A stretch of 64,000 nt of DNA, from the NCBI RefSeq assembly GCF_030718205.1, contig NZ_JAUZQF010000002.1, forward strand, positions 1 through 64,000, given 5' to 3'. The position numbers and the translations under genes are program-made. Source of the stretch: Nonomuraea turcica (GTDB lineage: Bacteria; Actinomycetota; Actinomycetes; Streptosporangiales; Streptosporangiaceae). The notes under the pieces were generated by a model, which was not told the DNA's origin, searched no databases, and was given only the letters and a program-made list of their open reading frames with translations. Shown one piece after another: positions 1-64,000 of the stretch; within the stretch, counting starts at the first letter, position 1, and the number at the start of each line of letters is the position of its first letter.

Positions 1-36
1 GCGTTCGTCCTGAGCCAGGATCAAACTCTCCAAACA
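1..36 (-). rRNA. 16S ribosomal RNA, 5' end only
   Basis: Read on the minus strand, the first bases give the universal 16S start (GAGTTTGATCCTGGCTCAG followed by GACGAACGC). Alignment by eye to the E. coli 5' end puts mature nucleotide 1 near position 36. Only about 36 nucleotides are inside the window; the rest of the gene, and presumably 23S and 5S, lie to the left. The gene points away from valS, which lies immediately upstream on the same strand. Confidence 0.95.
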
Positions 37-70
37 ATGATCATGTTCGGATGAATCATCCAAGCAATAA

Positions 71-146
71 CCGTCAAAAATGACGGGGTCATACATGTGT
101 GATGCACATGCACTGGCTTTTAACACACTGTTGAGTTCTCAAGAAA
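71..146 (-). other. rRNA leader with antitermination/processing elements
   Basis: The transcribed leader before 16S contains TTGAGAACTCAACAG (142-128) followed by an A-rich GTGTTAAAAGCC segment (about 127-116), the kind of conserved box found before actinomycete 16S genes and linked to rRNA antitermination and RNase III processing. Closer to 16S is a short hairpin, CCGTCA-AAAA-TGACGG (71-86 as written on the plus strand). The functional role is known from related rrn leaders; here it is assigned by similarity only. Confidence 0.6.
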
Positions 147-217
147 CGGACGCGTACATCCCCACCAGGATCTCTCGAGATCCAAGTGTGGAGGCTCCCT
201 CATACTTCGTTTCCTTC

Positions 218-247
218 AGACTACCAGATCCGGACGATTCCTGTCAA
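218..247 (-). promoter_or_regulatory. rrn promoter, proximal
   Basis: On the minus strand TTGACA (247-242) is followed after 18 bases by TAGTCT (223-218). The -35 box is a perfect vegetative sigma consensus and the -10 box is a good TANNNT match. Transcription would start near 211 and give a leader of about 175 nucleotides before 16S, normal for actinomycete rrn operons. Confidence 0.65.
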
Positions 248-299
248 ACCGCCCGATCCGGGAGCTTCCGGACCTGCCTCTCTTCGAGGCAACTCTCCT

Positions 300-329
300 A
301 ACTTACCCTGACTTTCGGCTCTTGTCCAA
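300..329 (-). promoter_or_regulatory. rrn promoter, distal
   Basis: TTGGAC (329-324), 18 bases, then TAAGTT (305-300) on the minus strand. It lies upstream of the stronger TTGACA promoter, so the rrn operon appears to have tandem promoters, as is common in Streptomyces and relatives. A small hairpin (AGGGCT-AACC-AGCCCT, 378-393) lies further upstream. Confidence 0.5.
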
Positions 330-424
330 CCGCATGGCGGGAGCAACCCGAAGCCGGGGTTCGTTCGGAGGGATGCCAGGGCTAACCAGCCCTGCGTTGA
401 AAACTGTAGCAGCCTCAACGGCGC

Positions 425-458
425 GGAAGGTCCATCTTCGGTAACGAATGGACCTTCC
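425..458 (-). terminator. valS terminator
   Basis: A perfect 11-base-pair stem (GGAAGGTCCAT pairing with ATGGACCTTCC) with a 12-base loop starts 15 bases after the valS stop. It separates valS from the rrn promoters and would limit read-through into the rRNA operon. No long T-run follows, as is usual in high-GC actinomycetes. Confidence 0.75.
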
Positions 459-473
459 CCGCGTACGTACGGT

Positions 474-3038
474 TCAAACACCGAGCCCGGCGAGCTGTGC
501 CTCCAGCCGCGCGATGTCGGCGGATGCCTGCTCGGCCCGGCTTCTGACCTTGGCCACCACGTCGTCCGGCGCCTTGGCCATGAACTGCTCGTTGCCCAGC
601 TTGGCGGCCACCTGGGCGGCCTCCTTGCGCGCGGCGGCCAAGTCCTTCTCCAGCCGCTTGCGCTCGGCGACGACGTCGATGGCGCCGGCGGTGTCGATTT
701 CCACCGTCACGTCGCCCACCGAGAGCCGCGCTGTGGCGCTGAACGACTCCGTCGGCTGCGTCAGGCGCAGCAACGCGCGGACCGCCGTCTCCTGATCCGC
801 CAGCGGCGTGCCGGCGAGCCCGAGCCGGGCGGCCACCTTCTGGCCCGGCTTAAGCCCCTGATCCGAGCGGAACCTGCGCACCTCGGTCACCAGCTCCTGC
901 AGCGCGTCGATCTCCGCCTCGGCGGCGGCGTCCGCGTAGCGGGAGTCGGCGACCAGCCACGGCGCCACGACGATCGACTCGCCGCCCGTGACGGCCCGCC
1001 ACAGCTCCTCGGACACGAACGGCACCAGCGGATGAAGCAGCCGCAGCAACGCGTCGAACACGTGGCCGAGCACCAGCCGCGTGTGGTCGAGCCCCTCACC
1101 GAGCTGGATCTTGGCCAGCTCCAGGTACCAGTCGCAGACCTCGTCCCACGCGAAGTGGTAGAGCAGGTCGGCCGCCTTGGCGAATTCATAGTCCTCGAAG
1201 GCGGTGTCCGCGGCCGTCACCACGGTCTGCAGGCGCGACAGGATCCACCGGTCGGCCGCGGTCAGGTCGGCGCCGTCGAGCGACCCGACAGCGGCGCCGT
1301 TCATGAGCGCGAACCTGGTGGCGTTCCAGATCTTGTTGCAGAAGTTGCGTGAGCCGACCGCCCATTCCTCGCTCACCGCGACGTCGGCGCCGGGGTTGGC
1401 ACCACGCAGCAGCGTGAAGCGGGTGGCGTCGGCGCCGAAGCGCTCGATCCAGTCGAGTGGGTCGACCACGTTGCCGAACGACTTGGACATCTTCTTGCCG
1501 TATTGGTCGCGGACCATTCCGTGCAGCGCCACGACGCGGAACGGCGGCTCGCCGTCCATGGCGTAGAGCCCGAACATCATCATCCGGGCCACCCAGAAGA
1601 ACAGGATGTCGTAGCCGGTGACGAGCACGGACGTCGGGTAGAAGCGGGCCAGCTCCGGCGTGGCGTCCGGCCAGCCCATCGTCGAGAACGGCCACAGCGC
1701 GGAGGAGAACCAGGTGTCCAGGACGTCGGAGTCCTGCGTGTAGCCGGCGGGCGGCTCCTCGTCGGGGCCCACGCACACGACATCGCCCTCGGGCCCGTAC
1801 CAGACCGGGATGCGGTGCCCCCACCACAGCTGGCGGGAGATGCACCAATCGTGCATGTCGTCGACCCAGTCGAAGTAACGCTTGGCCAGCTCCGGCGGGT
1901 GGATGCGGGTCCGCCCGTCGCGAACCGCGTCACCGGCCGCCTTCGCCAGAGGCCCGACGTTGACGAACCACTGCAGCGACAGCCGCGGCTCGACGACGGT
2001 CTTGCAGCGCGAGCAGTGGCCGACCGAGTGCACGTAGGGGCGCTTCTCGGCGACGATCCTGCCGTCCGCGCGCAGTGCGGCCACGACGGCCGGCCGGGCC
2101 TCGAAGCGGTCGAGCCCCTGGAACGGCCCGTGCGCGGTGATCACGCCGCGCTCGTCCATGACGGTCAGCGACGGCAGGGAATGACGCCGTCCGATCTCGA
2201 AGTCGTTGGGGTCGTGGGCGGGGGTGACCTTGACCGCGCCGGTGCCGAAGGCCGGATCGACGTGCTCGTCGCCGACCACGGGGATCATGCGACCGGTGAG
2301 CGGCAGCTCGACCATCGTGCCGATCAGGTGGGCGTAACGCTCGTCCGAGGGGTGAACGGCCACGGCGGTGTCGCCGAGCATGGTCTCGGCTCGTGTGGTG
2401 GCCACGACGATCTCGTCGGAGTAGCGGATCGAGACCAGCTCGCCCTCGTCCTCGCTGTGCTCGACCTCGATGTCGGACAGCGCGGTGAGGCAGCGCGGGC
2501 ACCAGTTGATGATGCGCTCGGCGCGGTAGATCAGCCCGTCGTCGAAGAGCCTCTTGAAGATCGTCTGCACCGCACGCGACAGACCCGTGTCCATGGTGAA
2601 GCGCTCGCGTGACCAGTCGACGCCGTCGCCCAGCTTGCGCATCTGGCCGAGGATCCGGCCACCGGACTCCTCTTTCCACTGCCAGACCCGCTCGACGAAC
2701 GCCTCGCGTCCCAGGTCGTGCCGCGACAGCCCTTCCTTGGCCAGCTCACGCTCGACGACGTTTTGTGTGGCGATGCCCGCGTGGTCCATGCCGGGCAGCC
2801 AGAGCGTCTCGCGCCCCTGCATACGGGCGCGGCGCGTGAGCGCGTCCTGGATGGAGTGGTCGAGCGCGTGCCCGATGTGCAGGACGCCCGTGACGTTGGG
2901 CGGCGGCAGGACGATGCTGTATGGCTCGCCCGAGCTGCCCGGATCGGCGCCGAAGTAGCCTTCGGATACCCAGCGGTCATAGCTCCGGGTCTCGACGTCG
3001 GCCGGTGTGTATTGCGTAGGCAGCTCTGGCGTTGTCAC
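474..3038 (-). CDS. valS: Valine--tRNA ligase (ValRS)
   Basis: Class I aminoacyl-tRNA synthetase that charges tRNA-Val with valine in the cytoplasm; 854 residues, normal for the family. Visible are the HIGH signature at residues 54-57, the editing (CP1) domain in the middle, KMSKS at 516-520, the anticodon-binding domain, and a C-terminal coiled-coil arm ([18 protein letters not shown]). I chose GTG at 3038 because the protein then begins VTTPELPTQ like related enzymes; longer frames add a non-conserved extension to 3179. No Shine-Dalgarno precedes this GTG, but a -10 box (TAGAAT) sits exactly where a leaderless mRNA would need it. The neighbour downstream is an rrn operon rather than folC, the frequent partner in actinomycetes. 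Confidence 0.96.
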
Positions 3039-3046
3039 AGTGACCA

Positions 3047-3052
3047 ATTCTA
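3047..3052 (-). promoter_or_regulatory. valS -10 box, probably for leaderless transcript
   Basis: TAGAAT on the minus strand ends eight bases before the chosen GTG start of valS, so transcription would begin at or within a base or two of the start codon. There is no Shine-Dalgarno sequence. The -35 region (around 3070-3075) is weak. Confidence 0.5.
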
Positions 3053-3155
3053 GGGAGGCGTACGAGCGGAAAAGGCCCCAAGCCCCGGAGGCGGGGCACT
3101 GGGGGCATGGCGTATGACGGCCCACCCTGAGGTGAAGAGGGCCCAATACGCCGAA

Positions 3156-3187
3156 AGCGCCCGCGTGGCGGACTGCCACGGGGCGCT
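3156..3187 (-). terminator. clpX terminator
   Basis: Hairpin with two stacked stems (AGCGCC/GGCGCT outside, CGTGGC/GCCACG inside, loop GGACT, small internal bulge) located 20 bases after the clpX stop and before valS. On the minus strand it is followed by TTTCGGCG. The rest of the clpX-valS gap (about 3053-3155) holds only the weak valS promoter region. Confidence 0.6.
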
Positions 3188-3207
3188 CGGTGCGCGGGGA
3201 GGACGGC

Positions 3208-4491
3208 TCAGGCCGACTTCTCGCGAGGCGTGCGCTGCTGCTTCGCGGCGAGCTGGTCGCGTGGTACGAGAGTCGGAATCGCGTGCTCGAGCACCGACTC
3301 GCGGGTGATGACCACCCGGGCGACGTCCTGCCTGGAGGGCACCTCGTACATGACCGACTGGAGCACCTCCTCCAGGATCGCGCGCAGGCCGCGGGCGCCG
3401 GTGCCGCGCAGGATGGCCTGGTCGGCGATGGCCTCGAGCGCGCCGTCGGTGAACTCCAGCTCCACGCCGTCGAGCTCCAGCAGCTTGCGGTATTGCTTGA
3501 CCAGCGCGTTGCGCGGCTCGGTGAGGATCTGGATAAGGGCCTCGCGGTCGAGGTTGTGCACCGAGGTGATGACCGGCAGACGGCCCACGAACTCGGGGAT
3601 CATGCCGAACTTCAGCAGGTCCTCCGGCATCACGTCGGCGAAGATGTCGGCCGTGTCGACCTCTTCCTTCGACCGGATGATGGCGTTGAAACCGATGCCC
3701 TTCTTGCCGATCCGCGACTCGATGATCTTTTCCAGACCCGCGAACGCGCCGCCGCAGATGAACAGCACGTTGGTCGTGTCGATCTGGATGAACTCCTGGT
3801 GCGGGTGTTTGCGGCCGCCCTGCGGAGGCACCGAGGCCGTGGTGCCCTCCAGTATCTTCAGCAGCGCCTGCTGAACACCCTCGCCTGAGACGTCACGCGT
3901 GATCGACGGGTTTTCGCTCTTGCGGGCGATCTTGTCGACCTCGTCGATGTAGATGATGCCGGTCTCGGCCTTCTTGACGTCGTAGTCGGCGGCCTGGATG
4001 AGCTTGAGGAGGATGTTCTCCACGTCCTCGCCGACGTAGCCGGCCTCCGTGAGCGCGGTGGCGTCGGCGATGGCGAAGGGCACGTTGAGCATCTTCGCGA
4101 GGGTCTGCGCCAGCAGCGTCTTGCCCGAGCCCGTCGGCCCGAGCAACAGGATGTTGCTCTTGGCCAGCTCCAGGCCGTCGTCTCTGCCCCGGTCGCCGGA
4201 CTGCACCCGCTTGTAGTGGTTGTAGACCGCCACCGAGAGCGCCTTCTTCGCCTTGTCCTGACCGATGACGTAGGCGTCGAGGAACTCGTAGATCTCCCTC
4301 GGCTTGGGCAGGTTGTCCCACTTGAGTTCGGAGGACTCCGACAGCTCCTCCTCGATGATCTCGTTGCAGAGATCGATGCACTCATCGCAGATGTAGACGC
4401 CTGGACCGGCAATGAGCTTCTTGACTTGCTTCTGGCTCTTTCCGCAGAAAGAGCACTTCAGCAGGTCTCCCCCGTCGCCGATGCGTGCCAC
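3208..4491 (-). CDS. clpX: ATP-dependent Clp protease ATP-binding subunit ClpX
   Basis: Hexameric AAA+ unfoldase that recognises substrates and feeds them into the ClpP1P2 chamber. 427 residues. The N-terminal zinc-binding domain shows the C4 pattern (CSFCGKS and [10 protein letters not shown]), followed by Walker A GPTGSGKT, Walker B with YIDEVDKI, and the C-terminal AAA lid. GTG at 4491 is chosen because it gives the conserved start [17 protein letters not shown] and has AAAGGAG nine bases upstream; an ATG at 4548 would add 19 non-conserved residues. clpP2 and clpP1 lie directly upstream, but a hairpin between clpP2 and clpX suggests partly separate transcription. Confidence 0.97.
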
Positions 4492-4625
4492 CCCAGATAC
4501 TCCTTTGCGTGGGACCGCCCTGCTCTTGCGAGCAGTGTCTCCGGACATCCTCCGGACTTGGCCGAACCGCTCAGGTTTCGACGTTACCGTCTTCTGGGCC
4601 CTCAGTGAGCCCCCTAGCGGCGAGT

Positions 4626-4664
4626 CGCACCGGAACGTGCCCTATTGGGCAGCGCCCCGGTGCG
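4626..4664 (-). terminator. clpP2 terminator
   Basis: A two-level hairpin: outer stem CGCACCGG/CCGGTGCG and inner stem TGCCC/GGGCA with a TATT loop, starting 11 bases after the clpP2 stop. The rest of the 184-base clpP2-clpX gap must hold the clpX promoter; I see only the clpX ribosome binding site there with confidence. Confidence 0.7.
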
Positions 4665-4675
4665 TCACGTCTCGT

Positions 4676-5299
4676 CTAGGAAGCTACGGCCTGAGCTCGT
4701 TTCTTCCTGGACGGGATGATGTCATCGATCAGACCATACGCCTTTGCCTCGTCCGCGTTGAGAATTTTGTCGCGTTCGATGTCCTTGCGGACTTCGGCGG
4801 AGGTCTTGCCCGTGTGCTGGGCCACGATGTCCTCCAGGAGAGTCCGCATGCGCAGAATCTCCCTGGCCTGGATCTCGATGTCGCTTCCCTGGCCGCCGCC
4901 CTCGGTGGACGGCTGGTGGATCAGCACCCGGGCGTTGGGCAGCGCGAACCGCTTGCCCGGGGTGCCGCCGGACAGCAGCACGGCCGCCGCGGAGGCGGCC
5001 TGGCCGAGGCAGACGGTCTGGATCTCCGGCCGGACGAACTGCATCGTGTCGTAGATCGCCGTCATGGCCGTGAAGGAGCCGCCGGGCGAGTTGATGTAGA
5101 TGCTGATGTCACGGTCGGGATCGAGCGACTCCAGCGTCAGCAGCTGGGCCATCACGTCGTTGGCCGACGCGTCGTCGATCTGCACTCCGAGGAAGATGAT
5201 GCGGTCCTCGAAGAGCTTGTTGTACGGGTTCATCTCCTTCACGCCGTATGACGTGCGCTCGACGAAGGAGGGGAGAACGTAACGGCTCTCGATGTTCAT
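4676..5299 (-). CDS. clpP2: ATP-dependent Clp protease proteolytic subunit ClpP2
   Basis: Serine protease subunit of 207 residues. The triad is visible: Ser in [11 protein letters not shown], His in LIHQPS, and Asp in the C-terminal [14 protein letters not shown] region. Actinobacterial ClpP1 and ClpP2 form mixed two-ring tetradecamers with ClpX or ClpC. The gene starts 11 bases after clpP1, so the two are cotranscribed. The second position in the pair and the N-terminus ([19 protein letters not shown]) match the ClpP2 type. Confidence 0.96.
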
Positions 5300-5310
5300 G
5301 TCAGCTCCCC

Positions 5311-5943
5311 CTAGGAAACCGGGCCCTGTGAGGGCACCTGTCGTGCGCTACGGACGACGTGGTCGATGAAGCCGTAGTCCTTGGCCTCTTCCGCCGTGAA
5401 CCAGCGGTCGCGGTCGGAGTCGGCCTCGATCTGGTCCAGCGGCTGCCCCGTGTGGAAGGCGATCCGCTCCGCCAGCGTCTTCTTCACGTAGAGCATCTGC
5501 TCGGCCTGGATGGCGATGTCGGCAGCGGTGCCGCCGATGCCGCCGGACGGCTGGTGCATCATGACACGGGCGTGCGGCAGGCCGAAGCGCTTGCCCCTGG
5601 CCCCGGCGGTGAGCAGGAACTGCCCCATCGAGGCCGCCATGCCCATCACAACCGTCGATACGTCGTTCGGCACGTATTCCATCATGTCGTAAATCGCCAT
5701 GCCTGCACTCACCGAGCCCCCCGGCGAGTTGATGTAGAGCGTGATGTCGCGCTCTGGGTCGTCGGCCGCAAGGAGCAGCAGCTCGGCGCAGATGCGGTTG
5801 GCGATCTCGTCGTTGACCTCCTGCCCGAGCACGATGATGCGCTCCCTGAGCAGGCGCTGGTAAAGCTGGTCTTCAAGCCGGAAGGCGGAGCCGTTCTCAC
5901 GGCCTCGAGACTCAGGCTGATAGAAGGTCGGCGGGCTGGTCAC
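5311..5943 (-). CDS. clpP1: ATP-dependent Clp protease proteolytic subunit ClpP1
   Basis: 210-residue ClpP serine peptidase. Triad residues lie in MGMAASMGQ (Ser), MMHQPSGG (His) and [15 protein letters not shown] (Asp). GTG at 5943 is chosen because GGAAGG lies seven bases upstream and the protein then starts [17 protein letters not shown]; the open frame extends to 6282 without family similarity. The processed N-terminal region (about 20 residues) is typical. A ClgR-type box about 90 bases upstream suggests induction together with other Clp genes. Confidence 0.95.
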
Positions 5944-6032
5944 AGCGTCACCTTCCGATGCGTCGTAATCGATTGGCTTTGCTTGTGACCTTAACGCGCG
6001 CCGCCTACAGGTCATGCCCGGTCCCCCGTACT

Positions 6033-6046
6033 GTTCGCTGACGGCG
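6033..6046. promoter_or_regulatory. ClgR-type operator upstream of clpP1
   Basis: GTTCGC-TGACG-GCG fits the GTTCGC-N5-GCG box bound by ClgR, the activator of clpP1P2 in Streptomyces and corynebacteria. It lies 90 bases upstream of the clpP1 start, in the only gene-free stretch before the clpP operon. One short motif alone can occur by chance in GC-rich DNA; its position makes it credible. Confidence 0.55.
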
Positions 6047-6257
6047 CATGTTCGGGGCCTTGCGCCCGGGTGTCCGGGCCATCCAGCCGGCGACCACCCC
6101 TGGCAGCCCTCAGACGGCGGTCCTCGCCGACCAGGAGGCGGTGGCCGGTCGAGGAGGGCCTCGCGCCCTTGGCGCTCCTCATGGGCCCTCTGAGCGCCCC
6201 CAGCGTCGCCTGGCGGCCGGGCCGTCCCTGGCAGCCACGGTGCCCGCGGGTCTTGTG

Positions 6258-6350
6258 CGGGCGCGCGAAGGGGCGGAAGCATCGCCCGCAGCGGTGGCGG
6301 CGGGCGCGCGAAGGGGCGGAAGCATCGCCCGCAGCGGTGGCGGCGGGCGC
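6258..6350. repeat. 43-bp tandem repeat between tig and clpP1
   Basis: Two exact 43-base copies (6258-6300 and 6301-6343) followed by a seven-base partial third copy. Each unit begins CGGGCGCGCGAAGGGG and contains GGAAGCATCGCCCGCAG. The flanking sequence 6050-6257 is non-coding by eye. No open frame crosses the repeat with family similarity. Confidence 0.85.
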
Positions 6351-6367
6351 GGGGGCGCCGGAACGTC

Positions 6368-6400
6368 GAAGCCCCCGGACCGATCCGATCCAGGGGCTTC
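6368..6400 (-). terminator. tig terminator
   Basis: Inverted repeat GAAGCCCC/GGGGCTTC with a 17-base spacer that itself can fold, located 26 bases after the tig stop. It separates tig from the clpP1P2 operon. Confidence 0.65.
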
Positions 6401-6425
6401 GTAGTGCCCGGCGAAGGGCGGAAGC

Positions 6426-7802
6426 TTACGCCTCGGGCTTGTCCTCGGCCTCAGCCTCTTCCTGAGCAGGCTCTTCACCGTTGATCTCGGTGTAGATCGC
6501 CTTGAGGTCGACGTCGTTGCCCTCGGTGTCCACGATCTTGGCGGCGTCGCCGATCACGGACTTGGCCTTGTCGCGGACGATCTCGACCATGGCCAGCGTG
6601 AGCTGGTCGTTGTCGGCCAGGTGCTTGGCCAGCTCGTTGGGCTGGACGCCCATCTCCATGGCGCGGCGCACCACGAAGTTGGTCAGCTCCTGCTCGGAGA
6701 CGCCCAGCTCCTCGGCCTTGACGATCTTGTCGAGCACGAAGCCGACCTTGAGCGCGCGGGCGGAGTTCTTCTCGAACTCGTCGAAGCGCTCCTCCTCCGT
6801 CGTCTGGTAGAGGCGGAAGTAGGCGTCGCGGCTCAGGCCGCTCTCGGCCACCTGGTGGTCGAGGTTGTGCTTGCGGGCGTCGACCTCGGCCTTGAGCGCG
6901 CTGTCCGGCAGCGGGATGTCGATCTGCTCGAGCAGCGCGTCGAGCGACTTCTCCCGGGCCTGCACGACCTGGTCGATGAGCTTGTTGCGGCGGGCCTGCT
7001 CGCGGATGCTGGCCTTGAGCTCGTCGAGCGTGTCGAACTCGCTGGCCAGCTGGGCGAACTCGTCGTCCAGCTCCGGCAGGACCTTCTCCTTGACCGACTT
7101 GACGGTGATGATCACGTCGGCTTCCTCGCCGGCGTTCTCGCCTCCGACCAGCTCGGTCTTGAAGCTCTTCTCCTCGCCGGCGGACATGCCCTCGAGCGCG
7201 GCGTCGAGGCCCTGCAGCACGGAGCCTGCGCCGACCTCGTAAGAGACCTCGCTGGCCTGCTGCTCCTCGATGTTCGTGCCGTCGATCTCGGCGCGCAGGT
7301 CCATGACGACGAAGTCGCCATTGGCGGCCGGGCGCTCGACGCCGGTCAGCGTCGCGAAGCGCTGGCGCAGCGCGTCGAGCTGCGTGTCGACGTCCTCGTC
7401 GGAAACCTCGGCGGAGTCGACCGTGACCTCGATGCCGGCGTAGTCGGGCACCTCGAAGTTGGGCCGGATGTCGACCTCGGCGGTGAACTCGATCTGCTCA
7501 CCGTCTTCGATCTTCGTGACCTCGATGTCGGGCTGGCTGACGGGAAAGACGTCGACCTCGTCGACGGCCTGGCCGTACAGCTTGGGCACCGCGTCGTTGA
7601 GGGTCTCCTCCAGCACTACCGCCCGGCCGAAGCGCTGCTCGATGATGCGGGCCGGAACCTTGCCAGGCCGGAACCCGGGGACGCGCACCTGCTGCGCGAC
7701 CTTCTTGTATGCCGCATCCATGCTCGGGCGCAGCTCGTCGAACGGCACCTCGACAGTGAGCTTGACCCGCGTGGGGCTGAGCTCCTCGACAGCGGTCTTC
7801 AC
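6426..7802 (-). CDS. tig: Trigger factor, ribosome-associated chaperone and prolyl isomerase
   Basis: 458 residues. N-terminal ribosome-binding domain (MKTAVEELSPTRVKLTVEVP, with the GFRPGKVPARII signature in place of the classical GFRKGKVP), a central FKBP-type peptidyl-prolyl isomerase domain (about residues 150-240), and a C-terminal chaperone domain ending in an acidic tail (EEAEAEDKPEA). It binds nascent chains at the ribosome exit. The order tig-clpP1-clpP2-clpX is the common one in actinobacteria. Confidence 0.97.
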   Translation of the reverse strand: MKTAVEELSPTRVKLTVEVPFDELRPSMDAAYKKVAQQVRVPGFRPGKVPARIIEQRFGRAVVLEETLNDAVPKLYGQAVDEVDVFPVSQPDIEVTKIEDGEQIEFTAEVDIRPNFEVPDYAGIEVTVDSAEVSDEDVDTQLDALRQRFATLTGVERPAANGDFVVMDLRAEIDGTNIEEQQASEVSYEVGAGSVLQGLDAALEGMSAGEEKSFKTELVGGENAGEEADVIITVKSVKEKVLPELDDEFAQLASEFDTLDELKASIREQARRNKLIDQVVQAREKSLDALLEQIDIPLPDSALKAEVDARKHNLDHQVAESGLSRDAYFRLYQTTEEERFDEFEKNSARALKVGFVLDKIVKAEELGVSEQELTNFVVRRAMEMGVQPNELAKHLADNDQLTLAMVEIVRDKAKSVIGDAAKIVDTEGNDVDLKAIYTEINGEEPAQEEAEAEDKPEA

Positions 7803-7928
7803 GGAATGGTCTCCTTGATCAAGCTACGAGTGATCGCGGGCGCGTCCATCGGTACGGCCCACGCGCCGCGCCCACATGTGCGGTGTTGGGGCATGCTCTG
7901 CCACGGCCGCATCCAACGCCGATGGTCC

Positions 7929-7934
7929 AGTCTA
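7929..7934 (-). promoter_or_regulatory. tig -10 box candidate
   Basis: TAGACT on the minus strand lies about 127 bases upstream of tig; a weak -35 (TCGTTG, 7958-7953) lies 18 bases further up. The rest of the 168-base gap between tig and the XRE gene shows no other strong signal. Tentative. Confidence 0.3.
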
Positions 7935-7970
7935 GGGCAGATGCACACCCAACAACGACGCCCGCCGCCG

Positions 7971-8837
7971 TCAGAACTCCTCCGAGATCGTCCGCAGTAG
8001 CTCGATCGTCTCATCGGGGGTGGTGCTCACGGCACACAGCCGCTCCATCACCTCGGTGTATCGGTCCACGTCCTCACGCTTGTCCAGGTAGAGCGCGCTG
8101 GCGAGCTGCTCGACGTACACGACGTCGGGCAGGTCGGGATCGGGGAAGCGCAAGATGCTGAACGCCCCGCCCTCGGCACTGTGCCCGCCGAAACTGAACG
8201 GCATGATCTGGATCGTGATGTTCTGCTGGCGCATGAGGTCGATGAGGTGCTCCAGCTGGGCCCTCATCACCTCGGTTCCGCCGATCGGCCGCCGGAGCGC
8301 GGCCTCGTCGATCACCGCCCAGAAGACCGGCCCGTCCGGCTTGTCCAAGATCCTCTGGCGCTCCAGCCGGAGATCGACCCTCCTGGCGATCTCCTCAGCC
8401 CCAATGCCCGCCGCACCGGCGGTCACCACAGCCCTTGCGTACTCTTTGGTCTGCAACAGTCCCGGCACGAACTGGACTTCGTAGGTCCTGATCCTGGCGG
8501 CCGCCTCTTCGAGGCCGACGTACGCCTGGAACCACGTGGGCAGGACATCGTTGAACCGGTGCCACCAACCCGGCTCGTTGGCGGTGGCGACCAGGTCGAG
8601 CACGGCGGAGCGGGCCTGCTGGTCCACGACCCCGTACAGAGTCAGCAGGTCGGCCACGTCGCGTTCTTTGAACCCCACTCGGCCCAGCTCCATGCGGCTG
8701 ATCTTGGATTCCGAGCCACGGATCAGGTGGCCGGCCTCCTCACGAGTGACGTTCTTCGCTTCCCTGAGCTTGCGCAGCTGGGAGCCCAGGAGGATGCGCA
8801 GCGCCGTCGGCCCGGAACCCGGCTGGTTCTGCGTCAC
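7971..8837 (-). CDS. XRE-family helix-turn-helix regulator with DUF5753 domain
   Basis: 288 residues. An N-terminal helix-turn-helix (QLRKLREAKNVTREEAGHLIRGSESKISRMELGR) is followed by the long DUF5753 domain typical of WhiJ-like regulators, which are abundant in morphologically complex actinomycetes. GTG at 8837 is chosen because AGGAGG lies seven bases upstream. The gene is divergent from a small HATPase gene at 9071; such XRE/ATPase pairs, often with a DUF397 protein, are recurrent and linked to development and antibiotic control. No DUF397 gene is present here. Target genes are unknown. Confidence 0.9.
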   Translation of the reverse strand: MTQNQPGSGPTALRILLGSQLRKLREAKNVTREEAGHLIRGSESKISRMELGRVGFKERDVADLLTLYGVVDQQARSAVLDLVATANEPGWWHRFNDVLPTWFQAYVGLEEAAARIRTYEVQFVPGLLQTKEYARAVVTAGAAGIGAEEIARRVDLRLERQRILDKPDGPVFWAVIDEAALRRPIGGTEVMRAQLEHLIDLMRQQNITIQIMPFSFGGHSAEGGAFSILRFPDPDLPDVVYVEQLASALYLDKREDVDRYTEVMERLCAVSTTPDETIELLRTISEEF

Positions 8838-8955
8838 TTTGCCTCCTATCAAGGTCCGCACACACAGTGACACCACATCGCCTTGAATGACAAGGTCTCA
8901 ACCTCGTGTCCGATTCCGGGATCCATGCCCAAAAACGGTGTTTGCTATTGCACAT

Positions 8956-8971
8956 TGCAGCTGCACGTGCA
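8956..8971. promoter_or_regulatory. Overlapping palindromes in XRE/ATPase divergent region
   Basis: Two exact 10-base palindromes overlap: TGCAGCTGCA (8956-8965) and TGCACGTGCA (8962-8971). They lie about 120 bases upstream of the XRE start and 100 bases upstream of the ATPase start, a fitting place for autoregulator binding. Confidence 0.4.
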
Positions 8972-9011
8972 TTTGGGTCTTGCAGCCGCAGCGGTCGTGA
9001 CCCATGATGGC

Positions 9012-9041
9012 TTAGTGCATATTGGGCCAAACATGCACTAA
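9012..9041. promoter_or_regulatory. Inverted repeat before HATPase gene, candidate operator
   Basis: Exact nine-base arms TTAGTGCAT and ATGCACTAA are separated by 12 bases; the spacer contains a further small inverted repeat TTGG-G-CCAA. The site is 29 bases upstream of the start at 9071 and shares the TGCA core with the palindromes at 8956-8971. Confidence 0.5.
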
Positions 9042-9070
9042 CCAAGGCTGAACGGGGAGGTATCGGCGGC

Positions 9071-9550
9071 ATGGTGGAGGATCCTCTGGCCACTGCCGAT
9101 TGCCTGCAGATCACCCGCGAAGTGGGCTTCGACCACCTGCTCTCGGGCGGCGGCCAGCCGTACACGACCGCGTGCCCGTTGCCCTTTCAGGCCGACTCGG
9201 TGAAGACCGCCAGGGACGTGACCCGCTCCACACTGCAGGGCTGGGGACTGCACGACCTGAGCGACGACGCCGCGCTCGTGGTGTCGGAGTTGGTGACGAA
9301 CGCCGTCAGGTACGCGATGTACGCGGCCGGGCGGCGAGAGATCGAGCTGCTGCTCATGCGGGTCGCGCCGCACGTGCTGCTCGCGGTGGCCGACCCCAGC
9401 GACGAGGTGCCGCGGCCCAAGGAGCCGGATTTCATCTCCGAGAACGGGCGCGGCCTTTACATCGTCGAAACGTACAGCCAGTGCTGGGGCTGGGACCCCC
9501 TGGCTCGCGGCGGCAAGGCCGTCTGGGCGCTGTTCCGCACGGAATCCTGA
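9071..9550 (+). CDS. Anti-sigma-factor-type ATP-binding protein (HATPase_c)
   Basis: 159 residues with a GHKL-type ATPase fold like SpoIIAB/RsbW. Visible are the N-box (VVSELVTNAVRYA), the G1 box (LLAVADPSDEVP), and the G2 box (ENGRGLYIVE). These proteins bind or phosphorylate anti-sigma antagonists, or act as partners of XRE regulators. The gene is divergent from an XRE gene and precedes a TetR gene. ATG at 9071 is preceded by GGGGAGG at 9053-9059. The partner cannot be named from sequence. Confidence 0.88.
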   Translation: MVEDPLATADCLQITREVGFDHLLSGGGQPYTTACPLPFQADSVKTARDVTRSTLQGWGLHDLSDDAALVVSELVTNAVRYAMYAAGRREIELLLMRVAPHVLLAVADPSDEVPRPKEPDFISENGRGLYIVETYSQCWGWDPLARGGKAVWALFRTES

Positions 9551-9592
9551 CCCAACCTTTAGATCACCCGCTACGGCATCTCCGTGTTCTCG

Positions 9593-9637
9593 CTCGTGAC
9601 CAAAGTGCTAAATTGGTCATCGGTCAACAGTCACGAG
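9593..9637. promoter_or_regulatory. Nested inverted repeats before tetR gene, candidate operator
   Basis: Inner repeat TGACCAA (9597-9603) / TTGGTCA (9613-9619), outer repeat CTCGTGAC (9593-9600) / GTCACGAG (9630-9637). Both end within the ribosome binding site region of the TetR gene, so a bound repressor would block its transcription. TetR regulators usually bind such sites in their own promoter. Confidence 0.6.
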
Positions 9638-9646
9638 GAGGCCTTT

Positions 9647-10342
9647 GTGGATGCCGAGCACCGCGGGCGGGCTGACCGGATCCTCGACGCGGCCAAGGAA
9701 CTGCTGCTGCGCTGGGGATACCGGCGGGTGACGATCGACGAGATCGCCAAACGCGCCGGGGTCGGCAAGGGCACGATCTACCTGCACTGGCGTACCCGCG
9801 AGCAGTTGTTCTTCGCGGTCGGCGCCAGGGAGGCGGTGGCCATGCTGGAGGCGGTCGTCGCGGGCATGCGGGCGGATCCCGACGAGATCGCGCTGCACCG
9901 GTACATGCGCCGGTTCTTCCTGGAGGCGATGCGGCGGCCGGTGCTGCGGGCGATCTTCACCAGGGACGCCGAGATGCTCGACAAGTTCCTCGCCAGCCCG
10001 GCGAGGAAACCGCTCGAGGGCGCCAAGTTGCTCGCCTCGCACGAATACCTGGGTGTGCTCGCCCGGCACGGGTTGCTGCGGGAGGGTCTGCGACCCGAGG
10101 ACCTGGACTATCCGCTGCCGACGATCGTGTTCGGGTTCTTCGCCGTCGAGCCGCTGCTGCCGGCCGAGGTCACGCTCGGCCTGGAGGAGAAGGCCGGCGT
10201 CCTGGCCGACACGTTGCGCAGGACGTTCGAGCCGGAGCGGCTGCCCGACTGCGCGCCGGTGGCCGAGCGGGTGATCGAGATCTTCGAAGGGCTCTCCCGT
10301 GACTTCCGTGACGCGGCTTATGGAGGCGGCGATGGGACATGA
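9647..10342 (+). CDS. TetR/AcrR-family transcriptional regulator
   Basis: 231 residues. The N-terminal helix-turn-helix is clear (RVTIDEIAKRAGVGKGTIYLHW), followed by an all-helical ligand-binding region. GTG at 9647 is chosen for the GAGGAGG seven bases upstream; an ATG at 9584 lies upstream of the putative operator and is less likely. The gene overlaps the following VOC gene by 11 bases, so the regulator and that enzyme-like protein are translated together. The ligand is unknown. Confidence 0.92.
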   Translation: MDAEHRGRADRILDAAKELLLRWGYRRVTIDEIAKRAGVGKGTIYLHWRTREQLFFAVGAREAVAMLEAVVAGMRADPDEIALHRYMRRFFLEAMRRPVLRAIFTRDAEMLDKFLASPARKPLEGAKLLASHEYLGVLARHGLLREGLRPEDLDYPLPTIVFGFFAVEPLLPAEVTLGLEEKAGVLADTLRRTFEPERLPDCAPVAERVIEIFEGLSRDFRDAAYGGGDGT

Positions 10343-11273
10343 CATCCGTGGGCTGCACCACGTGGGGCACGTGGTGCATGACATGGGGCAGGCGCTCGAG
10401 CGATACAGACGGATGGGGTTCGCGCTGCCGGGGCCCGCGTACCCCGTGGTGGGCGAGCCGCCCGAGCCGGTCGGGGTGGGCAATACGCACGCGTACCTCA
10501 CCGGTGGCTTCCTCGAGCTGGTCACCGTCGCCGGGGCGGGGCGGGTTCCCGGCGACGCGCGGCTGATCCCGCTGCGGGCGCCCGCGGAGCGGCTGCCCGC
10601 GCTCAAGGAGGCCATCCGCGGCACGGCGGCCAACCTGGAAGCGTGCCTGCGGCGCTTCGAGGGTGTGCACATCCTGATGTTCGACGCACTCGGCATCGAC
10701 GGCGCCGCCGGCCGGCTGACGGCCGGCGGCGTCGGGCACGGCGGGGTGCAGGCGGCCCAGCGGCCGGTCGAGACGGCGGACGGGGTGCGGATGGAGCCCG
10801 TCCGGTGGCTGGAGATCGACGGCGCCGAGCCGGGGCTCGTGCCGGAGGGACGGGTCGGGCTGGCGGAGAACGCCTCCGCGCATGAGGCCGCCGACCATCC
10901 CAATGGCGCGGTCGAGCTGGTCGAATGCGTGTTGTGTGTGGCCGACGACGAGCTGGCCGAGGCCGAGCGGCGCTATGAGCGCTATGTGGCACGTACGGCA
11001 TCGCGGGACGGGCTCGTGCGGACGTTCGCGCTCGGCGACGACGGTGCTCGCATCACGCTGGTCGGCGCGTCCCGGCTGGACGCGCTGTTGCCGGGCGAAG
11101 GTGCGGTGGCGCTGCCCGGGTTCGCGGCGTACGCGGTGGCGGTGCGGGACGTCGCGGCCACCGGGCGGTTCCTGGGCGAGGCCGGGATGACGGTCGGTGA
11201 GACCGCCGCGGGCGAGATCTTCGTGCCCGCCCGCGAGGCGCTCGGCACCGCGATCGTCTTCCGTCAGGGGTGA
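10332..11273 (+). CDS. VOC-superfamily (glyoxalase-like) protein
   Basis: 313 residues beginning MGHDIRGLHHVGHVVHDMGQALERY, the start of a glyoxalase-like beta-alpha-beta module; a second module begins near NGAVELVECVLCV. The two-module layout matches the glyoxalase-like domain family related to dioxygenases and lactoylglutathione lyase. ATG at 10332 has GGAGG upstream and overlaps the TetR stop. Substrate unknown; the tight pairing suggests it serves the compound sensed by the TetR protein. Confidence 0.8.
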   Translation: MGHDIRGLHHVGHVVHDMGQALERYRRMGFALPGPAYPVVGEPPEPVGVGNTHAYLTGGFLELVTVAGAGRVPGDARLIPLRAPAERLPALKEAIRGTAANLEACLRRFEGVHILMFDALGIDGAAGRLTAGGVGHGGVQAAQRPVETADGVRMEPVRWLEIDGAEPGLVPEGRVGLAENASAHEAADHPNGAVELVECVLCVADDELAEAERRYERYVARTASRDGLVRTFALGDDGARITLVGASRLDALLPGEGAVALPGFAAYAVAVRDVAATGRFLGEAGMTVGETAAGEIFVPAREALGTAIVFRQG

Positions 11274-11294
11274 CGGCGGAGCGGCTGGGGACCG

Positions 11295-11795
11295 TTATTC
11301 GCCGGTAACGCCGTCGATACGCTCGCGTAGAAGATCGGCGTGACCGTTGTGGCGGGCGTACTCCTCGATCATGTGGACGAGGATCCAGCGGTGCGTGCAG
11401 TCCCGGCCGTTGCGGTCGCCGACGGCGTCCAGCGGCGTGGCGGCCGAGATGGCGCGGGCGCGCTCGATCTCGTCCTGCCACGTGGCGAACGCCTCCTCGG
11501 CCGAGGCGGTGTCGACGTCGTTGAAGTCGGCGTCGTTGTCGCGGTCCTTGTCCCACAGCTTGGGGATGTCCTCGCCGTTCAGCACGCGGCGGAACCAGGA
11601 GCGTTCGACGTGCGCCATGTGCCTGACCAGGCCGAGGAGGGACAGGGTCGACGGCGGGGCCGAGCGCAGGCGCAACTGCTCGTCCGACAGGCCCGCGCAT
11701 TTGACGGCGAGGGTGGCGCGGTGCCATTCGAGCCAGTTGTTGAGCACCGTCAGCTCGTCGCCGGTGAGGGGTGGTGGGGTACGGGAGTCGATCAC
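11295..11795 (-). CDS. DinB-family (DUF664) protein
   Basis: 166 residues. The pattern is typical of DUF664 in the DinB/YfiT four-helix-bundle superfamily: SLLGLVRHMAHVERSWFRR and a C-terminal HRWILVHMIEEYARHNGHADLLRE. The His residues HM, HM and HN are those that bind a metal in relatives. In actinobacteria some members are mycothiol-dependent transferases; no specific reaction can be given. It lies 36 bases downstream of the secreted coiled-coil gene. Confidence 0.9.
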   Translation of the reverse strand: MIDSRTPPPLTGDELTVLNNWLEWHRATLAVKCAGLSDEQLRLRSAPPSTLSLLGLVRHMAHVERSWFRRVLNGEDIPKLWDKDRDNDADFNDVDTASAEEAFATWQDEIERARAISAATPLDAVGDRNGRDCTHRWILVHMIEEYARHNGHADLLRERIDGVTGE

Positions 11796-11831
11796 GAGCC
11801 TTGACCTTACCTTCGGCCTGGTGTGCGGCTT

Positions 11832-12821
11832 TCAGTGCATGGAGATGTGCACGTGGTCGAAGTGGTTCTCGGTGATGCTGCCGCGGTCCGACATTCCGCT
11901 CCAGCCCGAGCCGTGGTTGATGCGCTGCTTCCAGATCACGTACTTGACGCCGAGCTTGTCCATGTTCTTGATCGCCCACTCCGCGATCCGGTCGCCCAGT
12001 GCGAGGTTCGCGGCCGTCGGCATCGAGCCTCCGGTGCTCATCATGAAGTCGCAGGCGCGTCCGAGCGGGTGCTCGCCACTGGAGCCCGAGCGGAAGCAGC
12101 CCACCGTGTACGGCAGCGAAAAGTTCTTGCCCACCTGCTCGCGCATGAGCCGGGTGCGCGGAGTGATGTTGTCGGAGCCGGAAGGAAGTTCGGGGGCCCA
12201 ACTGCCGTCGGATTTGCGGCCGGTGCCGTACGGCACGAGGTCCTGGAGCTTCTTCTTGATGTCCTCGATGACGTCCTCGGCCTCGTCACGCTGCTTGTCC
12301 ACCTCGGCCGCATCCCCGCGGATCTCGGCCGCCAGCGCGGCGGCGTCCTTGGCGGCCTTCTCCTTGTCGTCACGGGCCTTGGCCACACCCTGCACGAACG
12401 CCTGCTGTTCGACGGTCAGCTGGTTGAGCACGGCCGCGCTGCCGCCGCTCGCGGGCAGCATGAAACCCGGCACCGGGGGGTTGCCGTTCTGGTAGCGAAG
12501 CCGGGCGATCTCGGCGACGCGCTGCTCGGCCGCGGCCAGCGTCTGCTCCGCGGTGGCCAGGCGCTCATTGGCCGTTTTGGCGGCCTGCTGGGCCTTGGCC
12601 AGCTCGACGCGCTTGAGGTTGTACTGCTCGATGAGCTTGTCGACCTTGCTGTTGAGCTGCTTGAGCTGGGCGCGGAGCTCGGACTCCGTCGGTTTGGGGG
12701 CCGCCGACGCCGCGGTCGCCGGGAAGAAGGCGACGGCGGCGGCGGTGATGAGGCTGATGGCAAGACTCGCGAGGGACGGCGAAGGGAGCGGAGCTCCCGA
12801 GCGAATCAGGGCAGCCGCCAC
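11832..12821 (-). CDS. Secreted coiled-coil protein with C-terminal ARB_07466-like domain, c-di-AMP-riboswitch controlled
   Basis: 329 residues. The N-terminus is a Sec signal peptide (LASLAISLITAAAVAFFPATAASA, cleaved after ASA near residue 40), then a long coiled coil (about residues 46-195, ELRAQLKQLNSKVDKLIEQY), and a C-terminal domain ending ENHFDHVHISMH, typical of the ARB_07466-like domain found on actinobacterial cell-wall proteins and resembling M15-type peptidases. The layout matches wall hydrolases such as NlpC/P60 proteins with an N-terminal coiled coil. GTG at 12821 follows GGAGAGG. The c-di-AMP riboswitch in the leader strongly supports a wall-remodelling role; catalytic activity is unproven. 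Confidence 0.82.
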   Translation of the reverse strand: MAAALIRSGAPLPSPSLASLAISLITAAAVAFFPATAASAAPKPTESELRAQLKQLNSKVDKLIEQYNLKRVELAKAQQAAKTANERLATAEQTLAAAEQRVAEIARLRYQNGNPPVPGFMLPASGGSAAVLNQLTVEQQAFVQGVAKARDDKEKAAKDAAALAAEIRGDAAEVDKQRDEAEDVIEDIKKKLQDLVPYGTGRKSDGSWAPELPSGSDNITPRTRLMREQVGKNFSLPYTVGCFRSGSSGEHPLGRACDFMMSTGGSMPTAANLALGDRIAEWAIKNMDKLGVKYVIWKQRINHGSGWSGMSDRGSITENHFDHVHISMH

Positions 12822-12837
12822 GTAGATGTTTCCTCTC

Positions 12838-12980
12838 CCTCTGCCGGCCGGGTTAGCTGACGGGTTCGGGCATGGGAGATCCCTACCACCGAAGTGGATT
12901 CACCCCACGTGCGATGGGTCCCCGGCTCCCGGGCAACTCGCCCGGGATTAGGCGGGCACCGGCCGTTACGGCCAGTGCTT
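12838..12980 (-). ncRNA. ydaO-yuaA (c-di-AMP) riboswitch
   Basis: Minus-strand sequence shows the conserved blocks of the ydaO-yuaA aptamer in order: GGAGCCGGGGACCCATCG, GGGGTGAATCC (12907-12897), GGTAGGGATCTCC (12886-12874) and CGAACCCGTCAGCTAACC (12869-12852). These riboswitches bind cyclic di-AMP and in actinobacteria usually turn off wall-hydrolase and rpf genes. A -10-like TAATAT (12992-12987) would start transcription near 12980. The boundaries are approximate. Confidence 0.88.
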
Positions 12981-12995
12981 ATCGGGATATTAGTG

Positions 12996-13044
12996 GTAGA
13001 TCACGGGTCATGCGACCTTAAGTAGAAATCTATTAGTGATCTAC
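12996..13044. repeat. Inverted repeat at the galT end / riboswitch promoter
   Basis: Exact nine-base arms GTAGATCAC (12996-13004) and GTGATCTAC (13036-13044) with a 31-base spacer, spanning the galT stop codon and lying upstream of the riboswitch transcript. The long loop makes it a poor terminator; it may be a regulatory site for the riboswitch gene. Confidence 0.35.
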
Positions 13045-14106
13045 TCGTGATCGAAGCATGCGTGCGGCCTCCTCCGGCAGCACGTCGTTGACGAAGGCCC
13101 CCATCGCCGACTCCGACCCCGCCAGATACTTCAGCTTCTCCGGCGCCCGCCTGATGGTGAACAGCTCCAGGTGCAGGTAAGCCAGCTCACGGCCCTCTCG
13201 TACCGGCGCCTGGTGCCAGGCCGCGATGTACGGCATCACGACCCCGAACAGCCCGTCGAACGCCTTCAGCACCGACGTGTACAGCGGCGCGAACGCGGCA
13301 CGCTCCGCCTCCGTCAGCGCCGCCAGGTCGGGCACCTGCCGGTGCGGGTAGAGGTGCACCTCGAACGGCCAGCGCGCGGCGGCGGGCACGAAAGCCGTCC
13401 ACAGCTCGTTGGCCGCCACCACCCGCGTGCCGGCGGCGCGCTCGGCGGCCAGCACGTCGGCGAACAGATTTCCCTTGTAGCGAGAGGCGGCGCCCAGCTG
13501 CAGCTTTGTCCGCGGGGTGACGTACGGATAGGCGTAGATCTGGCCGTGCGGGTGCGCGAGCGTGATGCCGATCTCCGAGCCCCGGTTCTCGAAGCAGAAG
13601 ACCTGCTCCACGCCCTCGATGGCGGACAGTTCGGCCGTGCGGTCGGCCCATGCCTCCATGACCAGCTCGACCTGGGCGTCGGACAATCGGGAGAAGGACG
13701 AGGAGTGCTCGGAGGTGAAGCAGACCACCTCACAGCGGCCCACGGCCGGACGGACCTCACTCAGCCCACCCACTTCCCCATAAGTCCCGATATTTTCGGA
13801 AAAAGAGGGGAAGCGGTTCTCGAACACCACCACGTCGTAGTCGTACGCCGGGATCTCCGTCGAGCGCGTCTCCGACGACGGGCACAGCGGGCACTCGGCC
13901 GCCGTGCCGGTCGGCTGGTGCGTCCGCGTCTGCCGATGCCCCGCGATCGCGATCCACTCCTCGGTCAGCGGGTCGTAGCGCAGCTCAGAGGCCACCGGCC
14001 GGGGGTCCAGCGTCCGCCGGTCGATCGCGCTCCTGTCGGCGTCGTCCCGCCGGTCGAAGTAGATCAGCTCTCGGCCGTCGGCCAGGTTGGTGATGGTGCG
14101 CTTCAA
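13033..14106 (-). CDS. galT: Galactose-1-phosphate uridylyltransferase
   Basis: Leloir pathway enzyme that moves UMP from UDP-glucose to galactose-1-phosphate. 357 residues. The HIT-type active site appears as LAHPHGQIYAYPY, and a zinc-binding CPLCPS lies near residue 65. TTG at 14106 is chosen: it follows GGAGGG by six bases and overlaps the deoR stop (TTGA), which indicates translational coupling; the reading frame continues to 14244 without similarity. galE and galK are not in the window, so this copy is part of a deoR-galT pair only as far as seen. Confidence 0.94.
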   Translation of the reverse strand: MKRTITNLADGRELIYFDRRDDADRSAIDRRTLDPRPVASELRYDPLTEEWIAIAGHRQTRTHQPTGTAAECPLCPSSETRSTEIPAYDYDVVVFENRFPSFSENIGTYGEVGGLSEVRPAVGRCEVVCFTSEHSSSFSRLSDAQVELVMEAWADRTAELSAIEGVEQVFCFENRGSEIGITLAHPHGQIYAYPYVTPRTKLQLGAASRYKGNLFADVLAAERAAGTRVVAANELWTAFVPAAARWPFEVHLYPHRQVPDLAALTEAERAAFAPLYTSVLKAFDGLFGVVMPYIAAWHQAPVREGRELAYLHLELFTIRRAPEKLKYLAGSESAMGAFVNDVLPEEAARMLRSRVDH

Positions 14107-14882
14107 AGTGAGCCCTCCGCGATGATCAGTTCCCCGGCCGTTTCGGCCAGGTGCGTACGTGCTTCCTCCGACAGCCCCGCGTCGCTGATGACCACGTCGG
14201 CCTCGCTCAGCTCGGCGATGGTGCTGATGCCCACCGTGTTCCACTTGGTGTGGTCGGCCGGGACGACCAGGCGGTTGGCGGCCGCCACCAGCTCCCTGTC
14301 GGTCTCGGACTCGAGCAGGTTGGGCGTGGTGAACCCGGCCCGCACGCTCATCCCGTGCACGCCGAGGAAGAGCGTGTCCACGTGCAGGCGGCGGATGGCG
14401 GCCACGGCCACCGGGCCCACTAAGGCGTCCGATGGCGTGCGTACGCCGCCGGTCAGCACCACCGTGCGGTCGGCGCGCGGATTGCGGTGGAAAACGTCGG
14501 CGACGGGGATGGAGTTCGTGATCACCGTGAGCTCGGGCACACCGATCAGGTGGTGCGCCAGCGCCCAGGTGGTGGTGCCCGCGGACAGCGCCACAGCGGT
14601 GCCGGGGCGCACCAGTTGTGCCGCGCAGCGCGCGATGGCCTGCTTCTCCTGCTGCTGGCGGGCGGACTTCGCGGTGAAGCCCGGCTCCTCAGTCGATCCC
14701 GGGCCCAGGGCGGTCGCGCCGCCGTGCACCTTTTCCAGCAGGCCCCGCTCGGCCAGCACCTCGAGGTCGCGGCGGATGGTCATGTCGGAGACGCCGAGCT
14801 CGCGGACGAGGTCGGCCACCCGGACACCGCCGTCGCTGCGTACGCGTTCGAGGATCGCTTGCTGACGCTGCTGTGCGAGCAT
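14103..14882 (-). CDS. DeoR-family sugar-type transcriptional repressor
   Basis: 259 residues. The N-terminal winged helix (VRVADLVRELGVSDMTIRRDLEVLAERGLLEKVHGGA) carries the DeoR signature, and the C-terminal DeoRC sensor domain has the phosphosugar-binding SAGTTTWALA and VVPADHTKW motifs. ATG at 14882 follows GGAAGGAGG. It overlaps galT, so it probably senses a phosphorylated sugar intermediate of galactose use and controls its own operon. No convincing operator was recognised in the AT-rich stretch upstream (14890-14940). Confidence 0.93.
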   Translation of the reverse strand: MLAQQRQQAILERVRSDGGVRVADLVRELGVSDMTIRRDLEVLAERGLLEKVHGGATALGPGSTEEPGFTAKSARQQQEKQAIARCAAQLVRPGTAVALSAGTTTWALAHHLIGVPELTVITNSIPVADVFHRNPRADRTVVLTGGVRTPSDALVGPVAVAAIRRLHVDTLFLGVHGMSVRAGFTTPNLLESETDRELVAAANRLVVPADHTKWNTVGISTIAELSEADVVISDAGLSEEARTHLAETAGELIIAEGSL

Positions 14883-15028
14883 GCCCCCTCCTTCCAACAG
14901 ATTCCACCAAATTATGACACGGATTAGTTCGGGGAATGTTAGGTCGGGTGGCGTCGCTTGCCTGGTCGGCGCAGGCGAGAGACGGTGAGGGATCAATGCC
15001 GTAGCACCCGATCATCGGAGGCGAGCGT

Positions 15029-15106
15029 ATGGCCAAGCGCGCACGCAAGGGCAAAGCACGCAAGAAGAAGAAGGCTAACCACGGCAAGCGGCCCACCGCA
15101 CGCTGA
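15029..15106 (+). CDS. 50S ribosomal protein bL37
   Basis: A 25-residue basic protein, MAKRARKGKARKKKKANHG followed by KRPTAR. It matches the actinobacterial ribosomal protein bL37 seen in mycobacterial ribosome structures (same MAKR start, KANHGKRP end). GGAG lies upstream at proper spacing (15017-15020). It is followed four bases later by a strong terminator, so it is a single-gene unit between deoR and the trpB2 gene. It is easy to miss because of its size. Confidence 0.88.
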   Translation: MAKRARKGKARKKKKANHGKRPTAR

Positions 15107-15109
15107 CCC

Positions 15110-15138
15110 GGGTGGCCGCCTCTGCCCGGCGGCCACCC
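15110..15138. terminator. Bidirectional terminator between bL37 and trpB2
   Basis: A perfect 11-base-pair stem (GGGTGGCCGCC/GGCGGCCACCC) with a seven-base loop fills the short space between the convergent bL37 and trpB2 genes, four bases from each stop codon. Confidence 0.85.
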
Positions 15139-15142
15139 GATT

Positions 15143-16453
15143 TCACCCCGGTAGTTCGGTGAGGGCCTGGTCGATGCGGTCCTGCGGGAGGGTGTAGTCC
15201 TCCAGTTGCCCGGCCAGGTGACGATCGTAGGCGGCCAGGTCGAAGTGCCCGTGGCCGCAGAGCGCGGTGAGGATGACCTTCTCCTCGCCGCTTTCCTTGC
15301 AGCGCAGCGCCTCGGCGATCGTCTCGGCGAGCGCGTGCGTGGGCTCAGGGGCAGGCACGATGCCCTCCGTCCTGGCGAAGCGCACGCCGGCCTCGAAGCA
15401 TTCGTTCTGGGATCGGGTGACGGCCTCGAACAGGCCCAGCTCGTACATGTGCGACAACAGCGGCGACATGCCGTGATACCGCAGGCCGCCCGCGTGGATC
15501 GGGTCAGGCACGAACGAATGCCCCAGCGTGTGCATCTTGAGCAGCGGCGTGAGCCCGGCGGTGTCGCCGAAGTCGTAGGCGTAGACGCCGCGGGTGAACG
15601 ACGGGCAGGCGGCGGGCTCGACCGCACGGAACACGGTCGAGATCCGTCCCGCCAGCTTTTCCCGCAGGAACGGGAAGGTCAAGCCGGCGAAGTTGGAGCC
15701 GCCTCCCGTGCAGCCGATGATCAGGTCGGGCATCTCGGGGAGCTGCTCGAGCGCCTCCTCGCCGATCACCGTCTGGTGCATGAGCACGTGGTTGAGCACC
15801 GAACCGAGCGCGTAGCGGGCGTCGGGGGTCGCCGCGGCCACCTCGACGGCCTCGCTGATCGCGATGCCCAGGCTGCCCGGCGAGTCGGGGTGGTCGGCCA
15901 GCACCTTGCTGCCCGCGCCCGTCACGGAGGACGGGCTGGCGTGCACGGTGGCGCCGTACACCTGCATGAGGGAGCGGCGGTACGGCTTCTGGTCGTAGGA
16001 GGCGCGGACCATCCAGATCTGGCATTCGACGTCGAACTGGGAACAGGCGAACGCCAGCGCCGATCCCCATTGCCCGGCGCCCGTCTCGGTGGTGAGCAGC
16101 CGTACGCCCTCGCGCGCGTTGTAGTAGGCCTGCGGCACGGCCGTGTTCGGCTTGTGCGAGCCCGCGGGCGAGCCGCCCTCGTACTTGTAGTAGATCCTCG
16201 CCGGCGTGCCGAGAGCCTTCTCCAGGCGCCGCGCCCGGATCAGCGGCGTCGGCCGCCAGAGCCGGTAGACGTCGAGCACCTCCTGCGGGATCGCGACGAA
16301 CCGCTCCCCGCTGACCTCCTGCGCGATCAGCTCCATGGGGAAGAGCGGAGTCAGATCGTCCGGCCCGATGGGCTGCCTGGTGCCGGGATGCAACGGCGGA
16401 GGCGGTGGAGCGGGCAGGTCGGGCACGATGTTGTACCAGTTGCTGGGGATCAT
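15143..16453 (-). CDS. TrpB-like pyridoxal-phosphate enzyme (TrpB2 type)
   Basis: 436 residues of fold type II PLP enzyme. The PLP lysine lies in [14 protein letters not shown] and the phosphate-binding glycine loop in [11 protein letters not shown]. Length, the extended N-terminus ([21 protein letters not shown]) and the sequence are those of the TrpB2 group (tryptophan synthase beta-like), which works without a canonical TrpA partner. No trpA is nearby. ATG at 16453 is chosen by similarity. It may make tryptophan from indole and serine as a salvage enzyme, or act in another pathway. Confidence 0.9.
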
Positions 16454-16539
16454 TGCCCCAGTCTGCGCCGGGAACGCGCGGCATTCCAGCATCCCAGCGC
16501 GCCGGGCCGACGGGCCGGGCTACGGGCTGCTGGGCCGTG

Positions 16540-17193
16540 CTACGAGCCGCCGGGCCGTGCTCGGTCGCCGAGGACCAGGACGGCGAGCCGATCCGGATGA
16601 TCGGCCCTCACCACCACGTCCGCCGCCTGCTGCGGGCGGACCTCATGCTCATATCGCTCGTACGCGGGCAGCCGCCACCGCTCCTCCTCAGGCGTCCCCC
16701 GCTCCAGAGCCCCCGCCGACAGCCACACGTGCACGCTGAGGTCGAACGCGAGCCCTCGTCCCAGCAGCAACGTCCCGTCGACCAGCACCACGCCGCCCGG
16801 GGGCAGCTGCTGGTACGGCTCCCGGTACGCCCGGTCCACCCGGCTGTCCCACAGCGCCCGCAGCACCCGCCCCGATCCCCCGGCCTCCAGCGGCTCGAGC
16901 ACCTCCCTCCGCAGGCCCTTCACGTCGAGCCAGTCCTCGTAGAAGGCGTCGGGATCGGTCCTGCCGTGCTCCAGGCGCAGCGACGCGGGCCGCAGGAAGT
17001 CGCCCGCCGACACCCGCAGCACGGGCCGCCCGCGCGACCGGAGCGGCGCCACGAGGTCGTCAGCGAGCGTCTGAGGACGCGCGGCGGGCGCCCCGTCCGC
17101 GGCCACCCGCACCCATTCCTCCCCCGGCCGCCCGGAGATGAGCTCGGCCAGTTCCTCGATGAGGACGTCACGGGAGATCGGTCGCGCACGCAT
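16540..17193 (-). CDS. Uridine-kinase-like protein with degenerate P-loop
   Basis: 217 residues. The overall order fits actinobacterial uridine kinase-like proteins: VRVAADG near residues 28-34, SAGDFLRPASLRLE, DAFYEDWLDVKGLRREVLEPL, VVLVDGTLLL, and YERYEHEVRPQQAADVVVRADHPDRL. The P-loop, normally GxxGxGKT, reads DGAPAARPQTLADDL and lacks the Gly-Lys-Thr needed for ATP phosphate binding. It may therefore be inactive, regulatory, or use another binding mode. Divergent from the GRAM-domain gene. Confidence 0.75.
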   Translation of the reverse strand: MRARPISRDVLIEELAELISGRPGEEWVRVAADGAPAARPQTLADDLVAPLRSRGRPVLRVSAGDFLRPASLRLEHGRTDPDAFYEDWLDVKGLRREVLEPLEAGGSGRVLRALWDSRVDRAYREPYQQLPPGGVVLVDGTLLLGRGLAFDLSVHVWLSAGALERGTPEEERWRLPAYERYEHEVRPQQAADVVVRADHPDRLAVLVLGDRARPGGS

Positions 17194-17265
17194 CGTCCCT
17201 AGCTTACGATCGCCGATCTCGCGGCAGCCTTGAAGGCGTGCTCCTGATGCGCTGAGGATGTGCGC

Positions 17266-17613
17266 ATGGATGAGCAGGAATTGGCGAAGGTCTACCGTGA
17301 CACGAACTTCCTACCCGCCCCTGGCGAAACCGTGGTGCACAAGGGGGTGGCGAACCTGTGGGCGGGGCCTGAGGCGGTGGGCGGCCGCCTGTGGCTGACC
17401 AGCCGGTCGCTCGTGTTCCGTTCGCATGCGGTGAACGCCCAGAGGGGCGTCTGGGCGTGGCCCATCGAGGAGATCGTGTCGACCGCGCCGGTCAACACCC
17501 TCGGGATCGTCCCGAACGGCCTGGCGATCGTGTTGCGGAACGGGGATCGGGTCCGCTTCGTGGTGCGTAAGCGGCACGCCTGGATTCAGGTGATCGAGCA
17601 GACGAGGGGCTGA
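17266..17613 (+). CDS. GRAM/PH-like domain protein
   Basis: 115 residues containing a GRAM-type beta-rich module: HKGVANLWAGPEAVGGRLWLTSRSLVFRS then a run of short beta strands. Bacterial GRAM proteins are small, soluble, and mostly uncharacterised; in eukaryotes the domain binds lipids. ATG at 17266 is preferred to GTG at 17260 because GAGG lies eight bases upstream. A strong terminator follows. Function unknown. Confidence 0.75.
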   Translation: MDEQELAKVYRDTNFLPAPGETVVHKGVANLWAGPEAVGGRLWLTSRSLVFRSHAVNAQRGVWAWPIEEIVSTAPVNTLGIVPNGLAIVLRNGDRVRFVVRKRHAWIQVIEQTRG

Positions 17614-17651
17614 TCCGTCACTCGATCGCTGAAGAAAGTGCGGAGAACACG

Positions 17652-17688
17652 AAGGCCAGGTCGCCTCATGCGGCTGACCTGGCCTTTT
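17652..17688 (+). terminator. Terminator after GRAM gene
   Basis: Stem AAGGCCAGGTC/GACCTGGCCTT (11 base pairs, 13-base loop) followed by TTTT-rich sequence on the plus strand, 38 bases after the stop. It lies just beyond the 3' end of tRNA-Gly on the opposite strand. Confidence 0.8.
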
Positions 17689-17697
17689 GGTGCTTGG

Positions 17698-17768
17698 AGC
17701 GGACGACGGGAATCGAACCCGCGTAGCTAGTTTGGAAGACTAGGGCTCTACCATTGAGCTACGTCCGC
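17698..17768 (-). tRNA. tRNA-Gly (anticodon TCC)
   Basis: Read on the minus strand the sequence begins GCGGACGTAGCTCAATGG and folds into a normal cloverleaf: acceptor GCGGACG/CGTCCGC, anticodon arm with TCC in the loop CTTCCAA, T arm with GGTTCGATTCC. CCA is not encoded. Confidence 0.95.
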
Positions 17769-17786
17769 GCGAACCGGTCGAACTCT

Positions 17787-17796
17787 GGTCTAGACT
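17787..17796. promoter_or_regulatory. Shared bidirectional -10 region of two tRNA genes
   Basis: The palindrome GTCTAGAC (17788-17795) provides a -10 box in both directions: TAGACT (17791-17796) toward tRNA-Pro and TAGACC (17792-17787) toward tRNA-Gly. The distances would give leaders of roughly 55 and 10 bases. -35 boxes are weak. Confidence 0.4.
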
Positions 17797-17857
17797 TCAT
17801 CCGGTCGTCAGGGCGTAAGCGTACCGGAGTCCCGGAGCGCATGCGCACTCGGCGAGA

Positions 17858-17934
17858 CGGGGCGTGGCGCAGCTTGGCAGCGCGCTTGCTTTGGGAGCAA
17901 GAAGTCGCAGGTTCAAATCCTGTCGCCCCGACCA
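17858..17934 (+). tRNA. tRNA-Pro (anticodon TGG)
   Basis: Begins CGGGGCGTGGCGCAG; acceptor stem CGGGGCG/CGCCCCG, anticodon loop CTTTGGGAG gives TGG, T arm GGTTCAAATCC. The 3' CCA is encoded (17932-17934). 77 bases. Confidence 0.96.
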
Positions 17935-17938
17935 GCTC

Positions 17939-17969
17939 AAGGGCCGCATCCGATCCGGAGGCGGCCCTT
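17939..17969 (+). terminator. tRNA-Pro terminator
   Basis: Nine-base stem AAGGGCCGC/GCGGCCCTT with a 13-base loop starts five bases after tRNA-Pro, followed by TTGTGC. Confidence 0.75.
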
Positions 17970-18047
17970 GTGCATTCGCCCCACACAGCCGGGGAGGCCG
18001 GCGAGGGCGGCAGGCCGGCTGCAGCGCGGCGCATGAAAGCACACATC

Positions 18048-18404
18048 TCAGGGCATGCGGGCGATGAGCGACTTCGGGGCGATCTGGCGATAGGCGTCGG
18101 CGACGATCTCGGCCACCTCCGGCCAGTCCACCTCCGGCACATCCAGATAAACGCCCAGCCAGCCACGATGCCCCACATACGGCGGCCGGAAGAAGCGCTC
18201 GGGATCCTCGGCCACCAGTTCCTGCTGCGCCCCAGCCGGGGCCGCGCACCAGAACGCCAGGCGGTCGTCGTGGTGGTGGTCGGCGAACATCACGAACGTC
18301 TTCTTATCCCGGACGAACCAGGTCGGCTCTCCGTGACTCAGCCGTTCTGTGACCTCCGGCAGGGCCAGGCAGAGCGCGCGCAGCCGGTCCAGCGCGGCGT
18401 CCAC
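18048..18404 (-). CDS. MmcQ/YjbR-family protein
   Basis: 118 residues with the CyaY-like YjbR fold: LPEVTERLSHGEPTWFVRDKKTFVMF, a variable middle, and YVGHRGWLGVYLDVPEVDWPEVAEIVADAYRQIAPK. The family is often described as DNA-binding but its role is not settled. It starts seven bases after the stop of the upstream S2P protease gene, so the two are likely one transcript. Confidence 0.9.
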   Translation of the reverse strand: MDAALDRLRALCLALPEVTERLSHGEPTWFVRDKKTFVMFADHHHDDRLAFWCAAPAGAQQELVAEDPERFFRPPYVGHRGWLGVYLDVPEVDWPEVAEIVADAYRQIAPKSLIARMP

Positions 18405-18411
18405 GGCCGCG

Positions 18412-19716
18412 TCAGCCCGTCAGCGTGAGGGGGTTGACGAGGTCGGCGTAGACCAGCAGGCCCGCCATGATCATCATGACGATGGCGATCGCGTACGTCA
18501 ACGGCAGCACCTTCGCGATGTCCACGTACTTCGGCTCGGGACGGCGCATGATCTTGGCGTACGCCCGCTTGATGCCCTCCCACAGGCCCCCGGCGATGTG
18601 GCCGCCGTCGAGCGGCAGCAGCGGGATGAGGTTGAACATGCCGATCGCCAGGTTGAAGCCGGCCAGCAGGTTGACGAAGATGGCGATCTTCTTCTCGTTG
18701 GACAGGTCGGAGGCGAGGATCTCGCCGCCCATCCGGCCCGCGCCCACGACGCCGACCGGGCCCTCAGGGTCGCGTGCCTCGCCCGAGAAGGCCGCGTGCC
18801 AGACGCCGACCATCTTCTCCGGCAGGTTGAGCAGGGAGCCTGCCACGCGGGCCGTCAGCGCGCCCATGTAGCCGACGACCTCGCCCATGCTCTGGCGCTC
18901 CATGACCTCCGTCGGCAGCACGCCGAGGAAGCCGACGTTCTTGTCGATCTTCTGGGGGTCCTGGAGGTTGGGGCGGTCCTGGGCGATGAGGGTGACGTTG
19001 AGCGTCATCGCCTTGCCGTCGCGGACGATGCCGAGCTGGACCGGGCCGGGGCCGTGGCCGCGGATGAGGCGGGTCGCGTCTTCCCAGGTGTTGATCTTCT
19101 GGCCGTCGAAGGAGACCATGCGGTCGCCGGGCTTCATCTTGGCCTGGGCCGCGGGGGTCAGCTGGTCGCCGGGCTTGCACGTGGTGCGCTGCTCGGAGAT
19201 CGGGATCACGCAGGTGTTGGTCTCGGGAGACACGACCGGGGCCCAGCTCGGCAGGCCGATGCCGACCAGCAGGATGCTGAAGAAGACGAACGCGAGCACG
19301 AAGTTCATCAGCGGCCCGCCGGACATGATGATGACCTTCTGCCACCACTTCTTGCGGTAGAAGACACGGTCGTCGTCGCCGGGCTGGACCTCCTCCTGGG
19401 CGGCGTCGCGGGCCGACTCGATGAGGGCCTGGAACGGGCCCGTCGAGGTGCTCCTGACCTTCGCCGGGTCGTCGCCGGGACGCGGCGGCAGCATGCCGAT
19501 CATGCGGATGTAGCCGCCGAACGGGATCCACTTGATGCCGTATTCGGTCTCGCCCCTACGCCGGGACCACGCGGTCGAGCCGAAGCCGACCATGTATTGG
19601 GTCACCTTGACGCCGAAGAGCTTGGCGGGCACGAGATGGCCGACCTCGTGCAAAGCGATGGAGAACATCAACCCGAGCAGGAAGATGATGATCCCCACCA
19701 AATAGAGCCAGTTCAT
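18412..19716 (-). CDS. Site-2-type intramembrane metalloprotease (RseP/Rip1-like, M50)
   Basis: 434 residues. HEVGH at residues 23-27 lies inside the first membrane helix and the second motif LPLDGGHIAGGL near the C-terminal helices completes the zinc site. A PDZ domain sits in the middle (about residues 160-270, with PGDRMVSFDGQKINTWED). Such enzymes cleave membrane-bound anti-sigma factors or other single-span proteins; in mycobacteria Rip1 does this. In many actinobacteria this gene neighbours dxr and ispG, but here it is followed by yjbR and preceded by a PP2C gene. Confidence 0.94.
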   Translation of the reverse strand: MNWLYLVGIIIFLLGLMFSIALHEVGHLVPAKLFGVKVTQYMVGFGSTAWSRRRGETEYGIKWIPFGGYIRMIGMLPPRPGDDPAKVRSTSTGPFQALIESARDAAQEEVQPGDDDRVFYRKKWWQKVIIMSGGPLMNFVLAFVFFSILLVGIGLPSWAPVVSPETNTCVIPISEQRTTCKPGDQLTPAAQAKMKPGDRMVSFDGQKINTWEDATRLIRGHGPGPVQLGIVRDGKAMTLNVTLIAQDRPNLQDPQKIDKNVGFLGVLPTEVMERQSMGEVVGYMGALTARVAGSLLNLPEKMVGVWHAAFSGEARDPEGPVGVVGAGRMGGEILASDLSNEKKIAIFVNLLAGFNLAIGMFNLIPLLPLDGGHIAGGLWEGIKRAYAKIMRRPEPKYVDIAKVLPLTYAIAIVMMIMAGLLVYADLVNPLTLTG

Positions 19717-19832
19717 CTATGCGCGCTCCAGGGCAAGGCGGACGGTCCCGACAGCCCCAGGGTAGTCGAACTCCCCCGGCCCGACGTGGCGCCGGTGAAG
19801 CCAGGCATGGCTCGGCGGCGCCGGGCAGACTG

Positions 19833-20948
19833 CTACGGGCGCCAGATCAGCACGAGGGCGCAGTCGTCGTTGTGGCCGGAGGCCATGGCGTTGACCAGGG
19901 CTCTGGCGCCGTCGCGGAAGCCGGACGGCAGCAGTCGCTCCGCCTCGCCGAGCAGCCGGTCCAGCCCGGCGTCGATGTCGCGGCCGGGCTGCTCAATCAA
20001 CCCGTCGGTGAACAGCAGCAGCGCGTCGCCCTTGCGCAGGGTGCCGCTGTCGGGCTCGCAGTGCAGGTCGGGCACCACGCCGAGGACCACGCCCTTGGCC
20101 GAGGCAACCTGCCAGTTGCCGGTGCCCGCGTCGAACTTCACCACCGGCGGATGCCCGGCCGACGTGATCGTGTAGTCGCCCGTGGCCAGGTCGAGGCGCA
20201 GGTGCACGGCGGTCACGAAGCCCTCGTCGCCCCGCTGGCGGTGCAGGTAGGTATTGCAGGCGGGCAGGAAGTCGTCGACCGAGCCGAGCAGGCCGCCGAA
20301 CGTGCCCGACAGCAGCAGCGCCCTGGTGCCCGCGTCCACGCCCTTGCCGGACACGTCCACGAGGGCGATCTCCACGGTGTTCCCGTCACGCATGGAGACC
20401 AGGAAATCCCCGCCGAAGGAGGACCCGCCAGCCTGCTTGAGCACCACCTTGGCGCCCCAGTCCTTGGGAAGCGGAGGCAGCTCGCCCTGGCTCTTGAGCC
20501 GGTCGCGCAGCTCCAGCAGCATCGCGTCGCCGCGGAGCCCCTGCACGCCGAGCTTGCCCCTCGTCCGGGCCATGAGCAGCGCGAGCACGGTGGTGAATCC
20601 GATCGTCACGGTCAGCCCCAGCCCGATCCGGGCCAGGCCGAGCGTGATCGCGATGAAGCCGAGCGCGGCGCCCACGGCCACGAGCAGCTTGATCAGGCTG
20701 CGCAGCCGCAACTGGAGCCCGCCGAGCAGGGTGACGAGGATGAGCAGCGAAGGCGAGAACCACTCGGTCGAGACCTTCGCGGCCAGCGCGCCGATGACGA
20801 TCGCGAGCGTGGACAGGGCGATGAGCAGGTTGCGATCGCGGGCCAGCGGGCCTCTGCGAACGAATCGGACAATGGGCACGAGGAAGGGCACCCGTACGAG
20901 GACCGCACGGACCCGTGGCGGGATCAGCGGCGCCGGACGGGAACTCAT
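19833..20948 (-). CDS. Membrane PP2C-family (SpoIIE-type) protein phosphatase
   Basis: 371 residues. About four to six hydrophobic segments in the first 150 residues (NLLIALSTLAIVIGALAAKV; LLVAVGAALGFIAITLGLARI; TVTIGFTTVLALLM) are followed by a SpoIIE-type phosphatase domain with the metal-binding motifs GGSSFGGDFLVS, LVDVSGKGVDAG, and the C-terminal GHNDDCALVLIW. Such enzymes dephosphorylate anti-sigma antagonists in partner-switching systems. No such partner is adjacent; the HATPase at 9071 is 10 kb away. ATG at 20948 is preferred to 20993 because the protein then begins with the conserved basic segment. Confidence 0.9.
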   Translation of the reverse strand: MSSRPAPLIPPRVRAVLVRVPFLVPIVRFVRRGPLARDRNLLIALSTLAIVIGALAAKVSTEWFSPSLLILVTLLGGLQLRLRSLIKLLVAVGAALGFIAITLGLARIGLGLTVTIGFTTVLALLMARTRGKLGVQGLRGDAMLLELRDRLKSQGELPPLPKDWGAKVVLKQAGGSSFGGDFLVSMRDGNTVEIALVDVSGKGVDAGTRALLLSGTFGGLLGSVDDFLPACNTYLHRQRGDEGFVTAVHLRLDLATGDYTITSAGHPPVVKFDAGTGNWQVASAKGVVLGVVPDLHCEPDSGTLRKGDALLLFTDGLIEQPGRDIDAGLDRLLGEAERLLPSGFRDGARALVNAMASGHNDDCALVLIWRP

Positions 20949-21066
20949 GATGCGCCTGACTGTATCGGTCTGGCCCGTGTTTGGGCAGCCCACTTGACCA
21001 ACACCTTGATCATTAAGGACGGATATTCAGTGGCCTTCCCCCTTTGCGCGCTCCTACGGTGGACTG

Positions 21067-22293
21067 ATGACGTATCCGATCCGTCCCATCGATGAGACCG
21101 AGTGGCCGGCGTTCACACGGGTTCTCGAAGAGGCGTTCAACTGGACCCCGCAGCCGCAGCAGGCCGAGCGGTGGAAGGCCGAGACGGAGTTCGACCGCAC
21201 GCTCGCCGTCTTCGATGGTGATCTCATGGTCGGGGTCACCGCGGTTCTCAGCTTCACCATGACGGTGCCCGGCGGGCAGTTGCCCGTCGGCGGCGTGACC
21301 TCCGTCAGCGTGCTGCCCTCGCACCGCCGCCGCGGGGTGCTGTCCTCGATGATGCGCAGGCAACTGGCCGACATCCGCGAGCGCGGTGAGCCGGTCGCCG
21401 CACTGTACGCCTCCGAGTCGGTGATCTACAGCAGGTTCGGGTACGGCAGGGCCGCCAGCATGCTGACGTTCCGCATCAGCAAGCGCGCCTCGGCGTTCGT
21501 CAAGAACGCGCCGGTCGACCCATCGCTGCGGATCAGGGTGGCCAAGCCCGCCGCCGTGCGCGCCGAGCTCGAGAAGGTGTACGCGTCCGTGGTGACCGCC
21601 CGGCCGGGGCGCTACGAGCGCAACGCGGCCTTCTGGGACAGCACGCTGGCGGATGAGGAGTTCGACCAGCGGGGGTCGGGCCCGCTGCGCGCGGTGCTGG
21701 CCGAGGACGATCGGGGCGTGCGCGGCTACGCGGTGTTCAGGGTCAAGGGCTCCTGGGACGACCACGACCTGCCTACCGGGGAGCTGCAGCTGCAGGAGCT
21801 CGAGGCGGCGGACCCGGCGGCCTACGCCCTGCTGTGGCGCAGTGTCCTGGATCGCGACCTCATCACGACGGTGCGGGCGGTCAGGCCGGTGGACGACCCG
21901 CTGATCTCCTTGCTGGCCGACCAGCGGCAGCTGCGCGCCGGCTGGAGCGACGAGCTATGGGTACGCGTGGTCGAGGTGGACCGAGCGCTGGCCGGCCGCG
22001 CCTATGCCGCGCCGGTGGACCTGGTGATCGAGGTGGAGGACGAGGTGTGCCCGTGGAACGCGGGCCGCTGGCGGCTGACCGCGGACACGACGGGCGCCGC
22101 ATGCAAGCCGGTCGACGACGAGCCCGACCTGACCGTGCCGGTGGCCGCGCTCGGGTCGGCCTACATGGGCGACGGGCAGCTCGTCCAGCAGTTGGAGGCG
22201 GGGCTGCTGCGCGAGCACCGGCAGGGCGCGGTGCGGTCGCTGGCCACGGCCATGTCCTGGAGTCCCAAACCGTGGGCCGGCCGGGTCTTTTGA
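21067..22293 (+). CDS. eis: Eis-type GNAT N-acetyltransferase
   Basis: 408 residues, the normal length of Eis (enhanced intracellular survival) proteins, which acetylate aminoglycosides and other amines at several positions. The first GNAT domain has SVSVLPSHRRRGVLSSMM for acetyl-CoA binding and ALYASESVIYSRFGYGRA; a second GNAT-like domain and a C-terminal SCP2-like domain (about residues 290-408) follow. In other actinobacteria homologues are widespread with unknown natural substrates. Divergent from the PP2C gene. Confidence 0.92.
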   Translation: MTYPIRPIDETEWPAFTRVLEEAFNWTPQPQQAERWKAETEFDRTLAVFDGDLMVGVTAVLSFTMTVPGGQLPVGGVTSVSVLPSHRRRGVLSSMMRRQLADIRERGEPVAALYASESVIYSRFGYGRAASMLTFRISKRASAFVKNAPVDPSLRIRVAKPAAVRAELEKVYASVVTARPGRYERNAAFWDSTLADEEFDQRGSGPLRAVLAEDDRGVRGYAVFRVKGSWDDHDLPTGELQLQELEAADPAAYALLWRSVLDRDLITTVRAVRPVDDPLISLLADQRQLRAGWSDELWVRVVEVDRALAGRAYAAPVDLVIEVEDEVCPWNAGRWRLTADTTGAACKPVDDEPDLTVPVAALGSAYMGDGQLVQQLEAGLLREHRQGAVRSLATAMSWSPKPWAGRVF

Positions 22294-22307
22294 CGTAGGG
22301 TCGAACA

Positions 22308-22457
22308 ATGGCGCTGCAAAGCTTACAGATCACCGCGACCATCGCCATGCGGGCGCGTGACGTGTCGAGACCGTCGAAGGAACAGCAGGAGGCCGCCGAT
22401 CGGCGGCCCCTGCGCGATGAGATGCCCAGGCGCGAGACCAAGGGCAAGAGCCGATGA
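22308..22457 (+). CDS. Possible small hypothetical protein (49 aa)
   Basis: An open frame of 49 codons from ATG 22308 (MALQSLQITATIAMRARD start, GKSR end), 14 bases after eis. AGGG lies about seven bases upstream. The sixth codon is TTA, rare in such genomes. It contains an 18-base palindrome (22391-22408) that might instead be the eis terminator. I do not recognise a family. Weak call. Confidence 0.3.
   Translation: MALQSLQITATIAMRARDVSRPSKEQQEAADRRPLRDEMPRRETKGKSR
22391..22408. terminator. Palindrome after eis, possible terminator
   Basis: A perfect 18-base palindrome with nine-base arms GGCCGCCGA/TCGGCGGCC and no loop, between the convergent eis and rpiB genes. It could serve as a terminator in both directions or be part of the small frame at 22308. 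Confidence 0.4.
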
Positions 22458-22467
22458 GATCGGATGG

Positions 22468-22935
22468 TCACGGCAGCGAGGGCAGCTGGCCGATCGTCTC
22501 GTAGGTGGCCAGCTGGGCGATCCGCCTGCTGTGCCGCTCGCTGCCGGTGAACGTCGTGGTCAGGAAGACCTCGACGAACCTGGTGGCGTCCTCGATGGGA
22601 TGCATGCGCGCACCGATGCTGATCACATTGGCGTTGTTGTGCTCGCGGGCCAGGCCGGCCGTCTCCTCACTCCAGGCCAGGGCCGCGCGAATGCCGCGCA
22701 CTTTGTTGGCGGCGATCTGCTCGCCGTTGCCCGAGCCGCCGATCACGACTCCGAGGCTGGCGGGGTCGCCGGCGACGCCCTCGGCGGCCCGCAGCACGAA
22801 GGCGGGATAGTCGTCCTCGGCGTCGTAGACGAAGGGACCGCAGTCGGTCACCTCGTGCCCGTGATCCTTCAGCCAGGACACCAGGTGATTCTTGAGCTCA
22901 TAGCCGGCATGGTCGGCACCGATGTAGACACGCAC
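22468..22935 (-). CDS. rpiB: Ribose-5-phosphate isomerase B
   Basis: 155 residues. Interconverts ribose-5-phosphate and ribulose-5-phosphate in the pentose phosphate pathway. Signature segments: MRVYIGADHAGYELKNHL, GVVIGGSGNGEQIAANKVRGIRAA, and AREHNNANVISIGARM. Actinobacterial RpiB uses Glu rather than Cys as base; the GGSGNGE here fits. Divergent from def. Confidence 0.96.
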   Translation of the reverse strand: MRVYIGADHAGYELKNHLVSWLKDHGHEVTDCGPFVYDAEDDYPAFVLRAAEGVAGDPASLGVVIGGSGNGEQIAANKVRGIRAALAWSEETAGLAREHNNANVISIGARMHPIEDATRFVEVFLTTTFTGSERHSRRIAQLATYETIGQLPSLP

Positions 22936-23025
22936 CCGACCAGTCTTCCACAGCCCCGGCGCTGGGGTTCGCGGGCTAGAGTAAGGATCTGATCGGTTGT
23001 CCAGTCCTTACGAAGGCAGGAACCC

Positions 23026-23511
23026 ATGCGAGAGATCCGCGTCATCGGCGATCCCGTCCTGCGCACGCCCGCCGAGCCGGTCACGGATTTCGACCGCGAG
23101 CTGCGCCGCCTGATCGAGGAGATGTTCCAGGCGATGTACGCGGTCAACGGCGTGGGGCTGGCCGGCCCGCAGATCGGCGTGTCGCGGCGGCTGTTCGTCT
23201 ACGACATCAACAAGCGCAAGGGCCATGTGATCAACCCGACGCTGACGGTCGACGACCCCGAGGAGATCGTCGACGAGGAGGGATGCCTGTCGGTGCCCGA
23301 CCGCCGGACGCGCCTGCCGATCTACGCCCCGGTGGCGCGCGCCGTGGGCGTGACCGTCGAAGGGCTCGACCGGCTGCAGCGGCCGGTGCGGATCAAGGCC
23401 CGCGGCTCGCTGGCGCGCTGTTTCCAGCACGAGACCGAGCACCTCGACGGCAAGCTGTACGTCGACCGCCTCCCGAAGAACGAAGCACGCAAGATCGTCC
23501 TCAACGCGTAG
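23026..23511 (+). CDS. def: Peptide deformylase
   Basis: Removes the formyl group from the initiator methionine of new proteins; 161 residues. All three motifs are visible: GVGLAGPQIG (with Gln), EEGCLSVP (metal-binding Cys) and QHETEHLDG (residues 134-142, His135 and His139 metal ligands, Glu136 catalytic). The following SDR gene starts ten bases downstream and is probably cotranscribed. Confidence 0.96.
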   Translation: MREIRVIGDPVLRTPAEPVTDFDRELRRLIEEMFQAMYAVNGVGLAGPQIGVSRRLFVYDINKRKGHVINPTLTVDDPEEIVDEEGCLSVPDRRTRLPIYAPVARAVGVTVEGLDRLQRPVRIKARGSLARCFQHETEHLDGKLYVDRLPKNEARKIVLNA

Positions 23512-23521
23512 GTTTGGGGCC

Positions 23522-24253
23522 ATGAGCGTACTTTCGGGAAAGGGCGCATTGGTCACAGGAGGCTCCCGGGGCATCGGCAAGGCGATCGTGGAGCGGCTGC
23601 GGGAGGACGGCGCCGAGGTCGTCTTCTGTTACGAGCACTCGGAGGAAGCGGCGCGGCAGGTCGCCAAGGAGACCGGCGCGCAGGCCGTACGGGCGGATCT
23701 CGGCGGCAAGGACGATCTGGAGCGGCTGTTCGCCGAGGCGGAGGCGCGGCTGCCGGGGCTGGACATCCTCATCAACAACGCCGCCACCACCGCCGGGCAG
23801 AAGCCCATGGCGGAGGTCACGGACGAGGACTACGAGCGGGCGTTCGCGGTGAACACGCGCGCGGTGTTCCTGGCCATGCAGTGGGCGGCGCGGACGATGC
23901 GCGACGGCGGGCGCATCGTCAACATCTCCACGCTCAACACCCAGGTGCCCGCGCCCGCGCTGGCGCTCTACTGCGGCAGCAAGGGCGCGATCGAGCAGTT
24001 CGCCAAGGTGGCGGCGCGGGAGCTGGGCGGGCGCGGGATCACCGTCAACGTCGTCTCGTCCGGCGCCACCGACACCGACATGCTGCGGAACGCCAATCCG
24101 CCGGAAGCGCTGGCGCAGACCCAGGCCTTCACGGCGCTGCAGCGGCTCGGGCGGCCCGAGGACATCGCGGCGGTGGTCGCGTTCCTGGCCGGTCCCGACG
24201 GGCGGTGGGTGACCGGCCACAATCTCCTCGCCAGCGGCGGGTTGATCGTCTAG
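23522..24253 (+). CDS. Short-chain dehydrogenase/reductase (SDR)
   Basis: 243 residues, classical SDR. Cofactor-binding GGSRGIGK near residue 13, NNAA at about 80, the catalytic Ser in NISTLN, and YCGSK (Tyr-x3-Lys). The C-terminal [33 protein letters not shown] is typical of 3-oxoacyl-reductase-like SDRs. Substrate cannot be named. Its stop codon overlaps that of the convergent aldehyde dehydrogenase in the tetranucleotide CTAG. Confidence 0.93.
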
Positions 24254-25653
24254 AGCTGGAGCGACTTGATCTCCAGGTATTCCTCCAGGCCGTGCTCGCC
24301 GAGCTCCCGCCCCACGCCGGACTGCTTGTAGCCGCCGAAGGGGGCCAGCGGGTTGAACTTGCCGCCGTTGATGGCGACCTGGCCGGTGCGCAGCCGGCGG
24401 GCGACCGCGACCGCGTGGTCCTCGGCGCCCGACCAGACCGCGCCGGCCAGGCCGTATTTGGTGTCGTTGGCGATCTTGACGGCCTCGTCCTCGTTCCTGT
24501 AGGGGATCAGCGACAGCACCGGGCCGAAGATCTCCTCCTGCTCGATCGTCATGCCGGGCTCCACGCTCGCGAACACGGTGGGCTCGACGTAGTAGCCGCG
24601 CTCGTGCGGCCGCTCGGTCCCCCCGGCCACCAGCCGGGCGCCCTCCTCCTGGCCGCGGTTGATGTAGCGGATCACCCGGTCGCGCTGGACCTGGGAGACC
24701 AGCGGGCCGATCCTGGTGGACTCGTCGAACGGGTCGCCGACGGTGTATTTGCCCGCGGCCTCGACGGACAGGCGGACGGCGGTGTCGTACTGGTCACGGT
24801 GGACGAGCATGCGGGTCCACGCCGAGCAGGTCTGGCCCGCGTTGACGAAGCAGTTGGCCACGCCGACCTTGACGGCCGTCTCCAGGTCGGCGTCGGGCAG
24901 GATGACGTTGGCGGACTTGCCGCCGAGCTCGAGCGCGACCCGCTTGACCGACTCGGCGGCCAGCGAGGCGACCCGGCGTCCTGCGGCCGTAGAGCCGGTG
25001 AAGGAGACCATGTCCACCTCGGGATGGGCGGCCATGGCCTCGCCCACGACCGGGCCACGCCCGCTGAGCAGGTTGAACACGCCCGGGGGCAGGCCCACCT
25101 CGTCGAAGATCTCCGCCAGCGCGTACGCCGCCAGCGGCGCGACCTCGCTCGGCTTGAGCACGACGGTGCACCCGGCGGCCAGCGCGGGACCGACCTTGCA
25201 GATGATCTGGTGCAGCGGATAGTTCCACGGCGTGATCGCCGCGACCACCCCGATCGGCTCCTTGACGACCAGCGAGTTGCCGACACGGGACTCCCGCGGG
25301 TGGCCTTCGGCGAGCGCGGCATAGGAGGCCAGCACACCGGCGGGCATCAGTGTCTGGACCTTGAGGGCGAAGCCCAGCGGCGAGCCCATGTCCGTCGCGA
25401 TGGTCTTGGCGATCTCGTCGGAACGCTGTTTCAGCAGCTCGGCCGCGTCGGCGAGGAGCTTGCCGCGCTCGGCGGCGGCCGTCTGCGACCAGACGGGGAA
25501 GGCACGTCGCGCGGCGTTCGCGGCCGATTCCACATCGTCGGGGGAGCCTGCGGGCACGCGGTCGATGATCTCTTCCGTGGCCGGGTTCACGACCTCGATG
25601 GGCTCGTCGGACGCCGACGCGGTCCAGGAGCCGCCGATATACAGCTGACGCAT
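24250..25653 (-). CDS. NAD(P)-dependent aldehyde dehydrogenase
   Basis: 467 residues of the ALDH superfamily. Visible are [11 protein letters not shown] (catalytic Asn), GSTAAGRRV of the cofactor site, [12 protein letters not shown] with the catalytic Glu, and [11 protein letters not shown] with the catalytic Cys. The C-terminal [23 protein letters not shown] is standard. It oxidises an unknown aldehyde to the acid. ATG at 25653 ([10 protein letters not shown]) is preferred to 25662. Ends in a four-base overlap with the SDR gene. Confidence 0.95.
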
Positions 25654-25677
25654 GGCCACCATCCTGACAGTGCCGGG

Positions 25678-25698
25678 GACCGGCCGCGAGGGCCGGTC
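25678..25698 (-). terminator. Terminator between DsbA-like gene and ALDH gene
   Basis: Eight-base perfect stem GACCGGCC/GGCCGGTC with a five-base loop, 84 bases after the DsbA-like stop and 25 bases before the ALDH start. It could terminate the former or attenuate the latter. The remaining 25699-25782 shows no other clear signal. Confidence 0.4.
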
Positions 25699-25782
25699 TC
25701 CGCGCGGGATAAGTCTTCTACACCGCTACCAGCTTCTTTTCCCCCGCCAGGGTATGGCTATTGCGCTGACAAAATGGATTGG

Positions 25783-26403
25783 TCAATCAAAGACCGGTCT
25801 GCGGGTACGGGTGCGCTTCAACTCGAAGAAGTCATCGAACTCCGTGACCGCCAGCACGCCGTCCCACAACCTCCCGGCATTTTCGCCCCTGATGATCTTG
25901 GTGATGACCGGCCCGAAGAAGGCGTTGGCCCCCACGCGGATGATCGGCGTGCCGACCTCCTGCCCGACGAGCGTGATGCCTTCGTCGTGCGAGGCGCGGA
26001 TGGTCTCGTCCCACTCTTCGGACTCCATCGCGTCGGCGAGGTTCTTGTCGAGGCCGACGGCGTCGAGCGCGGCCTCGTTGACCTCGCGCAGGCGTTCGGG
26101 CTGCTTGCTCATCCCCTGGTTGTGCAGGCGGGTGCCGAGCTCGGTGTAGAGCTGCCCGACGTACTCCTCGCCGTGCTTGGCCGCGGCCGCGGCCACCACC
26201 CTGATCGATCCCATGGCCTTGGCAGCCCGGGCCTTGTAGTCCTCCGGAACGTCTTTGTCCTCGTTGAGGAAGTGCAGTGACATGAATCGGAAGCGGGGCT
26301 CGATGGGGCGGACCTGCTCGACCTCGAGCAACCACCGCGAGGTGACCCAGGCGAACGGACACGCGGGGTCGAACCAGAGGTCCACGGGAATCTTCTCAGC
26401 CAT
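25783..26403 (-). CDS. DsbA-family protein of the mycothiol-dependent Rv2466c type, single-Cys variant
   Basis: 206 residues of thioredoxin-like DsbA fold with helical insert. The start KIPVDLWFDPACPFAWVTSRW and the end ITKIIRGENAGRLWDGV match the Rv2466c family, which in M. tuberculosis is a mycothiol-dependent reductase with a CPWC site. Here the site is CPFA (Cys15, Ala18), so only one Cys remains; a monothiol mechanism with mycothiol is possible. cis-Pro is present in GTPIIRV. Divergent from pepN. Confidence 0.85.
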   Translation of the reverse strand: MAEKIPVDLWFDPACPFAWVTSRWLLEVEQVRPIEPRFRFMSLHFLNEDKDVPEDYKARAAKAMGSIRVVAAAAAKHGEEYVGQLYTELGTRLHNQGMSKQPERLREVNEAALDAVGLDKNLADAMESEEWDETIRASHDEGITLVGQEVGTPIIRVGANAFFGPVITKIIRGENAGRLWDGVLAVTEFDDFFELKRTRTRRPVFD

Positions 26404-26493
26404 GTCTGGCCATAACCTGAAGGGGTTCGGGTCCTATTCCCACCGTGACAGGATGACGGACAACCCCGACGAAGTGGTGAAAAGGAGCGCAAC

Positions 26494-29058
26494 TTGGCAG
26501 GCAACCTGACCCGGGACGAGGCACGCGAGCGCGCCCGGCTGCTGAAGGTCGAGTCGTACGAGGTCGCACTCGACCTGACGGAAGGGGAGGAGCGCTTCGA
26601 GAGCGTCACGACGGTCCGCTTCGGCAGCGCCACCGCGGGCGCGTCCACCTTCATCGACCTGCACGGCGCGCAGGTGCGCAAGGTGACGCTGAACGGCCGG
26701 GACCTCGACGTGACCGCATACGACGCGGAGAAGGGCCGCTTCCCGCTCCCCTCACTGGCCGAGTCCAACGAGCTGCGGATCGACGCCGACTGCGCCTACA
26801 TGCGCACCGGCGAAGGCCTGCACCGCTTCGTCGACCCCGTCGACCAGCGCGTCTACCTGCACAGCCAGTTCGAGACGGCCGACGCCCACCGCATGTACGC
26901 GTGCTTCGACCAGCCCGACCTCAAGGCCACGTTCCAGCTGACCGTGCTGGCCCCGGCCGACTGGGAGGTGATCTCGAACGCCGCCGCCGTCGACGTGGAG
27001 GACCTGCCGGAGCAGGCCGGCAAGCACGGGACGGTGCACGCCGCCAAGCGGTGGGAGTTCGCGGTCACGCCGGTCATGTCCACCTACATCACGGCGCTGG
27101 TGGCCGGGCCCTACCACAAGGTCACCTCGGAGCACGACGGCATTCCGCTCGGCCTCTACTGCCGGGCCTCGCTGGCCGAGCACCTCGACGCCGGCAACCT
27201 CTTCGAGATCACCCGGCAGGGCTTCGACTTCTTCCACCGGGTGTTCGGCGTGCGTTACCCGTTTGGCAAGTACGACCAGCTCTTCGTGCCCGAGTTCAAC
27301 GCCGGCGCCATGGAGAACGCGGGCTGCGTGACGTTCCTGGAGGACTACGTCTTCCGCTCCCGGGTCACCGACGCGGTGGTCGAGCGGCGCGCCGAGACGA
27401 TCCTGCACGAGATGGCGCACATGTGGTTCGGCGACCTCGTCACCATGCGCTGGTGGGACGACCTGTGGCTGAACGAGTCGTTCGCCACGTACATGTCCGT
27501 GCTCGCCCAGGCCGAGGCCACCCGGTGGGGCAAGGGCGCGTGGACGACGTTCGCGAACGTGGAGAAGGCCTGGGCCTACCGCCAGGACCAGCTGCCGTCC
27601 ACACATCCGATCGCCGCGGACATCCCGGACATGCAGGCGGTCGAGGTCAACTTCGACGGCATCACGTACGCCAAGGGCGCCTCGGTGCTCAAGCAGCTGG
27701 TCGCGTACGTGGGGCTGGACAACTTCCTGGCCGGCGTGCGCGACTACTTCGCCGAGCACGCCTGGGGCAACACCGAGCTGAAGGACCTGCTCGACGCCCT
27801 GGAGCGCACCTCGGGGCGGGACCTGCCCGCCTGGTCGAAGGAGTGGCTGGAGACCTCCTGGGTCAACACGCTGCGGCCCTCGTTCGAGGTGTCCGGCGGC
27901 CGGTTCACCCGGTTCGAGGTGCTGCAGGAGGCGCCGGCCGACTACCCGACGCTGCGCTCGCACCGCATCGCGATCGGCCTTTACTCCCTGGTGGACGGCA
28001 AGCTGACGCGGACCAGGCGGGTCGAGCTCGACGTGGTCGGCGCGCGGACGAACGTGGCTCAGCTGGTCGGCGAGGAGCAGCCCGACCTGGTGCTGCTCAA
28101 CGATGACGACCTGACCTACGCCAAGGTCCGGCTCGACGACGACTCGCTGCGGACGCTGGTGGACGGCGGCATCGTGACGTTCACCGAGTCGCTGCCGCGG
28201 GCGTTGTGCTGGTCGGCGGCCTGGGACATGACCCGCGACGGCGAGATGTCCACGCGCGACTACGTCAAGCTGGTGGTCTCGGGCGCGGGCACGGTCACGG
28301 ACATCACCGTGCTGCAGACAATCCTGCGGCAGGCGCGCATGGCCGCCCAGCAGTACGCGGACCCGGCGTGGCGGCCGGAGGGCCTGGCGCTGCTGGCCGG
28401 TGAGCTGCGCTCGCTGATCGGCACGGCGGAGCCGGGCTCGGACCGCCAGCTGGCGTTCCTGCAGGCGTTCGCGCCGGTGGCCACGTCGGCGGAGGACCTG
28501 GACCTGCTGCAGAGCATCCTGGACGGCACGGAGGTGCCCGAGGGGCTGAGCGTGGACGCCGACCTGCGCTGGACACTGCTGCACGCGCTGGTGACCGGCG
28601 GCCGGCGGGGCGAGCCCGACATCGAGGCCGAGCTGGAGCGGGACCCTACGGCGACGGGTGAGCGCTCGGCCGCGCAGTGCAGGGCCGCGATCCCGACGGC
28701 CGAGGCCAAGAACGCGGCGTGGGAGCGGATCGTGGGCGGCAAGCTGGCCAACGCCATCGCCAGGACCACGATCGGCGGGTTCCAGGACCCGCACCACCCC
28801 GAGTTGCTCGAGCCGTTCCGTGCGAAATACTTCGCCGAGGTCGGGCGGATCTACAAGGAGTGGACGTTCGACCAGGCGTCGTCGTTCGCGGTGGGGTGCT
28901 TCCCCTCGCTGCTCATCGAGCAGGCGACCGTGCAGGCCGCAGAGGACTACCTGGCCGACGAGCAGCCGCCGCAGGCGTTGCGCAGGATGATCCTGGAGGG
29001 CGCCGACGGCGTCCGCCGCGCGCTGCGCAACCGCGAGAAGGACGCCACGTCCGCCTGA
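26494..29058 (+). CDS. pepN: Aminopeptidase N (M1 family)
   Basis: Zinc metallopeptidase that removes N-terminal amino acids from peptides; 854 residues, cytoplasmic. The exopeptidase motif GAMEN is at residues 271-275 and the zinc motif HEMAH at 305-309 followed by NE 18 residues later. The C-terminal ERAP1-like helical domain follows. TTG at 26494 is the start, with AAAGGAG six bases upstream. A strong terminator follows. Confidence 0.97.
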   Translation: MAGNLTRDEARERARLLKVESYEVALDLTEGEERFESVTTVRFGSATAGASTFIDLHGAQVRKVTLNGRDLDVTAYDAEKGRFPLPSLAESNELRIDADCAYMRTGEGLHRFVDPVDQRVYLHSQFETADAHRMYACFDQPDLKATFQLTVLAPADWEVISNAAAVDVEDLPEQAGKHGTVHAAKRWEFAVTPVMSTYITALVAGPYHKVTSEHDGIPLGLYCRASLAEHLDAGNLFEITRQGFDFFHRVFGVRYPFGKYDQLFVPEFNAGAMENAGCVTFLEDYVFRSRVTDAVVERRAETILHEMAHMWFGDLVTMRWWDDLWLNESFATYMSVLAQAEATRWGKGAWTTFANVEKAWAYRQDQLPSTHPIAADIPDMQAVEVNFDGITYAKGASVLKQLVAYVGLDNFLAGVRDYFAEHAWGNTELKDLLDALERTSGRDLPAWSKEWLETSWVNTLRPSFEVSGGRFTRFEVLQEAPADYPTLRSHRIAIGLYSLVDGKLTRTRRVELDVVGARTNVAQLVGEEQPDLVLLNDDDLTYAKVRLDDDSLRTLVDGGIVTFTESLPRALCWSAAWDMTRDGEMSTRDYVKLVVSGAGTVTDITVLQTILRQARMAAQQYADPAWRPEGLALLAGELRSLIGTAEPGSDRQLAFLQAFAPVATSAEDLDLLQSILDGTEVPEGLSVDADLRWTLLHALVTGGRRGEPDIEAELERDPTATGERSAAQCRAAIPTAEAKNAAWERIVGGKLANAIARTTIGGFQDPHHPELLEPFRAKYFAEVGRIYKEWTFDQASSFAVGCFPSLLIEQATVQAAEDYLADEQPPQALRRMILEGADGVRRALRNREKDATSA

Positions 29059-29068
29059 TCCTCAGCTG

Positions 29069-29100
29069 AAGGCCCCCGCCATGCCTGGCGGGGGCCTTTT
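29069..29100 (+). terminator. pepN terminator
   Basis: Thirteen-base stem AAGGCCCCCGCCA/TGGCGGGGGCCTT with a four-base loop and a TTTT tail, ten bases after the pepN stop. It isolates pepN from the GH31 cluster. Confidence 0.92.
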
Positions 29101-29124
29101 GCGTTTCCGTGATGTTTCCGGCTC

Positions 29125-29152
29125 TTGACAGGGCGCGCCCGGACGACAATAT
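29125..29152 (+). promoter_or_regulatory. Promoter of the alpha-glucan cluster
   Basis: TTGACA (29125-29130), 16 bases, then CAATAT (29147-29152). The -35 box is perfect. Transcription would start near 29159, about 35 bases before the ROK gene, which has no strong Shine-Dalgarno. The CTTTA/TAAAG palindrome lies directly downstream of this start. Confidence 0.6.
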
Positions 29153-29163
29153 TTCGGTACTAA

Positions 29164-29177
29164 CTTTACTTCTAAAG
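29164..29177. promoter_or_regulatory. Candidate ROK-repressor operator
   Basis: Palindrome CTTTA-CTTC-TAAAG, within the wider imperfect repeat ACTTT...AAAGT, sits just after the predicted transcription start. AT-rich palindromes with TTTA/TAAA cores are typical of ROK (XylR-like) sugar repressors. A bound repressor here would block the whole cluster. Confidence 0.5.
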
Positions 29178-29193
29178 AAAGTCCCGAATCTTC

Positions 29194-30438
29194 ATGGCAG
29201 CCACTGACCGCGGCGATCTCACCAGGACGGCGATCCTGGCCCTGCTGGGCACCGGCGGGCCGCTGAGCCGGACCGAGATAGCCCGCGAGCTGGACCTCAG
29301 CCCCGCCACCGTCACGCAGCTCACCCGCGAGCTCATGGGGCACGGGATGCTCGAGGAGCTCGACCTCAAGCCGTCGCGTGGCGGGCGGCCCGCCGTGCGG
29401 CTCGGGCTGGTGGGCGGGGCCGGGCGGGCGCTGGGCGTCAAGGTGACGGCCGATCATCTGGTGCTGGTGGACGTTCGCCTGGACGGCGAGGTGCTGGGGT
29501 CGTGGGAGCGGCCGTTCGACCCGTCCGGGCCCGATGCGCTGGACGAGCTGGCGGCGGCCGTGGAGTCGGCGGTGCCGGGCGACGGTCCACCGCTCCTGGG
29601 GGTCGGCGTCGGGGTGCCGGGCAGCGTGGAGGACCAGGCGGCCGGCACGGTGAACGCGCCGACGCTGGGGTGGCAGGCGATGCCGGTCGGCGAGCGCCTG
29701 CGGCGGCGGCTGCGGCTCCCGGTGCTGGTGGAGAACGACGTGAACGCGCTGGCGGTGGCCGAGCGGCTGTATGGGCGGGGGCGTACGCACCGGGACTTCC
29801 TCGTGGTGACGATCGGCCGCGGCGTGGGCGCGGCGATCGTCACCGACGGCAGGGTGTACCGGGGGGCGCGGGGCGGCGCGGGCGAGTTCGGCCACCTGCC
29901 GGTGGACCCGGAGGGACCGGTGTGCGGCTGCGGCGCCCGCGGCTGCCTGGAGGCGTTCGTGGGATCGGCGGGCCTGCTCGCGGCGGCCCGCGCCAAATCC
30001 GGCGATCGCGCGGACGCACCCGCCGCGCCCGACGGGAGGGACGGGCGCGGCGGGCATGATCCGCTCGGGGCGGTGGCGGCGCTGGGGCGGGCCGCCGCGG
30101 GCGGCGACCCGGTGGCTCGTGCCGTGTTCGAGGAGGCCGGCGCGATCCTGGGGCGGGCCACCGCCGGGCTGATCAACGTCGTGGATCCGGAGGTCGTGGT
30201 CGTGCTCGGCGAGGGCACGGCGGACTGGCCGCTCTGGCGGGACGGCTTCGAGCAGGCCCTCAGGGCGCAGCTCTACCCGGGGCGGCGCGACATCTCCGTC
30301 GAGGTGGAGAGCTGGGACGACACGAGCTGGGCGCAGGGGGCGGCGGCGCTGGTGCTGGCGACCCCGTTCGACGCGGCGGGCGCGGCGGGAGAGCAGGGCC
30401 GCCTGGTGCGTGCCCGGCTGATCGGAGCCACCCCATGA
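29194..30438 (+). CDS. ROK-family transcriptional repressor
   Basis: 414 residues. N-terminal winged helix-turn-helix (PLSRTEIARELDLSPATVTQLTRELMGHGML) followed by an ROK sugar-kinase-like domain: LGVGVGVPGSV, VENDVNALAVAE, GRGVGAAIV, GAGEFGH, and the zinc motif CGCGARGCLEAF. ROK regulators release DNA when a sugar binds the kinase-like domain. First gene of the GH31 cluster, so it most likely senses the imported sugar or glucose. An Asp/Gly-rich linker (about 278-292) is unusual but harmless. Confidence 0.95.
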   Translation: MAATDRGDLTRTAILALLGTGGPLSRTEIARELDLSPATVTQLTRELMGHGMLEELDLKPSRGGRPAVRLGLVGGAGRALGVKVTADHLVLVDVRLDGEVLGSWERPFDPSGPDALDELAAAVESAVPGDGPPLLGVGVGVPGSVEDQAAGTVNAPTLGWQAMPVGERLRRRLRLPVLVENDVNALAVAERLYGRGRTHRDFLVVTIGRGVGAAIVTDGRVYRGARGGAGEFGHLPVDPEGPVCGCGARGCLEAFVGSAGLLAAARAKSGDRADAPAAPDGRDGRGGHDPLGAVAALGRAAAGGDPVARAVFEEAGAILGRATAGLINVVDPEVVVVLGEGTADWPLWRDGFEQALRAQLYPGRRDISVEVESWDDTSWAQGAAALVLATPFDAAGAAGEQGRLVRARLIGATP

Positions 30439-30475
30439 GCGCCCCATCCGCCCGCACGAGCGAGGAGACGACCTC

Positions 30476-31405
30476 ATGACCCTCACCGCGGCCCCGCCGA
30501 AAGCGCGGGCCACGCACGAGCGGGCCAAACCGCGCAAGGGCTGGCGGTACGCCGGGACAGTCGCGGTGTTCCTGCTGCCGAGCCTCGTCCCCCTGACGCT
30601 CTACACGATCATCCCCATGCTCGGCTCGCTCTGGACGAGCCTGCACGAATGGGACCTCATCACCGAGATGCGCTGGGTCGGCCTGGGCAACTACATCGAG
30701 CTGATCGGCGATCCGGAGACCCGGGCGGCCTTCCTGCACACGCTGTACTTCATCGCCGGCTATCTGCCGCTCGTCTATGTGGGCGGCCTGGGCCTGGCGG
30801 TGCTGCTCAACCGGGCGATGGCCGGGCGGAGCCTCCTGCGCGGGGTGTACTTCCTGCCGGTGATCACCAGCTGGGTCGTCGTGGCGCTGATGTGGAAGTG
30901 GCTGCTCAACCCGGCCAGCGGCATCGTCAACTGGGCCCTCGGCCTGTTCGGGGTCAGCGGCCCCGGCTGGTGGACCGACCCTGACTGGGCGATGCCGTCG
31001 ATCATCCTCGCCTCGGCCTGGAAGGACCTGGGCTTCGTGATGATCATCCTGCTGGCCGGGCTGCAGGCGATCCCCCGCGAGTACCAGGAGGCCGCCATGG
31101 TCGACGGCGCCACGGCGTGGCGCAGGTTCCGGCACATCACGCTCCCGTTGTTGTCCCCCTCGACGTTCTTCGTGGTCGTGATCTCGCTGATCAACGGCTT
31201 CCAGGTCTTCGACCAGGTCAAGATCATGACGGGGGGCGGGCCCGGCGGGGCGACGCAGGTGGTCGTGTCGCAGATCTACGACCTCACCTTCAGGTACGGC
31301 CGGGCCGGCGCGGCCTCGGCGCTGTCCTGGTTGCTGTTCGCGGTGGTGCTGATCGTGACGATCGTGCAGGTCCGGGTGCAGAAGCGGTGGGTGACGTATG
31401 GGTAG
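30476..31405 (+). CDS. Sugar ABC transporter permease (MalF-type)
   Basis: 309 residues with six predicted membrane helices (VAVFLLPSLVPLTLYTIIPM first). The EAA loop that docks on the ATPase reads EYQEAAMVDGATAWRRFRHITLP. Member of the carbohydrate uptake transporter-1 family. Starts 37 bases after the ROK gene and overlaps the next permease by eight bases. Confidence 0.96.
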   Translation: MTLTAAPPKARATHERAKPRKGWRYAGTVAVFLLPSLVPLTLYTIIPMLGSLWTSLHEWDLITEMRWVGLGNYIELIGDPETRAAFLHTLYFIAGYLPLVYVGGLGLAVLLNRAMAGRSLLRGVYFLPVITSWVVVALMWKWLLNPASGIVNWALGLFGVSGPGWWTDPDWAMPSIILASAWKDLGFVMIILLAGLQAIPREYQEAAMVDGATAWRRFRHITLPLLSPSTFFVVVISLINGFQVFDQVKIMTGGGPGGATQVVVSQIYDLTFRYGRAGAASALSWLLFAVVLIVTIVQVRVQKRWVTYG

Positions 31406-32204
31406 GATCCTCCGCTACCTGCTGGTCGGGCTGGGCGCGCTGGTGATGTTGTTCCCGTTCGCGTGGGCGGTGATCACCTCCATCACGCCGGGCGACGCCG
31501 TGCTGGCCGTACCGCCTGACTTCACGCCCGAGGGCGCGAGCCTGGACGCGTACGGCAAGCTGCTCGAGACGCTGCCGTTCTGGCGGATCGTGGCCAACAG
31601 CGCCTGGATCGGCGCGGCCTCGACCCTGCTGCAGCTCATCACCAGCGCGATGGCCGCCTACGCGTTCGCCCGGCTGCCGTTCCCCGGCCGGGGCGCGTTG
31701 TTCGCGGTATACCTGGCGACGTTGATGATGCCGCTGCCGGTGCTGGTCGTGCCGCTGTTCATCGAGATGCGCACGTTCGGTCTCGTCGACACGTACTTCG
31801 CGTTGCTCGCGCCGACGATCGCCTCGGCGTTCGGGGTGTTCCTGCTGCGGCAGGCGATCAACCAGGTGCCGCGGGAGTTCGACGAGGCGGCGGTGTTGGA
31901 CGGCGCCGGCCATTTCCGGATCTTCCTGTACGTGGTGCTGCCGCTGATCCGGCCGGCGCTGGCCACGTTCGCCATCTTCGGCTTCATGGCCAGCTGGAAC
32001 AGCTATCTCTGGCCGCTGATCATCATCAAGTCGCCCGAGTTCATGACGCTCCCGCTGGGCCTGGCCACGTTGCACGGCCAGTTCACCACGCAGTGGGACG
32101 TGGTCATGGCGGGGTCGGTGATCAGCGTCGTACCGATCCTCATCCTCTATGTCTTCGCGCAGAAGCACGTCATCGCCAGCGTCGCGCAGAGCGGGCTCAA
32201 GTAA
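31398..32204 (+). CDS. Sugar ABC transporter permease (MalG-type)
   Basis: 268 residues with six predicted membrane helices and the EAA motif EFDEAAVLDGAGHFRIFLYVVLPL. It pairs with the MalF-type permease that overlaps it. No nucleotide-binding subunit follows; a shared MsiK-type ATPase elsewhere in the genome probably drives the complex, as in Streptomyces sugar transporters. Confidence 0.96.
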   Translation: MGRILRYLLVGLGALVMLFPFAWAVITSITPGDAVLAVPPDFTPEGASLDAYGKLLETLPFWRIVANSAWIGAASTLLQLITSAMAAYAFARLPFPGRGALFAVYLATLMMPLPVLVVPLFIEMRTFGLVDTYFALLAPTIASAFGVFLLRQAINQVPREFDEAAVLDGAGHFRIFLYVVLPLIRPALATFAIFGFMASWNSYLWPLIIIKSPEFMTLPLGLATLHGQFTTQWDVVMAGSVISVVPILILYVFAQKHVIASVAQSGLK

Positions 32205-32216
32205 AGGAATCCCCCC

Positions 32217-33476
32217 ATGACCAGAAAAGTCACCATCGCCACCGTGGCAGCCCTCGCATTGCTCGCCTCCGCCTGCTCCCAAGGGTCGGCCACCAGGGCG
32301 CCCTCCGGCGCCGACGGCAAGACCACCGTGCGCTACTTCACCTTCTCCGCGGCCCCCGACCATCTCAAGGACCTCGACACGATCGAGAAGGCCTTCGAGA
32401 AGGAGAACCCGAAGGTGGACGTGGTCGTCGAGACCGCGCCCTTCGAGGAGTACTTCACCAAGCTCCAGACCAGCATCGCCGGCGGCACCGCGCCGGACGC
32501 GTTCGAGCTCAACTACGAGAACTTCGTCACCTACGCCAGCGCGGGCTCCCTGCTCGACCTGGGCACGGTGGGCGGAGACGGCGACACCTTGGTCTACGCG
32601 CAGGAGTCGCTCAACGCGTTCAAGCGGGACGGCAAGCAATACGCGCTGCCCGCCTCCTTCTCCACGGTCGTGCTCTTCTACAACAAGGACCTCTTCAAGA
32701 AGGCCGGGGTGGCCGAGCCCACGGCGGACTGGACGTGGGCCGACGAGCAGGCCGCCGCGGCCAAGCTGACCGACAGGAAGAAGGGCGTGTACGGCGACTT
32801 CCAGCCGGTGCAGTTCTTCGAGTTCTACAAGACGCTCAAGCAGGCGGGCGGCGAGTTCCTGTCGGCCGACGGCAAGAAGTCCGCCTTCAACAGCCCCGAG
32901 GGCGTCAAGGCCGCCACGTGGCTGATCGGCAAGGTCGGCAAGTCGATGCCGACCGAGGCCGAGATCGGCGGCACCGCCGACTACGACACGAACCTGTTCA
33001 AGTCCGGCAAGCTCGCCATGTGGCACAACGGCATCTGGCAGTTCGCGGGCCTGAAGGACGTGCCGTTCGAGTGGGACGTGGTCGTCGAGCCCGGTGACGC
33101 CGGCAAGGCCAGCGCGGTCTTCCACAACGCCGTCGCGGTCTCGTCCGGCACCAAGGCCGGCAAGGACGCCTACGCGTGGGCCCGCTTCCTGTCGTCGTCG
33201 AACGTCGCCGCCACCACCCGCATCCAGTCGTCCTGGGAGCTGCCGCCGGTCGCCGACCAGCAGGTGCTCTCCGGTTACCTCAAGGACCCGAAGCCGGCCA
33301 ACCGGCAGGCCGTGTTCGACTCCCTCAAGTCGATCGCGCTGCCGCCGGTCATCAAGCGTCAGCAGGAGATGCAGGACGCGGTGACCAAGCAGCTGACCGA
33401 GGCCGCCGCCGGCCGCACGTCCGTGGAGGACGCGCTCAAGGCCGCGGCCGCCGACGTCGACGCCCTGCTCTCTTGA
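32217..33476 (+). CDS. Sugar ABC transporter substrate-binding lipoprotein
   Basis: 419 residues. Lipoprotein signal with lipobox LASAC, modified Cys20, then an extracellular family-1 solute-binding protein (TPDAFELNYENFVTYASAGSLLDL; FYNKDLFKKAGV; W-rich ligand region NGIWQF). It captures the sugar outside the membrane and hands it to the two permeases. Starts 12 bases after the permease gene. The ligand is inferred from context as an alpha-gluco-oligosaccharide. Confidence 0.95.
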   Translation: MTRKVTIATVAALALLASACSQGSATRAPSGADGKTTVRYFTFSAAPDHLKDLDTIEKAFEKENPKVDVVVETAPFEEYFTKLQTSIAGGTAPDAFELNYENFVTYASAGSLLDLGTVGGDGDTLVYAQESLNAFKRDGKQYALPASFSTVVLFYNKDLFKKAGVAEPTADWTWADEQAAAAKLTDRKKGVYGDFQPVQFFEFYKTLKQAGGEFLSADGKKSAFNSPEGVKAATWLIGKVGKSMPTEAEIGGTADYDTNLFKSGKLAMWHNGIWQFAGLKDVPFEWDVVVEPGDAGKASAVFHNAVAVSSGTKAGKDAYAWARFLSSSNVAATTRIQSSWELPPVADQQVLSGYLKDPKPANRQAVFDSLKSIALPPVIKRQQEMQDAVTKQLTEAAAGRTSVEDALKAAAADVDALLS

Positions 33477-33489
33477 CCTCCACCTCACC

Positions 33490-33597
33490 GTGAAGGACGA
33501 GGATTCCCGTCCCGCCATCGACGGGAGCCCCCAGCGCAGACGCCGCGAGCTGTTCAAGATGGCGAAGGATCTGGGTCCGCGCTACGCGCTTTGGTAA
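33490..33597 (+). CDS. Possible 35-residue peptide between binding protein and GH15 gene
   Basis: An open frame from GTG 33490 to TAA 33595-33597: VKDEDSRPAIDGSPQRRR then ELFKMAKDLGPRYALW. Its stop codon overlaps the ribosome binding site of the GH15 gene, so it could couple translation. No Shine-Dalgarno precedes it and I know no family. It includes a hairpin (33505-33526). Alternative reading: untranslated intercistronic RNA. Confidence 0.3.
   Translation: MKDEDSRPAIDGSPQRRRRELFKMAKDLGPRYALW
33505..33526 (+). other. Intercistronic hairpin after the binding-protein gene
   Basis: TCCCGTC/GACGGGA with an eight-base loop, 28 bases after the binding-protein stop. In CUT1 operons, hairpins here often stabilise the binding-protein mRNA or partly stop transcription, making binding protein more abundant than downstream enzymes. 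Confidence 0.5.
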
Positions 33598-33609
33598 GGA
33601 GAGAACCTG

Positions 33610-34692
33610 TTGTCCCTCGTCGCGCACAGCCTCGACGTGATCACGAGATTGCAGTCGCCCACCGGGGCCTATCCGGCCTCGCCCACCTTCTCCGCCTACC
33701 GCGGCTACTCCTGGCTGCGGGACGGGGCGTTCATCGCCGAGGGGGTGAGCAGGCACGGTGACGTGGCCGGGGCGGACGCCTTCCACGCCTGGTGCGCCCG
33801 CGTGGTCGGCGACCGGGCGGGCCAGGTGGACTCGCTGGTCTCCCGGGCCGCGCGCGGTGAGAGCGTGCTCGTCTCGGAGATGTTGCCGACCCGCTTCACG
33901 CTCGACGGGATGGACGGCGCGGACGACTGGTGGGACTTCCAGCTCGACGGGTACGGCACCTGGCTCTGGGCGCTGCGCGAGCACGCCGTACGGCACGGCA
34001 GGGCGGTGCCCGGGGTCGAGAAGGGGGTCAGGGCGGCGGCTAGGTATCTAACGGCGTTCTGGCATCTGCCCTGCTACGACTGGTGGGAGGAGCACGTGGA
34101 GCAGCGGCACGTGGCCACGCTGGGCTCGATCCATGGGGGCCTGCGGGCCGCCGTCGCGCTCGGCGTGCTGAGCTCGGCGGAGGAGGCGGCCGCGCTGGAG
34201 GCGGTCGAGGGCGTCGCCGAGCTGGTCGAGCGGGAGGGTGTCACCGGCGGGCGGCTGCGTAAGTGGCTCGGGAGCGACGCCGTGGACGGCAGCCTGCTGG
34301 CGTGCGTGGAGCCGTTCGGGCTGTATCCGGCCGGGCATCCGGTCGGGGCGGCGACGGTTGCCGAGGTCGAGCGGCAGCTGGCGAGGGACGGCGGCGTGTA
34401 CCGCTACCTCGCCGACACCTTCTACGGCGGGGGCCGGTGGGTGCTGCTTGCCGGGTTCCTCGGCTGGAACCACGCGGCGGCGGGGCGGCCTGCCGAGGCC
34501 CGCCGCTATCTGGACTGGATGGCGGCTCAGGCGACACAGGAGGGGGATCTGCCCGAGCAGGTGTCGGACCTGCTGCTGGCGCCTGGGCGGCTGCAGGAGT
34601 GGCTCGACCGGTGGGGGCCGGTGGCGACGCCGCTGCTGTGGTCGCACGGGATGTACCTGATCCTCGCGGACGAGCTGGGGGTGCGGGCATGA
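33610..34692 (+). CDS. Cytoplasmic GH15-family alpha-glucosidase-like enzyme
   Basis: 360 residues of the (alpha/alpha)6-barrel of glycoside hydrolase family 15 (glucoamylase, glucodextranase, trehalase). Motifs: GYSWLRDGAFIAEG, YDWWEEH (Glu160, probable acid) and DLPEQVSDLL (Glu316, probable base). It lacks a signal peptide, so it acts on imported sugar, likely releasing glucose. TTG at 33610 follows AAGGAGAG. It is shorter than secreted glucoamylases and lacks the N-terminal beta-sandwich. Its stop overlaps the GH31 start (ATGA). Confidence 0.85.
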   Translation: MSLVAHSLDVITRLQSPTGAYPASPTFSAYRGYSWLRDGAFIAEGVSRHGDVAGADAFHAWCARVVGDRAGQVDSLVSRAARGESVLVSEMLPTRFTLDGMDGADDWWDFQLDGYGTWLWALREHAVRHGRAVPGVEKGVRAAARYLTAFWHLPCYDWWEEHVEQRHVATLGSIHGGLRAAVALGVLSSAEEAAALEAVEGVAELVEREGVTGGRLRKWLGSDAVDGSLLACVEPFGLYPAGHPVGAATVAEVERQLARDGGVYRYLADTFYGGGRWVLLAGFLGWNHAAAGRPAEARRYLDWMAAQATQEGDLPEQVSDLLLAPGRLQEWLDRWGPVATPLLWSHGMYLILADELGVRA

Positions 34693-37160
34693 GCATGAGG
34701 CATCGGCCGTTCGGGTCGGGGCATCCGTACGCGACGACCGAGGACCAGCGGGTGCCCGCCCGGCCGCTCGACGGCGAGGCGGTGGAGTTGCGGGTGCGGG
34801 CCTCGGCGGGTGTTGAGGCGGTCGTCTGCGAGTGGGTCGTGGACGGGGGCGCGCCACTGGAGTTGTCGCTGCACCCTCGAAACGCCGAGCCGCAGGCCGG
34901 CCAGGACGCGGGTACGCAGGCGGAGCCGGGCGCCAGCGCGCCGGGCACGGCTGGGGCTGGCGCGCCCGACATGGCTGTCGGTGCTGGCGCGCCGGACACG
35001 GCTGGCGGTGCTAGCGCGCCGAGCATGGCTGGCGGCGCTCATAGAGCTATCGGTGCTGACGGCCTCGCTGCTGACGGCCTCGGTGCTGAAGGTGGCGGTG
35101 CTGGCGGTGCTGGCGGTGCTCTGGGTGCTGGCGCGGTCGGCGGGGCCGGCGGGGCCGACGGAGCGGTCGATGGCGGGCATCTTGCCGCCGCGCAGGCCAG
35201 GGCCGCTCGCGCCGCCGCCGGATCGTGGGCCGTGCGGACGCCGGTCCTAGAGGCAGGGCGCCGCTATTCCTACCGCTTCCGGTCCACCCTGGCCGGCGGC
35301 GGGAGCCGTACCAGCCGGTGGTTCGAGGTATCGGCGGCGAGCTGGTCGGACGACGGCGGGAAGTTGGACGTCAGGGGCGCCGACCGGATCGTGCCCGGGA
35401 GCGTGCGGTGGCTGGCCGACGCCGACGGCGTGCTGCGGGTGCGGTTCGAGGTGGCGCTCGCGCCCGAGGAGCACGTGGTCGGGTTCGGCGAGCGGTTCGA
35501 CGCCGTGGATCAGCGCGGGCGCGACGGAGCTCGGCTCGACGCGGTCGTCTTCGAGCAGTACAAGGCGCAGGGGCGGCACGGGCGCACCTACCTGCCGATG
35601 CCGTTCGCGCTGGTCGTGGGCGGGGAGGTGAGCTGGGGGCTGCACGTGGCGACATCGCGGCGCACCTGGTACGACGTCGGCGATCGGCTGCTGGTGGAGG
35701 CAGAGGTGGGGCGCGACGGCACGCTCGGCGTGCGCTTCCACGACGGGCTCGAGCCTGCGGACGTGCTCCGCGGGTTCCTGGACGACGTCGGGCGGCCGGC
35801 CGAGTTGCCGTCGTGGGTGTTCCGGCTCTGGGCCAGCGGCAATGAGTGGAACACGCAGGAACGCGTGATGGCCGAGATGGACCGGCACCGCGAGCACGGG
35901 ATCCCCGTCGGCGCGCTGGTCATCGAGGCGTGGAGCGACGAGACGACGTTCACGGCCTTCCGCGGGGCCGCGTACGAGGCGTCGGAGGAGCCACATCGCC
36001 TGGCCGACTACACCTTCCCGGCCGACGGCCCATGGCCCGACCCCAAGGGCATGGTGGACGAACTGCACGAGCGCGACATCAAGGTGCTGCTCTGGCAGAT
36101 CCCGCTGCAGAAGATGCGCCCGCATCCCCGGCATCAGGCCGCCGTCGACGCCCGGCAGCTCGTCGAGCACGGGTACGGGGTGCGGGAGGCGGACGGCCGG
36201 CCGTACCGGAACCGAGGGTGGTGGTTCCCGCTCGCGCTCATGCCCGACCTGTCGTCGCAGGAGGTCCGCGACTGGTGGACGGCCAAGCGCCGCTATCTGG
36301 TCGAGGAGGTCGGGATCGACGGGTTCAAGACCGACGGCGGTGAGCACGCCTGGGGGCACGACCTGCGGTATGCCGACGGGCGGGACGGCGCGGAAGGCAA
36401 CAACCTCTTCCCCGTCCACTACGCCCGCGCCTTCGGCGATCTGCTGCGGGCGTGCGGGAAGGCGCCGGTGACGTTCAGCAGGGCCGGGTTCGCCGGGTCG
36501 CAGCCGCACGGGGCCTTCTGGGCCGGGGACGAGGACTCCACGTGGGAGGCGTTCCGGTCCTCCGTCAGGGCCGGGATCACGGCTTCGGCCTGCGGGATCG
36601 TGTACTGGGGATGGGACCTGGCCGGGTTCTCCGGCGAGGTGCCGGACGCCGAGTTGTACCTGCGGGCGGCCGGGGCGGCGGCGTTCATGCCGATCATGCA
36701 GTACCACTCGGAGTTCAACCATCACCGCACGCCTATCAGGGACCGCACGCCGTGGAACGTGGCCGACCGGACCGGGGACGAGCGGGTGATCCCGGTGTTC
36801 AGGCGGCTCGTGGAGGTGCGCGAGCGGCTGGTGCCGTACCTGGCGGAGCAGGCGCGGCAGGCCGTGGGCGGCGGGGCGCCGCTGATGCGCGGGCTGTTCT
36901 TCGACCACCCGCACGACCCGGACGTGTGGCGCTATCCGCTGCAGTACAAGCTCGGGGACACGTTGCTCGTCGCGCCCGTCACCGAGCCTGACGTTTCGGA
37001 AATTTCCGTCTATCTACCAGAAGGCGAGTGGATCGACGTCTGGACAGGACGTGCCCTCTCTGGAGGCAGGGAGGTACGCCTGCCCGCACCGCTCGACCGC
37101 CCGCCCGTCCTCTGTGCCGCCGAGCACTGGTCCCGCCTCTCCCCCGTGTTCGCTGCCTGA
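34689..37160 (+). CDS. Cytoplasmic GH31-family alpha-glucosidase, cycloalternan-degrading type (inferred)
   Basis: 823 residues without signal peptide. GH31 core: FGERFDAVDQRGRD, SWVFRLWASGNEWNTQERV, IEAWSDETTF, VDELHERDIKVLLWQIPLQK, nucleophile Asp549 in DGFKTDGGE, acid/base Asp614 in AGDEDSTW. It closely resembles the next, secreted GH31 protein (same NEWNTQ, WSDE and KTDG blocks), i.e. the cycloalternan-forming/degrading branch of GH31. An Ala/Gly-rich insert (about residues 75-180) interrupts the N-terminal sandwich. ATG at 34689 overlaps the GH15 stop. Family is certain; the exact substrate is inference from context. Confidence 0.9.
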   Translation: MSMRHRPFGSGHPYATTEDQRVPARPLDGEAVELRVRASAGVEAVVCEWVVDGGAPLELSLHPRNAEPQAGQDAGTQAEPGASAPGTAGAGAPDMAVGAGAPDTAGGASAPSMAGGAHRAIGADGLAADGLGAEGGGAGGAGGALGAGAVGGAGGADGAVDGGHLAAAQARAARAAAGSWAVRTPVLEAGRRYSYRFRSTLAGGGSRTSRWFEVSAASWSDDGGKLDVRGADRIVPGSVRWLADADGVLRVRFEVALAPEEHVVGFGERFDAVDQRGRDGARLDAVVFEQYKAQGRHGRTYLPMPFALVVGGEVSWGLHVATSRRTWYDVGDRLLVEAEVGRDGTLGVRFHDGLEPADVLRGFLDDVGRPAELPSWVFRLWASGNEWNTQERVMAEMDRHREHGIPVGALVIEAWSDETTFTAFRGAAYEASEEPHRLADYTFPADGPWPDPKGMVDELHERDIKVLLWQIPLQKMRPHPRHQAAVDARQLVEHGYGVREADGRPYRNRGWWFPLALMPDLSSQEVRDWWTAKRRYLVEEVGIDGFKTDGGEHAWGHDLRYADGRDGAEGNNLFPVHYARAFGDLLRACGKAPVTFSRAGFAGSQPHGAFWAGDEDSTWEAFRSSVRAGITASACGIVYWGWDLAGFSGEVPDAELYLRAAGAAAFMPIMQYHSEFNHHRTPIRDRTPWNVADRTGDERVIPVFRRLVEVRERLVPYLAEQARQAVGGGAPLMRGLFFDHPHDPDVWRYPLQYKLGDTLLVAPVTEPDVSEISVYLPEGEWIDVWTGRALSGGREVRLPAPLDRPPVLCAAEHWSRLSPVFAA
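34933..35037 (+). repeat. 27-bp coding repeats in the GH31 gene
   Basis: Four in-frame units of about 27 bases encode nine-residue repeats: SAPGTAGAG-like, AGAPDMAVG, AGAPDTAGG, ASAPSMAGG. A second Gly/Ala-rich stretch with GGTGCTG repeats continues to about 35150. Together they form a flexible low-complexity loop. Confidence 0.85.
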
Positions 37161-37172
37161 GAAGGAGTATCC

Positions 37173-40100
37173 GTGAGCCGGTTACGGTCGGCCGTCATCG
37201 TGGTGGTGATCGCCTTGTCAGCGTCCTTCGTCTCCGTCCCCGCCGCCCTCGCGCTCGCGGGGGTGCACCACAGTCCGACCGGAATCGACGATCTCTACTC
37301 GGCCGAGCCGACGGAACGGGTGCCGCGTGACCCGATGGCCGGCGAGGCCGTCCAGATCAAGGCCACGACCTGGCCGATCGAGCCGGGCCAGACGGTCTGG
37401 GTCACGTGGACCAAGAACGGGGCGAACCAGACCCCGATCGGCGCGGCCTGGGACTACAACAGCGGCGGCAACAGCTACTGGAAGATCAACTTAGGCACGT
37501 TCGCCCGGGGCGACAAGATCTCCTACACGGTCAACGCGGACGTGAACGGGGGCGGGCAGAAGAGCGTCGGCCCGTTCACGTTCACGGTCACCTCCTGGAG
37601 CACGGTGACGAACGTGACCGGCTTCACCAACAACGGCACGTCGGTGGACGTCACGACCGGGGACAGCGCGGGGAGCTTCACGCCGAAGATCCGCTTCGCG
37701 TTCCCGGCGCTCGACCGGTTCAGGACCCAGATCGCCCCCAGCGGGCAGGGGCTGAACATTTCCGGAGTATCCGGTTATACGGTGACCGACTCGGCGAGCA
37801 CGCTCATGATCTCCACCAGCTCGCTCGTCCTGAAGATCCAGAAGTCGCCGTACCGGCTGTCGGTCTACAAGGGCGACGGCACGACGCTGATCACCCGCCA
37901 GTACGATCCCGCGACGTTCAGGAACATCGGCTGGGCCAGCGACGGCGCCACCACGATCACCAAGATCGAGGACCACTTCATGTCCCCGGCCGGCGAGCGC
38001 TTCGAGGGCTTCGGCGAGCGTTACGACCGGCTCGACCAGCGCGGCACCGATGTGCACAATTATGTCTACAACCAGTACAGGGACCAGGGCGCCACCCGGC
38101 GCACCTACCTGAGTGTGCCGTTCTTCCTCAACTCGGCCGGCTACGGCGTCTACCTCCCGACCAGCCGGTACGCGATCTTCAACCTCAGCACGCATCTGCC
38201 CGACCTGGCCGGATTCACGGTGGACACCGGCGGCGGCCTCGACTCGACGCTGGACTACCACTTCTACGCGGGCACGCCGGCCGAGATCCTGGACGACTAC
38301 ACGGCGACCTCGGGCCGTCCGCTGCTGCCGCCGAAGTGGGCCTTCGGCGTGTGGATGTCGGCCAACGAGTGGAACACCCAGGCCGAGGTGAACGCCGCGC
38401 TGGCCAACGTGGCGGCGTACAAGATCCCGCACACGGCGATGGTGCTGGAGCAGTGGAGTGACGAGGCCACCTTCTACGTGTGGCACGGCGCGACGTACAC
38501 CCCCAAGCCGGGCAGCGGCAAGCTCTCCTACGGCGACCTGATCTTCCCTGCCGGCACGGCGTGGCAGGACCCGAAGGCGATGGTGGACAACGCCCACAGC
38601 AAGGGGATCAAGATGATCCTCTGGCAGATCCCGGTGTTCAAGGAGAACTTCGACACCAATCCGCCGACCGCTCCGCAGCAGCACCTCAACGACAAGGCAT
38701 ACGCGGAATCGCAGGGCTACGTCGCGAAAAATCCCGCTAACGGCCCCTATCGCATCCCGACCGGCCAGTGGTTCGGCGACAGCATGGTCCCCGACTTCAC
38801 CAGCACGGCCGCGACCGCCTGGTGGATGAGCAAACGCGATTACCTGATCGACGAGATCGGCATCGACGGCTTCAAAACCGACGGCAGCGAGGCCGTCTTC
38901 GGCAGGGGCGTGCAGTTCGCCGACGGCCGCAAGGGCGACGAGATGCACAACGCCTACCCCAACAGCTACACCGGCGCATACAACACCTACGTCAAGGGCA
39001 AGCGGCCGGATGGCGCGGTCTTCAGCCGGGCTGGCACGGCAGGCGCCCAGACCAGGTCGATCTTCTGGGCCGGCGACCAGAACTCCAGCTTCTCCGCCTT
39101 CCAGGAGGCGGTCAGGGCGCAGCTCAGCGCGGGCCAGTCGGGGGTGCCGTACACGGCCTGGGACCTGGCGGGCTTCACCGGGACCTTCCCGAGCGCGGAG
39201 CTCTACCTGCGCTCGGCGGCACAGGCGACGTTCTCCCCGATCATGCAGTATCACTCGGAGAAGGCCGATCCGGGGACGTCGGAGGCCCGCACGCCGTGGA
39301 ACGTGCAGGCCCGCACCGGCGACGCGAGCGTGGTGCCGGCCTTCCGCAGGTTCGCCAACGTGCGGATGAACCTGATCCCCTACCTCTACACCGAGGCCAA
39401 GGCGAGCGCGACCACGGGCGTGCCGATGATGCGCGCGATGAGCTTCGCCTTCCCCGGCGACGCGACGGCCGCAGCCCTGGACCAGCAGTACATGTTCGGC
39501 TCGCAGCTGCTCGTCGCGCCGATCACCGCTCAGGGCGCGACCTCGAAGAACGTGTACGTGCCCGCCGGCGAGTGGTACGACCTGTGGAACGGCGGCCGCT
39601 TCACCGGCCCCGGCACCAAGACCTACCAGGCCGGCCTGGACACGATCCCGGTCTACGCCAAGCCGGGCGCGATCATCCCGCTCAACCTCGACGCCGACTA
39701 CCAGCTCGGCGGCGAGATCGGCAACAGCGTGGACACCTACACCAACCTGACCTTCCGGATATATCCGTCGGGCACCACCTCGTACGCATATTTCGAGGAC
39801 AGCGCGAACGCCACCCGCACCCTCACCTCGGCGGAGAACTGGGCCGGGCACGCGGTGACCGTCACCGTGCCGCCGCTGACCACGACCAGCACCCTGCAGG
39901 TGGCGAGCACCAAGCCCGCCTCCGTCACGGGCGCGACGGAGCTCGGCGCCCGCGCCTCGCTGGCCGACCTCAAGGCCGCCGCCGAGGGCTGGTGGTGGGA
40001 CCCGGTCCAGCAGCTCACCCACGTCAAGCTGGCGAGCGCCGCCGCCACCCGGACGATCACGCTCAACGGCGTGAACAAGAGCGCCTACGAGGCCGAGTTC

Positions 40101-40454
40101 GCGACAGGCAGCGGCACCTCGACGAACACCGACCACGCCGGCTACACGGGAACCGGCTTCGCCGACGGCTTCGCCACCTCCGGCGACGCAGTGACGTTCC
40201 AGGTCAGGGCCGACGCGGCAGGCAGCCACCAGCTCACGTTCCGCTACTCGACCACCGTGAACGCCACCAGGACCGTCTACGTGGACGGCGTGTCCGCCGG
40301 CACGCTGTCACTGCCCGCGCTGGCGAACTGGGACACGTGGGGCACCGCCACGCTCACCACGTCCCTGACCGCGGGCGCCCATACCGTCAAGATCGCCTAT
40401 GACACGGCGAACACCGGCGGGATCAACCTCGACAACCTGGTGGTGGCCCGATGA
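37173..40454 (+). CDS. Secreted GH31 transferase/glucosidase with CBM35, cycloalternan-forming type (inferred)
   Basis: 1093 residues. Signal peptide (SAVIVVVIALSASFVSVPAALALA), a beta-sandwich domain (residues about 35-145), GH31 N-domain and barrel, nucleophile Asp570 in DGFKTDGSE, acid/base Asp635 in AGDQNSSF, and a C-terminal CBM35-like domain (about 968-1093, YEAEFATGSG...TGFADGF). The domain order and length agree with 3-alpha-isomaltosyltransferase/cycloalternan-forming enzymes of GH31. GTG at 37173 follows GAAGGAG. Codon 107 is TTA (37491-37493), which may make translation bldA-dependent. Hydrolysis instead of transfer cannot be excluded. Confidence 0.85.
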   Translation: MSRLRSAVIVVVIALSASFVSVPAALALAGVHHSPTGIDDLYSAEPTERVPRDPMAGEAVQIKATTWPIEPGQTVWVTWTKNGANQTPIGAAWDYNSGGNSYWKINLGTFARGDKISYTVNADVNGGGQKSVGPFTFTVTSWSTVTNVTGFTNNGTSVDVTTGDSAGSFTPKIRFAFPALDRFRTQIAPSGQGLNISGVSGYTVTDSASTLMISTSSLVLKIQKSPYRLSVYKGDGTTLITRQYDPATFRNIGWASDGATTITKIEDHFMSPAGERFEGFGERYDRLDQRGTDVHNYVYNQYRDQGATRRTYLSVPFFLNSAGYGVYLPTSRYAIFNLSTHLPDLAGFTVDTGGGLDSTLDYHFYAGTPAEILDDYTATSGRPLLPPKWAFGVWMSANEWNTQAEVNAALANVAAYKIPHTAMVLEQWSDEATFYVWHGATYTPKPGSGKLSYGDLIFPAGTAWQDPKAMVDNAHSKGIKMILWQIPVFKENFDTNPPTAPQQHLNDKAYAESQGYVAKNPANGPYRIPTGQWFGDSMVPDFTSTAATAWWMSKRDYLIDEIGIDGFKTDGSEAVFGRGVQFADGRKGDEMHNAYPNSYTGAYNTYVKGKRPDGAVFSRAGTAGAQTRSIFWAGDQNSSFSAFQEAVRAQLSAGQSGVPYTAWDLAGFTGTFPSAELYLRSAAQATFSPIMQYHSEKADPGTSEARTPWNVQARTGDASVVPAFRRFANVRMNLIPYLYTEAKASATTGVPMMRAMSFAFPGDATAAALDQQYMFGSQLLVAPITAQGATSKNVYVPAGEWYDLWNGGRFTGPGTKTYQAGLDTIPVYAKPGAIIPLNLDADYQLGGEIGNSVDTYTNLTFRIYPSGTTSYAYFEDSANATRTLTSAENWAGHAVTVTVPPLTTTSTLQVASTKPASVTGATELGARASLADLKAAAEGWWWDPVQQLTHVKLASAAATRTITLNGVNKSAYEAEFATGSGTSTNTDHAGYTGTGFADGFATSGDAVTFQVRADAAGSHQLTFRYSTTVNATRTVYVDGVSAGTLSLPALANWDTWGTATLTTSLTAGAHTVKIAYDTANTGGINLDNLVVAR

Positions 40455-43294
40455 TGGGGGGCGCCATGACCCGCGCGCTCGTCTTCTTAGCGGCATTGCT
40501 CATGCCCTCCCTCGTGGCGTCCTCCGCGCAGGCGGCGGTCCAGCGGGTGGAGTTCACCAGCGGGCCGGCGTACCTGATCGTGGAGTTCCTCGACGACGAC
40601 CTCGTGCACTTCGAGCTCGCCAACGGGACGAGCCCCGGCGTGAACGACTCGATCTTCACCACGCCGCAGGTCGCGAAGAAGGACTACCTGGGCCCGTCCA
40701 GCTTCACCCAGTCGGGCAACACGCTCACCACGCCCGCTATGAAGGTCGAAGTCACGGCCGGGACGTTGTGCGTCAAGGTCTCGGACCCGGCGAGGCTGCT
40801 CTACGAGGCGTGCCCGCGCAACCTCGCCCAGGCGTGGAAGGGCCTGAGCATCACCAAGGGCTCGATCCAGAACGCCTACGGCCTGGGCGAGCAGTTCTTC
40901 ATGGGCGGCAGCGCCGATGGCGACTGGGTGGGGCGCACCCGCTCCCCCGGCGGCGCCTACGGCAACGCCATGGTCTTCGACACCGACAACGGCCCGGTCG
41001 GCAACACGCAGATCCCGGTGCTCTTCGCGGTGGGGGCGTCGAACCTGAATTACGGCCTCCTGCTCGACCAGGTCTACAAGCAGGAGTGGAACCTGACCGG
41101 CTCCCCCTGGACGGTGGACACCTGGGGCGACCAGCTCCGCTGGTACACGATGACCGGGCCCGACCTGCCGGACCTGCGCAAGGACTACATGGAGCTGACC
41201 GGCAGGCCGCCGGTGCCGCCGAAGAAGGCGTTCGGCATGTGGGTGTCGGAGTTCGGCTACGACAACTGGGCCGAGATCGACAACCGGCTCGCGGGGTTGC
41301 GGGCGGACACGTTCCCGGTGGACGGGTTCGTGCTGGATCTGCCGTGGTTCGGCGGGGTGACGGCCGGGTCGGACAACACCCGCATGGGCACGCTCTCGTG
41401 GGACCCGACCGCCTTCCCCAACACCTCCGCCACGATCAACGACTACGCGACGAACAAGGGCATCGGCCTGATGACCATCGAGGAGTCGTACGTCGGCAAG
41501 AACCTGCCCGAACACGCCGACCTGGCCGCGCGCGGCTATCTCGTCAGATCGGGCTGCCCGGGCTGCGCCCCCGTCTACCTGACGACCAACGACTGGTGGG
41601 GCCGGGGCGGCATGATCGACTGGACGCAGGACGCGGCCGCCGACTACTGGCACACGCTCAAGCGGCAACCCCTCGCCGACCAGGGCGTCCAGGGCCACTG
41701 GCTGGACCTGGGCGAGCCGGAGATGTACGACGCCGGCGACTGGACCTCCGGCGTGCTGCCCGGCAAGCACGCCCACGCCGACTACCACAACGTCTACAAC
41801 CTCAAGTGGGCCGAGAGCGTGGCCCGCGGATACGCCTCCGGCACCAAGCGACCGTTCATGCTCGCCCGCTCGGGCGCGGCCGGCATCCAGCGGCACGGCG
41901 TGGCCATGTGGTCGGCCGACATCGGCTCCAAGCTGACCGCGCTGGCCCAGCAGCAGAACGTGCAGATGCACATGTCGATGTCGGGCATCGACTACTTCGG
42001 CTCCGACATCGGCGGCTTCCGCAGGGAAATGCTGAATTCAGACCTGAACGAGCTCTACACGCAGTGGTTCGCCAATGGCGCCTGGTTCGAGGTGCCGGTC
42101 CGCCCGCACACGGAGAACCTGTGCAACTGCGCCCAGACCTCGCCCGACAAGATCGGCCACAAGGCCAGCAACCTGGCCAACCTACGCCAGCGGTACGAGC
42201 TCGCGCCCTACTACTACTCGCTGGCCCACCGCGCCCACCGCTTCGGCGAGCCCGTGGTGCCGCCGCTGGTGCATTACCACCAGAACGACCCGAACGTCCG
42301 CGAGATGGGCCACCAGAAGCTCATCGGCCGTGACCTGCTCGTCGGCGTCGTGGCAGGCGCCGGCGAACGCGACCGCGACGTCTACCTGCCCGCCGGCACC
42401 TGGTACGACTACGCCACCGGCGAGAAGCTCACCAGCTCCGGCCAGTGGTTCACCGACCGCCCGCTGTGGGTCAACGGGGTGTTCCGGCTGCCTGCCTTCG
42501 CCCGGGCGGGGGCGATCATCCCGAAGGCGCACGTCGACGACAAGACCATGAACGCGATGGGCAAGCGGACCGACGGCACGACCAGGAACGAGCTGATCGC
42601 CCGCGTGTACCCGGACACCACGTCCACCGATTTCACCCTTCACGAGGACGACGGGGCCACGACGGCGTACCAGAGCGGCTCCGTCCGCACGACACAGATC
42701 AGCCAGCAGCTCAGCGGCGCCACGGCCACCGTCACCGTCGCCGCCTCCAGCGGCGACTACAGCGGCGCGCCGTCCAGCAGGCCGACCGTGGTGGAGCTGG
42801 TCGCCGGCACCCAGGCGTCGGCCGTCACGCTGAACGGCTCCCCGCTCACCCAGCACGCCACCAAGACCGCCTTCGACGCGGCCGCCGGCGGCTGGTACAA
42901 CGCGGGCGGCAACCTCATCGTCGCCAAGGCGGCGAGCGCGAGCGTCACCACGGCCAAGACGTTCGCGTTCACGCTCGGCCAGGCGCCGGCGTCGATGACG
43001 TTCAGGTGCGACAACGGCACCACCGCTCCCGGCCAGTCGGTCTACGCCGTCGGCAGCACCCCACAGCTCGGGTCCTGGTCCGTGGCGAGCGCGGTCAAGC
43101 TGTCACCCACGGCATATCCGACCTGGACCGGCACCATCGGCACACTGCCGCCGAGCACCGCCGTCGAGTGGAAGTGCGTCAAACGCCAGGAATCCGGCTA
43201 TCCCGACACCGCTGACCTGTGGGAACCAGGCGCCAACACCTCCTTCACCACCCCCGCCACCGGCAACGGCGGCACGACCACCGGCTCCTTCTGA
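40451..43294 (+). CDS. Secreted GH31 alpha-glucosyltransferase/glucosidase with CBM20-like domain
   Basis: 947 residues. Signal peptide ends near ASSAQA (residue 28). GH31 barrel with nucleophile Asp419 in HWLDLGEPE and acid/base Asp490 in MWSADIGSK; then beta domains and a C-terminal starch-binding CBM20-like domain (about 850-935, YAVGSTPQLGSWSVASAVKLS). It belongs to a different GH31 branch from the preceding two genes and could be the 6-alpha-glucosyltransferase that prepares isomaltosyl ends on maltodextrin. The start ATG overlaps the previous stop (ATGA); ATG 40466 is an alternative. Codon 13 is TTA (40487-40489) in the signal peptide. Confidence 0.87.
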   Translation: MMGGAMTRALVFLAALLMPSLVASSAQAAVQRVEFTSGPAYLIVEFLDDDLVHFELANGTSPGVNDSIFTTPQVAKKDYLGPSSFTQSGNTLTTPAMKVEVTAGTLCVKVSDPARLLYEACPRNLAQAWKGLSITKGSIQNAYGLGEQFFMGGSADGDWVGRTRSPGGAYGNAMVFDTDNGPVGNTQIPVLFAVGASNLNYGLLLDQVYKQEWNLTGSPWTVDTWGDQLRWYTMTGPDLPDLRKDYMELTGRPPVPPKKAFGMWVSEFGYDNWAEIDNRLAGLRADTFPVDGFVLDLPWFGGVTAGSDNTRMGTLSWDPTAFPNTSATINDYATNKGIGLMTIEESYVGKNLPEHADLAARGYLVRSGCPGCAPVYLTTNDWWGRGGMIDWTQDAAADYWHTLKRQPLADQGVQGHWLDLGEPEMYDAGDWTSGVLPGKHAHADYHNVYNLKWAESVARGYASGTKRPFMLARSGAAGIQRHGVAMWSADIGSKLTALAQQQNVQMHMSMSGIDYFGSDIGGFRREMLNSDLNELYTQWFANGAWFEVPVRPHTENLCNCAQTSPDKIGHKASNLANLRQRYELAPYYYSLAHRAHRFGEPVVPPLVHYHQNDPNVREMGHQKLIGRDLLVGVVAGAGERDRDVYLPAGTWYDYATGEKLTSSGQWFTDRPLWVNGVFRLPAFARAGAIIPKAHVDDKTMNAMGKRTDGTTRNELIARVYPDTTSTDFTLHEDDGATTAYQSGSVRTTQISQQLSGATATVTVAASSGDYSGAPSSRPTVVELVAGTQASAVTLNGSPLTQHATKTAFDAAAGGWYNAGGNLIVAKAASASVTTAKTFAFTLGQAPASMTFRCDNGTTAPGQSVYAVGSTPQLGSWSVASAVKLSPTAYPTWTGTIGTLPPSTAVEWKCVKRQESGYPDTADLWEPGANTSFTTPATGNGGTTTGSF

Positions 43295-43370
43295 AACCTA
43301 CGGCCACATCGCCGTTACGCTCCCCCGAGTTTGGCCATGTCAGCGAACGCCCGGTGTTAGCCTCGATGGC

Positions 43371-44645
43371 GTGCTAGGCGCGGGGACCACCCTCAATGAC
43401 CGCTACATGCTGGCCCACCGCCTCGGCGGTGGGGGCATGGGCGAGGTGTGGCGTGCCGACGACACGGTTCTTCGGCGCGCCGTCGCCGTCAAGGTGCTCA
43501 TCCCGGCCCTGACCGAAAACCCGACGTTCGCCCAGCGCTTCCAGAACGAGGCCAGGGCCATGGCCACGCTGACCCACCCCGGCGTGGTCGACGTCTACGA
43601 CTACGGCATCGCCGACGTCAACGGCCGCCAGGTGAGCTTCCTGGTCATGGAGCACGTGCCGGGCGAGTCGCTCGACCGCGTGCTGCGACGTGGCCCGCTG
43701 GGCGTGGAGGCCACCATGCGCCTGGTCGCGGAGGTCGGCGACGCGCTGGCCGCCGCGCACGCGCAGGGCATCGTGCACCGCGACGTCAAACCCGCCAACC
43801 TCATGATCAGGCCCGACGGCGGCGTGGCGCTCACCGACTTCGGCATCGCCCACTCGGTCTCGGCAGGCCACCTGACGGCCACCGGCACGATGTTGTGCTC
43901 GGCGGGCTACTGCGCGCCGGAGATGGCCACCGCCAGCGAGGTGACGCCGGCGGTGGACGTCTACGCGCTGGGCGTGGTGGCCTACGAGTGCCTGACCGGT
44001 CGCCTGCCGTTCCAGGGCGACACGCCCGTGCAGATCATCTTCAAGCATCTCAACTCTCCCGTGCCGCCCCTGCCCGCCGAGGTGCCGCCGGGGCCGCGGC
44101 AGGTGGTCGAGCGTGCGCTGGACAAGGCGCCGGACCGGCGCTGGCCATCGGCTGCGCTGATAGCCGAGGCCGCGCGCAGGGCGCTGGCCACACCCGGCAC
44201 GGCACCCGCGCCGCGCCGCGGCCGTGCCATGAGGGCGGCGCTCACCGCGGCAGCCGCCGTGGTCGTGACGGCCGCCGTGGCAGGCGCCGTCTGGCTGCGC
44301 CCGGTCACGCCCACGGTCCTCGACGAGGTGCCGCCGACCGTGCGGGGCACCTCGGTCACGGCCGCGCCCACCACGCCGCCCTCGACGAGGCAACAGTCCG
44401 CACCACCGACCAGGCGGGCCCCAGGCTCCAAGCCGACCAGGGGGACGACCCCGGCGCCGAGCCCTTCGGCGACGGTCACGCCGACCAAGCCGACCAGCTC
44501 GCCCACCTCCAAGCCCACGACGTCCGAGCCCACGCAGGAGCCGTCTCAGGAGCCGACCACGCCCGGGCCCGAGGAACCGTCGTCCGAGCCCACCGAGGGC
44601 AAGCCGACGAGCGACATTCAGTGCATACGTGAGCCATGTCCGTAA
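43371..44645 (+). CDS. Transmembrane serine/threonine protein kinase
   Basis: 424 residues. Hanks-type kinase domain (about 10-270): GGGGMGEVWRA glycine loop, VAVKVL lysine, HRDVKPANL catalytic loop, DFGIAH, APE in YCAPEMA. One membrane helix follows (ALTAAAAVVVTAAVAGAVWL), then an extracellular Pro/Thr/Ser-rich tail of about 115 residues without PASTA repeats, ending DIQCIREPCP. Signal and targets are unknown. GTG at 43371 is the start. The 76-base gap after the GH31 cluster shows no clear terminator, so some read-through is possible. Confidence 0.94.
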   Translation: MLGAGTTLNDRYMLAHRLGGGGMGEVWRADDTVLRRAVAVKVLIPALTENPTFAQRFQNEARAMATLTHPGVVDVYDYGIADVNGRQVSFLVMEHVPGESLDRVLRRGPLGVEATMRLVAEVGDALAAAHAQGIVHRDVKPANLMIRPDGGVALTDFGIAHSVSAGHLTATGTMLCSAGYCAPEMATASEVTPAVDVYALGVVAYECLTGRLPFQGDTPVQIIFKHLNSPVPPLPAEVPPGPRQVVERALDKAPDRRWPSAALIAEAARRALATPGTAPAPRRGRAMRAALTAAAAVVVTAAVAGAVWLRPVTPTVLDEVPPTVRGTSVTAAPTTPPSTRQQSAPPTRRAPGSKPTRGTTPAPSPSATVTPTKPTSSPTSKPTTSEPTQEPSQEPTTPGPEEPSSEPTEGKPTSDIQCIREPCP

Positions 44646-44674
44646 TCGCTTCTCGCTCGTGAGAAAGTCGTCGC

Positions 44675-45625
44675 GTGGATACCACTCGTGACCTCCTGAT
44701 CGCCCTCGCCCGCCGTTACGCCTTCGCCGACCTCGGAGCGCTCGCGCCGGCGGCGGAGATCTCCGAGGTGTGCGAGTTCGGGCAACGGCTGCTCTCGCTC
44801 GACGCGGAGGACTTCGCGGTCGAGGCGAAGGTGGTGCCCGCCGAGCTGCGGCGGCGGGCGCGGGCCTGCCACATGCCGCAGACGCCGCGCGAGCAGCCGC
44901 GGGGGGCGCTGGAGTCCCTGCGGCCGGCCTATGGGCTGCTGCTCGAGGTGATCGCCGTACGCTGGCACCGTCGCGAGCTGAGCCCGATGATCGCCGCCGT
45001 GCACATCGCCAGCGAATACCTGCCGCTGCTGGCGTTCGAGCCACAGCTCGGCCATGCCGGGGACCCCGCCCGCTGGCCCGAAGGGCTGAGCGCGACCGGC
45101 AGCAGGTTCGGCGTGATCGGCGACCGCGAGTGCGACCACACCAAGTCCGAGCAGTCCGCCACCAACCGGACGCTGCGGGTCTCCACGGAGCCGAACGAGG
45201 GCTGGCGCGCGTATTTCGACCGCCAGCACAGCCAGGTGGCCGGAGCACTCGCCGTATGCGTCGCCGCCTGCCGCAACCCGTGCACGGCCATGGACTGGAT
45301 CGCCCCGGAACCCTACGCCGACCTCCAGCTGCGCGCCCGCACGGCCCTGTCCTTCGCCGACACCCCGCTGGTAAGGCTGCGCCACGCGGCACCGGTAGGC
45401 CACGGCTTCGGCGTCCCCTCACCCGAAGAGGTCCTCGACGCCTGGGAACGCAGCCGCACCGCCCTGGACAAGAACCCGATAGGCGGTGCCACCATGAAGG
45501 ACGACGGCTTCCCCCTGCCAGGCCTGCCGTCCCTCTTCTCCGCGATCGCCGCCGCCGAAATCCAGCCGGCCACACTGCTGAACGGCGTGAGCAGCCACAT
45601 CGTCACGCTGCTGGAGCGGCTCTGA
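44675..45625 (+). CDS. Conserved hypothetical protein (316 aa), unrecognised
   Basis: I do not recognise this protein. It is soluble and mostly helical by eye, with an N-terminal LLIALARRYAFADLGALAP and a distinctive middle block HIASEYLPLLAFEPQ; GDRECDHTKSEQSATNR; RAYFDRQHSQVAGALAVCVAACRNPC. The combination of Cys, His and Asp residues could form a metal site. Base composition and codon use match neighbours, so it is probably real. GTG at 44675 starts 29 bases after the kinase gene; it might share its transcript. Confidence 0.7.
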   Translation: MDTTRDLLIALARRYAFADLGALAPAAEISEVCEFGQRLLSLDAEDFAVEAKVVPAELRRRARACHMPQTPREQPRGALESLRPAYGLLLEVIAVRWHRRELSPMIAAVHIASEYLPLLAFEPQLGHAGDPARWPEGLSATGSRFGVIGDRECDHTKSEQSATNRTLRVSTEPNEGWRAYFDRQHSQVAGALAVCVAACRNPCTAMDWIAPEPYADLQLRARTALSFADTPLVRLRHAAPVGHGFGVPSPEEVLDAWERSRTALDKNPIGGATMKDDGFPLPGLPSLFSAIAAAEIQPATLLNGVSSHIVTLLERL

Positions 45626-45718
45626 ACCACGGAGCCGGTCAACTAGACGCTCCGTCACGGCGAGCAACCCGTGAGCCTTCACGACCGGCCATGACAGACG
45701 GCAGGGGCTACGGCGCGT

Positions 45719-45785
45719 GCGGTGACGCTGGGCGACCGTAAAGGATGGTTGTTCTCAGGCGCGCGGTGACGCTGGGCGACCGTAA
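45719..45785. repeat. 23-bp direct repeat in a gene-free stretch
   Basis: Two exact 23-base copies (45719-45741 and 45763-45785), each starting GCGGTGACGCTGGGCG and ending ACCGTAA, 44 bases apart. They lie between convergent genes ending at 45625 and 45802. The rest of this 176-base stretch shows nothing recognisable. Confidence 0.85.
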
Positions 45786-45801
45786 CGAATGCTGGTTTGG
45801 G

Positions 45802-46182
45802 TTAGGGGCGGCGAGATGTCGATGCTTCGCCGAGAGACGCGATGCCGTACAAGATGCCACCGATCACGTCGCCGACGCTGAACGCGGTGGCCATGGACAT
45901 GGCGGTGAGGCGGCAGGCGTTGTCGCTCAGCCGCCGCCTGGCGCGCTCTCCCGTCACGATCTCCAGCCCTCGGCCCTTGACGTCCACCAGGATCACCACG
46001 GCGTCGTCCGCTTCCTCGCCGAGGGCGGCGTGCAGGCGCTCGGCGAAGTGCCGCCGCCCGCCGACCGGCTCCCCGAGGAACAGCCCGAACCGGAGCCCGC
46101 TGCGCTGCTCGGCAGCCCGCAGGGCCTTCCTGATGTCGTCCGCCTGAGCGGTGGTCAGTCCTCGCATCGTCAGCCTCACCAT
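45802..46182 (-). CDS. DUF5130-family protein
   Basis: 126 residues, starting MVRLTMRGLTTAQADDIRKAL. The core RFGLFLGEP, AERLHAAL, VVILVDVKGRGLEIVTGERARRRLSDNACRLTAMSMATAFSVGDVIGGILYGI matches the DUF5130 family, related to TPM/TLP18.3 domains seen in mycobacteria and other actinobacteria. ATG 46182 overlaps the end of the preceding membrane-protein gene by seven bases; ATG 46167 is an alternative. Function unknown. Confidence 0.8.
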   Translation of the reverse strand: MVRLTMRGLTTAQADDIRKALRAAEQRSGLRFGLFLGEPVGGRRHFAERLHAALGEEADDAVVILVDVKGRGLEIVTGERARRRLSDNACRLTAMSMATAFSVGDVIGGILYGIASLGEASTSRRP

Positions 46183-46466
46183 CCGGCGGACGCGCCGCCG
46201 ACGTGCCGGCCCGGCTCCGCCGTCTCGGCCGCGGCCACCCAGTCGGCCTCGGGAACGGTGGCCCAGTGCGCCACCCGGTCGGCCAGCACCAGGCCCGAGG
46301 TGCTCACGCCGCGTTCGCTGCCCGACGGGCCGCCCAGCCACACGGGGCCGGACTCCACCCTCCGCTGCACGCTGCGTCCAGGCACCATGACCAGCAGGCT
46401 GATCAGCACGAACAGCCCCATGGAAACCCCGAAGAGAAAGAGCAGGATCTCTGCCGCGCCGTCCAC
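46176..46466 (-). CDS. Small single-span membrane protein
   Basis: 96 residues with one N-terminal membrane helix (EILLFLFGVSMGLFVLISLLVMV) and a soluble tail. No family recognised. The overlap with the DUF5130 gene indicates a two-gene operon; DUF5130/TPM proteins often have membrane partners. Confidence 0.65.
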   Translation of the reverse strand: MDGAAEILLFLFGVSMGLFVLISLLVMVPGRSVQRRVESGPVWLGGPSGSERGVSTSGLVLADRVAHWATVPEADWVAAAETAEPGRHVGGASAGW

Positions 46467-46545
46467 ACCATGAACGTAAACCTCGTGAGCGAGTCCGGCC
46501 AGACCCCATACGGGCGAAGGGTTAGGATCTTGTACGACCCGTAAG

Positions 46546-46559
46546 CTTCTCTAGAGAAG
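46546..46559. promoter_or_regulatory. 14-bp palindrome in divergent promoter region
   Basis: Exact palindrome CTTCTCTAGAGAAG between the divergent membrane-protein and NERD genes. A second small inverted repeat CCATA-AAAC-TATGG lies at 46607-46620. Both could be regulator sites; the CTAG core is rare in GC-rich genomes. Confidence 0.45.
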
Positions 46560-46648
46560 AACGTTAGTAATACCCCGAAACCGGGCGTAGAACACGATGA
46601 GCTGGGCCATAAAACTATGGACAGGGCAACACTAGGAATCAGTCAGAT

Positions 46649-47497
46649 GTGCGGGCTACGGTGAGTGACGTGGACTCCGACAAACAGCGAGAAGACGGTC
46701 ACAACGCGTCACCTATCTGGGTGAGCGACCGGCCAGAAAGCGAGCAGACCGCCGCCGCGAAGCCATCGGCGCCCACCTCCACCTACGCGCCCGTCGAGCG
46801 CGCGTCCGTGCGTAGCCTGCTGCAGCAACCGCGTTTCCGCCGCCTGCGCAACCGCCTGCTGGCGGCCGTCGGCGTGGCCTTGGTAGTGGGCTTCCTCGTG
46901 GGGGACTGGCGGGTCGGCGTGACCGCGGGCGTGGTCGCGGCGATCCTGGAGGCGGTTTACCGCGCGCGTTCCAACTCCTCCGTGCCCGCCTGGCGGCGCG
47001 CGTCCGTGGCGGAGCGACGCACCGAGGCACAGCTGCGCAAGCTGGAGCGCCTGGGTTACCGCACGCTGCACGCCCGGGCGATCCCGAACAGCGAGGCCCA
47101 GATCGACCACCTCGTGGTGGGCCCCACCGGCGTGTACGCGGTCGACTCCGAGAAGTGGGACAAACGCCTTCCCGTACGCGTGCAGATGGGCAAAAAGCTC
47201 TTCCACGGCCCCTTCGACCAGAAGGCCAGGCTCAACGAGGCCAAGTGGGAGGCGTCGCAGGCAGGCGAGCTGATCAGCAGGTCGTTCGGCCGCGAGGTGT
47301 CGGTCGTGCCCTCGCTCGCCATCTACGGCCCGGCCGTGCCCTGGAAGATCATGACGATCCGCGGCGTGGACGTCTACCAGGGTGACCGCGCCCGCAAATG
47401 GATCACCAAGCGGGAGCGGGCGCTGACCGCCATGGAGATCGACCGGATCTACGACATCGCCGCCAGGGAGCTTCCCGCCCGCTACGGCGAGGACTGA
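46649..47497 (+). CDS. Membrane-anchored NERD (nuclease-related) domain protein
   Basis: 282 residues. A soluble N-terminus, one or two membrane segments (LLAAVGVALVVGFLVGDWRVGVTAGVVAAIL), then the NERD domain: EAQLRKLERLGYRTLHARAIPNSEAQIDHLVVGPTGVYAVDSEKW, whose Asp and Glu/Lys pattern resembles the restriction-endonuclease fold. Role in DNA processing is suggested by the domain but not known. GTG 46649 is used; GTG 46661 (VSDVDSDK) is an alternative. Followed by a 167-base gap before ilvD with no clear feature. Confidence 0.85.
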   Translation: MRATVSDVDSDKQREDGHNASPIWVSDRPESEQTAAAKPSAPTSTYAPVERASVRSLLQQPRFRRLRNRLLAAVGVALVVGFLVGDWRVGVTAGVVAAILEAVYRARSNSSVPAWRRASVAERRTEAQLRKLERLGYRTLHARAIPNSEAQIDHLVVGPTGVYAVDSEKWDKRLPVRVQMGKKLFHGPFDQKARLNEAKWEASQAGELISRSFGREVSVVPSLAIYGPAVPWKIMTIRGVDVYQGDRARKWITKRERALTAMEIDRIYDIAARELPARYGED

Positions 47498-47664
47498 CCA
47501 CTCCCCACGACGCGTCCGGCACTCCCACCGTGCGCGGCGTCATCTTGGCCTGGCTTCGGTTGCGCCACGATCCGGTAACCGGCCGTCCGATGCGTGGACG
47601 GTTGTCTCAGTTGCCGGGCGGTGGTCGTAACATGTGAAGACTTGCTAGCGATGGGAGAAGCCCA

Positions 47665-49503
47665 ATGCCCGCCCTCAGGTCACGTACAGTCACCCACGGC
47701 AGGAACATGGCCGGTGCCCGGGCCCTGCTCCGGGCGACCGGCGTAGCCGGGAGCGACTTCGGTAAGCCCATCATCGCGGTGGCCAACAGCTTCACCCAGT
47801 TCGTGCCGGGTCACGTGCATCTCAGGGAAGTCGGCGACGTCGTCTCGGCGGCCATCAGGGAGGCAGGGGCGATCCCGCGCGAGTTCAACACGATCGCCGT
47901 GGACGACGGCATCGCGATGGGCCACGGCGGCATGCTCTACTCCCTGCCGTCGCGCGAGCTGATCGCCGATGCCGTGGAATACATGGTCGAGGCGCACTGC
48001 GCGGACGCGTTGATCTGCGTCTCCAACTGCGACAAGATCACGCCGGGCATGCTGCTGGCGGCGTTCAGGCTGAACATCCCGACGATCTTCGTCTCCGGCG
48101 GCCCCATGGAGGCCGGCAAGACCCCGGGCAAGAAGCTCGACCTGATCGACCCGATGATCGCCGCCGCCGACGACTCCGTCTCCGACGCCGAGCTGCTGGA
48201 GATGGAGGAGAGCGCCTGCCCCACGTGCGGGTCCTGCTCCGGCATGTTCACCGCCAACTCCATGAACTGCCTGGCCGAGGCCATCGGGCTGGCGCTGCCC
48301 GGCAACGGCACGATCCTGGCCACGCACAAGGCGCGCAAGACGCTCTTCGAGGACGCCGGCCGCCAGCTCGTGGAGATCACCCGCCGCTACTACGAGGACG
48401 GCGACGAGTCGGTGCTGCCGCGCTCGATCGCCACCCGCGAGGCGTTCGAGAACGCCATGACCCTCGACGTCGCCATGGGCGGCTCGACCAACACGATCCT
48501 GCACATCCTGGCCGCGGCCCGCGAGGCGCAGGTGGACTTCGGGCTCAAGGAGATCAACGAGATCTCGCTGCGCGTGCCCTGCCTGTGCAAGGTCGCCCCG
48601 GCCACGAACAAGTACCACGTTGAGGACGTCCACCGCGCCGGCGGCATCCCGGCCATCCTGGGCGAGCTCGACCGGGCCGGGCTGCTGCACCGCGATGTGC
48701 CCACCGTGAACGGCGGCACGCTCGCCGACATGCTGGCCGCCTGGGACGTGAAGTCGCCGTCGGCGAAGCCCGAGGCCGTGGAGCTGTGGCACGCGGCGCC
48801 CGGCAACGTGCGCACCGTCAAGGCATACTCGCAGGACAACCGCTGGGACGACCTCGACCTCGACCGGGCGGCAGGCTGCATCCGCGACCTCGAGCACGCC
48901 TACACCGCGGACGGCGGGCTGGCCGTGCTCTACGGCAACATCTCGCGGGACGGCGCGGTGGTGAAGACGGCCGGCGTCGACGAGTCGATCTGGACGTTCA
49001 GCGGGCCCGCCGTGGTGTTCGAGTCGCAGGAGCAGGCGGTCGAGGGCATCCTGGGCGGCCGGGTCAAGGCGGGCGACGTAGTGGTCATCCGCTACGAGGG
49101 TCCCAAGGGCGGGCCCGGCATGCAGGAGATGCTCTACCCGACCTCGTTCCTGAAGGGCAAGGGCCTGGGCAAGGTCTGCGCGCTGATCACCGACGGCCGC
49201 TTCTCCGGCGGCACGTCGGGGCTGTCGATCGGCCACGCCTCGCCCGAGGCGGCCGAGGGCGGCGCGATCGCGCTGGTCGAGGATGGCGACATCATCGACA
49301 TCGACATCCCCAACCGGTCGATGGAGCTGCGCGTCCCGGAGGCCGAGCTGACGGCCCGGCGCGAGCGGCTGCTGGCCGACCTGGGGGGATACCGGCCGCG
49401 GGAGCGCAACCGGCCGGTGAGCGTGGCGCTGCAGGCGTACGCGGCGATGACGACGTCCGCCTCGACGGGCGCCTCCCGCGACCTGTCGCAGCTGTCGAAG
49501 TAA
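47665..49503 (+). CDS. ilvD: Dihydroxy-acid dehydratase
   Basis: Third step of valine, isoleucine and leucine/pantothenate biosynthesis; 612 residues, iron-sulfur enzyme. Cluster cysteines lie in [12 protein letters not shown] and [18 protein letters not shown], and the C-terminal [20 protein letters not shown] is invariant in the family. ATG 47665 follows GGGAG. Other ilv genes are not nearby. Ends with a strong terminator. Confidence 0.98.
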
Positions 49504-49510
49504 GAGCGGC

Positions 49511-49548
49511 CTGTGCGGCAGGTGACAGGGTTCTCGCCTGCCGCACAG
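49511..49548 (+). terminator. ilvD terminator
   Basis: Twelve-base perfect stem CTGTGCGGCAGG/CCTGCCGCACAG with a 14-base loop, followed by ACTTTCG, eight bases after the ilvD stop. Confidence 0.88.
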
Positions 49549-49588
49549 ACTTTCGAAAAATGTCGGTGGTCATCCCTATTGTTGGGGT

Positions 49589-50083
49589 ATGACGACAGTC
49601 GTGAAGCACGATACTCGCCCGCTGACGACCGCCGAGATCGCCGCCCTCGCACTCTCCCTCGCCCACCTCGGAGCCGGCCCCCAGGCCGTCACCGCCCGGC
49701 GCGGCCTCCAGCACGCGTTCGAGCACCTGGAGCTCGACGACGACGTCATCACCACCACGCTCACGACGCTGACCGAGCCGCTGCCCGTGGAGATCGCCTC
49801 CAGGGCCAGGCTCATGGCCGACGCCATCACCAGCCGCCTCATGATCCGCCTGCACTACCAGGACGCCTCGGGCGTCGTCACCAGCCGTGACGTCGAGCCG
49901 GTGACGTGTCTGGTCCACCGCGAATACTGGTATCTGGTCGGGGTGTGCAGGATGCGCCGGGCGATCAGGGCCTTCCGGTTCGACCGGATCATCGCGGTCG
50001 AGCCCACGCTCACGCCGTCCCGTCCGCATCTCGCCGACCGGTTCCTCCCGTTCCAGCGCCGCCGGCGCAGCAGGGCCGCGTAA
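49589..50083 (+). CDS. WYL-domain protein without DNA-binding domain
   Basis: 164 residues. The C-terminal part is a WYL-type ligand-sensing domain: SRLMIRLHYQDASGVVTSRDVEPVTCLVHREYWYLVGVCRMRRAIRAFRFDRI. The first 75 residues are helical but show no recognisable winged helix, unlike PafBC-type regulators. It may act as a sensor partner. ATG 49589 is the start. Confidence 0.82.
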   Translation: MTTVVKHDTRPLTTAEIAALALSLAHLGAGPQAVTARRGLQHAFEHLELDDDVITTTLTTLTEPLPVEIASRARLMADAITSRLMIRLHYQDASGVVTSRDVEPVTCLVHREYWYLVGVCRMRRAIRAFRFDRIIAVEPTLTPSRPHLADRFLPFQRRRRSRAA

Positions 50084-50110
50084 AGAAACTGGCCTGCTCT
50101 TGACCGTTCG

Positions 50111-50137
50111 CACCCCCGGCCTTTGGGGTCGGGGGTG
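50111..50137 (+). terminator. Hairpin after WYL gene
   Basis: Stem CACCCCCG/CGGGGGTG with an 11-base loop between the WYL gene and the start of the beta-lactamase-like gene (14 bases upstream of its ATG). Could be a terminator or influence translation of the next gene. Confidence 0.45.
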
Positions 50138-50150
50138 ACAGGCTCCCGCC

Positions 50151-51026
50151 ATGCGCGTACGGGGGATCTGGCCCTTTGCCCTACTGATCATGGCGCCCGG
50201 GTGCGCCGCTCCGTCGTCCGGGACACCGCACCCGGTCACCGTGGTGCCCCGTGCGCAGGCGCCTGTCGTCGTCGAGCGCGCGCTGCCGCCGGACAGGCGG
50301 CGCGCCCTCGACCGGGCGCTGGAGCGCTACCTGCGCCAGCGGCCCGGCCGGGCTTCGGTGGCCGTCTATGACAAGACGACCGGCATCAGGTACGCCTTTC
50401 GCGAGCGCACACCGTACATGCTGGCCAGCGTGGCCAAGGTGGACATCTTGCTGGCGTTCCTGCTGGACAAGCAGCGCGAGGGACGGAGGCTGACCGCCTA
50501 CGAGCACCGGCTGGCCGACCGCATGATCCGCAACAGCGACAACGACTGCGCGCACGAGCTCTACATGATGATCGGCGGCCAGGACGGGCTCTCCCGGGTG
50601 CTGCGCACGCTCGGTGTCCAGCACACGCGGCCCGGGGCGGGGCTCTCCTGGGGATCGACCCGCAGCCGCCCGTCCGACCAGGTGAAGGTCCTGGAGCGGC
50701 TCACGGACCCGAGCGGCCCGCTGTCGGAGCTGCACCGGCGGTATGCGCTCAAGCTCATGTCATCGGTCGTGCCCGAGCAGGCGTGGGGCGTCAGCGCGGC
50801 CGGCGGCGAGGCGCTGAAGAACGGATGGCTGCCGGCTCACGTGCACGGCGGGCTGTGGACGATCAACAGCGTGGGACGGCTCCGCGTGCGCGGGGACGAG
50901 CTGCTGATCGCCGTCCTGTCGGAGCGCAGCCCGGACATGGAGACCGGCGTCGCCACCGTGGAACACCTGGCCAAGGTGGCGGTCAGCGCCCTGACGACCC
51001 GGGCGGAGACGACGGTCTCGTCCTAG
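50151..51026 (+). CDS. Exported class A beta-lactamase-like serine hydrolase
   Basis: 291 residues. N-terminal signal with a possible lipobox ending at Cys (IMAPGC). All three class A motifs are present: S93-x-x-K96 (SVAK), S129-D130-N131 and K223-N-G. The Glu of the omega loop is not clear, and KTG is replaced by KNG, so it may be a penicillin-interactive protein rather than a strong beta-lactamase. Its stop codon overlaps that of the convergent fmdB-like gene in CTAG. Confidence 0.85.
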   Translation: MRVRGIWPFALLIMAPGCAAPSSGTPHPVTVVPRAQAPVVVERALPPDRRRALDRALERYLRQRPGRASVAVYDKTTGIRYAFRERTPYMLASVAKVDILLAFLLDKQREGRRLTAYEHRLADRMIRNSDNDCAHELYMMIGGQDGLSRVLRTLGVQHTRPGAGLSWGSTRSRPSDQVKVLERLTDPSGPLSELHRRYALKLMSSVVPEQAWGVSAAGGEALKNGWLPAHVHGGLWTINSVGRLRVRGDELLIAVLSERSPDMETGVATVEHLAKVAVSALTTRAETTVSS

Positions 51027-51226
51027 GAGCAGCAGCCGCCGCCACAGCAGCCGCCTCCGGTCGCCCGGGGCGCGGCCGCGCCGCCCGTCATGGCCACGGT
51101 GGACAGCAGCTTCACCGTGTCGTCGTGGCCCTCCGGGCAGGCCGCCGGGTCGTCGGAGGCCGACATGGGACGGGACACCTCGAACGTGGAGCCGCAGGCG
51201 CGGCAGCGGAAGTCGTAACGCGGCAT
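51023..51226 (-). CDS. FmdB-family zinc-ribbon protein
   Basis: 67 residues. MPRYDFRCRACGSTFEVSRPM, with a second CPEGHDD half (one Cys pair is Cys/His), matches the FmdB zinc-ribbon family. The tail ends GGGCCGGGCCS, a Cys-rich extension. The gene starts three bases after the GNAT gene, so they form one transcript. Function unsettled. Confidence 0.88.
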   Translation of the reverse strand: MPRYDFRCRACGSTFEVSRPMSASDDPAACPEGHDDTVKLLSTVAMTGGAAAPRATGGGCCGGGCCS

Positions 51227-51229
51227 GGA

Positions 51230-52036
51230 CTAAGCGTAGGCGATATGCGCGTAGTCGGACACGGGCTCGTAGCCGATCGCCTGGTAGATGGCGTTGCTCG
51301 TGGGGTTGTCCAGGTCGGTGAAGAGCACGACCTGCTCGCAGCGCTCCTCCAGCCCGGCCTGGCTGGCATAGGCCGTGACGGCGGAGCCGTAGCCGCGCTT
51401 GCGGCACGACGGAGGCGTGTAGACGGGGCCGATGCGGCAGACGCCGCCGGCCGCGGGCGAGAGCGCGGCGAGCGAGACCGGCACGCCGTCCGCCTCCCAC
51501 AGGAACAACTCCCGGGCCGCGATCCGCCGGGCGACGCGGTCGGCGGCATCGCCATCGGGCAGCGCCACCTCCTCGCCGAAGGCCTGATGCCAGCTGACCA
51601 GGAGCGGATAGTCGGCGGGCGTGGCGAGCCGGCCACGGCCGGGCACGCCGGGGATCCGCAGCGTGCCGAGCCGGTAGAGCCGCTCGGACAGGACCCGGCT
51701 GGGCGGCCCCATCAGGCGCGCGACCTCGTCGGTGAGCCGCACCGGGCCGACGAGCGTGGGGATGTCGCGATCGAGCGCCTCCACCAGCGGCGCGACGGTC
51801 TCGACCGGCATGACGGCGAGCCCGATCGGGTAGGGCGGGGTGTGGAAGACCGCCCCGCGCACCTCGCCGTCCACCGTCCACCAGCCGAAACGGGCGTCCT
51901 TGGCGGACATGCCGGCCCTCAGATTGGCCAGGACGGTCAGCGCGACGGTGTTGCCCACCGGGTCGCCGAGCAGGAAGGGCTCGGCGACCGCGGCGTAGGC
52001 CTCGACGTCCGAGGTGAAGGTCCACATGCCTGGCAT
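51230..52036 (-). CDS. GNAT-family N-acetyltransferase
   Basis: 268 residues. The C-terminal half carries a GNAT fold: IGPVYTPPSCRKRGYGSAVTAYASQAGLE for acetyl-CoA binding and FTDLDNPTSNAIYQAIGYEPVSDY. The N-terminal half is a degenerate acetyltransferase-like domain. Substrate unknown. ATG 52036 lies in an eight-base-arm hairpin (52028-52046); ATG 52027 is an alternative start. Second gene of a possible HNH-GNAT-FmdB operon. Confidence 0.88.
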   Translation of the reverse strand: MPGMWTFTSDVEAYAAVAEPFLLGDPVGNTVALTVLANLRAGMSAKDARFGWWTVDGEVRGAVFHTPPYPIGLAVMPVETVAPLVEALDRDIPTLVGPVRLTDEVARLMGPPSRVLSERLYRLGTLRIPGVPGRGRLATPADYPLLVSWHQAFGEEVALPDGDAADRVARRIAARELFLWEADGVPVSLAALSPAAGGVCRIGPVYTPPSCRKRGYGSAVTAYASQAGLEERCEQVVLFTDLDNPTSNAIYQAIGYEPVSDYAHIAYA

Positions 52037-52046
52037 GGTGCCAGGC
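52028..52046 (-). promoter_or_regulatory. Hairpin over the GNAT start codon
   Basis: GCCTGGCA-TGG-TGCCAGGC forms an eight-base stem with a three-base loop that covers the first ATG of the GNAT gene (52036). Such a structure would hinder use of that start, or could control translation. Confidence 0.5.
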
Positions 52047-52083
52047 CGGGACCGCCTCGTTCAAAGCCGTTTTCGAGGCCCCT

Positions 52084-52593
52084 TTATGCGGCGGCCTCGA
52101 GGTAGGGCGCCCACAGGGGGTCTCCGACGAGCGACGCGCCGATCAGCCTCCAGTGGGCGCCCCGTGGCACCGCAGGGCTGACGCGTAGCGTCCACCCCAG
52201 CTCCTCCAGGTATTTGTCGGCCTTCCTATGGTTGCACGTCGTGCAGGACGCGACGCAGTTTTCCCAGGTGTGGGCGCCACCCCGGGACCGTGGGATGACG
52301 TGGTCGATGGTCTCGGCCCGCTGGCCGCAGTAGGCGCAGCGGTAGTTGTCACGACGCATGAGCGCCGCCCTGGTCAGGGGAATGCGCGACCGATAGGGGA
52401 TGCGGACGTATCTGCGGAGCCTGATCACCGAGGGCACATCGAGCGTGCAGCTGGCCGAGCGCAGCACCGCGCCCCTGCCGTCGCGATGCACGATGTCGGC
52501 CTTCTCCCGCAGCACGAGCACGATGGCACGATGCAGCGAGAGGGTGGTCATGGGCTCGTAAGTGGCATTGAGCAGCAGGACTTGGCGCGTCAT
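52084..52593 (-). CDS. HNH endonuclease domain protein
   Basis: 169 residues. C-terminal HNH domain: CAYCGQRAETIDHVIPRSRGGAHTWENCVASCTTCNHRKADK, with two zinc Cys pairs and the DH active pair. The N-terminus MTRQVLLLNATYEPMTTLSLHRAIVLVL is that of a widespread actinobacterial HNH family whose natural role is unknown; no restriction or phage genes are adjacent. ATG 52593 follows GGGAGAGG. A perfect 22-base palindrome lies 32 bases upstream. Confidence 0.92.
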   Translation of the reverse strand: MTRQVLLLNATYEPMTTLSLHRAIVLVLREKADIVHRDGRGAVLRSASCTLDVPSVIRLRRYVRIPYRSRIPLTRAALMRRDNYRCAYCGQRAETIDHVIPRSRGGAHTWENCVASCTTCNHRKADKYLEELGWTLRVSPAVPRGAHWRLIGASLVGDPLWAPYLEAAA

Positions 52594-52624
52594 CGTGCCT
52601 CTCCCTGCTGCGCGCGTATCAAAG

Positions 52625-52646
52625 GGGACATGCCGCGGCATGTCCC
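52625..52646. promoter_or_regulatory. Perfect 22-bp palindrome before the HNH gene
   Basis: Two 11-base arms (GGGACATGCCG and CGGCATGTCCC) with no spacer, 32 bases upstream of the HNH start. It is a strong candidate operator, or an RNA hairpin in the leader. The rest of the 280-base divergent region to 52874 shows no other clear signal. Confidence 0.6.
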
Positions 52647-52873
52647 GCCTGTCGGCCCCTCCTGGGGCACTCGTGCTTCCGTCACGTGGACCTCCGCCGG
52701 ACGGCCCAGCGGATGGTCACCACGGCACCGTCCTGTCACCAAGTCTGGCGTTTGCACCGTGGTCCCCGCCACCCCAAAAACATCCGTCCGGAATGACTAG
52801 AGGGACGCACGATACGTTTTATGCCCGCTTCACCAGCGCTTTACCCCTCCCCATTGGCAGTAGGGTTCCGTGC

Positions 52874-54931
52874 ATGACGCGAGAGCCGTATCCAACTGCA
52901 CGCCGCGAAGAGACCGTCGACATCCTGCACGGAACGCCCGTTCCGGATCCCTATCGGTGGCTTGAGGACCCCGACAGTCCGGAGACGAAGGGATGGCTCC
53001 TCGCGCAGGCTGAGCTGTTCTCCCGCGGAAGGGGCCCGCAGCGGTTCAAGAGCCGCATCGCCGAGCTGCTCAGGTCCGGCTCGGTCGGCACGCCGGCCTG
53101 GCGCGGCGGACGCTGCTTCTTCAGCCGCCGCACCCCCGACCAGGAGCACGCCGTCTACTACGTCGTCGAGCCGGACGGGACCGAGCGGGCGCTGGTCGAC
53201 CCCATGGGGATCGACCCGTCCGGGCTGACCACGCTCGACGCCGTGCAGCCTGACAAGGAGGGGCGCCTGCTGGCCTACCAGATCTCGGTCGGCGGCGACG
53301 AGGAGTCGGCGCTCTACGTCATGGACGTGGCGACGGGCACGCGCGTCGAGGGCCCGATCGACCGCTGCCGCTACTCCCCCATCGCCTGGATGCCCGGCGG
53401 CGAGGCGTTCTACTACGTGCGCAGGCTGCCGAGCACCGAGGTGCCGGAGAACGAGACGCAGTTCCACCGCCGCGTCTACCTGCACCGCGTCGGCACCTCC
53501 ACCGAGGACGACGTGATGATCTTCGGCGAGGGGCTGAAGATGACCAACTACTACGGCGTCTCGGTCTCGCGGGACGGCCGCTGGCTGCAGGTGTCCGCGC
53601 ACGAGGGCACCGCGCCGCGCAACGACCTCTGGGTGGCCGACCTGACCGCCTCCCCGCTGGAGCGGCCGGAGCTGACGGTGGTCCAGGAAGGCGTGGACGC
53701 GCAGACCGGGCTGGCCTTCGGCCGCGACGGCAGGCTCTACGTGCACACCGATCGCGAGGCGTCCAGGGCCAGGGTGTGCGTCACCGACCCGGCCACGCCC
53801 GGCTACGACACCTGGCGCGAGCTGATCCCCGAGGACCCCGAGGCGGTGCTGAGCGACTTCGCGATCCTCGACGACCTCGAACGCCCGGTCATGCTGGTGG
53901 GCTGGACCCGTCACGCGATCAGCGAGATCACCGTCCACGACCTGGAGACCGGCGAGCGGGTCGGCGAGGTGCCCACGCCCGGGCTCGGCACGATCGGCGG
54001 CATCTCCGAGCGCCCCGAGGGCGGCCACGAGGCCTGGTTCGGCTACACCGACAACACCACGCCGCCCACCATCCAGCGCTATGACGCCAGGACCGGCGAG
54101 ACGACGCTGTGGGCGGCCTCGCCGGGGGCCGTCGAGGTGCCGGAGGTGCGCACCCGGCAGGTCGTCTATCAGTCGAAGGACGGCACGGACGTCCGCATGC
54201 TGATCATCTCTCCACTTGAGGAGAGCTCGGGCCCGCGGCCCACGATCCTCTACGGCTACGGCGGCTTCGGGCTGTCGATGACCCCCGGCTACTCGGCGTC
54301 GGTCCTGGCCTGGGTGGAGGCCGGCGGCGTCTACGCCATCGCCAACCTGCGCGGCGGCGGCGAGGAGGGCGAGGACTGGCACCGCGCGGGCATGCTGGCC
54401 CATAAGCAGAACGTGTTCGACGACTTCCACGCGGCCGCCGAGCACCTCATCGAGACCGGGGTGACCACGTCCGCCCAGCTCGGCATCTCCGGCGGCTCCA
54501 ACGGCGGCCTGCTCGTGGGCGCCGCGCTGACGCAGCGCCCCGAGCTCTACGCGGCCGTGGTGTGCTCCGCGCCGCTGCTCGACATGATCAGGTACGAGCA
54601 GTTCGGCCTCGGCGCCACCTGGAACGTCGAGTACGGCAGCGCCGAGGACCCCGAGCAATTCGGCTGGTTGCTGGGATATTCGCCCTACCACCACGTCCAG
54701 GAGGCGGTGACGTACCCGGCAACGCTGTTCACCGTCTTCCAGTCCGACACGCGCGTGCACCCGCTGCACGCGTGGAAGATGTGCGCGGCGCTCCAGCATG
54801 TCTCCACGGCGGAGCGGCCGGTGTTGCTGCGTAACGAGGCCGAGGTGGGGCACGGGGCACGCGCGGTGAGCCGCACGGTCGACTTGTCGGCCGACACGCT
54901 GACCTTCCTCGCCACGCACACCGGACTCTAG
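52874..54931 (+). CDS. Prolyl oligopeptidase family (S9A) peptidase
   Basis: 685 residues, cytoplasmic (no signal peptide). N-terminal segment [23 protein letters not shown] is the S9A signature, then a seven-bladed propeller, and the C-terminal alpha/beta hydrolase domain with Ser542 (GISGGSNGG), Asp625 (QSDTRVHP) and His660 (EVGHGA). It cleaves short peptides after proline. Followed after nine bases by the AraC gene. Confidence 0.95.
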
Positions 54932-54940
54932 TCTGGACAC

Positions 54941-55732
54941 ATGAGCACGCTGGGGCCGGCCATGGTGGAGGCCGCCCCCAGCGCTGCGTTGCGCCCCTAC
55001 GTGACGCGGCTGTGCGCTTACCGCGAGCACTACGGCTCCCCGATCACGCGGTCGGAGGCCGCGATGCCGGGGGCCGTGCTCATCCTCGCGTTCGGCGCGC
55101 CGATGGAGGTGGGCGGGGAGCGGTTCACGGCGTTCACGGGCGGGCTGGGCGACCGGTTCACCGTCACCCGCGTGAGCGGGCCCTGCGAGGGCGTGGAGGT
55201 GGTGCTCACGCCGTTCGGGGCCAGGCGCCTCTACGGCCTGCCGCTCCGGCATCTGACGAACCTGACCGTACCGGTCGGGGACCTGCTGGGGCCGTGGGCG
55301 GATATGGTGGTGGGCCGGTTGGCCGAGACGCCGTCGTGGCGGGAGCGGCTGGCGCTGGCCGACCGGCTGCTCACGGCCCGCATCCATGAGGAGCCTCCGC
55401 TGGGGCCCGAGGTGCCGTGGGCGTGGGCGCGGCTGCTGGCATCGGGCGGCCGGCTGAGCGCCGCTTCGCTGGCGGAGTCGCTCGGCTGGAGCCACCGGCA
55501 CCTCGTGGCGCGTTTCCAGGACCAGATCGGGCTGCCGCCGAAGACGGTGGCCCGGGTGATCAGGTTCGGGCGGGCCATGCGCATGCTGCACTCCGGCACC
55601 CCCATCGCGCAGGTGGCGGCGGAGTGCGGCTTCTACGACCAGGCGCACATGAACCGGGAGTTCCGGGTGCTCGGGGACACGACGCCAGGTCAGATTTATC
55701 CAAGACCGGAGGGTGCGGGCCGGGCATCCTGA
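54941..55732 (+). CDS. AraC-family transcriptional regulator
   Basis: 263 residues. The C-terminal double helix-turn-helix (LSAASLAESLGWSHRHLVARFQDQIG and TPIAQVAAECGFYDQAHMNREFRVLGDTTPGQI) is typical; the N-terminal sensor domain is of the type seen in DUF6597-like AraC proteins. It is followed after five bases by a VOC gene and then a cupin gene, which it may control. Confidence 0.93.
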   Translation: MSTLGPAMVEAAPSAALRPYVTRLCAYREHYGSPITRSEAAMPGAVLILAFGAPMEVGGERFTAFTGGLGDRFTVTRVSGPCEGVEVVLTPFGARRLYGLPLRHLTNLTVPVGDLLGPWADMVVGRLAETPSWRERLALADRLLTARIHEEPPLGPEVPWAWARLLASGGRLSAASLAESLGWSHRHLVARFQDQIGLPPKTVARVIRFGRAMRMLHSGTPIAQVAAECGFYDQAHMNREFRVLGDTTPGQIYPRPEGAGRAS

Positions 55733-55737
55733 GCGTC

Positions 55738-56088
55738 ATGGAGCGAACCGTTTACGCACTAGCCCGTTACGAGGACTGCCAGGCCGCGATCGACTTCCTG
55801 ACCAGCGCGTTCGGGTTCCGGGTGCACGAAGCGTCCAAGAACGACGAAGGCAAGGTCAACCACGCCGAGTTGCTCGTCGGCAACGACCTGATCATGATCG
55901 GCGAAGGGCGGCCCGGCGGGCCCGGCATCTACGTCGCGGTCGCCGACGTCGATGCCCACCATGACCGTGCCAAGGCGGCGGGGGCCTCGATCACCATGGA
56001 GCTGGTCGACCAGCCGTACGGGTCGCGCGAGTACGGCTGCACGGACCCGCACGGCAACAGCTGGTGGTTCGGAACGTACCGGCCATGA
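55738..56088 (+). CDS. VOC-family glyoxalase/bleomycin-resistance-like protein
   Basis: 116 residues of one VOC module, PhnB-like: RYEDCQAAIDFLTSAFGFRV, GNDLIMIGEGRPGGPGIYVAVADVDAHHDRAKAAGASI, and YGCTDPHGNSWWFGTY. Metal ligands fit His/Glu positions in part. Overlaps the cupin gene by ATGA. Substrate unknown. Confidence 0.9.
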   Translation: MERTVYALARYEDCQAAIDFLTSAFGFRVHEASKNDEGKVNHAELLVGNDLIMIGEGRPGGPGIYVAVADVDAHHDRAKAAGASITMELVDQPYGSREYGCTDPHGNSWWFGTYRP

Positions 56089-56504
56089 GCCTGCTCAAAG
56101 CGGAGGCGTTGCTCGGGCAGACGGCCGGGCGGATGGAGGGGTCGTTCCTGGTCGCGGAGTGGAGCGACCCCGGCTCGACCCCCGGATACATCGCCCCGCC
56201 GCACCGGCATTTACGCGATGACGAGATCTGGTACGTGCTGGAGGGCACACTGAGGTTCCGGCTGGGCGACGACGAGGTGGAGGCCGAAGCGGGAGCGGCG
56301 GTGGTGGGGCCCGCGGGGGTGCCCCACACGTTCTGGAACCCGTCGCGCTCGCCGGCCCGATACCTGGTGGTGATGTCGCCGGGGACGGTGCGGCTGATCG
56401 AGGAGGTCCACTCGGTGCCGGACCGCTCGGGGGAACGGCTGCGGGAGCTCTTCGAACGGCACGGATGCGAGTACCTGCCGGACCTGTGGGCGGAGAGGGG
56501 TTAG
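56085..56504 (+). CDS. Cupin-domain protein
   Basis: 139 residues, cupin barrel with motif 1 (PPHRHLRDDEIWYVLEGTLRFRLG) and motif 2 (VGPAGVPHTFWNPS). The His/Glu/His metal ligands are present. A TTA codon encodes a Leu in motif 1 (56211-56213). Its stop overlaps the convergent purU stop by three bases. Function unknown. Confidence 0.88.
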   Translation: MSLLKAEALLGQTAGRMEGSFLVAEWSDPGSTPGYIAPPHRHLRDDEIWYVLEGTLRFRLGDDEVEAEAGAAVVGPAGVPHTFWNPSRSPARYLVVMSPGTVRLIEEVHSVPDRSGERLRELFERHGCEYLPDLWAERG

Positions 56505-57376
56505 CGCGGGAAGACGATGGTCTTGTGGCCGTCGAGCAGCACCCGCTGCTCGGTGTGCCACTTGACCGCCCTGGCCAGGGTCACGCACTCCACGTCCCGC
56601 CCGATCGCGGCCAGGTCCTCGGGCGAGTGGCTGTGGTTGACCCTGGCCACTTCCTGCTCGATGATCGGCCCCTCGTCCAGGTCGGAGGTCACGTAGTGAG
56701 CGGTGGCGCCGATCAGCTTGACGCCGCGGTCGTAGGCCTGGTGGTAAGGCTTGGCGCCCTTGAACGACGGCAGGAACGAGTGATGGATGTTGATCGCCCG
56801 CCCGGCCAGCTTCTCGCATAGGTCCTGCGAGAGCACCTGCATGTAGCGGGCCAGCACCACCAGGTCCACCTGATAGTGCTCGACCAGCGCCAGCACCTCG
56901 GCCTCCTGCTTGAGCTTGGTCCCCGCGGTGATCGGCAGGTGGTGGTAGTCAATGCCGTACGACTGCGTGAGCGGCCGCAGGTCGGGATGGTTGGACACGA
57001 CGGCCACGATGTCGATGTCGAGAGTCTTGGCCTTGACCCTGTAGAGCAGGTCGTTGAGGCAGTGGTCGAACTTGCTGACCATGATCAGCACCCGCGGCTT
57101 CCTCGCCACGCCGCGCACCGTGAACTCCATGGCGAAGTCGGGCGCCAGCGCCGCGAAGGCCGCGTTGAGCTCGTCCTCACCCAGCGGCCCGGCGAACTGC
57201 ACGCGCATGAAGAAGCGCTGCGCGACCCTGTCGCCGAACTGCTGGCTCTCGATGATGTTGCATCCGTGCCGAGCCAGCAGGCCGGAGACGGCGGCCACCA
57301 CACCGGGCCGGTCGGGACAGGACAGCGTCAGGATGTATTCGGCTGGGCTGGTCACTTCGTTCACTCTCGCGGACAT
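56501..57376 (-). CDS. purU: Formyltetrahydrofolate deformylase
   Basis: Hydrolyses 10-formyl-THF to THF and formate, balancing one-carbon units. 291 residues: an N-terminal ACT domain (YILTLSCPDRPGVVAAVSGLLARHGCNI) and a formyltransferase domain (VLIMVSKFDHCLNDLLYR, catalytic NIHHSFLPSFKGAKPY). Strand and spacing suggest its own promoter in the 238-base region before pit. Confidence 0.96.
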   Translation of the reverse strand: MSARVNEVTSPAEYILTLSCPDRPGVVAAVSGLLARHGCNIIESQQFGDRVAQRFFMRVQFAGPLGEDELNAAFAALAPDFAMEFTVRGVARKPRVLIMVSKFDHCLNDLLYRVKAKTLDIDIVAVVSNHPDLRPLTQSYGIDYHHLPITAGTKLKQEAEVLALVEHYQVDLVVLARYMQVLSQDLCEKLAGRAINIHHSFLPSFKGAKPYHQAYDRGVKLIGATAHYVTSDLDEGPIIEQEVARVNHSHSPEDLAAIGRDVECVTLARAVKWHTEQRVLLDGHKTIVFPR

Positions 57377-57614
57377 GGGATCGTCGGGTGCCTTGCGGCT
57401 GATCTGGGCAGATTACCGGTCGCCCGGCCCGTCCGTCCGCCGCCTCCCCCGTTGAGCACCGGCAGTGGCGGCACGATCGAGCGTACCGGGCGCGACGCAG
57501 TGTCCCCGGCGATGGCGCTGATCTCCCGGATCTTGGGTAGTAGTCGGGCATTACGGACACTCGCCGGGAGTTTTGGCGCGCCTTGCCACAACCGGGCGGG
57601 CGGGAAAGGAGCGC

Positions 57615-58562
57615 ATGCTTTTGGAAGCCGCCGTTCTGATCGTGGTCGCGGGCTTGTTCGCGGTCGTGTCCGGGGTCAACGACGGGGGCGCCCTTCTCGC
57701 CACCGGGCTCAAGCTGCCCACCGTGCGCCCTGCCACCGGCATCCTCGCCCTGGTGGTGATGGTGGCGGTCGTGCCGCTGGTCACGCACCAGGTGGCGCGG
57801 ACCTTCGTGACCAGGCTGGCGAGCTTCCAGGAGCCCGGCGGCAAGATCGCGACGACGATCGCGGTGATCGCGGCCCTGGCCGTGGCGGCGGTGCTCAGCG
57901 CGAAGGGCCGCCCGACCAGCCTCACGCTGGCCATCGTGGGCGGCCTCACCGGGGCCGGGCTCGGCTGGGGGCTGCCGGTCTCGCCGGGGTGGGTGGCGCT
58001 GGTGCTGGCGTTCGGCCTGGCGGCGCCCGCCGTCGGCGGGCTGCTGGCCTGGGTGCTCATCCGGGTGCTGGTGGCGGTGGCCACGGCGCGGGGGCTGGGG
58101 GGCTGGCATCGGGCGGGGTTCCTGCTCCAGACCCTCGCGTACGCGGCAAACGACGGCCAGAAGATGCTCGCCGTGTTCATGATCGCACTGGGCTTCCCGG
58201 GCGCGCCGATCGCGTACACGTCGCTGGTGGCCGCCCTGTTCGCGCTCGGCACCCTGTACGGGCTGCCCAAGGCCGGACGCACGCTCAGCCGCGAGATCAT
58301 CGTCTTCCGGCCCACGCACGGGGTCGCCGCGGAGCTGGCGGCAGGCGTCGCGGTGATCGGCTGCGCGGCCGTCGGCATGCCGGTGAGCATGACGCAGGCG
58401 GTCGCCGGAGGACTCGTCGGCGCGGGCATCGCCCAGGGCGGCGGACGGGTCCGCTGGTACGCCGCCGTCAAGATCGGTACGGCCTGGATGCTGACCCTCC
58501 CGGCGAGCGCGCTGCTGGGCGGGGTGGGGGCCTTCGTGGTGAAGGGGATGACGCAGGGGTGA
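57615..58562 (+). CDS. pit: PiT-family inorganic phosphate transporter
   Basis: 315 residues with about ten hydrophobic segments. The family signatures appear twice in modified form: VSGVNDGGALLATGL near the N-terminus and YAANDGQKMLAVFMIALG in the middle. Proton-coupled low-affinity phosphate uptake. ATG 57615 follows AAAGGAG. It is followed after 25 bases by its DUF47 partner. No clear Pho box was seen upstream. Confidence 0.92.
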   Translation: MLLEAAVLIVVAGLFAVVSGVNDGGALLATGLKLPTVRPATGILALVVMVAVVPLVTHQVARTFVTRLASFQEPGGKIATTIAVIAALAVAAVLSAKGRPTSLTLAIVGGLTGAGLGWGLPVSPGWVALVLAFGLAAPAVGGLLAWVLIRVLVAVATARGLGGWHRAGFLLQTLAYAANDGQKMLAVFMIALGFPGAPIAYTSLVAALFALGTLYGLPKAGRTLSREIIVFRPTHGVAAELAAGVAVIGCAAVGMPVSMTQAVAGGLVGAGIAQGGGRVRWYAAVKIGTAWMLTLPASALLGGVGAFVVKGMTQG

Positions 58563-58587
58563 ACGCGTACGGGAAGGCAGGCAGGCG

Positions 58588-59220
58588 ATGAAGCGGCTCC
58601 GGCGGATCAGGGATCTCATGGCCGGCCGCATGGACAGCGCGGTCACCGAGGCCCTGCTCGGGCAGCTCAATGCCACCAAGGAGGGAGCGTGGCTGGCCAT
58701 GGCGATGATCGGCGGCGAGGTGGGCCGTACGGGGGCGCACGAGCAGATGCGCTCGATCGAGCACCTCGGCGACGAGGAGCGTGCCCGCCTCATCGACGAG
58801 CTCAAGACCGCTCTCGTCACCCCCATCGATCCGGAGGACCTGTTCCGGCTGTCCCGGTCGATCGACGACGTGCTCGACTCGCTGCGGGACTTCGTCCGCG
58901 AGTCCCACCTCTACCAGGTGCCCGACCAGATCCGCTTCTCTCCCCTGCTCGACCAGGTCATCGTCGGCATCGACGCGCTCGAGAGCGCCGTCCGCGGCCT
59001 GGCCGCCCGGCCCTCCGGGGTGGCGGCCGACGCGCTGGAGGCGAAGAAGGCGGGCGGGGCCATCCGGCGGATGTACCAGTACGAGATCTCGCGGATCTTC
59101 TCTGGGGAGCTGACGGCGGACGTCATGAAGGAGCGGGAGCTGGTGCGCCGTCTGGAGATCGTCGGCATGGCCATCGGCGACGCGGCCGACGCGATCGCGG
59201 ACGGAGCGATGAAGCGGTGA
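58588..59220 (+). CDS. DUF47 (PhoU-like) Pit accessory protein
   Basis: 210 residues of helical PhoU-like DUF47. Acidic/His residues that bind metal clusters in relatives are visible (EHLGDEERARLIDELKTALVTPIDPEDL, SIDDVLDSLRDFVRE). Such proteins accompany PiT transporters and control them. Ends ten bases before the convergent SDR gene. Confidence 0.94.
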   Translation: MKRLRRIRDLMAGRMDSAVTEALLGQLNATKEGAWLAMAMIGGEVGRTGAHEQMRSIEHLGDEERARLIDELKTALVTPIDPEDLFRLSRSIDDVLDSLRDFVRESHLYQVPDQIRFSPLLDQVIVGIDALESAVRGLAARPSGVAADALEAKKAGGAIRRMYQYEISRIFSGELTADVMKERELVRRLEIVGMAIGDAADAIADGAMKR

Positions 59221-59229
59221 ACCCCGTGG

Positions 59230-60195
59230 TCAGCGGATTGGGGCGAAGGCGTCGACGCCGGTCAGGCCGGCCGAGAGCCGCCACAAACGTGCCGCCTCAT
59301 CCGGGTCGATCGCGTAGGGGCGCACTCCCCGCCCAGGGTTGTCTTCGATGGTCACCTCCGCGATCTCGCAGTCCTCGCAGTAGACGCCGCCCATGCCGGC
59401 CAGCTGTGGCGAGGTGGCCGCCCATACTTGGGTCGCCGCGCCCTGCTCGGGCGTCTTGAAACTGGGGTCCAGCGCGTTGCCCGCCTCATCGATCCACCCG
59501 GCCGCCACCATCTCCTCCTTGGGCAGGTGCCGCTGCAGCGGTGTGAGAATGGCACCGGGATGCAGCGAGAACGCCCGCACCCCCGCGTCCCGCCCGAGCG
59601 CGTCGAGCTGCACGGCGAACAGGATGTTGGCGGTCTTCGCCTGCCCGTATGCCAGCCACTTGTCATACCCCCGCTCGAACTGCACGTCGTCCCACCGGAT
59701 GCCCGAATGGCGGTGACCACCGGACGAGACGGTCACGACCCGGCCCTGGCCGCGGGCGATGGCCGGCCACAGGCGGTTGACGAGTGCGTGGTGCCCGAGG
59801 TGGTTGGTCGCGAACTGCGCCTCCCAGCCAGGACCGACCCGCGTCTCAGGGCAGGCCATGATGCCCGCGTTGGCGATGACGAACTCGGCGCTGCGACCGG
59901 TGGCGAGGAAACGCTCCGCGAACCGCCGTACGCTCTCCAGGTCAGCGAGGTCGAGCTCGTCCACCTCGACCCCGTCGATGCCCCCGACCGCCTCCTGAGC
60001 GGTGTCGGGACGGCGGGCGGGAACGACGACGCGGGCGCCGGCCCGGGCGAGCGCACGCGTGGTCTCCAGCCCCAGGCCGGAGTAGCCGCCGGTGACGATC
60101 GCCAGCTTCCCGGACAGATCGATCCCCTGGAGCACGTCGTCCGCGGTGCTCCTGGCTCCGAAGCCCGACCCGATCTTGTGTTGTGGCGTTGTCAT
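59230..60195 (-). CDS. Short-chain dehydrogenase, retinol-dehydrogenase-like
   Basis: 321 residues. Cofactor motif TGGYSGLGLETTRALA, NAGIM, the catalytic Ser in VSSGGH, and YGQAKTANI (Tyr-x3-Lys). The long N-terminus and extra C-terminal segment are typical of the RDH-like SDR subgroup. Lies 33 bases downstream of the LLM oxidoreductase; a 14-base palindrome in the gap suggests an own promoter. Substrate unknown. Confidence 0.92.
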   Translation of the reverse strand: MTTPQHKIGSGFGARSTADDVLQGIDLSGKLAIVTGGYSGLGLETTRALARAGARVVVPARRPDTAQEAVGGIDGVEVDELDLADLESVRRFAERFLATGRSAEFVIANAGIMACPETRVGPGWEAQFATNHLGHHALVNRLWPAIARGQGRVVTVSSGGHRHSGIRWDDVQFERGYDKWLAYGQAKTANILFAVQLDALGRDAGVRAFSLHPGAILTPLQRHLPKEEMVAAGWIDEAGNALDPSFKTPEQGAATQVWAATSPQLAGMGGVYCEDCEIAEVTIEDNPGRGVRPYAIDPDEAARLWRLSAGLTGVDAFAPIR

Positions 60196-60212
60196 GTCCC
60201 CACGCTACGAAG

Positions 60213-60232
60213 TGGAGCGCGCTCCAGGTCAA
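60213..60232 (-). promoter_or_regulatory. SDR promoter with palindromic operator
   Basis: TTGACC (60232-60227) is a -35 box; the adjoining 14-base palindrome TGGAGCGCGCTCCA (60226-60213) fills most of the 17-base spacer before a weak -10. The palindrome is of the type bound by TetR-family repressors, which would cover the promoter. Confidence 0.55.
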
Positions 60233-61110
60233 CCCGGCAGGGCAGGGGCGAGGTGAGCGAGCTGGGTGAGAGCGTCGGCGAGGTCCGGGGCGTCGGGCGA
60301 CAAGGGCTGGATGGCGACGTGGTCGGCGCCGGCGTCCAGGTGGGCGCGGATCCGCTTGACGACGGCGTCCGCATCGCCCCAGGCCACGATGGCGTCTGCC
60401 AGGCGGTCGCTGCCCCCGTCGGCGAAGTCGGCGTCCGTGAAGCCCAGCGTGCGCAGGTTGTTGAGGTAGTTGGGCAGGGTCAGGTAGTAGGCCATGTGGG
60501 TGCGGGCGATCTCGCGGGCGCGGGCCGGGTCGGACTCCAGGACGACCGCCTGCTCGGGGATCAGGAGGCGGTCGGGGCCGAGGATGCGGCGGGCCTGGGC
60601 GGTGTGCTCCGGCGGCACGAAGTAGGAGTGGGCGCCGGCCGCCCGGTCCCGGGACAGCTCCAGCATCTTCGGGCGCAGCGCGGCCAGGATCCTCGGCGCG
60701 CCCGCCTCAGGCAGGCTCTGCGCGGCCTCGTCCATGGCCTCGAGGTAGGCCCGCATCGTGCTCAGCGGCTTGCCGTAATCGTGCCCGCGCCGTCCCACCA
60801 GAGGGGCGTGGCTGACGCCGATGCCCAGCAGGAAACGGCCCGGGTAGCCGTCGGCCAGCGCGACACCCGCCGCCGTCATGGTCATGGCGTCGCGGGCCCA
60901 GAGGTTGGCGATGCCGGTGCCGACGACGATGCGCTCGGTGGCGGCCAGCACGATGGCCGCCACCGTGAACGGCTCCTTGCTGCCCCAGCCTTCGTTGACC
61001 CAGAGGGTGCCGTAACCCAGCTCCTCGATCCGGGCCGCCGCCCGCCGGGCCTCCTCGGCGGGGGCCTTGCCGATCATGGGATGCCAGACTCCGACGCGGC
61101 CGATGTCCAC
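60229..61110 (-). CDS. LLM-class F420-dependent oxidoreductase
   Basis: 293 residues of luciferase-like TIM barrel. Start VDIGRVGVWHPMIGKAPAEEARRAAARIEELGYGTLWVNE; then IVVGTGIANLWARDAMTM, GRFLLGIGVSHAPLVGRRG, and a C-terminal FADGGSDRLADAIVAWGDADAVVKRIRAHLDAGADHVAI, typical of actinobacterial members that use F420. GTG 61110 follows GGGGAG; the frame extends to 61737 without similarity. Divergent from arsR. Substrate unknown. Confidence 0.92.
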   Translation of the reverse strand: MDIGRVGVWHPMIGKAPAEEARRAAARIEELGYGTLWVNEGWGSKEPFTVAAIVLAATERIVVGTGIANLWARDAMTMTAAGVALADGYPGRFLLGIGVSHAPLVGRRGHDYGKPLSTMRAYLEAMDEAAQSLPEAGAPRILAALRPKMLELSRDRAAGAHSYFVPPEHTAQARRILGPDRLLIPEQAVVLESDPARAREIARTHMAYYLTLPNYLNNLRTLGFTDADFADGGSDRLADAIVAWGDADAVVKRIRAHLDAGADHVAIQPLSPDAPDLADALTQLAHLAPALPG

Positions 61111-61126
61111 GGTCGCTCCCCTCGCA

Positions 61127-61180
61127 TAGGATGTTCGATCGAGATGGAACACTACACGAGTGTTCGACCGACGTCGAACA
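61127..61180. promoter_or_regulatory. arsR -10 box and two ArsR-type operators
   Basis: A -10 box TAGGAT (61127-61132) precedes arsR. Two sites with TGTTC-N10-GAACA lie at 61132-61151 and 61161-61180; the second is the better palindrome (TGTTCGAC-CGAC-GTCGAACA). Spacing between their centres is 29 bases. One overlaps the transcription start, the other the first codons of arsR. Confidence 0.65.
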
Positions 61181-61506
61181 GGGCACGCGCCCTCACGCAC
61201 ACTTCCCCCCTCGAGGTCTCCCTCCAGGCCGCCCTCGACGCCCTCGGCGACCCCGTACGCCGCAGCATCGTCCGCGAGCTGGCCGGCGTGCCCGACTGGA
61301 CCCGTCCCTGCGGCACGTTCACCCACCTGCCGGTCGCCAAGTCCACGCTCAGTCACCACTTCGCCGTGCTGCGCAACGTCGGCCTGCTGGAGCAGCGTGA
61401 CGAGGGCAGCCGCCGCCTCAATCGCCTGAGGAGGGCGGAGTTCGAGGAGCGGTTCCCCGGGCTGCTGGCGCTGGTTCTGAGCGAGGAGCAGGTTCCCGAT
61501 GAGTGA
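61144..61506 (+). CDS. ArsR-family transcriptional regulator
   Basis: 120 residues. Winged helix: AALDALGDPVRRSIVRELAG, the recognition region FTHLPVAKSTLSHHFAVLRNVGLLEQRDEGSRRLNRLRR. No metal-binding ELCVC motif is visible, so the signal is probably not arsenite. The only start is ATG 61144, with no Shine-Dalgarno but about five bases after the predicted transcription start, so the mRNA may be nearly leaderless. It overlaps the NUDIX gene by eight bases and is divergent from the LLM gene it probably controls. Confidence 0.9.
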   Translation: MEHYTSVRPTSNRARALTHTSPLEVSLQAALDALGDPVRRSIVRELAGVPDWTRPCGTFTHLPVAKSTLSHHFAVLRNVGLLEQRDEGSRRLNRLRRAEFEERFPGLLALVLSEEQVPDE

Positions 61507-61942
61507 CCCGAGCGACCGCCCCGCAGCGCGCGTCGTCTGCCTGGACCGGGACGGCAGGGTGCTGCTGATGCACTGGTACGACCGCGTCAGCCGCAGCGAC
61601 GTCTGGGAGCCGCCGGGCGGCGGGATCGACCCCGGCGAGACCCCGCTGGAGGCGGCCAGGCGGGAGCTGGCCGAGGAGACCGGGCTGCCCGGCGAGGCCG
61701 TCCTGGACCACTGCGTCCAGGTCGAGCGGGATTTCACCTGGCTGGGCGTCCGTTACGTCAAGACCGAGCCCTTCTACCTGGCCAGGTTCGGCACACCCCG
61801 CCCGGCGGTCGATCCAGGAGAGCTCACGGAGGAGGAGCGCCAGGCATACCTGGGCTACGCGTGGGCCGAGGAGCTGCCCGAGGCGGTCGACCCGCCGGAG
61901 CTGGCGAAGGTCATCGACCGACTCACCCGAGATCGAGGGTGA
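61499..61942 (+). CDS. NUDIX hydrolase
   Basis: 147 residues with an intact Nudix box GGIDPGETPLEAARRELAE followed by ETGL (GX5EX7REUXEEXGU). It hydrolyses a nucleoside diphosphate linked to another moiety; substrate unknown. Overlaps arsR by eight bases and ends 20 bases inside the convergent MBL gene. Confidence 0.94.
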   Translation: MSDPSDRPAARVVCLDRDGRVLLMHWYDRVSRSDVWEPPGGGIDPGETPLEAARRELAEETGLPGEAVLDHCVQVERDFTWLGVRYVKTEPFYLARFGTPRPAVDPGELTEEERQAYLGYAWAEELPEAVDPPELAKVIDRLTRDRG

Positions 61943-62666
61943 GGCCGCCGGAGGCGACCGACAGCGGGCCGGAGTAGGAGCGGCCTGCCGCCGCGAGCGC
62001 GGGCTCCGCCGGAGTGTCCGGCCACAGGTGGGTGAGCAGCAACCGCGCCGCTCCGGCCGATGACGCGGTACGCCCCGCGTCCAGCGCGCTGGACAGGAAA
62101 GGCGCGTCCTCGTCGGGCACCCGTTGCGGGTAGGTCGCCTCCGCCACCAGCAGGTCGGCATTCTTGGCCAGGGAGAGCAACTCGGCCGACGGCCCGGTGT
62201 CCCCCGTGTACGCGATCACCCGCCCGCCGCCGCTCAGCCGCAGCCCCGCGTTGGGCACGTGATGCGGCAGGTCGAAGACGTCCAGGCGGAAGGGCCCGAT
62301 CTCGACCGGCGTGCCGGGACGGAGCTCCTGTAAGGAGAAACTCCCCGCCAGCATGCGGCGGTTGTCCAGCGCGAGCACGGCGTCCAGCGCGCCCGGCGGG
62401 GCGTGGACCGGCAGCCTCGCCGCCGGCGCATCGGCCAGGGCACGGGCGCGCAGCAGCGGGTTGAGGTCGGCGCAGTGGTCCGGATGACCATGGGTGACCA
62501 GCACCGCGTCCACCTCGTCGGCCCTCATCCGCTCCAGCAGCCGCGGCAGCACGGCGTAGCCGGGATCGATGAGGACGCGAAAGCCGTCGTGCTCCAGCAC
62601 ATACCCGCTGCACGCCTGACCGGCCGCGGGCCAGGCGCCACACCCGCCCAGCACGGTGAATCTCAT
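61923..62666 (-). CDS. MBL-fold metallo-hydrolase (RNase Z-like)
   Basis: 247 residues. Metal motif THGHPDHC, the later TGDTGPS Asp and C-terminal LLLTHLWPDTP His, in the arrangement of the RNase Z/ElaC-like branch. The first His of the signature region MRFTVLGGCGAWPAAGQACSGYVLE fits that branch too. ATG 62666 overlaps the upstream serine hydrolase stop (TGATG). Natural substrate unknown; phosphodiesterase or lactonase activity is possible. Confidence 0.9.
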   Translation of the reverse strand: MRFTVLGGCGAWPAAGQACSGYVLEHDGFRVLIDPGYAVLPRLLERMRADEVDAVLVTHGHPDHCADLNPLLRARALADAPAARLPVHAPPGALDAVLALDNRRMLAGSFSLQELRPGTPVEIGPFRLDVFDLPHHVPNAGLRLSGGGRVIAYTGDTGPSAELLSLAKNADLLVAEATYPQRVPDEDAPFLSSALDAGRTASSAGAARLLLTHLWPDTPAEPALAAAGRSYSGPLSVASGGLTLDLG

Positions 62667-63436
62667 CAACCCCCCAGCTCGGCCAGGGTGGTCGCCATCA
62701 GCTCGCGCAACAGCGTGCCCGCGAGCTTTTCGTGCGTGTGCTCCACGGACAGCCCCTTGGCCACGCGCTCGCGGTAGATCTCGCGCTCGCGTGCGTCAGT
62801 GTAGGGCAGCGCGGTCATACCGACGATCACGGTGACCCGGGTGCCGCCCTTCGGCAGGACGGCGACGGCATGCGTACGCAGGCAGGTCTCGTCGGGCGCG
62901 CCGAACCAGCCGCACTTGATCCCGGCGTCGGCCGCCCCGAGCGCGTCCCGCACGCCGAACGCCTGCTCCGCGCCGACCTGCCGCATCCACCCCAGGACGG
63001 TCGCCGCCACCGGATCGCCCGCGACGGCGGACTGGGCGAACGCCGCGTAGGCGGTGGCGACCTCGTCGGCGGCCACCTCGACGGAGCCGAACCGCGATGG
63101 GTCGCCGTTGGGCGGCGACCAGGCGACGCCGGTGCGCCGGCGGATGCCGTCGAGGATGACGCCGGGCCCGACGGCGAGCCAGAGGTTGAGCGTGTCGGCG
63201 TTGGACGACACGACGACGGCGGGCTCGGCGTGGCGGCGCCACCGGTCGGCGTCGGGGATGTGGTCCGCGCTCACCCACGCGTACAGAGGCTTGAGCAGCG
63301 AGGCGCAGCGCAGCCGCGCCAGGCCGGATCTGACGCCGACCGTGCGGGCGGGCGGCCCGCCGTAGCCGCGCCTGATGCCGGCGGCCTGGACGCCGGCGCT
63401 GTGATCAAGGTCGTCGAGCAGCTCGTTGAACGCCAC
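62666..63436 (-). CDS. Serine hydrolase of the class A beta-lactamase fold
   Basis: 256 residues. S46-x-x-K49 (SLLK) and S-S-N79 are visible and a KCG triad stands for KTG. No signal peptide is seen, so it appears cytoplasmic, unlike true beta-lactamases. It sits between a TetR gene and the MBL gene, with overlap or short gaps, so all three probably form one operon. Function unknown. Confidence 0.78.
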   Translation of the reverse strand: MAFNELLDDLDHSAGVQAAGIRRGYGGPPARTVGVRSGLARLRCASLLKPLYAWVSADHIPDADRWRRHAEPAVVVSSNADTLNLWLAVGPGVILDGIRRRTGVAWSPPNGDPSRFGSVEVAADEVATAYAAFAQSAVAGDPVAATVLGWMRQVGAEQAFGVRDALGAADAGIKCGWFGAPDETCLRTHAVAVLPKGGTRVTVIVGMTALPYTDAREREIYRERVAKGLSVEHTHEKLAGTLLRELMATTLAELGG

Positions 63437-63452
63437 GTACCCAACCGTAGAC

Positions 63453-64000
63453 CTACGGGTGCCGTCCCCAACGGCCTTCGTACCACTCCAGGCTCGGTGG
63501 GTCGCCGGGTAGCTCCGTCCGCCCCGGCGCGCGCAGGCCGTCGAGCGCGATGGCCAGCAACCGCTGCTTGACCTGCTGGTGCTGCTCGCTGGGCGGCCCG
63601 GGGGCCGGGCGGCTGAACTGCTCGATGAGCAGCGAGACGTCGAGCATGGTCACGTCGTCCCTGAGCACGCCGGCCTCGCGCGCCCGGCTGATCAGCCGGT
63701 CGGCCAGCTCCGTGGCCTTCCGCGAGGTCCGCCACATCTCGTCGGTGACCTCGATGGTGCCCGCGACGGGCGCGAGCGCGCCGGACCTGAGGCCCACGCA
63801 GGTGCGTACATAGAGCTCCAGGCCGGCCCACGGGCTCTCCTCCGCGAGCGCGGCTTCGGCGGCCTCGACGACGCGTTCCATGGCGATCAGGCACAGGCGC
63901 TGGAGCAGCTCCTCCTTGGTCCGGTAGCGGCGGTAGAGGCTGCCCATGCCCACGCCGGCCCGCTTGGCGATGGCCGACACCGGTGCGTCGAACCCCTGCG
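63453..64000 (-). CDS. TetR-family regulator, N-terminus cut by window edge
   Basis: About 182 residues are visible; the start lies beyond position 64000. Helix-turn-helix: APVSAIAKRAGVGMGSLYRRYRTKEELLQ. The C-terminal part is a helical TetR sensor domain (SBP-type DMWRTSRKATELADRL). It starts the operon with the serine hydrolase and MBL genes. Confidence 0.9.
   Translation of the reverse strand, partial: QGFDAPVSAIAKRAGVGMGSLYRRYRTKEELLQRLCLIAMERVVEAAEAALAEESPWAGLELYVRTCVGLRSGALAPVAGTIEVTDEMWRTSRKATELADRLISRAREAGVLRDDVTMLDVSLLIEQFSRPAPGPPSEQHQQVKQRLLAIALDGLRAPGRTELPGDPPSLEWYEGRWGRHP

Follow-up and report, generated by a model that had tools for sequence, protein, structure and literature searches.

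According to the excerpts available of the sources cited here and below, the c-di-AMP riboswitches of actinobacteria mostly precede cell wall genes (PMC9960051, PMC8079986, PMC10117811, PMC11481543). In C. glutamicum, the element RSnlpC lies before the wall peptidase gene cg2402/nlpC, which c-di-AMP represses, most likely at translation. RSnlpC has no canonical terminator, a CTCC complementary to the GGAG of the ribosome-binding site was suggested to form a pseudoknot with it, and reporter transcript levels were the same with or without a change in c-di-AMP (PMC9960051). The excerpts of that report contain no comparative test of the pairing. A switch of S. coelicolor seems to block the ribosome-binding site, acting on translation initiation (PMC8079986), and the c-di-AMP switch of S. 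coelicolor rpfA, the target of which is also a wall hydrolase, the lysozyme-like Rpf, was reported to terminate transcription (PMC10117811). In a review, ydaO is grouped with the riboswitches in which the aptamer docks to the expression platform (PMC10907184). Two S. lividans riboswitch targets are given, in the source as available, merely as 'Secreted hydrolase - Peptidase'.

Two kinds of described wall enzyme are relevant to the protein discussed here. VldE (Spr1875) of Streptococcus pneumoniae (9flh-9fln in the Protein Data Bank), a member of the VicRK regulon, cuts the cross-linked stem peptide. Its catalytic zinc is bound by H301, D308 and H375, and activity was lost on changing any of these residues or H370, D372 or H373, while R294, oriented by S291 and D297, was proposed to polarise the scissile bond (PMC11667670). 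The N-terminus of VldE is a putative cell-wall-binding (LysM) module followed by a long linker, and its authors already remarked on multidomain homologues, mainly from Actinobacteria (PMC11667670). RipA and RipC are mycobacterial NlpC/P60 hydrolases with a long N-terminal two-helix coiled coil.

The locus described below lies in a 64,000-nucleotide stretch of the Nonomuraea turcica genome, referred to as the window. It combines a c-di-AMP riboswitch with the gene of a coiled-coil protein that carries a VldE-type domain and is probably, in our judgment, a c-di-AMP-responsive translational OFF switch acting on a secreted peptidoglycan L,D-endopeptidase.

The riboswitch and its conservation

A cmscan search of the whole 64 kb gave a match to RF00379 on the minus strand (12964-12828) with a score of 80.5 bits, compared with a gathering cut-off of 38, and an E value of 4.1e-17. 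The match spanned the entire model (1-134/134), and the same element was recovered by a whole-genome covariance search. The element is a canonical member of the c-di-AMP riboswitch family. The earlier note had recognized a ydaO-yuaA riboswitch on the minus strand, an assignment that the covariance model bears out; the coordinates it gave, 12838-12992, overlapped most of the element but were shifted 10-28 bases upstream. There were three Rfam matches above cut-off in the window, the riboswitch and two tRNA genes, which lie on opposite strands (17698-17768, minus; 17858-17931, plus). The features of the locus were as follows.

12828-12964, minus strand: c-di-AMP (ydaO/yuaA) riboswitch aptamer, RF00379, full-length model match by cmscan
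12874-12879, minus strand: UCUCCC, within the loop of the last aptamer hairpin (AGGG...CCCGAA) and 5' strand of the proposed pseudoknot (sequence, comparative support)
12834-12839, minus strand: GGGAGA, proposed 3' strand of the pseudoknot, 2 nt past the outermost model helix and overlapping the ribosome-binding site (sequence, model alignment, comparative support)
12831-12839, minus strand: purine tract GGGAGAGGA, containing the Shine-Dalgarno sequence (sequence)
11832-12821, minus strand: gene of the 329-residue coiled-coil and VldE-type zinc peptidase protein, GTG start, stop included (open reading frame, homology, model)
12702-12821, minus strand: likely Sec signal peptide, residues 1-40 (...ATAASA/APKP, the slash marking the cut), judged by eye from the sequence
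12240-12686, minus strand: two-helix coiled coil, residues 46-194 (model helices 46-111 and 126-194)
11835-12176, minus strand: VldE/MT3-type zinc peptidase domain, residues 216-329 (phmmer, profile, VIA)
12048-12071, minus strand: HPLGRACD, with predicted zinc ligands H251 and D258 (aligned with VldE H301 and D308)
11847-11864, minus strand: HFDHVH, with H320, D322, H323 and the predicted zinc ligand H325 (aligned with VldE H370, D372, H373 and H375)

A gap of 6 nt separates the model match from the GTG of the 329-residue open reading frame; the outermost model helix, termed P1, ends at 12842, 20 nt before the GTG. The best-spaced Shine-Dalgarno core was GAGG at 12835-12832, 10 nt before the GTG; the assignment of the purine tract assumes the standard anti-Shine-Dalgarno sequence. 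A simple scan found no promoter upstream of the riboswitch. Plain RNA folding of the leader, a method blind to pseudoknots, showed no signal of stability, with a z score of -1.10 and 28 of 200 shuffled sequences folding equally well.

A profile search of named genomes, in which the best 80 loci were kept and which is hence biased to close relatives, returned mostly Nonomuraea, together with Streptosporangium, Planobispora, Microbispora, Herbidospora and others. RF00379 was directly upstream of the gene at 75 of these 80 loci (20/20, 20/20, 19/20 and 16/20 in the four batches), the exceptions being L095, L115, L117, L118 and L119. A family sample of 61 genomes had RF00379 in 35, among the matches listed, and a match to the protein in 60, coil-only matches included; at least 22 of the 35 had the riboswitch adjoining a VldE-type gene among the matches listed. 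The riboswitch was present at 16 of 29 loci from other genomes of this sample (16/20 in one batch, 0/9 in the other). Ten of the 13 loci lacking it came from genomes with no RF00379 match among the matches listed, and the other three (L029 in G057, L030 in G051 and L034 in G060) belong to genomes in which RF00379 occurs at other places. A relaxed search (E up to 1), which did detect the riboswitch at L241, L242 and L245, found no degenerate element at the five exceptions named above, at L027, L029 or L030, or before the paralogues in the same genome (L243, L244) and in a sister genome (L246). Beyond the family, a class-level sample of 148 genomes contained the pairing in one genome, G153, twice, among the matches listed, and both riboswitches were confirmed by covariance search.

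The pairing of the riboswitch with a VldE-type gene is real and well conserved. With a score twice the cut-off and the same place kept in 75 of the 80 named loci, it is extremely improbable that the element is a non-functional relic or a chance match, and a chance match was rejected on score and conservation of position; nothing was found in favour of either reading.

In the interval 12-30 nt past P1, CTG was the earliest start-like codon in frame at 38 of 92 VldE-type loci (for example L022, L024, L025 and L080), and it stood at 18 nt in 37 of the 38; the other relatives have GTG (51) or TTG (3). Should CTG be the start, genes called by standard programs would lack part of the signal peptide.

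The protein encoded downstream

Searched against the Protein Data Bank with phmmer, residues 216-329 matched 9flh (E 3e-21) and 9fln (E 7.4e-20), and a profile search returned the VldE-type domain at E 8.8e-26. The structure model had a mean pLDDT of 78.7, with ten-residue means of 86-95 in the VldE-type domain except for 66 at residues 241-250. Foldseek matched the model to the VldE C-terminal domain (best E 2.1e-8), and VIA aligned it with the VldE domain at Z 16.1 and an rmsd of 1.6 over 105 residues. All three zinc ligands of VldE, as well as R294, H370, D372 and H373, were matched, R244 aligning with R294 in the phmmer alignment, and R244, H251, D258, H320, D322, H323 and H325 showed no variation across 40 aligned sequences. 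The match to the VldE active site is incomplete, since S291 and D297 are replaced by V240 and S247 in the same alignment. Sequence, modelled fold and zinc-site residues place the C-terminal domain in the VldE/MT3 type of zinc peptidoglycan L,D-endopeptidases; its activity is predicted. It differs from VldE in its setting, a coiled coil taking the place of the LysM module and linker and a riboswitch standing before the gene in place of VicRK control.

Alternatively, the domain might store zinc or act as a binding module, or it might cut another bond, as other members of clan MD do (D,D-carboxypeptidase, L-Ala-D-Glu peptidase). VldE can hold up to four zinc ions in a non-catalytic state, and among the proteins related to it in structure are D,D-carboxypeptidases as well as an L-Ala-D-Glu endolysin (PMC11667670). 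The replacement of S291 and D297 also speaks for such a role. However, the three residues that bind zinc in VldE, its R294 and the other three on which its activity depends are all matched and invariant in the 40 rows, and alignment with 9flm, the catalytically competent form, gave the model a Z of 15.8. A storage role or a different bond is thus unlikely, and a zinc L,D-endopeptidase is preferred.

The earlier note had described the product as a coiled-coil protein with an ARB_07466-like domain, and neither an rpf nor an NlpC/P60 gene. The model agrees with the first part, with a long two-helix coil at residues 46-194. The exclusion of the two families also held: the 329-residue protein had no Pfam match of the Rpf or NLPC_P60 type at E up to 1, and the Rpf lysozyme-like transglycosylase domain gave no match in either Pfam or NCBIfam at that threshold, so that an Rpf identity was rejected. 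The Pfam and NCBIfam matches of the protein were all sub-threshold and within residues 19-241. The weak NlpC/P60 matches of NCBIfam, to DIP1281 (24.4 of 517 bits) and RipA (17.3 of 625 bits), were far below cut-off and fell in the coiled coil (residues 47-194), and an NlpC/P60 identity was rejected as well. The name ARB_07466 was absent from all search results and from the literature searched. VldE/MT3-type zinc L,D-endopeptidase is the better description of the domain, and it would give an enzymatic basis to the 'wall opening' suggested in the note. For 40 aligned members, 17 Pfam families were listed, and neither NLPC_P60 nor any peptidase family was among them; Pfam annotation alone would therefore miss the function.

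The N-terminal coil weakly resembles the N-terminal domains of RipA and RipC. Foldseek matched 6ewy (E 3.2e-3) and a profile search matched RipA (E 2.6e-3) and RipC (E 0.013), but unrelated coils matched as well or better, Lpp at E 2.4e-4 by profile and PI3K at Z 12 by VIA, and RipA was absent among the 50 VIA matches listed for the protein model. The two types share the architecture of a hydrolase behind a long coil, whereas the catalytic domain is NlpC/P60 in RipA and RipC and of the zinc peptidase type here.

The proposed loop-tail pairing and the level of control

The complementarity between the hairpin loop and the tail beyond P1 was examined in 221 riboswitch leaders, a set that took in 120 of 124 listed riboswitch places. 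Of these, 213 were parsed, and merging 20 repeated loop/tail pairs left 193 distinct pairs; L212, L231, L002, L008, L026, L101, L105 and L114 were left out of the pairing counts and of the comparison of leader designs below. The 193 pairs scored 14.63 with their own partners compared with a permuted mean of 13.45 (sd 0.15), a score reached in none of 5000 permutations. When permutation was confined to the 75 loops holding TTCC, 88 of 5000 reached the own score, and 2 of 5000 did so within the other 118. A GGAAG tail accompanied 61 of 73 CTTCC loops, the remaining 12 lacking it, and 6 of the 120 other loops (P 8.6e-31, relatedness ignored). The tails of 30 CTCCC loops were GGGAG (25), GGAG (4) and GGAAG (1), the association of CTCCC with GGGAG having a P of 7e-14, relatedness again ignored. 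Those of 78 CTCC loops were GGAG (64), GGGAG (6), GGAAG (2) or none of these (6).

In a contrast test, own and swapped partners were compared in disjoint nearest-neighbour pairs under 18 settings, none of them preselected, leaving out pairs that shared a loop or a tail or whose scores did not differ. Own partners were better in all 18. With no distance limit, the ratios of own to swapped ranged from 77:19 to 62:34 and were significant in 6/6 settings; at aptamer distances up to 0.35 they ranged from 42:15 to 34:25 (2/6 significant, both with a 12-nt tail), and up to 0.25 from 23:12 to 20:17 (0/6 significant; for example 22:13, P 0.18). Longer tails weakened the contrast between close relatives. 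The comparative data support the loop-tail pairing well but not conclusively.

The leaders may fall into two designs. The family sample and the same genome together yielded 126 parsed leaders, and of these GGAAG was absent in 36 of 39 with a coil-bearing target versus 21 of 87 with no coil in the target, relatedness ignored. A further 87 leaders of VldE-type genes, chosen by homology, had GGAG or GGGAG in 86 cases, neither in 1 and GGAAG in 0. The automatic choice of the downstream frame was wrong in some GC-rich loci and, of 91 loci known to be VldE-type, missed 13; the numbers for coil and VldE in this comparison are consequently lower bounds. It is possible, though somewhat less likely than not, that actinobacterial riboswitches have either a separate CTTCC/GGAAG pseudoknot upstream of the ribosome-binding site or a CT(C)CC/GG(G)AG pseudoknot fused into it, and that coiled-coil hydrolases (VldE-type, NlpC/P60) use almost only the fused form. 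If this were true, the tightest translational shut-off would belong to coil-guided peptidases.

In the mechanism that we propose, high c-di-AMP would bind the aptamer and stabilise both P1 and a pseudoknot between UCUCCC (12879-12874) and GGGAGA (12839-12834). Ribosomes could then not load, because the 3' strand of the pseudoknot overlaps the ribosome-binding site of the GTG. A fall in c-di-AMP, for example on an osmotic shift or during outgrowth, would open the site, and the coiled-coil protein would be made and exported. Its VldE/MT3 zinc domain would cut cross-linked stem peptides, while the coiled coil would probably hold the enzyme in place or keep it in check, as the coils of RipA and RipC do. 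Ligand binding and the OFF direction, like the bond cut, export and the role of the coil, are put forward on this basis, and we infer the translational level of control from the layout of the leader.

Control could alternatively be exerted on transcription, with c-di-AMP causing RNA polymerase to stop early (at a site in the gene, through Rho or by pausing) and the pseudoknot only stabilising the aptamer. The rpfA transcript was five-fold up in an S. venezuelae disA mutant, premature termination was reported for rpfA (PMC10117811), and PMC9960051 refers to terminated in vitro transcripts of the S. coelicolor switch. Against this, 0 terminator-like sites were found in 11750-13100 (1.2 were expected from shuffles), and a terminator-type expression platform was rejected; the gap between P1 and the GTG is just 20 nt, the pseudoknot strand overlaps the ribosome-binding site, and the C. 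glutamicum reporter transcripts did not differ with c-di-AMP. We regard control of transcription as improbable. The complementarity could also be a by-product of tails that are G-rich as ribosome-binding sites and loops that are pyrimidine-rich for other reasons, any occlusion then being due to P1 alone. The contrasts between near relatives, which were not significant (22:13 at distances up to 0.25), and the variation of the contrast results with tail length are in keeping with a by-product. Loop and tail nevertheless co-vary in two ways, CTTCC with GGAAG and CTCCC with GGGAG, own partners were favoured throughout the settings, and many GGAAG tails precede a separate AAGGAG-like site, yet their loops match GGAAG. 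A by-product is accordingly a decidedly unlikely explanation, and occlusion of the ribosome-binding site by the loop-tail pseudoknot is preferred. Compared with C. glutamicum RSnlpC, the target is a VldE-type zinc peptidase rather than NlpC/P60, and the pairing has comparative support; the comparative data make the single-riboswitch suggestion in C. glutamicum testable.

The predicted c-di-AMP regulon and its implications

The whole-genome covariance search gave ten RF00379 matches, nine of which precede predicted wall hydrolases. The targets are of the NlpC/P60 (L003, L005, L008), CHAP (L002, L006 and, by near identity, L007) and GH25 (L004, L010) types, together with the VldE-type gene described here (L009) and a gene with no Pfam match (L001); no Rpf was seen among the ten. 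The NlpC/P60 target L003 shares its coiled coil with the VldE-type protein (E 4.2e-25, among 221 proteins). The genome has one diadenylate cyclase domain (PF02457). The VldE-type protein would thus be one arm of a predicted set of wall hydrolases under c-di-AMP riboswitches. Like almost all actinobacterial members, the element stands before a predicted wall-enzyme gene; its aptamer shows no difference from the family, and it is the type of target enzyme that differs.

Several other arrangements were observed. The top-scoring riboswitch of the genome (L001/L247, G000:C49:139477-139611, minus strand, 103.4 bits) has a ribosome-binding site that serves a short open reading frame of 13 codons followed by TGA. 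The secreted-looking L001 gene begins about 120 nt later, past a T-run, an arrangement suggestive of a leader peptide or attenuator under riboswitch control; the terminator scan flagged no site at L001/L247. Other short frames occupy the equivalent place behind the riboswitch at L121, L122 and L205. Two divergent c-di-AMP riboswitches (L006/L010) lie about 440 bases apart (G000:C21:152388-152506, minus, and 152943-153087, plus), one of them weak (40 bits) before the GH25 gene and the other before the CHAP gene. L006 and L007 (G000:C38) are a near-identical riboswitch and CHAP gene on two contigs, either a recent duplication or an assembly artefact. Close same-strand pairs of RF00379 matches occurred at G048:C24:3629/4065, G016:C2:1010265/1011099 and G050:C139:2125/3041. 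The riboswitch target L210 (G010:C101) ends like what we take to be a VanY/M15 carboxypeptidase.

No report of a VldE-type protein as a c-di-AMP riboswitch target was found in the literature searched, which excludes the target lists of Nelson 2013, Block 2010 and Haiser 2009. The claim of the earlier note that the locus widens the set of wall proteins under c-di-AMP control is favoured by this result, but an earlier case may lie among those lists or the S. lividans 'Secreted hydrolase - Peptidase' targets. As far as seen, one enzyme type is added to a known regulatory theme and not a new kind of system.

If this reading is right, a zinc L,D-endopeptidase comes under c-di-AMP control in the Streptosporangiaceae in addition to targets of the NlpC/P60, CHAP and GH25 types, and a single osmotic or turgor-linked signal would consequently gate several classes of wall bond. 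In a proposed model, low c-di-AMP weakens the wall (PMC11481543, as excerpted), and for that model the locus would supply a concrete enzyme and bond.
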